37,077 nt of DNA. Origin: an uncultured Bacteroidota bacterium. GTDB lineage: Bacteria > Bacteroidota > Bacteroidia > AKYH767-A > JABDAW01. Made by a program: the position numbers and the translations under genes. This document shows positions 1 to 37,077 of the stretch, piece by piece; within the stretch, counting starts at the first letter, position 1, and the number at the start of each line of letters is the position of its first letter. The stretch lies in contig CAIWCG010000223.1 of the NCBI GenBank assembly GCA_903911135.1, forward strand, positions 1-37,077. The letters run 5' to 3'. Under the pieces are notes generated by a model that did no database searches, had not been told where the DNA came from, and saw nothing but the letters and a program-made list of their open reading frames with translations.

Positions 1-109
1 CTGATGGTTTGAATTCAGTTGCTGCTGCATCTTGAGCTTTTGCTATGTTTAAATTGGTTAGACAGAACATAACTACTGCCATTGCTAGAATTGTGTTAAT
101 TTTTTTCAT
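1..109 (-). CDS. Exported protein, N-terminal fragment
   Basis: The start of a leftward gene that runs off the window edge and is missing from the ORF track. The ATG at 109 opens MKKINTILAMAVVMFCL..., giving Lys-Lys, a hydrophobic core and an AKAQ signal-peptidase-I-like site near residue 25, then DAAATEFKPS. This supports an exported (periplasmic or outer-membrane) protein. Only about 36 residues are visible, so no family can be given. Its upstream region (110-240) is AT-rich. Confidence 0.7.
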   Translation of the reverse strand, partial: MKKINTILAMAVVMFCLTNLNIAKAQDAAATEFKPS

Positions 110-411
110 TTACTTTTTTTATTTAATTGTTAATTTGTTTAAGACTTTTAGATATTTTTATCGCTGCAAAAAAACTATCCTTATGTTAGCGTAAAATTAT
201 TCCAATGTTAAGTTAATATTAATAAAGTTAACAAACTATGAATTGTCTGTATTGCAGGCTCTTTTGCATCATCAATAAATTGTTTCAAAAAGGATTTTGC
301 CTACTGCTGAAGAATTCATCTGTTTCGAGACAGCAAAACGGGTTATTTAAGGCGTTGATGTTAAAATTAGACTAACTATAATCATTTAAATTTATATCAA
401 ATGAACATAAT
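110..411. other. AT-rich intergenic region upstream of array R1
   Basis: No convincing gene. The left part holds the leader of the exported protein at 1-109. A weak -7-like stretch (TAGTTTTTTTG on the minus strand, near 170-180) may be its promoter. From about 240 to 400 I see no strong hairpin and no copy of the structured element found beside arrays R3, R4 and R6. Confidence 0.4.
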
Positions 412-663
412 GGAACACTATGTCAACAAATGGTACCTTTATGTTAAGACTCTGGAACATTATGTCCACATAAGTCTCCAATATGTTAAGACCTTGGAAC
501 ATTATGTAAACATAAGTCTCCACTATGTTAAGACTCCGGAACATTATGTAAACATAAGTCTCCACTATGTTAAGACTCTGGAACAATATGTAAACAAAAG
601 GTTCCAAAATGTAAAGACTCCGGAACATTATGTAAACAAAAGGTTCCAAAATGCTCTTTTGGC
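412..663. repeat. Tandem array R1, six 42-bp units (2 x 21 bp)
   Basis: Units start at 412, 454, 496, 538, 580 and 622, exactly 42 bp apart. A typical unit begins GGAACATTATGTAAACATAAG and continues TCTCCACTATGTTAAGACTCC. The two 21-bp halves share a core close to CAyTATGTwAA, so the basic period is 21 bp with a dimeric higher-order unit. The last two units carry GGAAC...GTTCC, able to form a small hairpin. ACATAATG at 405-412 is an inverted copy of the unit core CATTATGT. Overlapping ORFs on both strands (392-649 and 401-709) follow from the period being a multiple of three and are not called as genes. Confidence 0.9.
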
Positions 664-808
664 AATATATTCAATAAAAGTCTCTGAAAAGAATATGAAT
701 GCAAGCTAATAATAAGTTAAATGTAATATGGAAAAAGCGGTAAAAGCCTAACCAAGTAGCAGATCCTTAGCTGAAAATGGCATGAGCAATGCAATAATCG
801 GTTGTAAA

Positions 809-1495
809 TTATTGCTTGTTGGCTTTAGTTCCTATCAGAAAATCAATGCCAAAATTAAAGTTTGTAAAAGGGAAGTTAACGGCGAAAGTACCTGTGGTAG
901 ATGACGCTCCTGTTCCAGCCCCAGAGGAGGTAGTGGTGGTATAATGGTCGTAAGAAATACTGCCTATATTGGCATTGATGCTTAACCAATTCCAAATATA
1001 ATATGATATGCCGGGTGTGTAGGCGATAAAATATCCTTTTACATCTAAGGTGGCGGTAATGGAAGAATCTTGGGTGAGGAAGTAATTTATAGAGGTATTG
1101 GTTCCGAACCTTTCGCTGAAGGCAAAGGAATTGATGAAGAATAATTTCTCCGTAATGGGCGTATAGCTTCTTCCGAAGATTCCATAATACCAAGTTTTGC
1201 TGTCGGTAGTCGTTCTATAGCTTGGAAGCATTTCGGCAGTGGATTTATTATCTACATATCTGGTGGTTAAGCCTAAAACAAAGTGTTCGGTGATGAAAAA
1301 TCCCGGTTGAAAGGAAATGCCCAAGTTCGAATTCTCTGTAGAATTGCCATTGGTATTTCCCTGAACATCAAAATTGCCATTCTTGACATCGTTATAAGAT
1401 ATGTTGGTGCTTAACAATACCTTGTATTGCGATGGTTGGGCCATTGCCATGAATTGCTGACATGCAAAAAGGAGAATTAACAGTATCTTTTTCAT
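809..1495 (-). CDS. Outer-membrane beta-barrel protein
   Basis: 228 residues from the chosen start at 1495. The signal peptide MKKILLILLFACQQFMAMAQ is followed by a domain rich in alternating aromatic/polar strands (GISFQPGFFITEHFVLGL, LDVKGYFIAYTPGISYYI) ending in FNFGIDFLIGTK, typical of small Bacteroidota porin-like or OmpW-like barrels of 8-10 strands. The longer ORF start at 1534 lies inside the -7 box TATTTTTG (minus strand, 1532-1539), so the internal Met is preferred. It would sit in the outer membrane; no ligand can be inferred. The downstream hairpin GCAATAAT/ATTATTGC (791-798/808-815) overlaps its stop codon but lacks a clear U-run. Confidence 0.7.
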   Translation of the reverse strand: MKKILLILLFACQQFMAMAQPSQYKVLLSTNISYNDVKNGNFDVQGNTNGNSTENSNLGISFQPGFFITEHFVLGLTTRYVDNKSTAEMLPSYRTTTDSKTWYYGIFGRSYTPITEKLFFINSFAFSERFGTNTSINYFLTQDSSITATLDVKGYFIAYTPGISYYIWNWLSINANIGSISYDHYTTTTSSGAGTGASSTTGTFAVNFPFTNFNFGIDFLIGTKANKQ

Positions 1496-1531
1496 CGTAT
1501 AGTTTATATTGACATAATATTTATGATAGGG

Positions 1532-1539
1532 CAAAAATA
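1532..1539 (-). promoter_or_regulatory. -7 promoter box for the beta-barrel gene
   Basis: CAAAAATA on the plus strand reads TATTTTTG on the minus strand, matching the Bacteroidota -7 consensus TAnnTTTG. It is about 37 bases before the ATG at 1495 and decides that start over the longer ORF. Confidence 0.55.
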
Positions 1540-1605
1540 TAAATTAATAAATACTGAACCCGATACCATGATTCCAAAATGTTTAACACAAGTGATTTAT
1601 TTCAT

Positions 1606-1613
1606 TATTTTTG
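1606..1613 (+). promoter_or_regulatory. -7 promoter box for tRNA-Arg
   Basis: TATTTTTG matches TAnnTTTG and lies 15 bases before the mature tRNA 5' end. Confidence 0.5.
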
Positions 1614-1628
1614 CGGCCTCGAAATTCT

Positions 1629-1702
1629 GGACCCGTAGTTCAATTGGATAGAATGACAGATTTCGGCTCTGTTGGTTGGGGGTTCGAGTCCCTCCGGGTT
1701 CA
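1629..1702 (+). tRNA. tRNA-Arg (anticodon TCG)
   Basis: A complete cloverleaf can be drawn. The acceptor GGACCCG (1629-1635) pairs with CGGGTTC (1695-1701, one G-U), followed by discriminator A. The D-stem is GTTC/GAAT, and the anticodon stem ACAGA/TCTGT encloses loop TTTCGGC, giving anticodon TCG (reads CGA, Arg). The T-arm is GGGGG-TTCGAGT-CCCTC. CCA is not encoded. It has its own promoter box upstream and an intrinsic terminator at 1715-1745, so it appears to be a single-gene transcript. Confidence 0.95.
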
Positions 1703-1714
1703 CATATCAATAAT

Positions 1715-1745
1715 TGGCAGAAGGAACTATTCTTCTGCCATTTTT
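1715..1745 (+). terminator. Intrinsic terminator after tRNA-Arg
   Basis: TGGCAGAAG (1715-1723) pairs perfectly with CTTCTGCCA (1732-1740) and is followed directly by TTTTT. Confidence 0.85.
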
Positions 1746-1821
1746 GCTTTCATGGAGCAATATACACCTTTAGATAATTGAAATTTAATGATTTATTAAT
1801 ATTGCCTTAACATGAGCCCCG

Positions 1822-1829
1822 TAGTTTTG
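1822..1829 (+). promoter_or_regulatory. -7 promoter box for the DUF4177-like gene
   Basis: TAGTTTTG matches TAnnTTTG. It lies downstream of the ORF-track start at 1812, so that start would not be transcribed from this promoter, supporting the ATG at 1854. A TTG at 1802-1804 may be the -33 part. Confidence 0.55.
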
Positions 1830-1853
1830 CAAGGCAATAAAAACCAATACGCT

Positions 1854-2051
1854 ATGATAAACTACGAATACAAAGTGGAACATTTCAGGTTCAAAACCAA
1901 TGACCACCTGACTGAAATCACCAAGTTCATGCACGAAATGTCTTCGAAGGGATGGAGACTGGCAAGCCTGGACTTAAAGAACAAACTGCAACAAAACTTG
2001 GAATGCATCGACTTGGTACTGATGCAGAAAAAGGAAAACCAATTCAATTAA
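1854..2051 (+). CDS. DUF4177-like small protein
   Basis: 65 residues starting MINYEYKVEHFRFK. The layout, an EYKV strand followed by a helix and then MSSKGWRLASLDL, resembles DUF4177 (xxYKVV...LNELGxEGWELV), a small alpha/beta family without a known function. There is no signal peptide, so it is probably cytoplasmic. The start at 1854 follows the promoter box at 1822-1829; the ORF-track start at 1812 overlaps the promoter region. It is a single gene between the tRNA terminator and the thiolase promoter. Family call is by pattern only. Confidence 0.65.
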   Translation: MINYEYKVEHFRFKTNDHLTEITKFMHEMSSKGWRLASLDLKNKLQQNLECIDLVLMQKKENQFN

Positions 2052-2168
2052 TCCTTCCTTCAAACATAAAATAGGATAATCATAGCGCCATTTCGGGATA
2101 TGATCATCATATTGCCATACCCTTTCCAGTGATTCAATCATTCTGGTCGATACTTCCTTTTATTTCTT

Positions 2169-2176
2169 TAATTTTG
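2169..2176 (+). promoter_or_regulatory. -7 promoter box for the thiolase gene
   Basis: TAATTTTG matches TAnnTTTG, 40 bases before the thiolase ATG. Confidence 0.5.
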
Positions 2177-2215
2177 CGGGGATAATTTTAAAGGTTAATC
2201 TTAAAAAATAATAAC

Positions 2216-3394
2216 ATGAAAGAAGTATTTATTGTCAGTGCAGTGAGAACGCCGATAGGAAGTTTCGGTGGTAGTCTTGCTTCTATTAGTGCGCCTGTTT
2301 TGGGTGGTTTTGCCATCAAAGGTGCTATGGAAAAAGTGAACTTGAACTCCGAAATGGTCAATGAAGTTTTTATGGGTAATGTGCTTAGTGCAAACATCGG
2401 ACAGGCTCCTGCCACACAGGCGAGCATCTATTCTGGTATTCCTCACAATGTGCCCAGTACTACCATCAACAAGGTGTGTGCGAGTGGCATGAAGGCTATC
2501 ATGCTGGCTGCCCAAAGCATCATGCTTGGCGATAACGAAATAGTGGTGACCGGTGGAATGGAAAGCATGAGCAATGTGCCATATTATCTCGACAAGGCTC
2601 GCAATGGCTATCGTCTTGGTCATGGTTCCATTACTGATGGCTTGGTGAAAGACGGACTGTGGGATGTTTACAAGGATTATCACATGGGCAATGCTGCCGA
2701 ATTGTGCGCTACCGAATGCAACATATCGCGAGTGGACCAAGATGCATTTGCCATTACCAGCTATAAGAGAAGTGCTGCAGCTTGGGCTGCAGGGAAATTC
2801 AAGGATGAGATTATTCCTGTTTCCATCCCGCAAAAGGGCAAAGATCCTTTGGTGATATCGGAGGATGAAGAGTATAAGAAAGTCAATTTCGAAAAGGTGG
2901 AAACCCTGAAACCTGTATTTGTAAAGGATGGCACCGTTACTGCTGCCAATGCCTCTACGCTCAATGATGGCGCTGCCGCCTTGGTGCTGATGAGCAAAAA
3001 GAAAATGGAAGAACTCGGCTTGTTTCCCATTGCCAAGATAGTGGGATATGCCGATGCGCAACAGGCGCCTGAATGGTTTACTACCACGCCTTCCAAAGCC
3101 ATTCCGTTGGCAGTGGCAAAGGCAGGGCTGACGCTTGACCAGATAGATTATTTCGAGATAAACGAGGCCTTCTCTGTGGTGAGCATTGCCAACAACCGCA
3201 TCATGAAACTGGATCCTGAAAAGGTGAATGTCAATGGTGGCGCAGTGGCATTAGGCCATCCGCTGGGAGCCAGTGGAGCCCGAATAGTGGTTACCCTCAT
3301 CAATGTGCTGAAGCAAAACAAGGGCACTTATGGTGTGGCCGGAATTTGCAATGGTGGCGGTGGTGCCAGCGCCTTGGTCATCATGAACTGCTAA
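2216..3394 (+). CDS. Acetyl-CoA C-acetyltransferase (thiolase)
   Basis: 392 residues, normal for biosynthetic/degradative thiolases. It joins two acetyl-CoA to acetoacetyl-CoA or performs the reverse reaction, in the cytoplasm. The acyl-accepting Cys is C88 in [10 protein letters not shown]. The His is H348 in [14 protein letters not shown], and the second Cys is C378 in [16 protein letters not shown] is also present. All catalytic residues are intact. It is a stand-alone gene with its own promoter box (2169-2176) and a strong hairpin terminator (3423-3455). Substrate length (acetyl versus longer acyl) cannot be told from sequence alone, so atoB/phaA/fadA-type naming is left open. Confidence 0.93.
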
Positions 3395-3422
3395 GGGAAA
3401 TTTTTTTTAGATTATAAATGAC

Positions 3423-3455
3423 GAAGCCCTCGAATACTTGCTATTCGAGGGCTTC
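3423..3455. terminator. Bidirectional terminator hairpin
   Basis: GAAGCCCTCGAATA and its perfect complement TATTCGAGGGCTTC form a 14-bp stem with loop CTTGC. It lies between the converging thiolase (plus) and unknown gene (minus), so it can serve both. Confidence 0.85.
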
Positions 3456-3480
3456 CTTATTTTATGATTTATCCTGAATC

Positions 3481-4443
3481 TTAATGTGCCATTATATTGA
3501 TGATATAATGACTGGATAGCACGTGGCTTGGGTTGTTCACCATGCCATGACGAAGGGTGAGATCGCCCAAAACACCGGGACTGCCTACATAGGGTGTGCC
3601 ATCTGCCACCGTAATGAAATGTTCGGCTGGGGCTGATGAATCGGCTCTCATGCCAAACTCCAGAGGCGCTCCTGCCACCGTTATCTGTATGGTATCGGTA
3701 GGCTTGAAAGTATGCAAAAACGCTTCACGGAAATGATTCGGGCCCATAGGGAACTGATGATAGCCATGGTTTGGATGCTGACGAAGCAATTCGAATGGTA
3801 TTACATTTCCAATCATTTCAGGAGTCAGGTAATATTTCATCAACAAGCCGCCATAAACATACCATTGAGAATCGATGATATTGTCAAGATAGGTGTCTAA
3901 AGTAGATCGGGCACTTCCCAAATCAACATTTTTCGCCGTTTGGGTAGTACGTGTTCCGGTGGCAGTATTATAATAGGTCTGCATCAGGGTCTTTACAGGT
4001 GCCAAGGTTACATCTACGCCACAAGCGCCTATCAGGGCATTCAGGCGGTTCAATCGGCTGGCACGGCTGCCTTGATATAAAGGATAAGTACCATCGCCAA
4101 TGAGGGCAAAAGTGGCCGGAGTGCCGATGCCCTTAACGGTCTTTATCATCATGAACCAGGTAGGAACATTTTCTTTGTGAGACATATCATCGATGGCCAT
4201 TTCTACCTGCCCTGTGGCAGCTACACGGCCTTGAAAAGTACCCGTTTTGGTACTTGCCTCGCCTATATACAACACAAATTTCGGGTGATAAAAGGTGTAT
4301 AAGGGTGCAATGGCAGGGTCAGCATTCAGATGAAACAGGGCATCATCCATTTCGGTAGAAATTTCAATTGCTTTCACGGTGCCTTCTCGCATCGGGTTAT
4401 TGAAAAAATTTTTCAATGGGTTGGATTCTGGTGCTGTTGACAT
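3481..4443 (-). CDS. Unknown 320-residue protein
   Basis: I do not recognise the family. It starts MSTAPESNPLKNFF with no signal peptide or membrane segment, so it is probably cytoplasmic. Visible traits are an N-terminal part with KFVLYIGEAS and FQGRVAATGQVEM, a middle stretch TFALIGDGTYPLYQGSRASR, and a His/Pro-rich C-terminal part (LLRQHPNHGYHQFPMGPNHF). It is a monocistronic gene converging on the thiolase terminator. The upstream -7-like TATCTTTA (minus strand, 4500-4507) is a weak promoter match. The other unknown protein at 23566-24213 is likewise single and leaderless of signals, but no sequence link between the two is evident. Confidence 0.75.
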   Translation of the reverse strand: MSTAPESNPLKNFFNNPMREGTVKAIEISTEMDDALFHLNADPAIAPLYTFYHPKFVLYIGEASTKTGTFQGRVAATGQVEMAIDDMSHKENVPTWFMMIKTVKGIGTPATFALIGDGTYPLYQGSRASRLNRLNALIGACGVDVTLAPVKTLMQTYYNTATGTRTTQTAKNVDLGSARSTLDTYLDNIIDSQWYVYGGLLMKYYLTPEMIGNVIPFELLRQHPNHGYHQFPMGPNHFREAFLHTFKPTDTIQITVAGAPLEFGMRADSSAPAEHFITVADGTPYVGSPGVLGDLTLRHGMVNNPSHVLSSHYIINIMAH

Positions 4444-4758
4444 TTTATTTATTTTTTAATTTTTTGAATATTGAGTTTATAAAACCCCTTTTGGGTGCGT
4501 AAAGATAAACTTAATAAATAAGAGCGCAACGATAATTTTTGATATTTTGCTTTTTTCAAGAAAAATAATGCCCCAAGATTCAACCAGGCATGGCCATGTG
4601 GGACTAAAAGTTTTTTTCATTTATTTTTCCTTCATGAGACCTTTTGGGGCGAAAAGCCGGAAAAACGGCGGTTTTTGAGAATTACCAAAAACAGAAAAAG
4701 GTGCCAAAATTGGAGATTTAAAGTCAAAATAAGCAACAAAATCCGTTTTGATGTTATT
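4444..4758. other. Intergenic region left of array R2
   Basis: AT-rich promoter region of the minus-strand unknown gene, followed by CCGGAAAAACGGCGG near 4659. No gene or clear copy of the R3/R4/R6 structured element is seen. The ORF starting at 4675 simply reads through array R2 and is not called. Confidence 0.4.
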
Positions 4759-4973
4759 CATATTGTTGGATTGAATCAAAACGACTGTTTTCAGTCAATC
4801 CAACAATATGGAACTGCCCAAAACGATCGTTTCCAGTCAATCCAACAATATGGAACTACCCAAAACGACCGTTTCCAGTCAATCCAACAATATGGAATTG
4901 CCCAAAACGACCGTTTCCAGTCAATCCAACAATATAAATATGCCCAAAACGAAAGTCTGGAACAATTCTCTAA
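4759..4973. repeat. Tandem array R2, 42-bp units with inverted left edge
   Basis: Units start at 4777, 4819, 4861, 4903 and, degraded, 4945, exactly 42 bp (2 x 21) apart. Each holds CAAAACGACCGTTTCCAG, then TCAATCCAACAATATGGAAC. AAACG...CGTTT is self-complementary and is a perfect 12-bp palindrome (AAACGATCGTTT) in unit 2. At the left edge CATATTGTTGGATTGA (4759-4774) is a perfect 16-bp inverted copy of TCAATCCAACAATATG in unit 1 (4795-4810). The loop between them contains a second stem AAAAC/GTTTT, so the edge forms a nested hairpin. The 4808 ORF start lies in this array and is artefactual. Confidence 0.9.
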
Positions 4974-5019
4974 AAACCGTCTTTCGCCAAACTGAAATTG
5001 GAATTATCAAGTTTTTTTC

Positions 5020-5027
5020 TAATTTTG
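5020..5027 (+). promoter_or_regulatory. -7 promoter box for the YVTN propeller gene
   Basis: TAATTTTG matches TAnnTTTG. A TTG at 4998-5000, 19 bases upstream, fits the -33 element. The start at 5051 follows 23 bases later. Confidence 0.6.
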
Positions 5028-5050
5028 TATCTCTAATAAACTTAAATGTC

Positions 5051-6253
5051 ATGAAAAAACCATTACTGATCTTAATCCTGATAGGCCTTGCAGGAAAAAC
5101 AATGATGGCGCAGACAGCTTATATTACTTATCAAGATGATAGTTCGGTAACTGTTATTAATGTGGCAAATGATTCGATAATTGCAACAATTCCTATTGGT
5201 TTTCCTACTTGGGGAGTTTCAGTAAGCCCTGATGGAGCAAATGTATATATTACAAATAATTACGATAATAAGATTAGTGTAATTAATGCTAATACGAATT
5301 TGGTTTCTGCAACGGTTCAAGTTGGCGCTACACCTTATGGAATATCTGTTAGCCATGATGGGACGAAGGTATATGTTGCAAATTTTGATGGTCATTCTAT
5401 AAATGTTATAAACACCATAAGTAATAGTGTTACAGACACAGTTATGGTTGGTAATTTACCTTGGGGAATTGTTGAAAGCCCTGATAGAAGTAAATTATAC
5501 GTTTCCAATCAAAATTCAAACACAATAAGTGTAATCGGATTGACTACAAATACGGTAATTGCAACTATTCCAGTTGGTAGCTACCCTCGCGGTATTTGTA
5601 TAACTCCTGATGGCAGCAAAGTATATGTAAGCAATTCCTTAACTGATTCAACGGTCAACGTAATTAATACGGCTACAGATAGTGTAGTTGCCACTGTTGT
5701 TGTAGGCTCAAATCCAAATGGGATTTGTGTTAGTCCTGATGGCAGTAAAGTATTTGTTGCGAATGGTTTTGGCAATTCTGTAAGTGTTATAAATACAAAT
5801 ATGGATACCGTTTCTGCAACAATAGATGTTGGAAATAGTCCTTTTGGTATTTCCATAACACCAGATGGCAGTAAAGTTTATGTGGCAAATTCAAGCATGA
5901 ATTCAGTAAGTGTTATAAATACAACTAACTATTCTGTTTCGACAAATATTAATGTAGGAAATATGCCGAATGCCTTTGGTAATTTTATATCGAACCATGT
6001 TAGCGGTATTATTTGTTTATGTTTTGATGCACCAATTCTTAGTATCTACCCCAACCCCACCGCATCCACCATCACCATCCATCAAGACAATTATTCCCTC
6101 AATCAGCAAGTCATCATCACCGATGTATTGGGCAATAGGGTTTATTCTCAAGCATTAAACAGTGCCACCGAAACGATAGATATATCGCACATAAGCAGCG
6201 GCATTTATTTTTATGAGGTAAGTGGTAAGCGAGGAAAGATTATCAAGGAATAA
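5051..6253 (+). CDS. Secreted YVTN beta-propeller protein with T9SS sorting domain
   Basis: 400 residues from ATG 5051, preferred over the ORF-track start 4808 inside array R2 because it follows a promoter box and opens a signal peptide (MKKPLLILILIG...MMAQ). Seven to eight repeats of about 42 residues follow, with the YVTN pattern SPDGxxVYVxNxxxxxxSVINT, giving a beta-propeller like YncE-type proteins. The last 75 residues (SIYPNPTASTITIHQDN...GKRGKIIKE) are a type A T9SS sorting domain, so the product is expected on the cell surface or secreted. Body codons are AT-rich while the sorting domain is richer in C and nearly identical in DNA to that of the next gene, suggesting a shuffled tail. 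Confidence 0.88.
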   Translation: MKKPLLILILIGLAGKTMMAQTAYITYQDDSSVTVINVANDSIIATIPIGFPTWGVSVSPDGANVYITNNYDNKISVINANTNLVSATVQVGATPYGISVSHDGTKVYVANFDGHSINVINTISNSVTDTVMVGNLPWGIVESPDRSKLYVSNQNSNTISVIGLTTNTVIATIPVGSYPRGICITPDGSKVYVSNSLTDSTVNVINTATDSVVATVVVGSNPNGICVSPDGSKVFVANGFGNSVSVINTNMDTVSATIDVGNSPFGISITPDGSKVYVANSSMNSVSVINTTNYSVSTNINVGNMPNAFGNFISNHVSGIICLCFDAPILSIYPNPTASTITIHQDNYSLNQQVIITDVLGNRVYSQALNSATETIDISHISSGIYFYEVSGKRGKIIKE

Positions 6254-6265
6254 ATTATAAATTGT

Positions 6266-6314
6266 GAATTATAGATTATAAATTTAAACATTTATAATTT
6301 ATAATCTATAATTC
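6266..6314. terminator. AT-rich hairpin after the propeller gene
   Basis: GAATTATAGATTATAAAT (6266-6283) is perfectly complementary to ATTTATAATCTATAATTC (6297-6314), an 18-bp stem. It is almost all A-T, so it may be a terminator or simply a dispersed palindrome. Confidence 0.5.
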
Positions 6315-6330
6315 ATAATTCCGTTCATCC

Positions 6331-6372
6331 TGCCTCTATAATTGCATCCGTTTCGGTGCACTCATAGAGGCA
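6331..6372. repeat. Dispersed hairpin repeat, copy 1
   Basis: TGCCTCTAT (6331-6339) pairs with ATAGAGGCA (6364-6372), and inside it TGCATCCG-TTT-CGGTGCA forms a second bulged stem. The inner 23 bases (6337-6359) recur, inverted and with one mismatch, at 31689-31711 after panB. Confidence 0.65.
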
Positions 6373-6453
6373 TCAGGGGCATTGCCATCTTGGTGCTTGA
6401 TGAAAGTATGTTGGTGCATCCAAGTTTTTGTTGGAAGGTAAATTTATTTTCAC

Positions 6454-6461
6454 TAACTTTG
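6454..6461 (+). promoter_or_regulatory. -7 promoter box for the BNR-repeat gene
   Basis: TAACTTTG matches TAnnTTTG with TTG at 6431-6433, 20 bases upstream. The gene starts 45 bases downstream. Confidence 0.6.
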
Positions 6462-6505
6462 TGCTTCAGTATCACAAAACATAAAATAAACCAAATAAAA
6501 TCATC

Positions 6506-7903
6506 ATGAAAAAGTATTACACAATTCTATTCGCCCTCGTCGCATTCGCGACCATCCTATCGCAACCGAGCTTTGCCCAATGGAGCACTGCGGTAAACCT
6601 GTCGCCAAACGGCGATACCACCAGCATGAACGAAAGCATGGGCTCCTGCTTGGGTGTCAGTGGCGACACCTTGCAGGTGGTTTGGACTACCAAAATAAAT
6701 GCTCATCATGCCAGCCTGCATTACAGCCGTTCGCTCGACACCGGCCTTACCTGGAGCAACCCCATTGTCATCACTCCTGCCACCGGCAATGCCTGGAATC
6801 CTGCCATAGCCGTAAATGGACGGAATGTGCATGTGGCGTGGCGAGAGATTGATACCGTATCCGGTCATCGTGCCTCGTGGTACAAGCATTCATTGGATGG
6901 CGGCAACACCTGGAGTGCCAGCGTGTTCCTGGATTCTACCGCCGATTGGCCAGCCATATCGGTGTCGGGAAACAAGGTTTTCATTGCCAATGACAGGATA
7001 GTTTCGCAATCGCCCTATAACACCGAGATATTCTTTTTATATTCGTTGGATAACGGCACCACTTGGAGCAATGCCCAGCAACTCACCAATGCCGTTGGGC
7101 GTTCGGAGGATGAATCGATAACCGCCGATGGTTCCAATATCCACATGTCTTGGAATGACAACAGGACAGGGCAGTTTCAGATATTCTATAAACACTCTTC
7201 GGATTATGGAATCACCTGGGGCCCTGATGTGGTGGTAGATACGCAATTCGACTATAACACCATGGTTTGCAGCGATGGCGCTTATGTAGATGTCATTTCT
7301 TGTGGGGCACCATCAGGGCGATATCAGTTGTTGTTGGCACAGTCATTGGATACCGGTGCCACCTGGAGCACCACGAACATGAATTTATCGAACGATACCG
7401 CCCATACTTATTTCCTTCCACACATGACTCGTGATGGCTGCGACTTGCATGTGGTAACGAGTTCTGGCGGAGGCTCAAAATACTACCATTCCGGCGATGG
7501 AGGAACTACCTGGGATGCTCCATATATATTGTCCGGAGCCAACTTCATTGCCTATACGCAGCATGCATTGCATGTTCTTTATGTCAATGCCAATCATAAC
7601 ATCAGCTATCTTCGAAACCCAACTGGGAACAGCGGTTTGCCATGCATAGCTACCGAAATTCAAATGATATCAAAACCAATTCAAGAGGTATCGGTCTTCC
7701 CTAACCCTGCTACGAATATCGTTACCATCCATCAAGACACTTATTCCTCCAATCAGCAAATCATCATCACCGATGTGTTGGGCAATAGGGTTTATTCTCA
7801 AGCCTTAAATACTGCCACCGAGACGATAGATATATCGCACCTAAGCAGGGGCGTTTATTTTTATGAGATCAATGGCAAGCGAGGAAAGATAATCAAGGAA
7901 TAG
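6506..7903 (+). CDS. Secreted BNR/sialidase-like protein with T9SS sorting domain
   Basis: 465 residues. The signal peptide is MKKYYTILFALVAFATILSQPSFAQ. Six or more Asp-box (BNR) motifs are visible: SLDTGLTWSNP, SLDGGNTWSAS, SLDNGTTWSNA, SSDYGITWGPD, SLDTGATWSTT and SGDGGTTWDAP. These mark a sialidase-fold beta-propeller. The catalytic Arg triad and Tyr/Glu of true sialidases cannot be placed confidently, so a non-enzymatic propeller is possible. The C-terminus (VFPNPATNIVTIHQDT...GKRGKIIKE) is a type A T9SS sorting domain nearly identical to that of the upstream gene. It is separated from that gene by hairpins and has its own promoter box. Confidence 0.88.
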   Translation: MKKYYTILFALVAFATILSQPSFAQWSTAVNLSPNGDTTSMNESMGSCLGVSGDTLQVVWTTKINAHHASLHYSRSLDTGLTWSNPIVITPATGNAWNPAIAVNGRNVHVAWREIDTVSGHRASWYKHSLDGGNTWSASVFLDSTADWPAISVSGNKVFIANDRIVSQSPYNTEIFFLYSLDNGTTWSNAQQLTNAVGRSEDESITADGSNIHMSWNDNRTGQFQIFYKHSSDYGITWGPDVVVDTQFDYNTMVCSDGAYVDVISCGAPSGRYQLLLAQSLDTGATWSTTNMNLSNDTAHTYFLPHMTRDGCDLHVVTSSGGGSKYYHSGDGGTTWDAPYILSGANFIAYTQHALHVLYVNANHNISYLRNPTGNSGLPCIATEIQMISKPIQEVSVFPNPATNIVTIHQDTYSSNQQIIITDVLGNRVYSQALNTATETIDISHLSRGVYFYEINGKRGKIIKE

Positions 7904-7919
7904 TTCTATTCATAAATGA

Positions 7920-7927
7920 TAACTTTG
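7920..7927 (+). promoter_or_regulatory. -7 promoter box for the NlpC/P60 gene
   Basis: TAACTTTG matches TAnnTTTG, 27 bases before the ATG at 7954. Confidence 0.55.
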
Positions 7928-7953
7928 CCGCCATTGATAAATGATAATAAATA

Positions 7954-8727
7954 ATGGAATTCGGCATCTGCAATCTTTCTGTCATCCCCGTTCGGGCTGA
8001 ACCTTCGGACAAGTCCGAAATGGTAACTCAACTTCTCTTCGGAGAACATTTCGAAATCATCGAAAAGCAAAAGAACTGGAACAGGATTCGCATAGCATAC
8101 GATGGCTACGATGGCTGGATGGACGCCAAACAATGCGAGCTGATATCGATGGAAGATTTTCAATCCTTGAACAAGAATAATTTCGCCGTTACCAAAGACA
8201 TCGTGCAGGTGGCGATACTGAATGAAACTATTCCATTGGCTATACTGATAGGCAGTTCGCTTCCATTCTATAACGACAGGAAGTTCAAGATTGCCGAACA
8301 ATATTATTCTTTCGAAGGCGATGTGAAACAGTTTGATGCGGTGGAGCAAAACAGCATCATCGAAAACAGTTATCATTATCTCAATGCGCCCTATCTGTGG
8401 GGAGGCCGTGGCCCGTTTGGCATCGATTGCAGCGGATACACACAACTGGTTTTCAAGCTTAGCGGCATAAAATTAAAACGCGATGCCCATCAGCAATCGG
8501 AACAAGGACAAACGGTAAACATACTGGAAGAAACCGAACCCGGTGACCTTGTTTTCTTTGATAATGAAGAAGGAAAGATTGTTCATGTAGGGATATTATT
8601 GAAGAAGGATAAAGTCATCCATGCCAGCGGTTGCGTTAAAATCAACGACATCGACCATCATGGAATATTCAACAAGGAAATGAATAAATATACCCATTCC
8701 CTACGACTGATAAAAAGAATTATCTGA
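7954..8727 (+). CDS. NlpC/P60 cysteine peptidase with SH3 domain
   Basis: 257 residues. Residues 1-65 form a bacterial SH3-like domain (VIPVRAEPSDKSEMVTQLLFGE, DGWMDAKQ). The C-terminal half is an NlpC/P60 domain: LNAPYLWGGRGPFGIDCSG with catalytic C159, then HVGILL (H211) and VIHASG (H223). The family cleaves peptidoglycan stem peptides, usually D-Glu-diamino acid bonds. No signal peptide is apparent at the N-terminus, so either it acts on muropeptides in the cytoplasm (as recycling enzymes do) or its export signal is not recognisable. Its 3' end is 3 bases from the convergent membrane-protein gene. Confidence 0.9.
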   Translation: MEFGICNLSVIPVRAEPSDKSEMVTQLLFGEHFEIIEKQKNWNRIRIAYDGYDGWMDAKQCELISMEDFQSLNKNNFAVTKDIVQVAILNETIPLAILIGSSLPFYNDRKFKIAEQYYSFEGDVKQFDAVEQNSIIENSYHYLNAPYLWGGRGPFGIDCSGYTQLVFKLSGIKLKRDAHQQSEQGQTVNILEETEPGDLVFFDNEEGKIVHVGILLKKDKVIHASGCVKINDIDHHGIFNKEMNKYTHSLRLIKRII

Positions 8728-8730
8728 TGT

Positions 8731-9168
8731 TCATTTATTAAAGTATTCCTTGTTTCGATAAAGGTTTACGATGATGAACAAAGCAAAAACCACTCCAAGC
8801 AAAAAGGTCGAAAACATGGTGAAGGACACTGAAGCGGATGTATAAATCTGTGCATGTTCAGGATTGTGGGCTTGTTTTAGACTTATCACCTCATCCATAT
8901 TCAACACAAACATCACAAAGTTGAATAGCAAGATTATGCTATGGAGAATGTACCAATTGATTGTAAGTTTATAAGCCCATGATTCTTTTTTTATGATACC
9001 ATAAAAACAGGTCATCAGCAATATTCCAATAAGCAGGAAATAGATTCTTGCTGGCCATTCTTCCAAACCCATGTTACCGATAATTACAAAGGGATTGATG
9101 ATACCCAGAACAGATGAAACGACACCTATCCCGATAAAAATCAAGACATAAACAAGTACTCTAGGCAA
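8731..9168 (-). CDS. Four-helix membrane protein, unknown function
   Basis: 145 residues with four hydrophobic segments: VLVYVLIFIGIGVVSSVLG, IYFLLIGILLMTCFYGII, WYILHSIILLFNFVMFVL and MFSTFLLGVVFALFIIV. It ends NKEYFNK, a short charged tail. The family is not recognised. It lies 27 bases after tryptophan 2,3-dioxygenase on the same strand, so it is probably the last gene of that operon. Confidence 0.7.
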   Translation of the reverse strand: MPRVLVYVLIFIGIGVVSSVLGIINPFVIIGNMGLEEWPARIYFLLIGILLMTCFYGIIKKESWAYKLTINWYILHSIILLFNFVMFVLNMDEVISLKQAHNPEHAQIYTSASVSFTMFSTFLLGVVFALFIIVNLYRNKEYFNK

Positions 9169-9195
9169 GGAAGATTTAATTATTGAATTGTTTCA

Positions 9196-10161
9196 TCAAA
9201 CCTGTCCAAATACCACCGACTCCACCCATTTCTTTCCCCAGTTCTCCAATTCTTCTGCTGTCCAGATGGCTGGATAAAAGATTCTTTTCTGAAAGCGTGG
9301 AGGCAGATACTTCTGCCAGTTTGTTCCACCAGTAGCCTTGATGTCTTCAGGGTCTTTTTGAAGATAACGAACCGCGGATTTATAATGACTCAATGGCCAG
9401 TTGATGTTCACATTCACATCCAGTTGTCGCAATGCAAGAATCAGCTTTTCATTCTTCCTATCCTCCTCAGACAGACCTTCATACAGTTGCCAAAGGTTCT
9501 TTTTCTGAAATCGTTTTGCCAACGAAATAAGCTGATTTGAATACTTTTCCTCAAACTGTATCAAAGTCAAGGTCTTTTTTCCGGTAGCCAATTCGGTAGC
9601 TCCTGCCTTCCAATAAATATGTTCAAAAAGTTCCTCCAAAGTGGCATCTGTTCTATTCGAAAACTTCTCGCGTTCATCCTTCGTCACCAAGTTGATGAAG
9701 TCGGTGGAACAAATCTCAATCATCCTGTATTGTGCCGATTGAAAACCACTTGCAGGCAACAAAGCCATCCTGAATTTATGAAACTGCGCCAACTCCATGC
9801 CATCAATCATTACATCGAAGGAATGTGTCAGGTTCTCAAAATATCGGTTTATCCGAGTTATCCTGTCTGTCATGAACTTCACCTCAACAACTTCCAACTT
9901 AGCCATCTGCTCGAACTCATGAAGCATCATCTTGAAATACAACTCTGTTATCTGATGATACATGATGAAAATCTCCTCATCAGGAAAGCCCGTTTTCGGA
10001 TTCTGCATGGTCAGCAAGGTATCCAGATGAATGTAATCCCAGTAGGTTAAATATTCCGAATACAACAACCCATCGAGGTAAGATACGATATCCTGCCCCA
10101 TCGATGAAAACTTCTTTTCCAGCTGTTCAATTCTATCTACTATTTCCGGTTTCAATTCCAT
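9196..10161 (-). CDS. kynA: Tryptophan 2,3-dioxygenase family protein
   Basis: 321 residues. This haem enzyme opens the indole ring of L-tryptophan with O2 to give N-formylkynurenine, the first step of the kynurenine pathway. Family motifs are visible: YLTYWDYIHLDTLL, FIMYHQITELYFKMMLHE, LPASGFQSAQYRMIE, and C-terminally LSHYKSAVRYL followed by ATGGTNWQKYL, where the haem-ligand His and the GTGGS-like substrate loop are expected. The active-site segment GASGFQS reads PASGFQS, and it is a divergent branch. It starts 5 bases after the Ser-rich exported protein gene. No other kynurenine-pathway gene is in the window. Confidence 0.85.
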   Translation of the reverse strand: MELKPEIVDRIEQLEKKFSSMGQDIVSYLDGLLYSEYLTYWDYIHLDTLLTMQNPKTGFPDEEIFIMYHQITELYFKMMLHEFEQMAKLEVVEVKFMTDRITRINRYFENLTHSFDVMIDGMELAQFHKFRMALLPASGFQSAQYRMIEICSTDFINLVTKDEREKFSNRTDATLEELFEHIYWKAGATELATGKKTLTLIQFEEKYSNQLISLAKRFQKKNLWQLYEGLSEEDRKNEKLILALRQLDVNVNINWPLSHYKSAVRYLQKDPEDIKATGGTNWQKYLPPRFQKRIFYPAIWTAEELENWGKKWVESVVFGQV

Positions 10162-10166
10162 ATCTG

Positions 10167-10796
10167 TTAATGTTTCATATTTGGTAAATCATAATAATCC
10201 GTGTTGGGGTTCTTTTTAATTACACCCCCATCATCCAAATGATATTTGCTCCTAAGCTTTTTTAACGAATTGTTTCTAGTCTTTGCGAAATTAGAAGAAC
10301 TCTGAAAGAACGGTTTGTTACCATGGCTCTCAGAAATGTTTCGTCTGTTATCCTGTGGCGGCGAATATTCCTTTCCCATCAAGGACGGATTTTTATTCAT
10401 CGAAGAAAACATCGAAGATGATTTCGATTTTCCATCACCCGAAGCACTGGGAAACACAATCGAAGATTTCGACAATGACTTGAAACCTTGCGAATGGCTC
10501 CTTAAATTCATGAAAGACGAACTCTTGCTCTTTTCCATCTCATCCTTGAAAGAAGGAAAAATCGAATTGGAATTGGCCAAATTATTTTTCCTGTGATGAA
10601 TCTTCGGTTTCGAGCTCGATGAACTGGATCCACCTGTCGATTTTGCCGGAGCAGCCGCACTTTTTGCCGAACCAGGCTTAGGAGTAGCCTTGATGGTAGC
10701 CGTTTTCTGGCCAAAACCCATCGTGGCGCATAGCAACAGGATACCAGTCAGCCAAACCGACAAATACCTGCCAAAACTACTTTTATTAACTCCCAT
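10167..10796 (-). CDS. Exported Ser/Lys-rich protein, unknown
   Basis: About 209 residues from MGVNKSSFGRYLSVWLTGILLLCATMGFG, a signal peptide, followed by a low-complexity basic region rich in Ser, Lys and Asn (KSTGGSSSSSSKPKIHHRKN, FKSLSKSSIVFPS) and ending DYYDLPNMKH. The ORF-track start at 10832 is upstream of the -7 box TATCTTTG (minus strand, 10814-10821), so the start is M10 (10805) or M13 (10796). It is first in a likely operon with the dioxygenase and membrane protein. No family recognised; the composition suggests a disordered periplasmic protein. Confidence 0.65.
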   Translation of the reverse strand: MGVNKSSFGRYLSVWLTGILLLCATMGFGQKTATIKATPKPGSAKSAAAPAKSTGGSSSSSSKPKIHHRKNNLANSNSIFPSFKDEMEKSKSSSFMNLRSHSQGFKSLSKSSIVFPSASGDGKSKSSSMFSSMNKNPSLMGKEYSPPQDNRRNISESHGNKPFFQSSSNFAKTRNNSLKKLRSKYHLDDGGVIKKNPNTDYYDLPNMKH

Positions 10797-10813
10797 TTCT
10801 CTCATCTTGGTTG

Positions 10814-10821
10814 CAAAGATA
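10814..10821 (-). promoter_or_regulatory. -7 promoter box for the dioxygenase operon
   Basis: CAAAGATA reads TATCTTTG on the minus strand (TAnnTTTG). It rules out the 10832 start. Confidence 0.55.
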
Positions 10822-10885
10822 CAAAATCTCAAAATCTACATCATCCCCTTTATAATACATAATTCACCATTAATGATTTTTAAAA

Positions 10886-11015
10886 GGAGCCTATGTTCGC
10901 TTCTCGTCCCATCTACGTCCCGCTATCCGCTGTAGCCGCTGCCTGCCCATTTCCGACACCAAGCAGCGGGCTGCCGCTACTATCGGGGCTATGCTTTGAT
11001 GGCAGGTTGCCTCGA
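10886..11015 (+). repeat. Structured dispersed element, left copy at R3
   Basis: Reads GGAGCCTATG...TTCTCGT...CCCGCTATCC, then a 15-bp imperfect stem (10932-10946 with 10966-10980, GTAGCCGCTGCC against GGGCTGCCGCTAC), then GGGGCTATGC and a small GGCA...TGCC hairpin ending CTCGAA. The right copy (11423-11554) is its inverted repeat. Relatives lie beside arrays R4 and R6. The conserved blocks and hairpin could be an RNA gene or the terminus of a mobile unit. Strand is given as GGAGCC-first. Confidence 0.8.
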
Positions 11016-11118
11016 AAGAGCTTTTAACAAGAAGATAAATAAAAAGTAATCAATGTTAAGTCATAGTAAGTGAATATTGCCTGTCAGGATGTTTACTCAA
11101 AAAGGTGCTCCCAAAGGC

Positions 11119-11328
11119 AAGTTGTACAAACTTCTTGAAAAGTTGTACAACTCTTGAGAAAAGTTGTACAACTTTTTAGGAATTCCTGCATGATTTGGAG
11201 GAATTTTAAGCAGAATTCCTAAAATTACGTTCAAGTCTTGAGGAAAGGTGTACAAGTCTTTGGAAAAGTTGATCAACAAGTCAGAAAAGTTGTACAACTT
11301 TTCTGAAATTCTGTACAACTGCTCTCTC
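11119..11328. repeat. Tandem array R3, ten 21-bp units, palindrome-rich
   Basis: Units start at 11119, 11140, 11161, 11182, 11203, 11224, 11245, 11266, 11287 and 11308. The consensus begins AAGTTGTACAACT. Units 4-6 have diverged strongly yet keep the exact 21-bp length. The core is self-complementary: unit 9 lies in a perfect 26-bp palindrome (11281-11306, centre AAAAGTTGTACAACTTTT), and 11174-11185 pairs with 11213-11224 (TTTTAGGAATTC). The array is centred between two inverted copies of the structured element, about 95-105 bp from each. The minus-strand ORF 11097-11318 is a by-product. Confidence 0.9.
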
Positions 11329-11422
11329 TTTTCGACATTTAATTTATAAAAACGTTCATGTTGCCCTTAACTTCTGCCATGTTTGATGTTTTGGTAGAAG
11401 ACATTCTCATTCAAAAAGTCAT

Positions 11423-11554
11423 TTCGAGGCAACCTGCCGTCAAAGCATAGCCCCGATAGTAGCGGCAGCCCGCTGCTTGGTGTCGGAAATGGGCAGGCAG
11501 CGGCTACAGCGGATAGCGGGACGCACCATGATACGAGATGTGCACATAGGCTCC
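11423..11554 (-). repeat. Structured dispersed element, right copy at R3
   Basis: Inverted partner of 10886-11015. The roughly 98-bp core, from TTCGAGGCAACC to GGATAGCGGGACG, matches the complement of the left copy with one difference. The outer part diverges but keeps TCTCG and AGCCTA. With the left copy it frames a unit of about 670 bp that contains array R3 and no gene. Confidence 0.8.
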
Positions 11555-11640
11555 TTAAAAGTAAACTTGATTTTTTATCTACCTACAGCTAAATTTTAAG
11601 GGGATTATCCGATTTTGACTTAAATATCCTTTTTTTCTTT

Positions 11641-11648
11641 TAATATTG
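11641..11648 (+). promoter_or_regulatory. -7 promoter box for rfbC
   Basis: TAATATTG is one base from TAnnTTTG, with TTTTG at 11613-11617. It precedes the rfbC ATG by 17 bases. Confidence 0.45.
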
Positions 11649-11665
11649 CACCCACTAAACGAAAT

Positions 11666-12208
11666 ATGGATATCCAAACTACACCTATCGAAGGTCTATT
11701 GATTCTCAACCCACGCATTTTTAAGGACGAAAGAGGCTACTTTTTTGAATCTTACAACAAGCTCGAGTTCGAACGGCTGGGCCTGAATTTCAATTTTGTG
11801 CAAGACAACCAGTCGTTTTCCATCAAGCATGTTTTGCGCGGTTTGCATTATCAAAATCCTCCGTTCGAGCAGGGAAAACTGGTTTCGGTGGCCTCCGGTG
11901 CGGCACTCGATGTGGCGGTGGATATAAGGAAGGATTCTAAAACTTTCGGGCAACATTTCTCGGTCATTCTGTCGGAAGAGAATAACAAGATTTTTTGGAT
12001 TCCTGCCGGTTTTGCCCATGGTTTCATTACGCTGGAGGACAATACCCGATTCGTTTACAAATGCACCAACAACTACAATAAAGCTGCCGAAGGTGGCATC
12101 ATCTGGAATGACCCGGACCTGAATATCGATTGGGGTATAGACAAGCCATTGATTTCTGAAAAGGATCAGATTCTGCCAAGACTCAAGGAGATAAAAAGTT
12201 CTTTTTAA
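11666..12208 (+). CDS. rfbC: dTDP-4-dehydrorhamnose 3,5-epimerase
   Basis: 180 residues, the usual RmlC length. It epimerises dTDP-4-keto-6-deoxyglucose at C3 and C5 in dTDP-L-rhamnose synthesis, in the cytoplasm. The cupin signature is complete: KDERGYFFESYN, NQSFSIKHVLRGLHYQ with catalytic H61, LVSVASGAALDVAVDIRKDS, FWIPAGFAHGF and FVYKCT with Y131. It is followed 42 bases later by a polyprenyl-phosphate sugar transferase, so both probably serve surface polysaccharide synthesis. rfbA, rfbB and rfbD are not in the window. Confidence 0.95.
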   Translation: MDIQTTPIEGLLILNPRIFKDERGYFFESYNKLEFERLGLNFNFVQDNQSFSIKHVLRGLHYQNPPFEQGKLVSVASGAALDVAVDIRKDSKTFGQHFSVILSEENNKIFWIPAGFAHGFITLEDNTRFVYKCTNNYNKAAEGGIIWNDPDLNIDWGIDKPLISEKDQILPRLKEIKSSF

Positions 12209-12250
12209 AGGTATCAAATGCAAATTTTAAAGGGAAAATAAAACTACGAG

Positions 12251-13333
12251 ATGCTTAGCGATAAATATTATTATATCCTTTATCCACTGTTTTTTATTTG
12301 CAGCGTATTTTTCTCCTTTCTCATCAATACTTTGTTCCTGAAGTTCTCCAAAACATTGGGCATCAGGAACAATACCGAACCGCTCATCATCCGTTGGGGG
12401 TCTCAGTCGAAACCTGCTGTGGGTGGCATTTCATTTTATATTTTGCTGCTGCTTTCGTTGGCGGTTTATTCCATTTTCTTTCATCCGAAACAGGTTTTCC
12501 CGAACAAGGAATTCATTGGGTTTCTGCTGGCCTTGAACTTTGGATTCTTGATGGGATTGGCTGATGACGCCTTCAATACTCGTCCGTTTTTGAAACTTTT
12601 CATCCAGATACTTTGTGGCATAACCCTTATCGCATCGGGAATATATATTAAGGTTTTCAGTCAGGATTACATGAATTATGGATTGACGATTTTTTGGGTG
12701 GTGGGCATCATGAATTCTATAAACATGATTGACAACATGGATGCAATTTCGGCCATCATCAGCGTGATGGTCATCATGTCGGCACTGCTGATCATTTTCT
12801 ATTTGCAGGATTTTTCGAACATTTATTTCATAGCTTTGACAGGGGTTTTGGCTTCCTTGATTGGGTTCCTGATTTTGAATTGGCATCCGTCTAAAATATA
12901 TATGGGGGATACGGGCAGCCAGTTTCTTGGTGTATTCCTTGCCAGTATTGGGATCATTTATTTTTGGGATTTTGCTCCTGCGGAAAGGACTATCCCGATT
13001 TCAGAAAGTTTTATTTTGCCTGTTTTGGTTTTCATGCTGCCTATCGTGGACACTACGATAGTGGTGATCAACAGGTTGTCGAAGGGGACTTCGCCGTTTG
13101 TGGGGGGTAAGGACCATACCACTCATTCGTTGGCTTTATTGGGGATGACGGATACTTGGGTGGCGATAATTTTTGCTTGTATTTCGGTGGTGAACTTGTT
13201 TTTGGTGGTGTTGATCATCAAGTATATTCCTGAATTTACGACGGTGCATGCTTGTTTGTTTTTCGGGTATGTGTTGGTTTTTCTTGGGGTGATGTTTTAT
13301 ATCAGCCGAAGGAAAAACGGGGATTTAAAATAG
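12251..13333 (+). CDS. WecA/MraY-family glycosyl-1-phosphate transferase
   Basis: 360 residues with about ten hydrophobic segments, an inner-membrane protein. It transfers a sugar-1-phosphate (typically GlcNAc-1-P) from a UDP-sugar to undecaprenyl phosphate, starting O-antigen or capsule units. The family motifs are present: MGLADDAFNTRP (D105/D106, Mg binding), NSINMIDNMDAIS, ILNWHPSKIYMGDTGSQFLG, and a C-terminal KDHTTHSL in place of the HIHH loop. Paired with rfbC. WecA/TagO type is more likely than MraY because of the short length and the loop, but the substrate is not fixed. Confidence 0.88.
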   Translation: MLSDKYYYILYPLFFICSVFFSFLINTLFLKFSKTLGIRNNTEPLIIRWGSQSKPAVGGISFYILLLLSLAVYSIFFHPKQVFPNKEFIGFLLALNFGFLMGLADDAFNTRPFLKLFIQILCGITLIASGIYIKVFSQDYMNYGLTIFWVVGIMNSINMIDNMDAISAIISVMVIMSALLIIFYLQDFSNIYFIALTGVLASLIGFLILNWHPSKIYMGDTGSQFLGVFLASIGIIYFWDFAPAERTIPISESFILPVLVFMLPIVDTTIVVINRLSKGTSPFVGGKDHTTHSLALLGMTDTWVAIIFACISVVNLFLVVLIIKYIPEFTTVHACLFFGYVLVFLGVMFYISRRKNGDLK

Positions 13334-13372
13334 ATTTTCTTCTTCTTTTTCGGGTTATCTGCCGAAAGCTGG

Positions 13373-13508
13373 TTCGAGGCTGTGGCCATAGAGCATAGCC
13401 CTGACATGCCCAAGGTTATCCCCTTGTGCGTTGGATTGTGGGTGCCTCGGCAGGGATAACTGATGGCTGGCAGGAGGGACTGTGATACGAGAAGTTGCCA
13501 TAGGCTTC
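13373..13508 (-). repeat. Structured dispersed element at R4
   Basis: Read on the minus strand it begins GAAGCCTATGG...TTCTCGTATCACAGTCCC, then a hairpin closed by GTTATCCC/GGGATAAC (13415-13422 with 13453-13460), then TTGGGCATGTCAGGGCTATG and a GGC...GCC hairpin ending CTCGAA. It lines up block by block with the element at 24664-24810 and the two copies at R3. Its AGCCTA end faces array R4, about 30 bp away. It lies between the convergent genes at 13333 and 13729. Confidence 0.75.
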
Positions 13509-13537
13509 AAAAAATTATCCTGCTGATTATTGGAAAT

Positions 13538-13705
13538 GGGGGCTATCTTGTTTGGATAGGGGGCAAACTGGCTGAGATAGGGGGCTAACTGGTTAGGATA
13601 GGGGGCTAACTGGTTGGGATAGGGGGCTAACTGTTTGAAAAAGGGGTCTAAATGGACGGAATAGGGGTCTAAATGGATGGGAATGGGGGCATTTTCAGCG
13701 GGAGT
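13538..13705. repeat. Tandem array R4, eight 21-bp units with phased G-runs
   Basis: Units start at 13538, 13559, 13580, 13601, 13622, 13643, 13664 and 13685, all 21 bp apart. The consensus begins GGGGGCTAACTGGTTGGGAT. The plus strand therefore has a run of four or five G every 21 bp, often with a GGG between, giving G-quadruplex potential. It sits between two convergent genes. The minus-strand ORF 13355-14230 reads heptads (QLAPYPN) here but overlaps a real gene in another frame and is rejected. Confidence 0.9.
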
Positions 13706-13728
13706 GAGGGGAGGATGGGGATTTTGGA

Positions 13729-15144
13729 TTATAGGGCGGCGTCGAATTCGTAGCCTCTTTCGAACCAATAATCCTTTGGTCGGGTGTCGGAGAAGTAGAT
13801 GAAACCGATTCTTTTGATGTGTTTGACGCCGTATTTTATTGGGATGATGAGGCGCAAGGGGGCTCCTTGGTCGATGGGAAGTGGGAGGCCGTTCATTTGG
13901 TAGGCCAAAATGGTTTGGGATTGGAGCATGGAGAGCATGTCGATGCCGACATAATAGGTGCTGTCGGGGGTCATGAGGCCTACATATTGGTATAAATCTT
14001 CGGGGTGATTGCTGTCGGGGGCTTTTCCGCTGTGAGTGCCGAGGTGGTATGTTTTGAGGAAATCGATGAACTTGGTGCCGCCCCAAAAGGTGATTTGATT
14101 CCAACCTTCGATGCACTTGAAATCGAAGATGAGATCTTTTTTGGTGAGGGACTTGATGTCGTTGATGTTGAGTAAAAGGGTGGAATCTGGGGAGGTGTCG
14201 TTTGGATGACGGGAGATGGCTAATTTCCATTTGGATGGGTCGAAATCGTCCATGCCTATGTCGCCGTTTACCCTGACTTTGGTTTCGGATTTGGACTTTG
14301 GATATTCTTTGGCGAGATGTTGTCCGGAGTAGAATTTCTTGCCTACCTTTTCATTCATGTCCATCATCTTTCTTAATGGTTTTGGTACACCGTTATCATC
14401 GGAGGCATGCATCAAAAGATAAAAAAGGATGATGCCCACCATGAACATGGAGATGAAAACGGAAAAGGAAAGGATGGTTTTCTTTCGGTTGTTTTGAGCA
14501 TCGGTTTCGATTCCGGTAACCATCGACTGAAAGTTGTTCCAGCCGGAAAGAATTACCTGAACGACATGTATCAAAAAGAAAAGGACATAGCCTATAGTCA
14601 GAGCGAAATGTTCAACTCGTGCCCATTTATAGCCACCCAAAAGATTGCAGAGCCAAGAGAACTGCACGGGTTTGTAAATGGCCAATCCGGTTATCAAGGA
14701 ACCAAACCCCATGATGATGGTTGCTGTATAGGCTATCCGTTGAGCTGCATTGTATTTGACTTTTGGTGGCAGCTTTTTGCTTAGGTGCAAATCATGCAGC
14801 AAGACTTGCCACGTTTGCGTTAATGCCCCCTTCGTTGGCAAGAGATAGCGCCATTCACCCGAAAGAATAGTGTAGATGACATAGATGAATCCATTGATGA
14901 AAAACAACCACATGAAAAAGAAATGGTAGGCCATTCCATCAGCGAGGTGAGCATCAAGTTTTAGGGTCTTGTAAAACGAATCAGGAAAGAACTTTACCAA
15001 GGTGGTATCGCCCCATCCAAGACGATAGACATCATTGGCCCAATAGATCATCAAGCCGCTCCATATCATGATGGCCAACACCGGAAAGTTGATCCAATGA
15101 GTCCACCTAATGATTAATGGATGCTTGTTTTTTTTGTCTTTCAT
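13729..15144 (-). CDS. Cytochrome b561 - molybdopterin oxidoreductase fusion
   Basis: 471 residues from MKDKKNKHPLIIRWTHW. The N-terminal half (about 10-275) is a b561/NarI-like membrane domain with several histidines in helices (IIRWTHWINFPVL, AHLADGMAYHFFFMW, FALTIGYVLFFLIHVVQV). The C-terminal half (about 300-471) resembles the sulphite-oxidase/YedY molybdopterin fold: FDFKCIEGWNQITFWGG with a candidate Mo-ligand Cys, then GAPLRLIIPIKYGVKHIKRIGFI. It fits a membrane-anchored reductase in which quinol electrons pass through b haems to the Mo site. The ORF-track start at 15210 falls inside the terminator of the upstream gene, so 15144 is used. Substrate unknown. Confidence 0.82.
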   Translation of the reverse strand: MKDKKNKHPLIIRWTHWINFPVLAIMIWSGLMIYWANDVYRLGWGDTTLVKFFPDSFYKTLKLDAHLADGMAYHFFFMWLFFINGFIYVIYTILSGEWRYLLPTKGALTQTWQVLLHDLHLSKKLPPKVKYNAAQRIAYTATIIMGFGSLITGLAIYKPVQFSWLCNLLGGYKWARVEHFALTIGYVLFFLIHVVQVILSGWNNFQSMVTGIETDAQNNRKKTILSFSVFISMFMVGIILFYLLMHASDDNGVPKPLRKMMDMNEKVGKKFYSGQHLAKEYPKSKSETKVRVNGDIGMDDFDPSKWKLAISRHPNDTSPDSTLLLNINDIKSLTKKDLIFDFKCIEGWNQITFWGGTKFIDFLKTYHLGTHSGKAPDSNHPEDLYQYVGLMTPDSTYYVGIDMLSMLQSQTILAYQMNGLPLPIDQGAPLRLIIPIKYGVKHIKRIGFIYFSDTRPKDYWFERGYEFDAAL

Positions 15145-15169
15145 CGGGATATGATTCGTGTTTTCAATT

Positions 15170-15213
15170 AAAAAAGAATTGCACGGAATGCTGTTACCCA
15201 TTCCGTGCAATTC
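15170..15213 (-). terminator. Intrinsic terminator after the DUF6600-like gene
   Basis: GAATTGCACGGAATG (15176-15190) and CATTCCGTGCAATTC (15199-15213) form a perfect 15-bp stem with an 8-base loop. Read leftwards the minus strand then has a run of T (AAAAAA at 15170-15175). Confidence 0.85.
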
Positions 15214-15234
15214 CGTTTAAAACAATTTACATTC

Positions 15235-16737
15235 TTATTGACGAGGTGTTGGAACTTCCTCGACTGGTTTCTTCTTTTCTACCGGCTTTACTTCTTCCCT
15301 TTCCTTTGGCTTTGCTACTTCCTTCGGTTTTGCCTGATCTTTTTTCTCTACCACAGGAGTGCCTTTGGCTGGGCCTTTAACACCACTATTATCTATGCTT
15401 CTTTCCCTATTCTTATCCATGGCACCTTTTGGTTGCTCACCACCCGTTCCTTCTTTAGGCCTATCATACATGTGAGTCTGGGTCTGCTGTTGATTATGCG
15501 GCTGTTCTATTACCTGTTGCTTTACGGGAGGAGTCTGAACCTTGTTTTCTTCCTTTGGTTTCTCATAAACACGTTGCTGGTTTTGCTGTTGGTTTTGCAT
15601 TTGGTTATGAGGCTGCTCGTTAGTCTGCTGCTTGATAGGAGGAGTCTGAACGCGGTTTTCTTCCTTTGGTTTCTCATTTATCCTTTGCTGGTTTTGCTGT
15701 TGAGTTTGCTGATGGTCAACCACCTGTTGCTTTACAGGAACTGTTTCTGTATGGCTTGCTTCCTTTGGTTTTTCTATCGGTCTAGGCTTAATCTCATGCT
15801 GCTCATTGGCTGGTTTTGCCTGATCGTTTTCTTTGCGTATATTCTCCATCGGCCTTACTGTTTCATGATGAGAGTTGCCCCTCAATTCTTCAGTGGTTCT
15901 TGGCTGGTTGGTTCTATCCATACGCTCCTTTTGCGGTGGCACCTGGCCTACATTGGATAGGTGTGCAGGAGTCAATCTTGCATGGTCATTGCCTTCGTTC
16001 TTTTCCATTCTTGGACGGTAAATGTTGTAGGTATTGTCCCTATAATCATGGCCTGGTCTGTCATTGTCGCGGATGACCATCTGATCTACCCTTCTGCCGG
16101 TAGAACGCTGTACATCACGCCTTTCTGGACCGAATACGTACACGGTATTTCTATCATGGTCATCATATCTGTTTTTGATGACTTTAGATCGTCTGATGAT
16201 GCGATAATTGTTTTCGCGCGGTTCATAATATCGGTCCATGTCTTGGTCGTTTATATGATGTTCATCCACAAAGCACCATCTTTCTTCCGGCACATAGTAG
16301 CCGTTTCCGTAGGCATATTCCACAGTGATGCCATATCCCATCGGAGCCCAGCCGTAATATCCATTGCTTCGTCTCCAAGAAACCCAAGCTGGTCCCCATT
16401 CGTGGCCCGGAATCCACAACCATCCGTAGAAAGAATCAAATTCCCAACGGCCATAATGAAACGGTGCCCATCCCCAAGGATAATCAGATACCCAAGTCCA
16501 GCCATATTCAGAATAAGCCCAGTGTCCTGCTGTTCTATAAGGATGAAAGTTAGGACCGGCTTCGGGCATCCATACATAACCGTAGTTTGGATTTTCCACC
16601 CACATGCCATAGGGGCTCAATTCGTCATAAAAGACATTATAATTCATCATTCCCTGTGCTGATGCCTTGTTCGGGCATACTGTAAGAAGAATGTTCAGCA
16701 AGAACATCATTCCTAAGATTTTAATTGCGCTTTTCAT
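15235..16737 (-). CDS. DUF6600-like exported protein with Pro/Gln-rich tail
   Basis: 500 residues. The signal peptide MKSAIKILGMMFLLNILLTVCPNKASAQ is followed by Tyr/Trp-rich repeats (YGYVWMPEAG, YGWTWVSDYPWGWAPFHYGRW, YGWLWIPGHEWGPAWVSWR, YYGWAPMGYG) of the YXWGXW/DUF6600 kind. From about residue 190 the protein is hydrophilic and low in complexity, with two long imperfect repeats (RINEKPKEENRVQTPPIKQQ, RVYEKPKEENKVQTPPVKQQ) and a Lys/Glu/Pro tail. It probably sits in the cell envelope; no enzymatic motif is visible. Promoter box at 16796-16803, terminator at 15170-15213, so monocistronic. Confidence 0.85.
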   Translation of the reverse strand: MKSAIKILGMMFLLNILLTVCPNKASAQGMMNYNVFYDELSPYGMWVENPNYGYVWMPEAGPNFHPYRTAGHWAYSEYGWTWVSDYPWGWAPFHYGRWEFDSFYGWLWIPGHEWGPAWVSWRRSNGYYGWAPMGYGITVEYAYGNGYYVPEERWCFVDEHHINDQDMDRYYEPRENNYRIIRRSKVIKNRYDDHDRNTVYVFGPERRDVQRSTGRRVDQMVIRDNDRPGHDYRDNTYNIYRPRMEKNEGNDHARLTPAHLSNVGQVPPQKERMDRTNQPRTTEELRGNSHHETVRPMENIRKENDQAKPANEQHEIKPRPIEKPKEASHTETVPVKQQVVDHQQTQQQNQQRINEKPKEENRVQTPPIKQQTNEQPHNQMQNQQQNQQRVYEKPKEENKVQTPPVKQQVIEQPHNQQQTQTHMYDRPKEGTGGEQPKGAMDKNRERSIDNSGVKGPAKGTPVVEKKDQAKPKEVAKPKEREEVKPVEKKKPVEEVPTPRQ

Positions 16738-16795
16738 TGTGTTTAGTATTTAAGTTTTACTTCTTCAACTCCATTATCTAAAATAATGCCAATCG

Positions 16796-16803
16796 CAAAA
16801 TTA
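16796..16803 (-). promoter_or_regulatory. -7 promoter box for the DUF6600-like gene
   Basis: CAAAATTA reads TAATTTTG on the minus strand. A CAA about 19 bases further right fits a -33 TTG. Confidence 0.55.
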
Positions 16804-17091
16804 CACTAAAAATAGGAACTTTCAACAAGCGCCATCTGGTAGTTCAAATAGGCTTAAAAGAAACAACACGCGATTATTTAACCGTACCTGAAATCTATTG
16901 ATCATTGCCAAAAGAAATTTACCATGCCATTCCAATTACATTTATGGTTAAACTTGTATTTTGGCAGATAAAACCGCTCCCTTCCCTCCCATTTCGCCAA
17001 ATTTCGGGTTCTTTCATCGGTTGTTTTTTCATTTTTGATTAGTTATTTTTGATAATTACCTTGATTAGCAATATAATTAGACGATATTCAT
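16804..17091. other. Intergenic region left of array R5
   Basis: No gene. AATAGGCTTAAAAG near 16848 resembles the AGCCTA end of the structured element (ATAGGCTTCAAAA at R4), but the other conserved blocks are absent, so this is at most a remnant. Confidence 0.35.
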
Positions 17092-17381
17092 ATAATGTTG
17101 AACGGTATTGCATGAACATCACGCAGTATTGCATGAACGTCGCACGGTATTGCATGAACGTCGAGCGGTATTGCATGAACGTCGCACGGTATTGCATGAA
17201 CGTCGCACGGTATTGCATGAACGTCGCACGGTATTGCATGAACGTCGCACGGTATTGCATGAACGTCGTACGGTATTGCATGAACGTCGCACGGTATTGC
17301 ATGAACGTCGTACGGTATTGCATGAACGTCGTACGGTATTGCATGAACATCGCATGGTATTGCATGAACGTTCAACATTAT
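17092..17381. repeat. Tandem array R5, thirteen 21-bp units with inverted edges
   Basis: Thirteen units start every 21 bp from 17103 to 17355. The consensus is CGGTATTGCATGAACGTC plus three bases (GCA, GTA or GAG). It is the most uniform array in the window. It is framed by a perfect 13-bp inverted repeat, ATAATGTTGAACG (17092-17104) and CGTTCAACATTAT (17369-17381). Five of six frames are open through it only because the unit is 21 bp and stop-free in those frames, so the five ORFs listed here are not genes. It lies between divergent genes. Confidence 0.92.
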
Positions 17382-17499
17382 GATTTTTCAAGCTGATTTG
17401 AAGGTATTTATGATTTAAAACAGTCTATGAGTCCGAGATTTAACTACGTTTTGTTGCTTAAGAATTGCATGAAGTCGAGTTGGCCATCCACTTTTGCCG

Positions 17500-17660
17500 T
17501 GTCTTTTGGGCGAGGGAGTGGAGTGGCACCGAAGGTGGTTCTTTGCCTCTTGTCGGCTTGTGGGGATGGAGGCAAAAACGAAGCGCAGCGACCCACGGAA
17601 TACCCCGACCCCTTTAAGCAGCCCCCTTTCCCTTGGCTGCTTAATGGGGGCGCCCCCAAG
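17500..17660. repeat. GC-rich structured intergenic repeat
   Basis: This stretch is far richer in G+C than its surroundings and contains three hairpins: TTTGCCTC/GAGGCAAA (17542-17549/17569-17576), AAGCAGCC/GGCTGCTT (17616-17623/17635-17642) and the 12-bp palindrome GGGGGCGCCCCC (17646-17657). The phrases AATACCCCGACCC and GGGGGCGCCCCCAAG are, from memory, common in dispersed repeats of Bacteroidota genomes. The small ORFs over it (17427-17679) lack coding character. Confidence 0.55.
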
Positions 17661-17747
17661 AAGGAATTATGATTTATAAATTAGGAGTTATGAATTGGGA
17701 GGACTGGGTGGGTAGGTGGAGAATGGATGGGTTATTGATTTATTTTT

Positions 17748-17755
17748 TAGTTTTG
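17748..17755 (+). promoter_or_regulatory. -7 promoter box, probably giving a leaderless mRNA
   Basis: TAGTTTTG matches TAnnTTTG and is only 4 bases before the ATG at 17760, so transcription should begin at or next to the start codon. Confidence 0.55.
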
Positions 17756-17759
17756 CCCA

Positions 17760-19085
17760 ATGAATAGCATGAAGAAAATGAAAAGAACAAGTTTGATGGC
17801 ATGGCTGTTGGTGATGATTGGAGCGACTGTACTTGCCCAAAACCCGGTGCCTGCCAAGCCTCAAGACAAACCGATTGTGATAAGAGGCGGCATGGTGCAT
17901 GTGGGCAACGGAACGGTGATAAACAATGGCACCATCACCATCATGAACGGCAAGATAGTGGCGGTGGAAGACAACAGCAAACCGAAGGGTGCCGACATGA
18001 AGAACTCGGTAGGCATGGAGGTGATCAATGCCAGCGGCAAGCATGTTTATCCTGGTTTCATAGGCATGAATACAATGCTGGGCCTTAGCGAAATAGAGGC
18101 TGCCAGAGCTACCAACGACTATAATGAAGTGGGTGGAATGAACCCCAATGTGCGGTCTGTTATTGCCTACAACACGGACTCGAAAGTGACGCCTACCGTT
18201 CGGTCGAATGGGGTGCTGCTAGCGCAGATAGTTCCGCAGGGAGGTTTCATTTCGGGGAGCAGTTCGGTGGTGGAACTGGATGCATGGAACTGGGAGGATG
18301 CTGCCTACAAAACCGATGAGGGAATGCACCTTAACTGGCCAGGGATGTTCATCAGCAGAACCAATGGAGGCGAAACGGAAGAGGCCCAAAAGGAACGGAT
18401 ACAGAAGTCGTTGAACTCCATCCATGACTTGTTCAACAACGCCAAAGCATATAGCCAACTGAAGGAGCATCAAGAGAAAAACCTGAAGATGGAAAGCATG
18501 CGCGGCTTGTTTGATGGCAGCATGAAACTGTATGTTCATTGCAACTACATAAAGGATATCATCTCCGCCGTAAATCTATGCAAGGAGCATGGTTTAAAGA
18601 TGGTTCTTGTAGGGGGAATAGACGCTTGGCGTGTCACTGATCTGCTCAAGACGGAGCATGTACCGGTGGTCTTGCATCGGCTTCACGCTTTGCCTCCACG
18701 AGAAGATGAGGATGTGGACTTGAACTACAAGATTCCTTATCTGCTTCAGCAAGCCGGGGTGGAATATTGCATCAGCGTGGAAGGTTTTTGGCAGGTGAGA
18801 AACCTTTCCTTCAATGCCGGAACAGCTGTAACCAATGGGTTGACGAAGGAACAGGCTTTGGCTTCCATAACTTTGAATGCCGCCAAGATACTTGGCATAG
18901 ACAAAACGGCAGGAACGATAGAAACGGGTAAGGATGCCACGTTAATCATCTCTGATGGTGATGCCTTGGACATGAAATCGAACAACATCTCGAATGCCTT
19001 CATCAGAGGCAAGAACATTAACCTTGACAATATCCAGAAACAACTTTACAAGAAGTATATGGACAAGTATGGGTTAAAGGAATAA
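17760..19085 (+). CDS. Exported amidohydrolase-like protein lacking the HxH motif
   Basis: 441 residues. A signal peptide (MKKMKRTSLMAWLLVMIGATVLAQ, after MNS) is followed by an amidohydrolase composite domain (IVIRGGMVHVGNGTVINNGTITIMNGKIVAV) and a TIM-barrel region, ending with the usual LTKEQALASITLNAAKILGIDKTAGTIETGKDATLII. The metal-binding HxH expected after PGF/PGL is replaced: HVYPGFIGMNTMLGL. VLHRLHALPPREDED and LYVHCNY retain some His. It therefore belongs to the imidazolonepropionase-like exported group but may be catalytically altered. Adjacent to array R5. Start 17760 follows the leaderless promoter; M4 at 17769 is an alternative. Confidence 0.82.
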   Translation: MNSMKKMKRTSLMAWLLVMIGATVLAQNPVPAKPQDKPIVIRGGMVHVGNGTVINNGTITIMNGKIVAVEDNSKPKGADMKNSVGMEVINASGKHVYPGFIGMNTMLGLSEIEAARATNDYNEVGGMNPNVRSVIAYNTDSKVTPTVRSNGVLLAQIVPQGGFISGSSSVVELDAWNWEDAAYKTDEGMHLNWPGMFISRTNGGETEEAQKERIQKSLNSIHDLFNNAKAYSQLKEHQEKNLKMESMRGLFDGSMKLYVHCNYIKDIISAVNLCKEHGLKMVLVGGIDAWRVTDLLKTEHVPVVLHRLHALPPREDEDVDLNYKIPYLLQQAGVEYCISVEGFWQVRNLSFNAGTAVTNGLTKEQALASITLNAAKILGIDKTAGTIETGKDATLIISDGDALDMKSNNISNAFIRGKNINLDNIQKQLYKKYMDKYGLKE

Positions 19086-19107
19086 GAAACGGAATAGTTT
19101 TTAACGA

Positions 19108-19512
19108 TTATTTCTTTTTGATTTCATCTTTTACGATGAAGGTAGAGCCAAAGTCGGCCACTATCTGCCGATAGAAACGGTAGGCTTCCAACCTTGTCTT
19201 GAAGTCACCCACTCTTACCTTATAGTTAGGCTGTTGATAGATGAGATATACATCTTCATCGGGATATTTCTTCAAGAAGTTGGCCTTGGCATCATCTGCC
19301 TGTACACGGCGGTTGCCAAAGTAAATCTGCACTCTATATCCCGGTTGAGTTGTTTTATGTGCATTGTATTCTATATGCTGTTTAATCAGGGTATCTATCC
19401 TTGGGTCTTGAAACAAGGTAACTTTCCCTTCCTTTTCATCGGTTTGGGAGTAGGAGGAAACAGCAAATCCCATCATAAGCATGACTGATATGAACAACCT
19501 CTTCAACTGCAT
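19108..19512 (-). CDS. SPOR-domain exported protein
   Basis: 134 residues. The signal peptide is MQLKRLFISVMLMMGFAVSSYSQ. The C-terminal 75 residues read GYRVQIYFGNRRVQADDAKANF...YKVRVGDFKTRLEAYRFYRQI, the beta-alpha-beta layout of a SPOR domain, which binds denuded glycan strands of septal peptidoglycan in characterised members. It starts 2 bases after the 64-residue membrane protein gene, so the two are co-transcribed. It converges on the amidohydrolase with a 22-base gap and no obvious terminator. Confidence 0.82.
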   Translation of the reverse strand: MQLKRLFISVMLMMGFAVSSYSQTDEKEGKVTLFQDPRIDTLIKQHIEYNAHKTTQPGYRVQIYFGNRRVQADDAKANFLKKYPDEDVYLIYQQPNYKVRVGDFKTRLEAYRFYRQIVADFGSTFIVKDEIKKK

Positions 19513-19514
19513 CC

Positions 19515-19709
19515 CTATTTCTTTTTCATCCTTGAAAACAAAAACGCAATGCCCACTACCACGGCAACAGAGAACAATAAATTGATGAAGATATTACCCA
19601 TCAATTGAGCATTGGCGGTTTTGTAATGAGATATCAATATCATCGCCGAAAGGATGGTTCCGATGGTTAATGATATGGCAATCAGGGTAAATCGTTTTTT
19701 ATTGTTCAT
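19515..19709 (-). CDS. Small two-helix membrane protein
   Basis: 64 residues, MNNKKRFTLIAISLTIGTILSAMILIS and LMGNIFINLLFSVAVVVGIAFLF, two membrane helices with a Lys-rich tail (SRMKKK). The layout resembles small accessory subunits such as AtpZ/YtxH-like proteins, but no family is assigned. It is co-transcribed with the SPOR protein. The -7 box TATTTTTG ends 4 bases before the ATG, so the mRNA is probably leaderless. Confidence 0.7.
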   Translation of the reverse strand: MNNKKRFTLIAISLTIGTILSAMILISHYKTANAQLMGNIFINLLFSVAVVVGIAFLFSRMKKK

Positions 19710-19713
19710 GGTG

Positions 19714-19721
19714 CAAAAATA
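19714..19721 (-). promoter_or_regulatory. -7 promoter box, leaderless
   Basis: CAAAAATA reads TATTTTTG on the minus strand, with CACC between it and the ATG at 19709. Confidence 0.55.
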
Positions 19722-19803
19722 GATAAAAAACCATTAATGACCATTCGTCGGTTATAACAATTGACATGCTGCAATTAAACAACTACGTGATTCAAATAAA
19801 CAA

Positions 19804-20529
19804 CTACGTGTTTTCCTTCGCTTTGGTGGCGACAAAATTCTTCAGGTAAAACGGTTCATAGTAGGCCAAGTCTTCGAATAGCCCATGATTGAATTTATCT
19901 TCCGACAAGAGTATCATGGTGGAAGCTGATGGTAACACGTAATCCAGGAATATCGCCTTGGATTGATGAGACAAAACGTCTTTGCACTTTGATGAACCAT
20001 CGCCAAAGAAAAGCAAGCGCCTGTTTTTAAACCATTCAGCGTAGGAATCGGATTGGATAACATCTGCAGAAGTATCTTTAACGGCATGATTGTCAATATC
20101 AAAGAAGGAAGTATAAACCTCCATCCTTCTGGCGTCTATCATGGGGCAAAAAAGCAACTCATCAGGAGCATCATCATTTATTTTATCTTTGAACAAGCCC
20201 TTCGTATATCCATCAATAACACCATACGACATGGATTCCAATGTAGGTATGGCAATCAAAGGTTTATTGAGAGCATAACATAATCCTTTTGCAGTAGATA
20301 CACCTATCCTCAATCCAGTATAGGAACCTGGCCCACCACTTACTGCAATGGCATCAATTGCCTTTAACTTTAATCCTGATTCCTTAAGAACTGTTTCAAT
20401 GAATACCGTAATCACTTCAGCATGGGTGCGTTCCTCATTGATCTCTTTCAATGAGAGCATTTGACCATCTCGTCCAATCGCAACCGAACAGACACCAGTT
20501 GCAGATTCTATGTTAAGTATTACAGCCAA
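19804..20529 (-). CDS. tsaB: tRNA threonylcarbamoyladenosine biosynthesis protein TsaB
   Basis: 241 residues. TsaB is the inactive ASKHA-fold partner of TsaD in the complex that makes t6A37 on ANN-decoding tRNAs. Typical features are ILNIESATGVCSVAI at the N-terminus, TVLKESGLKLKAIDAIAVSGGPGSYTGLRIGVSTAKGL and PLIAIPTLESM. It follows the efflux adaptor gene with a 9-base gap on the same strand, so it is likely co-transcribed with it although unrelated in function. TsaC, TsaD and TsaE are not in the window. Confidence 0.92.
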   Translation of the reverse strand: MAVILNIESATGVCSVAIGRDGQMLSLKEINEERTHAEVITVFIETVLKESGLKLKAIDAIAVSGGPGSYTGLRIGVSTAKGLCYALNKPLIAIPTLESMSYGVIDGYTKGLFKDKINDDAPDELLFCPMIDARRMEVYTSFFDIDNHAVKDTSADVIQSDSYAEWFKNRRLLFFGDGSSKCKDVLSHQSKAIFLDYVLPSASTMILLSEDKFNHGLFEDLAYYEPFYLKNFVATKAKENT

Positions 20530-20538
20530 TTGACTATT

Positions 20539-21921
20539 TTATTTCTTCTTGTTCGAAGAGAATAAATCATCCTTATTAACTATTTTAATGATATCGTTAT
20601 CCTTCAAGGTCTTGGAGATAGCACTGTACGGGGAAGAAATAACTTCATCACCTTCGCTCAACCCTTCCAGAATCTCGATGTTGTTGTTATCCTGAATACC
20701 GATTTTCACAGCCTTCATTTTTGCTTTACCACCATTGTTAAGGAATACGACTTCGATGTTTTTGTCTTTCATTGCCTTGTCATCGGCCTTTTGGTTTTTC
20801 TGCTTGTCATCATTGTTGTCGGCAACGGTTTTTTCCTCCTTCTTTCCTTTATTCTTGATGGAAGTATCACGAGTAGTGACAGACTGAATAGGTACGACCA
20901 AGGTGTTAATGGAAGTTTTTGTCTGTACATCGACAGTAGCAGACATGCCAGGCCTAAATGGGCTTTGATTAGGTTTATCCTTGGGGATAAGATCCTGATA
21001 CGACTCCATTAAAATCCTTATCTTGACAACAAAATTCGTTACCATATCGGTGCTGCTGCCTGATGTATTCGCAGTATTTGCCATCTCGAAAACGATACCC
21101 TTGAACTTGCGGTTAAGATAGGCATCAACCTCTATCAATGCAGTATCACCGAGACGCACTTTCACAATTTCATTTTCATTTACATCAACATTTACTTCCA
21201 TGCTGTTCATGTCGGCAATACGCATGATTTCAGTTCCAGCCATTTGAGAAGTACCTACTACTCGTTCTCCCTTTTCAACATTCAATTTAGAAATTGTTCC
21301 ATCTACAGGAGCAAATATGGATGTCTTTTTCAAGTTATCTCTTGCTTCCTTCACAGATGCTTCGGCGCTAGTGATACCAAATTCGGCAGCAATGATATTC
21401 TGCTGTGCCGCTTCCACATCCTGTTTTGCTACATCATAAGCTGCTTGCGACGCTTCATAATCTGAAACCGAAATTGTCCCTTGTTCATACAACTTTTTGT
21501 TTCTTTTATGGGTGGCATCAGTCTTTGAAAAATTAGATTCCGACTGCAGTTTCCTTGCTCTAGCATTGGCAAGATTCGCTTTCGATGAGTTGACGGAAGC
21601 AACCATCCTATCCAATGCGGAATTGTATATGTCGGGATTGATTTTCGCAAGCAAATCACCACGTTTCACCACATCTCCCTCTTTTACATTCAACTCGATT
21701 ATCTCACCAGAAACGTCGGCACTGATTTTAACTTCCACTACCGGCTGAATCTTCCCGTTGGCAGAAACACTTTCAATTACATCGGCATGTTTTGCCTTGG
21801 TGGTGCTCACTTCTATAGGGTCAATGGAACCAATCCATCCCTTTTTCTTGCCAACAGCTACGAATATCAGAAGAACAACCAATGCTCCTGCCAAATACCA
21901 GATTATTTTATTTTTTTTCAT
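20539..21921 (-). CDS. Efflux RND/MacA-type periplasmic adaptor
   Basis: 460 residues with an N-terminal membrane anchor (IIWYLAGALVVLLIFVAVG). Residues 55-100 are a lipoyl half (GKIQPVVEVKISADVSGEIIELNVKEGDVVKRGDLLAKI), followed by a long coiled-coil hairpin (ANARARKLQSESNFSKTD...EAAQQNIIAAEF), a second lipoyl half (IFAPVDGTISKLNVEKGERVVG), beta-barrel and membrane-proximal parts. A Lys/Asp-rich insert (KKEEKTVADNNDDKQKNQK) interrupts the last part near residue 370. It bridges an inner-membrane pump and TolC. It is directly downstream of the TolC-like gene. The expected pump gene is absent. Confidence 0.88.
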   Translation of the reverse strand: MKKNKIIWYLAGALVVLLIFVAVGKKKGWIGSIDPIEVSTTKAKHADVIESVSANGKIQPVVEVKISADVSGEIIELNVKEGDVVKRGDLLAKINPDIYNSALDRMVASVNSSKANLANARARKLQSESNFSKTDATHKRNKKLYEQGTISVSDYEASQAAYDVAKQDVEAAQQNIIAAEFGITSAEASVKEARDNLKKTSIFAPVDGTISKLNVEKGERVVGTSQMAGTEIMRIADMNSMEVNVDVNENEIVKVRLGDTALIEVDAYLNRKFKGIVFEMANTANTSGSSTDMVTNFVVKIRILMESYQDLIPKDKPNQSPFRPGMSATVDVQTKTSINTLVVPIQSVTTRDTSIKNKGKKEEKTVADNNDDKQKNQKADDKAMKDKNIEVVFLNNGGKAKMKAVKIGIQDNNNIEILEGLSEGDEVISSPYSAISKTLKDNDIIKIVNKDDLFSSNKKK

Positions 21922-21935
21922 GATTTAATGTTCGT

Positions 21936-23396
21936 TTAAAAAGTTAATGATTTGCCTTGATAGAAGTCCAATATCTTGGACTTGAATATGTAATCGTATT
22001 TTGCCTGTAGCAAATCGGATTCTGATTTGTTCAAATTGTTTTTTGACAATAAAAAGTCGTAAGAGTTCAATAGTCCTACCTCAAATTTCTGTTGAGAATA
22101 CTTATAAGCCTCCGTCAATGACTCGACGCTCTTTTGTGTGGCGATATATTTCTTATAGGATGCCGTAGCATCATAATAGGCCTGTTCAATGGACTTTCGA
22201 AGCGTGAGGCGAACCTGTTCCGAATTGTATTTCGCACTTTGTAACGAGATTTTTGCACGACTGATGCTCGTCTTGGCAGACCATCCGTTGAAAAAAGGAA
22301 GCGTGAGATTAAAACCGAAACTCTTGTTCAGGTTATCATCCAACTGTTCGCGGAAAGGCGTCTTTTCATAAGTGGCGCTGGTATTCGGAATTATCGAACG
22401 CACGGGTATGTTCAATGTATCGGTGACACCTATTATCGGATAATAATTTGTGATGGAATAACTTGCCAATTTTTCTCTCGCATCCGAATATCCTGTGCCG
22501 ATACTTCCACTCATGGTTAGGCGCGGACTCCTTGATGCTCGGGCAATGTTGAGTCCCACCTCCGAACTTTTAAGTTTCATGTCGGCACTCAAAACTTCCG
22601 GCTGGTTTTTCTCGGCTGTTGAATAGATGGAACCCAATTCATTGCTGGTAATCAAGAATGGAGATGCCTCCATCTTCGGTTTTTCTATCGCAAAATCCTT
22701 TGCCGTATCTACATCGAGCATTTGTTTCAGGTTAAGGTAGGCTAGGTCCAGGTTATTCTGTGCATTTATCAAGGCCACCTCATCTGTAGCCACCTGGGCA
22801 TTGATCTCCAATAGGCTGCCACGAGGCTGACTTCCCGCTTCTACCAAGTTGTTCGTGTTGGTCTGCTGTTTTTTTATCAGGACTATCTGTTGTTCTGCTA
22901 TGGTGAGGTTCTCCATGGCAAACAACACCTGTAGATAATCGGAAACGATGTTTAATGATATGTCGTTGCCGAGTTTCTTCAGGTCATACGAACTTGATAG
23001 ATAGTCCAAACGGCTTTGTTTCAGCGTGTTGTGGAGTTGAAAGCCGGCAAACAAGGTCATGCTGCTGCTAAGTGAGAAGTTCTCGCTCAAAACCCTATTT
23101 GTGGCGAAGGTATTCGTGAATGGATCTATCGTACGGCCAAAGTTATATCCATGCGAAATGTTTCCGTTCAGCGTGGGGAGGAATGCTGCGTAGCTCTGGT
23201 CAACCCTATCTTTCGAAGTCTCCACATTCAATTCGTTTTGCTTGATGGTGATATTGTTTTTCAAGGCATGGTCTATGCATTTCTGCAGGCTCCATGTGGT
23301 TTGGCCGATGCCTATTGCAGGAATGGCCATCATCATCACAAATAAAACCTTGCGAAGCAATGGAACAAGATACCTTTTTCGGTGAATGGAATGCAT
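21936..23396 (-). CDS. TolC-family outer-membrane channel
   Basis: 486 residues from MHSIHRKRYLVPLLRKVLFVMMMAIPAIGIGQ, a signal peptide; the ORF-track start at 23456 precedes a -7-like TAATTTTA (minus strand, 23415-23422) and is not used. The mature protein has the TolC duplication: WSLQKCIDHALKNNITIKQNELNVET at the start, and repeated helical segments with AQVATDEVALINAQNNLDLAYLNL and LRKSIEQAYYDATASYKKYIATQKSVESL. It makes the outer-membrane duct for the adaptor encoded 14 bases downstream. Confidence 0.88.
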   Translation of the reverse strand: MHSIHRKRYLVPLLRKVLFVMMMAIPAIGIGQTTWSLQKCIDHALKNNITIKQNELNVETSKDRVDQSYAAFLPTLNGNISHGYNFGRTIDPFTNTFATNRVLSENFSLSSSMTLFAGFQLHNTLKQSRLDYLSSSYDLKKLGNDISLNIVSDYLQVLFAMENLTIAEQQIVLIKKQQTNTNNLVEAGSQPRGSLLEINAQVATDEVALINAQNNLDLAYLNLKQMLDVDTAKDFAIEKPKMEASPFLITSNELGSIYSTAEKNQPEVLSADMKLKSSEVGLNIARASRSPRLTMSGSIGTGYSDAREKLASYSITNYYPIIGVTDTLNIPVRSIIPNTSATYEKTPFREQLDDNLNKSFGFNLTLPFFNGWSAKTSISRAKISLQSAKYNSEQVRLTLRKSIEQAYYDATASYKKYIATQKSVESLTEAYKYSQQKFEVGLLNSYDFLLSKNNLNKSESDLLQAKYDYIFKSKILDFYQGKSLTF

Positions 23397-23565
23397 ATTT
23401 TCTGTAATTGGTAAGGCCGTAAAATTAGATAAAATTCCTTTAATCCCTAACGCCATTGAAATTACTTTATTTTGAACTTATTTCCATCCATGGCGATTGC
23501 ATAAAAAGCAAATGGCCCCAACGTTATGGGGCCATCGACATGAAAATGAAACTAGAAAAGCTCCT

Positions 23566-24213
23566 TTATTGGGCTACGAACTCCCTTTTGGCCGACCACA
23601 CCTTGGTAGTGTCGGTGCCGGCATATGCTACCTCGAAACTGTATTTTTTTGCGGTAACAAGCTCAAGGAATTCCAAAACATGTTCTTCCTTAACCCACGA
23701 TTCTACACTTGTAGCCGCCACTACATCTGTTATTCTCACCCAAGTGCCTTCACAATATTTCTGAGACGTAGTCATGGTCAGCCGAGCCGACCCTGAAACG
23801 CCTTTTATGGCAACTATTCCGGTGATGATCGGTTGGTCCATGATGCCTACCACACCTCCAGCCTTGGCCAGCGGAAATCCTCCCGTCTTAAGTTTACTCT
23901 CATTACCCAATTGTTGGGTGTTCATCTGCACGGTGATGATGGTGGCTTTCTCTTTGAATGTCACCAAGTTATCTCGGGCAGCATCTTTATGCACTCGGGC
24001 ATCGGTAGTCAAGGCCAGGCCATGCTCCGTTTTCCAATTCCCTCCTGCTGTTAAATAATCGGCCTCGGTAGTGCCGATAAACAGGAAGTTGGGGTTCATA
24101 TGAACACCAGAACTCTCCGTAGTCCAAGTCCCCTTGGTTTTAGTCCAAATCTCATCCATCTCGCCGATGTTGTGATTGTCGTAATTCGTAATTACTTTTG
24201 CTTGTTTTGACAT
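23566..24213 (-). CDS. Unknown protein with possible fibronectin-III-like end
   Basis: 215 residues from MSKQAKVITNYDNHNIGEMDE, chosen because the longer ORF start (24237) overlaps the -7 box at 24235-24242. No signal peptide or membrane segment. The C-terminal 90 residues (IKGVSGSARLTMTTSQKYCEGTWVRITD...TAKKYSFEVAYAGTDTTKVWSAKREFVAQ) read like one beta-sandwich resembling fibronectin III. The front part (GVHMNPNFLFIGTTEADYLTAGGNW) is not recognised. Monocistronic and divergent from recA across array R6. Confidence 0.72.
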   Translation of the reverse strand: MSKQAKVITNYDNHNIGEMDEIWTKTKGTWTTESSGVHMNPNFLFIGTTEADYLTAGGNWKTEHGLALTTDARVHKDAARDNLVTFKEKATIITVQMNTQQLGNESKLKTGGFPLAKAGGVVGIMDQPIITGIVAIKGVSGSARLTMTTSQKYCEGTWVRITDVVAATSVESWVKEEHVLEFLELVTAKKYSFEVAYAGTDTTKVWSAKREFVAQ

Positions 24214-24234
24214 GTTATTATTATTATTTGGTTG

Positions 24235-24242
24235 CAAAATTA
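24235..24242 (-). promoter_or_regulatory. -7 promoter box for the unknown gene at 23566-24213
   Basis: CAAAATTA reads TAATTTTG on the minus strand, 22 bases before the ATG at 24213. Confidence 0.55.
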
Positions 24243-24360
24243 GTCAATAAACCCACCCTATTACATGACAAATGTTTCTTTTGCCACATTTCACACCCCT
24301 TCAAGTGTAAACAGCTCCTTAAAAGGACAAGAATGTATGTTTATATTACAATAAATAAAA

Positions 24361-24580
24361 CTTTTAGCCCAAAAAAGAAGTCTTGACGGGCAAAAAAGAA
24401 GTCTTGACGGACAAAAAAGAAGTCTTGACGAGCAAAAAAGAAGTCTTGACGAGCAAAAAAGAAGTCTTGACGGGCAAAAAAGAAGTCTTGATGAGCAAAA
24501 AAGAAGTCTTGACGGGCAAAAAAGAAGTCTTGATGAGCAAAAAAGAAGTCTTGACGAGCAAAAAAGAAATCCTTTTTGCC
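24361..24580. repeat. Tandem array R6, ten 21-bp units with phased A-tracts
   Basis: Units start every 21 bp from 24371 to 24560. The consensus is AAAAAAGAAGTCTTGACG plus GGC, GAC or AGC. The plus strand has an A6 tract exactly every two helical turns, a layout expected to curve DNA. Both edges carry inverted partial units: CTTTTAGCCC at 24361-24370 and CCTTTTTGCCC at 24571-24581, each resembling the complement of GGGCAAAAAAG. ORFs in several frames (24291-24622) are consequences of the period. It lies between the divergent unknown gene and recA. Confidence 0.92.
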
Positions 24581-24663
24581 CCAACTCCAAGCCCCTTTGT
24601 CGTTTTCAACACTCAAAAATGATAAAAAAACACTTGGTTAGCATCAAAAATGATTAGAATTTG

Positions 24664-24810
24664 GAGCCTAAAACCTCCTCTCGCCGCCATGGTCTCCACC
24701 TGCCAGCCACCAGTTAGCTCTTCCTTACGCACAAGAATGCCTTCGCACAAGAGGCTAAGCTTGGGCATGTCAGGGCTATGCCCCACGGCAGCATACACGT
24801 GCTGTGTTTC
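24664..24810 (+). repeat. Structured dispersed element at R6
   Basis: Reads GAGCCTAAAACCTCCTCTCG, CCTGCCAGCCACCAGTTAGC, then TTGGGCATGTCAGGGCTATG and a CAGCA...TGCTG hairpin. The central hairpin is TTAGCTCTT (24714-24722) with AAGAGGCTAA (24749-24758, one bulged G). In the R4 copy the same position is GTTATCCC/GGGATAAC, so both sides changed together. Its AGCCTA end faces array R6, about 85 bp away, the same orientation as at R4. Confidence 0.75.
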
Positions 24811-24859
24811 ATCAACCGTGGGGATATTCAACCAAAAATGGTCTCAAAAATAAGGATAT

Positions 24860-24897
24860 GCTGATATTATAGTACCTTATCGGTCTATAATAGCAGC
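24860..24897. promoter_or_regulatory. Hairpin upstream of recA
   Basis: GCTGATATTATAG and CTATAATAGCAGC pair over 12 of 13 positions. It is 124 bases before the recA start. It could be the end of the minus-strand region or a regulatory hairpin; no LexA box is evident. Confidence 0.4.
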
Positions 24898-24993
24898 ATC
24901 AAAAATCAGAATAAGATAATCCAGACCCTTGCCCAAGAAATCAGGATGCCGATGGCGAGGAAAGGAATGCGGAATATGTTCCCGTGAATTTTG

Positions 24994-25001
24994 TTTCTTT
25001 G
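24994..25001 (+). promoter_or_regulatory. Probable -7 promoter box for recA
   Basis: TTTCTTTG has the TTTG half of TAnnTTTG but not TA. It lies 19 bases before the ATG at 25021 and argues against the TTG start at 24991. Confidence 0.4.
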
Positions 25002-25020
25002 CGGCAATAACACAATTATA

Positions 25021-26073
25021 ATGAGTAAAAATAAAAAATCAGACAACGAAAACATGGCTAAGAACGAAGAAACGACAGATGCTAAGGAAAAGATGAAATC
25101 CCTTCTGTTGACCATTGACAAAATCGAGAAAAATTATGGAAAAGGCACCATCATGAAGCTTGGCGACAAGGCCATAGAGGCGATGGATGTGATATCGACC
25201 AGTTCTATCGGATTGGACGTTGCCTTAGGCGTGGGAGGATTCCCAAAAGGCCGCGTAATAGAGATATTCGGGCCGGAATCATCCGGTAAAACCACCTTGG
25301 CAATACATGCCATAGCAGAAAGCCAGCGCAATGGCGGCATAGCAGCCTTCATTGATGCAGAACATGCCTTCGATGTGGCGTATGCAAAGAAACTGGGCGC
25401 AGATGTGGAGAATCTTCTCATCTCTCAACCTGACAATGGCGAGCAAGCATTGGAGATTACGGAAAACCTGATTCGGTCGGGCGCAATAGACATCATCGTC
25501 ATCGATTCGGTAGCGGCACTTACGCCAAAGAGCGAGATAGAAGGCGAAATGGGCGATAGCAAAATGGGATTACATGCCCGATTGATGTCGCAGGCATTGC
25601 GAAAACTGACGTCAACGATTAGCCGTACGGGATGCTGTTGTATCTTTATCAACCAGTTAAGGGATAAAATCGGAGTGGTATTTGGCAATCCTGAAACAAC
25701 GACTGGTGGTAATGCATTGAAGTTTTATGCTTCGATAAGAGTGGATATCCGCCGCATAGGACAAATAAAGGATGGCGAAAACATAGTGGGCAACAGGACA
25801 AGAGCAAAGATAGTTAAGAACAAAGTGGCACCTCCTTTCCGGTTTGCAGAGTTCGACATCATGTATGGAGAGGGGATTTCGAAAAATGGAGAGATTGTGG
25901 ATATAGGCGTAGAGCAGAATATCATCAAAAAGAGCGGTTCTTGGTTTAGCTATGGTGATGCCAAGCTGGGACAAGGCCGTGATGCGGTGAAACAATTGCT
26001 GAACGACAATCCGGAACTTTCGGAGGAGATAGAAGCAAAGATTAGGGCCGCATTGGCAGCCAAGGTTGCGTAA
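25021..26073 (+). CDS. recA: Recombinase RecA
   Basis: 350 residues. The ATP-dependent strand-exchange protein acts in homologous recombination and SOS induction. Walker A is GPESSGKTT (84-92); Walker B lies in [12 protein letters not shown]; the L2 DNA-binding loop is [24 protein letters not shown] and GMFWYS-like parts follow. The C-terminal acidic tail of E. coli RecA is absent (ends [12 protein letters not shown]). The ORF-track start at 24991 is a TTG inside the promoter; ATG 25021 is used. A TPR lipoprotein gene follows 27 bases later on the same strand. Confidence 0.97.
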
Positions 26074-26100
26074 CAAAAAGAGCTTATTTTGTCTATTCTA

Positions 26101-27141
26101 ATGTCGGTCAAGCACCTGCAACGGTACATTCGTTTATTTGCATTGCTGTTGGTTCTGTTTCTTGTTTCCTGTCATGGCAAAGATGGTGGCAAGAAGCCGG
26201 AAAGCACCGTGGTTGCTGCCGACAGCACCTCTGCCGACAAGAAAATAGATGAGCTTACCATAAAGCTGAAGGCGAATCCGAAGAATGCAGACCTGTATCA
26301 TGAAAGAGCCATGCTTTATCTGTCGTTGAAGAATTTGAATGCCTCACTTGCAGACATGAATCAGGCGATGATGATGGACAGTTTCAAGGCACCGTATTAT
26401 CTTACGATAGCAGACATTTATTTTTCCTTGAACAAGACCCGATTTTCTAAGGAGGCCTTGGAGAAATGCATAAAACTGGACCCTAAAAATGTACAGGGAT
26501 ATTTGAAATTGGCAGAACTGTATCTGTTTGTGCAAGACTACAAGAAAACCATCGAATACATAGACGCCGCCCTGAAGATAGACATCAACAATCCGCGAGC
26601 CTACTTCATGAAAGGCATGACGTTCAAGGAGATGAAGGACACGGCAAAGACGATTTCGAGTTTCCGTACTGCCATCGAGCAAAACCCAAAGTATTATGAG
26701 GCATACATGGAGTTGGGTCTGGTATTTTCATCGCTGAAAGACGACTTGGCATTGCAGTATCTCACCTCGGCAATCAGTCTTCGGGCAAACAGCATTGAGG
26801 CTTATTATGCAAGAGGTTTGTATCTGCAGGAACGTGGTGATTTGGAGAAGGCAGTACAGGATTATGCCATCATTCTACAGCTCGATCCGAAGTATAAGAA
26901 TGCACATTATAATTTAGGCTACATCAATTATGTATATCTGAAGAACAATGAGAAGGCCATAAGGCATTTTACCGATGCAATAGATTGTGACGCGAAGTAT
27001 GCAGAGGCTTATTACATGCGGGGATTGAGCTATGAAGGGTCAGGCAACAACAAGTTTGCATCCTTGGATTACAAGAAAGCATTAAGCCTTAATCCTGAAT
27101 ACGAACTGGCTTCGAAAGGCCTGCAAAGGGTTGGCAAATAA
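26101..27141 (+). CDS. TPR-repeat lipoprotein
   Basis: 346 residues from ATG 26101 (the ORF-track 26089 is a TTG). A lipoprotein signal ends in LFLVSC (lipobox), so the protein is probably membrane-anchored. From about residue 50 to the end there are seven to eight tetratricopeptide repeats, e.g. ADLYHERAMLYLSLKNLNASLADMN, VQGYLKLAELYLFVQDYKKTIEYIDAAL and AEAYYMRGLSYEGSGNNKFASLDYKKAL. TPRs mediate protein contacts; the partner is unknown. It may be read through from recA. Confidence 0.85.
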   Translation: MSVKHLQRYIRLFALLLVLFLVSCHGKDGGKKPESTVVAADSTSADKKIDELTIKLKANPKNADLYHERAMLYLSLKNLNASLADMNQAMMMDSFKAPYYLTIADIYFSLNKTRFSKEALEKCIKLDPKNVQGYLKLAELYLFVQDYKKTIEYIDAALKIDINNPRAYFMKGMTFKEMKDTAKTISSFRTAIEQNPKYYEAYMELGLVFSSLKDDLALQYLTSAISLRANSIEAYYARGLYLQERGDLEKAVQDYAIILQLDPKYKNAHYNLGYINYVYLKNNEKAIRHFTDAIDCDAKYAEAYYMRGLSYEGSGNNKFASLDYKKALSLNPEYELASKGLQRVGK

Positions 27142-27217
27142 GGAAAAAAATCCCAGTTTTCGTTAATCAAAAAGCAGTATCGGCAAAATCAAATTGCCTT
27201 TATAGAATAAGTAAAAA

Positions 27218-27254
27218 GAAATCCCCCAAAGAAACAAGTTCTTCGGGGGATTTC
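27218..27254. terminator. Bidirectional terminator hairpin
   Basis: GAAATCCCCC (27218-27227) pairs with GGGGGATTTC (27245-27254); an inner AAGAA/TTCTT extends the stem after one mismatch. It lies between the convergent TPR and PspC genes. Confidence 0.85.
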
Positions 27255-27277
27255 AAGCTTAGTATGAGAAAAACGTA

Positions 27278-28873
27278 TTACATTTCTTTGCAATCGATGC
27301 ACTTCAAGCCCTTTTCAGTCATCGTCCATTTATGATCAACCATATCTTTGTCATCAGTATCACTTACATTGTCGATATCATCAAGCACCTTTCTGGTTTT
27401 ATTTGCCAGATAAACGCTTTTGCCTACCGGAACTTTCAATATGTATCGCAACTGTTGGAATTTATATTTGGCCTTGCTGTCTATCGAATAAAAATTGCTT
27501 AAAACAACCAATGAATCCTTTTGCATCACTTCCGAATTGATTGAATTGGCTGCCTCTGCGGCATCTTTGTTTGTCTTTCCTCTTGCAGACTGAACCCTTA
27601 TCAGCTGAAACTTGTCGTTATCGCTTTTAAGTATTTTCAATTCTACATCTCTAAAGATTATCTGATTGTTTTCGGTGTAAAAATTACCAATATCACCAAA
27701 CTGAATGTAGCTTTTATGGCTCCAATCAGAGATATCCTTTGGGTTCATGTCCACATATAAGATATCTCCTGCAGGTTGAGTTATGTTAGAGTCGATTTTT
27801 ACAGTACTTCTTTCGCTATAGTTCTCTAAAAAACCAAAGAAAATGATGGAACTGATTATTAGGCCAACTATCCAGAAACTTGCAGCTACCGCATTCAAGG
27901 TTTTGTTTTTGGTCTTGATGTTAAAGATCAACCTAAAGCCTTTATACATAAGCATTAACAAAGGGATGCCTATCAATAAGGTAACTCCGATGCTTGCCCA
28001 AAACAAATGCCCATGCGAATTGAAAAACATGCCAGCCAAATCGGTGTTTCCTATTGGCATGATACCCATAAAACCAAGCATCAGGCGGATAATGGCTACA
28101 AAAATGGCTATGCCAACAATGATAAATATGAAACCAAAGAACTTGACGAAGATATTTACTGCAAAAAGAATCACTTCAACAAATGCATGCAGGATACTGC
28201 TTATGGCACCTCTTGCTTTATTGACCTTAGCCTTTGAACCCATATTCTTCGCTTCATTCTTAAAGTCCTCAAACTTGTTTTTAAGGTTTTCCATTTCCTC
28301 CTTAATGTTTTTTTCAATGTTTTCAACATTTACTTTTTCACCTTTCATCTCCAATTTTTCAGCAGTAGTTTTTGCTTCAGGAATGATAACCCATAGAATG
28401 ATGTAAAGCAATAAACCAGACCCAAACCCAAAGAACATAATGGCGAAAACCAATCGTATCCACAGAGGATCCAAATCCAGATAATAGCTGATACCAGAAC
28501 ATACGCCTCCCAAAACCTTGTCATCAGGATTTCTATATACCCTACGTTTTGAATTGCCACTGGACCATTGATTTTTATCATCATTGACATAAGAATTTGT
28601 TGTTTTTGCTTCACCTCCAAAATCCTCCGGTTTTCCCATGATAGCTATAGCTTCATTCACATCATCAATATTTATCACCTGCCTTCCAGATTTCAATTTA
28701 TCGGTAAACAACTCTCCAATTCGCGCTTCAATATCAGAAGTAATCTCATCCTTACCTTCTGATGTATGAAAATGCGCTTTAATTGACTCTAAATAAGTGC
28801 TTAATAATAAATAAGCATCTTCATCAATGTGAAATACAATTCCACCGATGTTAACTGTTACTGTCTTCTTCAT
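27278..28873 (-). CDS. PspC-domain membrane protein
   Basis: 531 residues. The N-terminal part (1-90) is MKKTVTVNIGGIVFHIDEDAYLLLSTYLESI...EARIGELFTDKL, a soluble helical domain common in Bacteroidota PspC proteins. A PspC domain follows (about 108-170): RRVYRNPDDKVLGGVCSGISYYLDLDPLWIRLVFAIMFF...IILWVIIPEA. A coiled coil (EKLEMKGEKVNVENIEKNIKEEMENLKNKFEDF) separates it from more membrane helices (230-350) and a beta-rich extracytoplasmic C-terminus. The coding start overlaps the PadR gene by 23 bases, so it is translationally coupled to its regulator. Likely role: envelope stress. Confidence 0.87.
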   Translation of the reverse strand: MKKTVTVNIGGIVFHIDEDAYLLLSTYLESIKAHFHTSEGKDEITSDIEARIGELFTDKLKSGRQVINIDDVNEAIAIMGKPEDFGGEAKTTNSYVNDDKNQWSSGNSKRRVYRNPDDKVLGGVCSGISYYLDLDPLWIRLVFAIMFFGFGSGLLLYIILWVIIPEAKTTAEKLEMKGEKVNVENIEKNIKEEMENLKNKFEDFKNEAKNMGSKAKVNKARGAISSILHAFVEVILFAVNIFVKFFGFIFIIVGIAIFVAIIRLMLGFMGIMPIGNTDLAGMFFNSHGHLFWASIGVTLLIGIPLLMLMYKGFRLIFNIKTKNKTLNAVAASFWIVGLIISSIIFFGFLENYSERSTVKIDSNITQPAGDILYVDMNPKDISDWSHKSYIQFGDIGNFYTENNQIIFRDVELKILKSDNDKFQLIRVQSARGKTNKDAAEAANSINSEVMQKDSLVVLSNFYSIDSKAKYKFQQLRYILKVPVGKSVYLANKTRKVLDDIDNVSDTDDKDMVDHKWTMTEKGLKCIDCKEM

Positions 28874-29213
28874 TTCTTTTTGATTTTTTTATTGTTTTTT
28901 TAACTGCAAATATTAATTCGTTCCATGTTTTATTTAATTCTGTAAGGCATTCTTCGCCCTTGTCAGTAAGCTTATAATACTTTCTGGGCGGTCCTCCTGT
29001 GCTTTCCACCCATTGGTAAGAAAGTAAACCAGAGTTTTTTAATCTTGTCAACAGTGGATACAAAGTTCCTTCCACTACAATCATTTTTGATTCCTTCAAT
29101 TTGAGAATAATATCAGATGGATAGGATTCCTCAGCTGCGATTATATTAAGGATACATAATTCGAGTATCCCCTTTCTCATTTGCGCTTCTACGTTAGCTA
29201 TATAATTTTCCAT
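28851..29213 (-). CDS. PadR-family transcriptional regulator
   Basis: 120 residues from MENYIANVEAQMRKGILELCILNII. The winged-helix signature is clear: ILELCILNIIAAEESYPSDIILKLKESKMIVVEGTLYPLLTRLKNSGLLSYQWVESTGGPPRKYYKLTDKGEECL. The ORF-track start at 29300 runs across its own promoter and operator, so 29213 is used. The gene overlaps the PspC gene, a common regulator-target pair. A perfect inverted repeat over the promoter (29241-29259) is the likely autoregulatory site. Only 5 bases separate the -7 box from the ATG, so the mRNA is probably leaderless. Confidence 0.9.
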   Translation of the reverse strand: MENYIANVEAQMRKGILELCILNIIAAEESYPSDIILKLKESKMIVVEGTLYPLLTRLKNSGLLSYQWVESTGGPPRKYYKLTDKGEECLTELNKTWNELIFAVKKTIKKSKRNEEDSNS

Positions 29214-29218
29214 GGCGG

Positions 29219-29226
29219 CAAAACTA
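29219..29226 (-). promoter_or_regulatory. -7 promoter box of the PadR-PspC operon
   Basis: CAAAACTA reads TAGTTTTG on the minus strand (TAnnTTTG). TTG at 29248-29250, 21 bases upstream, fits the -33 element. Confidence 0.65.
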
Positions 29227-29240
29227 CAAAATAAATATAA

Positions 29241-29259
29241 TACTATGCAATACATAGTA
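29241..29259. promoter_or_regulatory. Candidate PadR operator
   Basis: TACTATGCAATACATAGTA is a perfect 7-5-7 inverted repeat. Its centre contains the -33 TTG of the PadR promoter, so a bound dimer would block RNA polymerase. The ATG...CAT half-sites fit the inverted sites described for PadR proteins. Confidence 0.6.
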
Positions 29260-29540
29260 CCATTTATTGCATTGTAATTATTTATACCATTGATATTCAA
29301 CTTGTTAATTTTGTTAAAATTTATTAAATGGTATATTTATAAACTAATATATCCAACATGTAATAATTAAAAATGGTCATCATCTTATATATTAATTCGT
29401 CAACACGGGATGTTTACATAGAACCTTATGCTGAATCTCAGTCTTCCTTGTTTTTATTCAATTAATAAATAGAATGAATTTTTCGAGTATTTAAATGAGT
29501 GTATCATTATTGTCATAAATAACAATTAGGATTGTTTTAC
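29260..29540. other. AT-rich intergenic region between divergent genes
   Basis: Upstream region of the PadR operon and the LamG-like gene. Very AT-rich, with no array, no structured element and no gene seen. Confidence 0.4.
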
Positions 29541-29548
29541 TATTTTTG
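29541..29548 (+). promoter_or_regulatory. -7 promoter box for the LamG-like gene
   Basis: TATTTTTG matches TAnnTTTG, 20 bases before the ATG at 29569. Confidence 0.5.
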
Positions 29549-29568
29549 ACGCCGTTATAAATCTACAT

Positions 29569-30843
29569 ATGCAGGCATTCAAGTTCAAGAATTATCTTAT
29601 TTATTGTTGTTTTAACATGATGCTGAACCAAGCGTACGGGCAATTGGTTTCAGAGAAATTTCAGCATACCGAGTATATTGAAAACTTCGATGCTGACAAA
29701 CAAAACTGGCCGATATTTACCAATGCCGACAATTTATTTGTCATTCAGAATGGAGATTATATTCTTAACCGGAAAAACTCTTCAACCCAATACGTTGCCT
29801 TTACCAACTGGGAAAACCAATTGGAATCCTTCGATATGAAAGTCAACCTTAAACTTGAACAGGCAGCTGATGATGAAGGAAACATAGGCATTATCTTTAT
29901 GGCACATCCCAATGGAGGGTTTGTTTTTGAATACAACAGAAACCGCCAGTATAGAGTGAAGCAACTTAATGGAACATCCTATAAATACATTACAAGTGAT
30001 GATATTAATGTAGGATGGGTGAAATCAAATGACATCAAACCTATTGGGCAATACAATACTATAGAAGTGAAATGTTTCAACAAGGACTACGATATATACA
30101 TCAATGGAATGTTCCAATTTTCCTTTACTGAAAAGACGTATACATTCGGGAAAATGGGAATCATCATCGGCCCTTCTTCGAATGGACTCGTGGATTATTT
30201 TTATGTGTATTCCAACAATAAATATTCCCGATCCACTTCCCCAATAAAAGATACTGTGATTAAAAAGTCGGATACCAAAGCAACGTCCGATACTCCTTCT
30301 GACATGGTATCTGTGTTAAGCGAAACTGTTGTAAAGCTCAAGACACAAAACAATAAATTGGTGAAGGAGAATGAAGAGTTGAAACGATTGGTTGCGTATT
30401 CTGACAATCCACAGATAGGGACAAAACCTGCTCCAAACAAAGACTCTATCTTTACAGAGGAGAACATCAAGATAATTAGGGAACAGATAGAGCAGGTGAT
30501 GTCAACCAATGACTCGTTAAAGAGATTGTTATTCACCTATAAGAAAGTGCAAGAAATGCTTAAGGACAATGAAAATGGAGACATCATCATTTCATTGACC
30601 AATACCTTGAAGGATGAAAAAGTAAAGAACGATTTCCTGATGCAACGGAGCAGTGTATTAGCTGATTCGTTGACCTATTACAAAACTCTATACAACAAAT
30701 ATAAGCCGGTTGCAAAGCCGCTGCCACCAAAGACCAACCCAACCAACAGGACCAATGCAAGCTTTCCAAAAACGAAAGCCGACAGTACGGGAACAGTTCC
30801 GAAGAAACCGGCAGTTCCAAACAATAACAACACAAATCATTAA
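29569..30843 (+). CDS. Exported LamG-like protein with coiled coil
   Basis: 424 residues. A short N-terminal hydrophobic signal ([15 protein letters not shown]) precedes a concanavalin-like jelly-roll (about 30-215): [81 protein letters not shown] and [21 protein letters not shown]. This is the layout of DUF1080/LamG laminin-type domains. Residues 240-360 form a coiled coil ([27 protein letters not shown]), and the tail is Pro/Asn/Lys-rich. Probably a surface or periplasmic binding protein. panB follows after 11 bases. Confidence 0.78.
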
Positions 30844-30854
30844 AATTCATTAAT

Positions 30855-31670
30855 ATGTCTGACCCAATAGAAGTTAAAAAAGTTACTACCCACACGCTGC
30901 AAGAGATGAAGCGTAACGGTGAAAAGATTTCCATGCTAACGGCATACGATTTTTCGTTTGCCAAAATCCTTGATGCAGCAGGAATAGATGTGTTGCTGGT
31001 AGGCGATTCGGCCTCCAATGTGATGGCGGGTCATGAGACCACTTTGCCCATCACGCTGGACCAGATGATCTATCATGCCTCATCTGTAGTTCGTGGTGTG
31101 AGCAGGGCTTTGGTCATTGTCGATTTGCCATTCGGCTCTTACCAAGGCGACTCGAAAGAGGCTTTGAAATCAACCATCCGAATCATGAAAGAGTCGGGGG
31201 CTCATGGTATCAAACTCGAAGGTGGCAGGGAGGTGAAGGACTCCATCGAGAGGATTTTATCTGCCGGTGTACCGGTGATGGGACATCTTGGATTGACGCC
31301 ACAATCGATATATAAATTCGGAACTTATGCCGTTCGTGCCAAGGAAGATGAGGAGGCTAACAAGCTGATAGAAGATGCCGTGTTGCTGGAAAAGACGGGC
31401 TGTTTCTCCATCGTGTTAGAAAAGATTCCTGCCGGGTTGGCAGCCAAAGTGGCGCAAGAAGTGAAGATACCGGTGATAGGCATTGGGGCAGGAAACGGAG
31501 TGGATGGCCAAGTGCTGGTGTCGCATGATATGCTAGGCATCAACAACAAGTTTCATCCTCGGTTTTTAAGAAAATATCTGAATCTGTTTGAAGAAATCCA
31601 GGAGGCGGTAGGCTTATACATCAAGGACATCAAATCGAGCGATTTCCCGAATGACCATGAGCAGTATTAG
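30855..31670 (+). CDS. panB: 3-methyl-2-oxobutanoate hydroxymethyltransferase
   Basis: 271 residues, normal for PanB, which makes ketopantoate from 2-oxoisovalerate and methylene-tetrahydrofolate in pantothenate/CoA synthesis. Signatures are [40 protein letters not shown] (metal-binding Asp), [19 protein letters not shown] and [24 protein letters not shown]. Cytoplasmic. It lies 11 bases after the LamG-like gene. The last 14 codons and stop are repeated at 32115-32162. Confidence 0.96.
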
Positions 31671-31675
31671 GGTTT
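31628..31675 (+). repeat. Direct repeat, left copy (panB 3' end)
   Basis: The 48 bases from CATCAAATCGAGCGATTTCC to TATTAGGGTTT, including the panB stop, recur without a change at 32115-32162. Confidence 0.9.
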
Positions 31676-32114
31676 TGTTTTTATGATGGCACCGAAACGG
31701 ATGCGATTATATAAGCAATGATTAATGAATCCGGTAAGGTGCAAAGCTCCTGAAGGTTTCATTATTACTGTAAACCATACAGGAAGCCGGAAAAGGCGGC
31801 TACCTGTCCGGTTGTTTACTCAGCTGGGATTCCGAAGATTTTTTATTTTTTAATTTCTTTTCTTTAGAAGTAAAGAAACAAAAGAATCGCACTCAAATCT
31901 TTTTGCTAAAATAAAACAGCTTTTCTGCGAAGCAGCACTAGGCCCGCCGAAGGATGCGATGGATAGTGGGCATTTGATGGGCGGACTTGGCTGCTTTCTT
32001 GGCTTGGTGCCTGCTGTTTTATTTCTTAACGCAAAAATATTTTAGGTGCATCGGGAGGAGGGATTAAAAATCCGAAGTGAGTAGGCGCAGGATTGCAAAT
32101 CCTGCGCAGCGGGG
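31676..32114. other. 439-bp insert of intergenic repeats
   Basis: No gene seen. It holds the second copy of the dispersed GCATCCGTTTCGGTGC hairpin repeat (31689-31711, inverted), a partial stem around CTTTAGAAGTAAAG (31862-31875), and the perfect 10-bp hairpin GCGCAGGATT/AATCCTGCGC (32085-32094/32098-32107). These resemble repeats widespread in Bacteroidota intergenic regions. It is bracketed by the 48-bp direct repeats. Confidence 0.6.
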
Positions 32115-32162
32115 CATCAAATCGAGCGATTTCCCGAATGACCATGAGCAGTATTAGGGTTT
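32115..32162 (+). pseudogene. Duplicated panB tail fragment
   Basis: Exact copy of the last codons and stop of panB, 487 bp downstream. It is not preceded by panB sequence, so it is a fragment. It marks the point where the sequence becomes AT-rich (32163-36060). Confidence 0.85.
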
Positions 32163-32188
32163 GGGCTATATTAAGCTTATGAAACGAT

Positions 32189-32890
32189 TTATGGAAACTG
32201 CCAACTATTATCTGAACAACTTATAATATTTATATAATTTGTCCTTTCAGTTGGAGAAAGTAAATATCCGCTTACTTGTTTTGCATATAATATACGATTA
32301 TCAGCTTCTTTTAAAAGTATTTTTTCAGTTCGACTTTTACCTTGAATTCTTCCTAAAAGTATATTATCAATATAAACATCATAAGGATTAGAAGAATTAT
32401 TTATTAGAATAATTGTACCCGTTTTTGCCGTTTCACAATCCATAGGTTGGGCTTCATTTATAAAATTATAAATATATAATCCCAAATCAGGTAGTTGAAG
32501 CAAAATATTAGGATAGTCTTTTGCTTTAATTACATGAAGAAGATTTTTAATACGGATTTCCATGTTTTTCCTAAACTCATGGCTTAAATACTTAATCTGT
32601 TTCTTCTCATATAGAATATTTGCAATCTCATCAACTCCGCCATCTATTCCCTTTATGGCAATTTTTTGAAGTGTCCTATCTAGCATTTCAATTATATTAG
32701 GATCTGTTTTTAGGATAATCAAACCATTTTTTGCAACAGCCCAATCTTGATTAATATAATTTTGAAATTCTCTAATAACCTCTTGACTAGTTTGACTTTT
32801 TGCAAATGTCGTTAAAAGCAAAAATCCAAACAATAAAATCGCTTTTTTTAATGGTTGAATATTTTCATAATTCGATAATGTATTTTTCAT
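32189..32890 (-). CDS. Exported protein, unknown, PEGA-like end
   Basis: 233 residues. A signal peptide (LKKAILLFGFLLLTTFAKSQ) follows an N-terminal extension MKNTLSNYENIQP. The middle is helical (FQNYINQDWAVAKNGLIIL, IRIKNLLHVIKAKDYPNILLQLPDL). The C-terminal 75 residues (TGTIILINNSSNPYDVYIDNILLGRIQGKSRTEKILLKEADNRIL) look like a small beta domain of PEGA type. Codon use is AT-rich, like its two upstream neighbours. It follows the lipoprotein gene by 39 bases, so an operon with it and the C10 protease is possible. Confidence 0.65.
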   Translation of the reverse strand: MKNTLSNYENIQPLKKAILLFGFLLLTTFAKSQTSQEVIREFQNYINQDWAVAKNGLIILKTDPNIIEMLDRTLQKIAIKGIDGGVDEIANILYEKKQIKYLSHEFRKNMEIRIKNLLHVIKAKDYPNILLQLPDLGLYIYNFINEAQPMDCETAKTGTIILINNSSNPYDVYIDNILLGRIQGKSRTEKILLKEADNRILYAKQVSGYLLSPTERTNYINIISCSDNSWQFP

Positions 32891-32929
32891 TTTGTCCCTT
32901 ACTTGATTTTGAAGTGTAAATTCATAAGT

Positions 32930-33472
32930 CTATAAAAGTTTCTTAAATCGGCCTAATTGCTTGTCTGCAATAATTTTATTCAAATCGCTTATGATGTCTT
33001 TGTATTGATAACGACTTCCGCAATTATACATTTCTGCTAAAGGGTCTTTATCAATTATCATCTTCATCATTTCGCTTATTAATGGAACTTCCTTTTGTTT
33101 GCTGTATTCTTCATAGGTCATATTTAAAAATGCAACATTTTTATTTATCCCTCTGTTGTCTAATAAAAACCCATCATTTAATTTTGTTGGCAATGCCAAT
33201 TTCCCTTCGTAAAAAATATCCCTTGCAGCAGGATAGGAAATAATTTTTGTTTTATCATCATTGAGGGTAACTGAAACCTTATTCCAATAATCCCTTTTGG
33301 TTTTGTATATTATTACAGAAGGACTTGCTGAAAAATCTAGCGGCTTACTTTCAACAGGTTTGTTCTCCTGACTAATATTTTTGTCAGGAGAACGAACCGT
33401 AGTGTTTACTTGTTTATTTGAATTACAACAACTAATTAAAAATGTACCAACTAAAAGCAAATTCCATTTCAT
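32930..33472 (-). CDS. Small lipoprotein coupled to the C10 protease
   Basis: 180 residues. MKWNLLLVGTFLISCCNSNK has a lipobox (LISC). The mature part reads SPSVIIYKTKRDYWNKVSVTLNDDKTKIISYPAARDIFY and MTYEEYSKQKEVPLISEMMKMI, resembling small Bacteroidota lipoproteins of unknown function. Its ATG directly follows the stop of the C10 protease (TAAATG), so translation is likely coupled. Streptopain-type proteases often have an inhibitor gene beside them; this position fits, but there is no sequence evidence for inhibition. Confidence 0.72.
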   Translation of the reverse strand: MKWNLLLVGTFLISCCNSNKQVNTTVRSPDKNISQENKPVESKPLDFSASPSVIIYKTKRDYWNKVSVTLNDDKTKIISYPAARDIFYEGKLALPTKLNDGFLLDNRGINKNVAFLNMTYEEYSKQKEVPLISEMMKMIIDKDPLAEMYNCGSRYQYKDIISDLNKIIADKQLGRFKKLL

Positions 33473-36043
33473 TTATTGATTGATTATAAACTTCATGGAA
33501 TATGTCTTTCCGTTTTCTATTGCTTCGATAAAGTACATTCCTTTTTTTATACCTGTTAAATCAAATTGAGTTATAGATTGCGTTGGGGTAGTTTCAGAAA
33601 TAGTTTGTCCTAGAATATTCAAAAGTTTAAGTTTATCGATTGTAGTAAAATCTGAAATTCTTATGTTCAAATTATTCGAGGCAGGATTTGGGTAAATTTC
33701 AAAAATATTGCTGATATTTAACTCATCTATTCCAACGGTTGATACTCGATTAATAGTAATATCAAGCAGATAGGTTCCAGTTAAACCAGTGAAATAAGGG
33801 GCAACAAAGAAATAAACAGTTCCTGCTCCATTCACAACAATATTACCAGGCATAATATCATCATAAGTTGGTGACCAACCACTACCAGTATTATAATCCC
33901 ACAACACATCACAAGTAAATGTTCCGGCACTGCTATTGTAACTGTCATGTACTCTTGCTGTAATTGTATAATTATACCCACTTGCTAAATTTATTTTATA
34001 GTAGTCATTGTCTGTGGTAATATGAATGTTGGAACCAGTTGTAAGACGGTGTGATGTATTTCCAGCCCAGGTTAATGGTAAGGTATATGCTGTTGCTTGT
34101 GTGTTATTCACTTCATAAATATCTGGAGACAATGAAGGAGCAACAACATCAATATTTATTGGCTGTGAATAATATTGTCCACCTACAAGATACGATGTAG
34201 AAAAACCATTCTCCAACTCCTGTATCGCTAATATATATGTGCCAGGTGCTGCCGTTATTGATGCTGTACTAAATGTAATATATGGAGTGGAGTAAGTGTA
34301 ACCTGCAGGAAGACCTAATGTTTCTGTATAAGTACCAATGGTTTCAACAAAGTTGCCACTTAAATCATAAAGCACCGCTGAATATTGTCCGTAATAAGTA
34401 GCAGTATTGTCATTTATCAAATTTACATTTACGGAAGCTGCCTGGCCTTGAACAAAAGTTGTGGGAGTTGCAGTTATTGAAGAATACAGTTGGATGTAAT
34501 CTATTGGTGAATTGATAACTACACCTACAGGATTGGTGTAATTGGCATCCCCAGCTAAATACCAATTACCATTAGGGTCTTGATAATAAATTCCAATGAT
34601 GTAATTTCCTGGCACAGCTAAAACACCTGTATTTGAAAAAGTAAGACCACCTGTATAATGATAACCTGGTTGTAATGGCTGACTGCTTGCTGAAAGGGTT
34701 TGAACATAGTCAACAAAATCGCCATTGGAGGTAAATAATGCAGCACAAAAATTCCCACTGAAACTATTGGTGCCATTATTTATGACATCTGCATTCACTG
34801 TAAATGCTTGTGCAAAGCCAATTGGATTTGGATTAATCGTGATAGATGAATACATATCAATAGTTGAATTTCCAGTTATTACAGCAGGTTTAATTCCAAT
34901 TACTGCTTGTTGTCCATCAGTATAATTGTGAGTGCTTGGTGTTAATGCATCCAAATCAAAATAGTTGCTGTATTGACCACCCCAGCCCCAATTCATGTGA
35001 AAGAAATCATTTGCATCATAGCCATCGCAAACAAAAGTATGTCCACCATTTTGTCCAAACCCTGCATATTGTATAGGTTGATTATTGTTTAAATCCGTTT
35101 TTAATAAATTTTTCCAAACAGTTGTAGTATAACTTGCCCTTTGATAACCATGAATGGTAGTTGCATCATATCCAAAATAAGTTTTATAAGAATTTTCCGC
35201 ACATACTGCATTATCCAAAGCAATTACATAGGCACTACTCCCTGTTGGACTGTAATCCATATCAACACTTACGCCGCATTGATACATTAAGGTAGCAACA
35301 GCACTATTTGAGGATGTAACATTGTTTGGCATTGCTCCCCAGTTATAAGTTGTTGCTGCAAAGTTTGCAGATTGCGTTCCGTAAGTTGCATGATTATATT
35401 GATGGAATCCAGTTCCTGTTGCTGGGTAATTCCAGAATTTCATAATTTGCGCCATAGCAGTTGCAACACAACCTGTAACTGATCCTCCTGGACAAAGCGC
35501 ATTATAATAAGGACTCTGATTCCAAGTGGTGGATAGTAAAGGATTTACCGTTTGTATTGATTTAGCTTTTTTTTGATAGGTGTTATTTATCAATTCATCC
35601 CAGCCATTTTTTATTTCAACAGTTGCCTGAACATTATTTTGCTTTGCAAAAAGAATTTGTGCGCTATAATTTTCCATCCATTCTTGAAAGGCTGGGGGTA
35701 AGTTATTACCATCATAAGTTCCTTCATTGCTATAACCAAGAACAGGCTTTACAATATCATCCCCTGCAATGATTACAAAACCATCGTTAGCATTTACATT
35801 GAAAATGTAATACGCATTTCCTTCCGTGGTTAAGGACTTTGCAGACGAACTTGATGTTGCCAAATTGTACTTGTAGGCAAGCGAAAGCGTTAAGCTTTGC
35901 TTGTCAAAATTGTTTTTGATAGTTGCCTTAGAAGTGTAAAAATTCTTTGCAACATTCATTGCTGTTGTCATGTCAACATCCTTCGCAAAAGATGAACAGA
36001 ATGTAAGAAGTGCGAACGCTAAAATTAGTACTGTTTTTTTCAT
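33473..36043 (-). CDS. C10-family (streptopain-like) cysteine protease with T9SS domain
   Basis: 856 residues. Signal peptide (1-20), then a Spi/SpeB-type propeptide (about 21-165, GNAYYIFNVNANDGFVIIAGDD). The papain-like domain has catalytic C192 in VTGCVATAMAQIMKFWNYP, H335 in GGHTFVCDGYD, and NWGWGG. Two or three beta-sandwich repeats follow (SITINPNPIGFAQAFTVNADVINNG, SITATPTTFVQGQAASVNVNLIND), then a pre-peptidase C-terminal domain (DIYEVNNTQATAYTLPL...DNDYYKINL) and a T9SS type A end (FEIYPNPASNNLNIRISD...KFIINQ). A secreted protease. AT-rich codons suggest acquisition. Promoter box at 36091-36098. Confidence 0.92.
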   Translation of the reverse strand: MKKTVLILAFALLTFCSSFAKDVDMTTAMNVAKNFYTSKATIKNNFDKQSLTLSLAYKYNLATSSSSAKSLTTEGNAYYIFNVNANDGFVIIAGDDIVKPVLGYSNEGTYDGNNLPPAFQEWMENYSAQILFAKQNNVQATVEIKNGWDELINNTYQKKAKSIQTVNPLLSTTWNQSPYYNALCPGGSVTGCVATAMAQIMKFWNYPATGTGFHQYNHATYGTQSANFAATTYNWGAMPNNVTSSNSAVATLMYQCGVSVDMDYSPTGSSAYVIALDNAVCAENSYKTYFGYDATTIHGYQRASYTTTVWKNLLKTDLNNNQPIQYAGFGQNGGHTFVCDGYDANDFFHMNWGWGGQYSNYFDLDALTPSTHNYTDGQQAVIGIKPAVITGNSTIDMYSSITINPNPIGFAQAFTVNADVINNGTNSFSGNFCAALFTSNGDFVDYVQTLSASSQPLQPGYHYTGGLTFSNTGVLAVPGNYIIGIYYQDPNGNWYLAGDANYTNPVGVVINSPIDYIQLYSSITATPTTFVQGQAASVNVNLINDNTATYYGQYSAVLYDLSGNFVETIGTYTETLGLPAGYTYSTPYITFSTASITAAPGTYILAIQELENGFSTSYLVGGQYYSQPINIDVVAPSLSPDIYEVNNTQATAYTLPLTWAGNTSHRLTTGSNIHITTDNDYYKINLASGYNYTITARVHDSYNSSAGTFTCDVLWDYNTGSGWSPTYDDIMPGNIVVNGAGTVYFFVAPYFTGLTGTYLLDITINRVSTVGIDELNISNIFEIYPNPASNNLNIRISDFTTIDKLKLLNILGQTISETTPTQSITQFDLTGIKKGMYFIEAIENGKTYSMKFIINQ

Positions 36044-36090
36044 TTTAATTAATTTTTAATTATTGAGATTTTTATTTATTTTTTATCGGC

Positions 36091-36098
36091 ACAAATCT
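36091..36098 (-). promoter_or_regulatory. -7 promoter box for the C10 protease gene
   Basis: CAAATCTA reads TAGATTTG on the minus strand, matching TAnnTTTG, 48 bases before the start. Confidence 0.55.
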
Positions 36099-36258
36099 AC
36101 ATAAATTATTTCTAATTTACGAATTGAAAAAAATCAATATAGGAAAGGCCGAGGATTTTTTGGAGTTGGATGGATTTGGAAACCTGAAGTCGTGATTTGT
36201 TCAGGTTTTGGGGATTTTTTAATGTGGTGATTATCAATGGAATTGTGTGGGTGGAGGC

Positions 36259-36511
36259 TTAAAGTCTAAGAGTGGATGGGCTGATTTAGGGTATTGAAAG
36301 TCTGATTTAAGGTATTGAAAGTCTGATTTAGGGTACGAAGAGTCTGATTTAAGGTACGAGAGCGTTGATTTTGGGTCAAAAAAGTTTTGAGTTAGGGTAT
36401 GAGGACTCTGATTTTGGGTACGAGGAGTCTGATTTTGGGTACGAGAGTTCTGATTTTGAGTTCGAGGTTTCTGTTTTAAGGAGTGGATGGGCTGATTTTG
36501 GGTCTGGATTT
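36259..36511. repeat. Tandem array R7, about twelve 21-bp units
   Basis: Units start at 36259 (degraded), 36280, 36301, 36322, 36343, 36364, 36386, 36407, 36428, 36449, 36470 and 36491. The consensus begins TCTGATTTTGGGTACGAG. One unit (36364) is 22 bp, the only length exception noticed in the window. Both ends carry the phrase GAGTGGATGGGCTGATTT (36270 and 36481). The minus-strand ORF 36376-36594 reads SSYPKSD-like heptads but continues into non-repeat sequence without coding character. Confidence 0.88.
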
Positions 36512-36539
36512 TGGAGGTAGAAGGTTGGGTTTGTGAAAT

Positions 36540-36663
36540 GAGGCCTCACCCCTGACCCCTCTGGAAGGGGATAGGGAAATGTTGGAATTGGCATGAATAT
36601 TTTGAGGGGTGGATGGAAAAATCGAGGCCTCAGCCCAGACTCCTTTCCAAAAGAGAAGGGAAA
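36540..36663. repeat. Pair of GAGGCCTCA hairpin repeats between R7 and R8
   Basis: GAGGCCTCACCCCTGACCCC (36540) and GAGGCCTCAGCCCAGACTCC (36624) start two diverged 40-bp copies, 84 bp apart. The first contains CCCCTCTGGAAGGGG, a small hairpin. Phrases of this kind (CCTCACCCCTGACCCCTCT) are frequent in Bacteroidota intergenic sequence. Confidence 0.6.
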
Positions 36664-36764
36664 GCTAATTTTTAGAACTGTCCATAAACCCGAATTTTAG
36701 CGATAGGATTCGGGCTTTATTAAATAATGTGTTGATAATCTGTATATACAGGGCATTTTGGGTT

Positions 36765-36989
36765 GTAAATAGGACTTGTGGGAGGCTCAATGGATGCTGC
36801 GGAGGGTTAAATGGAACTTGCGGAGGTTTAAATGGATGCTGCGGAGTATTAAATGGATGGTGCGAAGCATTAAATGGATGGTGCGGAGTGTTAAATGGAT
36901 GCTGCGGAGCGTTAAATGGATGCTGCGGAGGGTTAAATGGATGCTGCGGAGGGCTAAATGGATGGTGCGGAGGGTTAAATGGATGGTGT
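36765..36989. repeat. Tandem array R8, eleven 21-bp units
   Basis: Units start every 21 bp from 36765 to 36975. The consensus is TTAAATGGATGCTGCGGAG plus two bases, with GCTGC/GGTGC alternating. A 9-bp inverted repeat flanks it: TTGATAATC (36732-36740) and GATTATCAA (37018-37026). Three overlapping ORFs (36729-37033) come from the period and are not called. Confidence 0.92.
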
Positions 36990-37048
36990 CGAAAAAAAAT
37001 CGTAATCGAATTTTATTGATTATCAATGCATAAATAATTGCTTAGCTA

Positions 37049-37077
37049 GCGGCGAAAAGGCTTTGCCTTTTCGCCGC
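37049..37077. terminator. Perfect hairpin at the window end
   Basis: GCGGCGAAAAGGC and GCCTTTTCGCCGC form a 13-bp stem with loop TTT. The sequence ends here, so it is unclear whether a U-run follows. It could be a terminator or a dispersed palindrome. Confidence 0.6.

Follow-up and report, generated by a model that had tools for sequence, protein, structure and literature searches.

The two inverted repeats that enclose a 21-bp tandem array upstream of rfbC in the window (the whole stretch of 37,077 nt of DNA that was analysed) are best read as one instance of a genome-wide bracketed layout with interchangeable hairpin repeats, and not as a single jumping unit. Both arms include a Flavo-1 element (RF01705), one on each strand. 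The explanation we favour, with moderate confidence, is that the locus is a bracketed minisatellite, i.e. a 21-bp array between two inward-facing Flavo-1 caps, in which the array belongs to a class that the genus carries anyway and the arms, putative structural caps that separate the array from the adjacent gene, would have been added on their own.

The left arm, of family A, is 142 bp long (10884..11025, + strand, inner side facing rightward) and is the best match of the arm model with 154 bits, and the right arm is its inverted copy (11414..11556, - strand, inner side facing leftward, 150 bits), giving a bracket of type A/A. The Flavo-1 match lies at 10912..10994 on the - strand in the left arm (55.1 bits, against a cut-off of 42) and at 11445..11527 on the + strand in the right one (54.2 bits, against the same cut-off). 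As an inverted pair, the arms match over 110 nt (10916-11025 and 11414-11523) with 96% identity and continue outwards for 29 nt (10884-10912 and 11528-11556) with 83%. The first-pass annotation had reported inverted copies of about 130 bp around the array, with a single difference in a core of about 98 bp; the inverted copies are real, but the arms reach about 142 bp, the single-difference stretch covers 102 consecutive aligned columns before identity falls off further outwards, and each arm is also a copy of a genome-wide repeat. Between the arms lie about 390 nt with a degenerate array in a 21-bp register (~11115..11332, about 10 units), whose better-kept units have a GTTGTACAAC palindrome at their core. 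The unit had been described as gene-free and without a transposase, and indeed no ORF of at least 90 aa and no transposase is found inside it. A 221-aa ORF without Pfam match (10167..10832, - strand) lies 52 bp from the left arm and the dTDP-4-dehydrorhamnose 3,5-epimerase gene rfbC (11666..12208, + strand; PF00908, E 2.8e-72) 110 bp from the right arm, and according to crude ORF-based gene calls this is the only pair located between divergent genes among 23 classifiable pairs.

Flavo-1 was introduced as an RNA motif by Weinberg et al. 2010 (PMC2864571); it is a dispersed intergenic hairpin of Bacteroidota whose function is not known (PMC2864571, PMC9723704) and is listed as one of the most abundant small RNA predictions (PMC9029176). 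The window arms resemble it in exceeding the curated cut-off and in being hairpins with a conserved stem, and the covariance model, with 150 candidates scored, finds at least 149 copies above 42 bits in the Bacteroidota MAG of the window (G000; 3.80 Mb, 296 contigs). However, in the Flavobacterium-like genome G210, Flavo-1 is almost always solitary and without adjoining 21-bp arrays, whereas in G000 it is a module of a 142-bp arm that is paired and oriented towards arrays. No arm was found in plasmids, phages or viral contigs. Within the arm, columns 11-18 and 24-31 are highly variable, with limited recurrent alleles (e.g. ATCCTC, GGTTTC, GTTCGC), and these variable blocks sit between invariant CTCG and GAGCC blocks.

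The orientation of the arms was followed over 1.12 Mb of G000, made up chiefly of Flavo-1-bearing contigs, which inflates Flavo-1 counts but leaves orientations unaffected. In this sample, adjacent arms separated by less than 1.5 kb form 28 pairs, which are convergent without a single exception and 27 of which enclose an array of the 21-bp family, so the recurrence of such pairs around arrays, which the first-pass annotation had raised as a question, is genome-wide. Three of the pairs include a type B arm, which has both ends in common with the Flavo-1 arm and a different core. Clustering of the array flanks revealed this type and two further hairpin families, C and D, that are unrelated to the Flavo-1 arm. 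The array is on the inner versus the outer side of the arm in 109:1 cases for A (Flavo-1), 23:0 for D, 16:2 for C (which is nearly palindromic, so that its strand is less certain) and 7:4 for B, the one type that breaks the rule. Complete flanks are available for 147 arrays, of which 40 have a cap at each end, 35 at a single end and 72 at neither end. The capping of the two ends is associated (odds ratio 11.5, p = 3e-10), and at six arrays of this set arms stand in the wrong orientation. The double-capped arrays comprise 20 A/A, 11 A/D and five A/C brackets and four others. Single arms are common as well, and many further arms stand at contig ends with their inner side cut off, as expected if the assembly breaks inside brackets. 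Since 72 of the 147 arrays are without a known cap and 17 arms are without an array, each part can do without the other; the two are separate components brought together in a fixed geometry. We also considered inverted flanks as a trait of every array and rejected it, given that arrays without known caps rarely have them and are no richer in hairpins than control intergenic DNA.

These data bear directly on the proposal, also made in the first-pass annotation, that the locus is a mobile unit of terminal repeats plus cargo, i.e. that the arms are the terminal inverted repeats of a non-autonomous transposon. A unit of this kind has been described in Porphyromonas gingivalis, the MITE BrickBuilt (Klein et al. 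2015, PMC4596501). The many inward-facing pairs around arrays and the associated capping would suit the proposal, as would the absence of both array and arms upstream of rfbC in either of two same-genus genomes and the loci L061 and L076, which have an array unit and A/A arms in common. However, L061 and L076 are the clear exception, the interiors being otherwise mostly unrelated from locus to locus, and similar array units at separate loci carry different brackets. Brackets also combine different families, and terminal inverted repeats are present in A/A and B/B brackets only and absent in A/C, A/D and single caps. Furthermore, single arms are frequent, the stems are free of decay, no transposase lies in the interior, and the congeners have such arrays without Flavo-1. 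Target duplications were looked for in 20 pairs, with no excess over shuffled partners (p = 0.47), and a search for an autonomous partner with the same ends, which covered Y1_Tnp, returned one decayed copy without arms. Taken together, the unrelated interiors, missing target duplications, mixed caps and congeners led us to reject a composite transposon, and the proposal as a whole appears quite unlikely to us. BrickBuilt nevertheless is the closest combination described within the open-licence literature: it too is a gene-free, intergenic minisatellite in a member of the Bacteroidota, enclosed by flanking elements and with a comparable unit length, but its 19 copies have one 23-nt unit family, and their leader and tail are distinct from each other and have small inverted ends (PMC4596501), whereas in G000 the units change from locus to locus, the caps are large hairpins that can replace one another, and target duplications were not seen.

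The arms themselves point to constraint. In 138 full arms, copies differ by 1.2% over the 55 stem columns compared with 23.5% over the other 84 columns, a 20-fold reduction, and 114 of the 138 match the consensus stem throughout; between an arm and its nearest copy there is a median of 10 differing sites, of which a mean of 0.33 fall in the stem. Because the stems are uniform while the flanks have diverged, the arms do not look like decaying transposon copies and, judging from these sequences, are being maintained. A perfect stem is found in 84 of 97 arms with an array versus 11 of the 17 without one. The simplest reading is that selection acts on the stem, and local gene conversion may account for some of the uniformity. 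The stem pairs are present in nearly all copies but are near-invariant, and hence there is no covariation within G000; the A stem is almost without change of any kind, compensatory or not, so the sequence itself, and not only the pairing, seems to matter. Type B copies, for their part, do show base-pair changes that preserve the stem.

Recent gene conversion between the two window arms, suggested earlier from their near-identity, is supported by the distribution of their differences. Over the inner 99 columns they differ once and the partner is the closest of 137 copies, while over the outer 33 columns they differ at 7 sites and the partner ranks only 76th. Such an event would concern a minority of pairs: in 6 of 19 A/A pairs no other copy is closer over the inner part than the partner, which does not hold for the other 13, and the slight excess in identity between partner arms relative to arms of different pairs (85.2% vs 83.2%, p = 0.0045) comes from a minority of pairs. 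The same figures weigh on the idea of a giant foldback RNA, in which the arms would pair in a transcript with the array in the loop, e.g. as a substrate of RNase III or as an array RNA. The region 10880-11560 does fold at -382 kcal/mol (z = -29 versus shuffles), since its arms are complementary, so that such a structure is possible, and the six pairs with the partner as closest copy could be taken in its favour. However, pairing between partners is not specially preserved, as their identity barely exceeds that of random arms, and A/A brackets occur at only 20 of the 147 arrays, A/D and A/C brackets and single caps being unable to form an arm duplex; we regard a foldback RNA as very improbable.

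A comparison with the two same-genus genomes suggests that, as a class, the arrays are likely older than their arms, although this is not proven for the window locus. Both have 21-bp arrays at a similar density and neither has Flavo-1. In two cases an arm-less array lies beside the same gene as a bracketed one in G000, namely L285 for the arm-array-arm locus L086 and L291 for the A/D unit L079, but good examples of positional conservation of arrays between species are few and overall not significant (p = 0.22). These two genomes provide no clean orthologous empty site for the window unit, the gene order upstream of rfbC being different in both. In 127 kb of one of them (G001), a small hairpin family of its own occurs near arrays; of its four copies, three lie at a distance of 95-151 bp and share one orientation.

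The absence of Flavo-1 from the congeners could also be explained if the arms were REP-like single elements moved by a Y1/RAYT-type transposase with a preference for a strand-specific target at array borders, the bracket being a by-product. Hairpin repeats that are solitary in other Bacteroidota and the fixed orientation of the arms towards arrays would fit this hypothesis, and Y1_Tnp matches above 60 bits were found in 13 of 20 Flavo-1-positive versus 5 of 20 negative genomes, kinship being ignored. On the other hand, G000 has a single, decayed Y1_Tnp gene whose surroundings (1.5 kb) contain no arm, Y1_Tnp is missing from at least two Flavo-1-rich genomes (G124 and G178), G210 has no Flavo-1 within 5 kb of a Y1_Tnp gene, and uniform stems with diverged flanks differ from what decaying insertions show. 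With no intact gene in G000 and no adjacency to arms, RAYT mobilisation was set aside, and we consider it unlikely. Known REP/REPIN and BIME elements with RAYT transposases (PMC3116915, PMC3733652) are likewise dispersed intergenic palindromes that can form inverted pairs, but they differ from the present arms in that these are 142 bp long, have large variable arrays between them, belong to several cap families and are without an intact RAYT in G000.

To return to the bracketed minisatellite, a cap function is suggested by the place of the arms between gene end and array, by their orientation and by the constraint on their stems. The caps could be transcript hairpins involved in stabilisation, processing or termination or, alternatively, hairpins in single-strand DNA that would curb recombination or read-through at the edge of the array. 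According to crude ORF-based gene calls, arms are found at 96 gene 3' ends and 62 5' ends, with a median distance from the outer edge of the arm of 57 bp and 112 bp, respectively, while arrays without arms show no 3' preference (98 vs 115). The presence of arms at 5' ends makes a plain terminator a poor fit. Three array-free arms (L087:14067, L089:14417 and L094:6496) have a terminator-like hairpin (GGCGGCACC...GGTACCGCC) on their inner side.

The arrays show a regularity of their own. Of the 244 tandem arrays in the 1.12-Mb sample, 226 have a period of 21 or a multiple of it, about one per 5 kb, and their units are chiefly locus-specific, with 17 similar unit pairs among 210 arrays; other contigs (194 kb) have an equal array density (40 arrays, 28 at period 21) and few arms. 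The units are self-complementary beyond shuffled sequences (33% vs 10% at a dyad score of at least 0.7). Bacterial tandem repeats of constant size and variable sequence were described by Subirana and Messeguer 2021 (PMC8161180), and the G000 arrays, with a period fixed at 21 and units unrelated between loci, resemble their 20-21 nt class but differ in that about half have oriented hairpin caps; neither flanking inverted repeats nor palindromes or hairpins came up in a word search of that paper. We therefore propose, tentatively, that G000 might display a new bacterial chromosome architecture consisting of hundreds of mostly locus-specific 21-bp arrays, about half with inward-facing, constrained hairpin caps drawn interchangeably from several unrelated families, an element defined by the orientation of its caps and not by their sequence, of which the strictly oriented, combinatorial bracketing would be the newest aspect. 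If so, it would provide the first consistent genomic context for Flavo-1. Flavo-1, catalogued since 2010, and the unexplained arrays are two orphan puzzles, and now that one genome is seen to couple them strictly and repeatedly, both can be put to the test; the questions are how the stem acts at the borders of arrays, why hairpins of unrelated families interchange there and why the period is fixed at 21.

Elsewhere in the window, two type B arms (13365-13509, - strand, and 24662-24802, + strand) have 21-bp arrays on their outer side (13538-13691 and 24370-24568), against the rule, and a family D hairpin arm starting at about 17506 (- strand) faces the array at 17102-17371. At the window's right end, the array at 36789-36985 has a unit in common with L132:13320-13371, a Flavo-1-armed array at the end of contig C127, and the assembly may have broken a single bracketed array into these two. 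Finally, an AT-rich segment of about 30-40 bp (taattcataattcataatt-like, ending in TTTT or AAT) lies on the outer flank of many arms genome-wide.

Follow-up and report, generated by a model that had tools for sequence, protein, structure and literature searches.

Flavo-1 is a high-copy structured element lying in fixed orientation beside 21-bp arrays in an uncultured Bacteroidota genome

Structured elements and arrays in the window

The window, a 37,077-nt stretch of DNA from an uncultured Bacteroidota bacterium, contains structured elements beside tandem arrays with a period of 21 bp (Table 1). The original prediction of four element copies held at all four positions, and the order of sequence blocks is common to all of them. 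Its delimitation of one feature spanning 13373-24810 was incorrect, since this span holds two separate copies 11 kb apart, and the GGC...GCC block that it placed at the 3' end is the 5' end in the sense orientation of Flavo-1, the Rfam family to which two of the copies belong.

Copies 1 and 2 form an inverted repeat of about 110 nt, with 96% identity, around array R3. The motif GCCTGTCAGGATGTT is one half of a palindrome from a hairpin family that is linked to arrays and also present in G001, a genome of the same genus. Copy 3 follows a T-rich stretch 3' of the gene at 12251-13333. It is 87% identical to copy 4 over 46 aligned nucleotides, and both have the same blocks in the same order as copies 1 and 2. 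A fourth array in the window (17068-17399) is also bracketed, but by a different family, X1.

Table 1. Elements, arrays and an associated motif in the window
Feature	Position	Position in original prediction	Strand	Remarks
Flavo-1 copy 1	10880..11030	10886-11015	-	Rfam core 10912-10994; 5' end towards array 11113-11336
Motif GCCTGTCAGGATGTT	11079..11093		+	Short, conserved; in spacer between copy 1 and array R3
21-bp-period array R3	about 11113..11336 (11119-11320)			Between copies 1 and 2
Flavo-1 copy 2	11414..11560	11423-11554	+	Rfam core 11445-11527; 5' end towards array 11113-11336
Putative diverged Flavo-1-like copy 3	13373..13515	13373-13508	+	Array R4 at its 3' side
21-bp array R4	13516..13722			Adjoins copy 3
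21-bp array	17068..17399			X1 element to its right
X1 element	17505..17657		+	From a second structured family of dispersed elements; 5' end towards array 17068-17399
21-bp array R6	24318..24607			Adjoins copy 4
Putative diverged Flavo-1-like copy 4	24660..24815	24664-24810	-	Array R6 at its 3' side

Identity, copy number and fold of Flavo-1

An Rfam search assigned copy 1 (55.1 bits, E = 1.9e-9, minus strand) and copy 2 (54.2 bits, E = 3.4e-9, plus strand) to RF01705, Flavo-1, for which the gathering cut-off is 42 bits. Copies 3 and 4 fell under this cut-off and were not listed even at E-values up to 10; judging by block order and alignment, they appear to form a diverged Flavo-1 subfamily, of which six more members were present in the sequence that we fetched. 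There was no Rfam match other than Flavo-1 at the window element. Weinberg et al. described the motif in 2010 (PMC2864571); it is still an orphan among structured RNAs, listed as an sRNA to which no function is assigned.

A model search of the contigs of the window's genome (3.80 Mb in 296 contigs, 98% complete) identified at least 149 Flavo-1 loci, all above the cut-off, among the 150 candidates that were scored. Copies 1 and 2 were missing among these 149, so the true count is higher. As no match above the cut-off was detected in 14 control genomes, this copy number is far beyond chance. Many copies were located at contig ends, as expected of repeats that break an assembly. Around the Flavo-1 loci we fetched 677 kb, which together with the window gave 715 kb of sequence with 152 elements.

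In an alignment of 98 copies with their flanks, the element extended over ~145 nt from AAAAGCTATTTCGA to CATAGGCTCC, with the fixed ends AAAGCYATTTCGA...CATAGGCTCC. In most copies, an A/T-rich tail containing AATTATG-like repeats comes next on the 3' side, and a G-rich stretch after it. Flavo-1 folds as an imperfect hairpin with two conserved 3x3 internal loops of the GNA/GNA type. We tested 49 distinct cores, of which 41 came from other genomes, and found 97.6% of cells paired compared to 75.4% in shuffles (maximum 78.5%). Because the parse was fitted to the structure, this percentage is biased upward, but the variety of pair types does not depend on the fit alone. At most pairs both sides had changed, with C-G, G-C and T-A found at one position, for example.

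The stems of Flavo-1 thus truly covary, and the element is structured. The original prediction had read covariation from the window alone, where it is weak evidence because the sequence around the internal loops differs between copies 3 and 4 and copies 1 and 2; it is the set of 49 cores that makes the case a strong one. Since the GNA loops occur on one strand only, we took the folded strand as the Flavo-1 sense strand. In these covariation data, a fold of RNA and a fold of single-stranded DNA are indistinguishable.

Arrays and the polarity of the elements beside them

A scan of the 715 kb at lag 21 detected 108 arrays, compared to 0 to 4 at other lags, with periods of 21 (and 42) standing out. 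Their units are private to each locus. Arrays were about as similar to one another as in a shuffled null, apart from a small number of pairs, and some of these pairs look like a single locus divided between contigs. Arrays with the same period were also found in G001 (207 in 993 kb) and in a second array-rich genome, G002 (14 in 95 kb); private 21-bp arrays occur in the intergenic gaps of this genus at a spacing of roughly one per 5-7 kb. There was no match to Flavo-1 in either of these same-genus genomes. Together, these distributions place the arrays at the level of the genus and high-copy Flavo-1 at the level of the species.

Among 80 relatives, orthologous loci outside the genus showed no excess of period 21; in other genera, tandem repeats of an ordinary kind occurred with periods of many multiples of 3. 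The arrays were rejected as coding repeats because the window's genome, unlike those genera, has almost no repeats at other multiples of 3, and a common ancestral array sequence was rejected because the units bear no mutual resemblance. A search of the literature on 21-bp intergenic arrays in Bacteroidota returned nothing matching, BrickBuilt of Porphyromonas being the nearest layout. Compared to G001, array presence differed at two loci, with a 741-bp gap containing an array at one locus versus 16 bp, and 13 bp at the other versus a 253-bp gap with an array. Downstream of the G001 orthologue of the gene at 12251-13333, the position of copy 3 and R4 in the window, an array is present whose unit differs from that of R4, and the element is absent. 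These order-of-events cases, one each of an array without an element and of whole-array gain or loss, are suggestive only. Positional conservation of arrays with G001 was set aside as an approach, as the conserved gaps were too few (20).

Flavo-1 copies face the arrays with one end. Among canonical copies flanked by 600 bp in each direction, an array lay within 200 nt on the 5' side in 53 of 74 cases and on the 3' side in none, and when all elements with 600 bp on both sides were considered, the corresponding counts were 55 and 3 of 81. Random placement in non-array intergenic DNA gave an array within 200 nt in 15.7% of cases per side. Within 500 nt upstream, 64 of 76 full copies had a 21- or 42-bp array, a count that includes several seemingly array-free copies with 42-bp arrays missed by the lag-21 scan. 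A T-run was found at the 5' end of seven of the 12 array-free copies, six with a visible terminator hairpin. Copies 3 and 4 violate the polarity rule.

Counted from the arrays, 65 of 108 had Flavo-1 within 200 nt, a share that is overestimated because the sample was chosen for contigs with Flavo-1, although polarity is unaffected. The original prediction of a link between element and arrays stands for this species, where it is strong and directional, but does not extend to other genera, whose Flavo-1 copies are usually without an array; the association is genuine but restricted to this species. Flavo-1 was present in 51 of 396 genomes sampled across the phylum, and in other complete genomes it was likewise multi-copy and dispersed (37, 17 and 82 copies). 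At readable loci of other genera, long 21-bp arrays beside Flavo-1 were absent, and a few short tandem repeats lay directly beside it.

By comparing array flanks, we found a second structured family of ~158 nt, X1, that is unrelated to Flavo-1. X1 had 20 matches in the window's genome, including the one in Table 1, and none in 40 relatives. At the loci examined, the array was at the 5' end of X1 in 11 cases and at its 3' end in none, and X1 and Flavo-1 often bracket one array jointly. Since X1 obeys the same polarity as Flavo-1, the rule belongs to the array edge and not to Flavo-1 alone; two unrelated structured families follow one orientation rule. A third motif, the palindromic CCTGTCAGGATG, was found near arrays in both this species and G001.

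Interpretation and comparison with known systems

The reading that we favour, with a probability of roughly 60%, is that Flavo-1 is a high-copy, intergenic, structured repeat resembling REPs or MITEs, which settles with fixed polarity at the edges of arrays and behind terminators, in inverted brackets. Copies would spread as non-autonomous mobile elements, with the folded strand inserted beside hairpin or array DNA. The polarity itself is observed: the 5' end lies at an array edge or, in copies lacking an array, often immediately behind an intrinsic terminator, and the 3' end, which frequently bears an AATTATG-type tail, adjoins a gene. Each array edge would mostly be occupied independently, with some co-insertion or gene conversion within pairs giving rise to inverted brackets, while the arrays themselves may arise through a separate process. 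Flavo-1 behaves as a mobile repeat added to arrays would, not as a component that the arrays require, and the data are explicable without a function of Flavo-1 in array formation. At least in this genome, Flavo-1 is thereby recast as a strictly oriented dispersed element whose spread can be tested directly by comparing strains.

No empty site of a Flavo-1 copy was found in the 20 gaps conserved with the only near-complete genome of the same genus, and insertion itself is therefore what we infer. Mobilisation by a RAYT/Y1 enzyme was rejected, as Y1 transposase matches in the window's genome were only degenerate, with stops (G000:C203). We found no candidate mobilising enzyme in this genome; without an intact Y1, the enzyme may be unrecognised, missing from the assembly, or lost. 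Reverse transcription as a common cause was also rejected, because the window's genome has a single reverse transcriptase gene, apparently retron-like from a reading of its sequence, and array-rich G001 and G002 have none.

Alternatively, the bracket of element, array and element could be one mobile cassette, a minisatellite within a MITE with the elements as terminal repeats. BrickBuilt shows that such a layout exists, and the G001 comparison provides whole arrays gained or lost between genomes. Around 67 arrays with two flanks, outward Flavo-1 copies were found on both sides of 17, on one side of 21 and on neither side of 29, and the two-sided class exceeds the 11.3 expected if the sides were independent (p = 0.005). 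Identity within pairs was 0.914, versus 0.895 between loci (p = 0.005), and some partners are near-closest copies of each other (the nearest copy in two of 17 pairs, among the closest seven of 120 in seven of 17); the remaining pairs include partners among the most distant copies. However, the ends are ~90% identical yet enclose locus-private units, where copies of one cassette would share their inside. Ends are also mixed between families, Flavo-1 with X1, the one-sided arrays number 21 against 17, and an inverted pair was found around only two of 21 arrays in G001. The pairs are consistent with copies that mainly arrived separately, plus a degree of local copying or conversion, and we regard a single cassette as unlikely.

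A more speculative possibility, to which we give rather little weight, is that the unrelated structured ends (Flavo-1 and X1) and the private arrays form one modular system, in which a strand-specific hairpin directs or caps the local synthesis of a 21-bp array. If true, this would be a repeat-making element that works in place, a kind without earlier description. Slightly less probable again is that Flavo-1 and X1 make or maintain arrays in cis, for example through a hairpin that stalls or primes a polymerase that recopies the neighbouring 21 bp. Extreme polarity, short distances and private units, common to two families, would fit such an activity. It is at odds with arrays that are equally dense in G001 and G002 without Flavo-1 or X1, with the usually array-free Flavo-1 of other genera, and with the 38 of 108 arrays that had no Flavo-1 within 600 bp, some of which have elements of other families. 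The first two of these observations tell against the original prediction that the element is a functional partner of the arrays, as does the presence of unrelated X1 at array edges with the same polarity; that Flavo-1 is needed for arrays is ruled out by G001 and G002.

We consider it improbable that Flavo-1 is a transcribed regulatory RNA, either a trans-acting sRNA or a leader, with an array siting that reflects promoters in or near arrays. Its Rfam class is that of an sRNA gene, the covariation and purine-rich GNA/GNA loops fit RNA, and the order of array, element and gene matches a leader position when a gene start is faced. The gene at the element's 3' end, however, presented its stop 86 times (median distance 57 nt) and its start 49 times (median 106 nt), which leaves no consistent leader role, and a leader RNA was rejected on this ground; 150 near-identical copies would also be unexpected for one sRNA gene. 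In RNA-seq of Flavobacterium psychrophilum, Flavo-1 copies lay within transcribed regions, on the sense or the antisense strand, many others lay outside such regions, and no consistent sense transcription was apparent (PMC9723704). Coincidence, with both features crowding into a few large intergenic gaps, is a negligible prospect, as random intergenic placement brings 31% of copies within 200 nt of an array but leaves polarities of 53 to 0 and 11 to 0 unexplained.

As a mobile repeat at array edges, Flavo-1 can be set beside several known systems. With the Rfam family itself, the element shares the hairpin, the internal loops and the TAGCCCcGAT...AGCGGGA blocks, copies 1 and 2 being members by score, but it is longer, has its own 5' arm and end, and occurs here in at least 149 copies with fixed polarity to 21-bp arrays. 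Integron attC sites are long imperfect hairpins active on one strand, like the element here, although the elements are not arranged as cassette arrays. Group IIC introns target intrinsic terminators or attC hairpins (PMC4424553), so a rule of terminator or hairpin targets exists. The likeness, by analogy with most array-free copies, would be one of target choice only, as a 145-nt element is too short for such an intron and has neither a ribozyme nor an intron-encoded protein.

REPs are palindromes of 20-50 nt with a GTAG foot that are thought to be spread by the Y1 enzyme TnpA-REP (PMC8266576, PMC3116915). Like REPs, BIMEs and REPINs, Flavo-1 is a high-copy, intergenic, imperfect palindrome with strand-specific structure, and it occurs in inverted pairs with a variable linker, seen in the 17 two-sided brackets. 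It differs from REPs and BIMEs in its length, in the lack of a conserved GTAG at the 5' foot, and in the lack of an intact Y1 gene in the genome.

The closest published layout is BrickBuilt, a minisatellite inside a MITE in Porphyromonas gingivalis (PMC4596501). Both are intergenic and from Bacteroidota, with a short-unit tandem array between a leader and a tail that have inverted ends, and both come in one- and two-sided forms. The tandem array between inverted intergenic ends was found here, but a repeat unit shared between loci was not, in contrast to the single 23-nt unit of BrickBuilt. In BrickBuilt no full leader or tail occurs without repeats, whereas here the ends are also found array-free after terminators, and they belong to at least two structured families. 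The present case is distinguished from BrickBuilt by its private units, its mixed ends and its copies without arrays.

Locus-private arrays and a candidate empty site

In three genomes of one genus, intergenic 21-bp tandem-repeat arrays are ~200-330 bp long and spaced ~5-7 kb apart, and the repeat unit of each is private to its locus. Because 21 bp corresponds to two helical turns of DNA, phased bends are expected from any 21-bp unit, whatever its sequence. The array-containing gap at L065:9872-10613 spans 741 bp, while its counterpart in the same-genus genome G001 (L289:1185-1201) spans 16 bp and is a candidate empty site for an array.

Recurring elements near arrays

X1 occupies 20 places in G000, the genome of the window, and ends in GGGGGCGCCCCC followed by an AATTATG-like tail. 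Its 5' end faced an array in 11/11 cases, and X1 had no Rfam match. A repeat family near arrays in G001 resembles X1 in layout (GCGCGAGGGATGG...CCCGAACAGCCCGACC...GGACGCGCC).

The palindromic motif CATCCTGACAGG...CCTGTCAGGATG was observed close to arrays in two species, with an array ≤300 nt away in 11 of 19 cases in G001. The hairpin GCGGCGAAAAGGC...GCCTTTTCGCCGC recurs close to arrays and to 5' ends of Flavo-1 (RF01705); the window's contig ends within a copy.

Coordinates of features (L, compared genome stretches)
Feature	Window	Other loci
21-bp arrays	411-653, 13516-13722, 17068-17399, 24318-24607, 36238-36512, 36743-37019	L031-L110, L139-L153, L248-L307
X1 (structured dispersed family, ~158 nt)	17505-17657	
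X1-like-layout family, G001		L147:399-617, L147:10256-10507, L141:14734-14947
Palindromic motif	11079-11093	L142:3503-3840, L147:10428-10475
Hairpin	37046-37077	L093, L106, L044
Reverse transcriptase, 371 aa		L245 (G000:C187)

Reverse transcriptase

Only one reverse transcriptase was found in G000. Reading the locus by eye, we noted a von Willebrand-like and a DnaB-like protein as its neighbours, and the enzyme itself looks retron-like.
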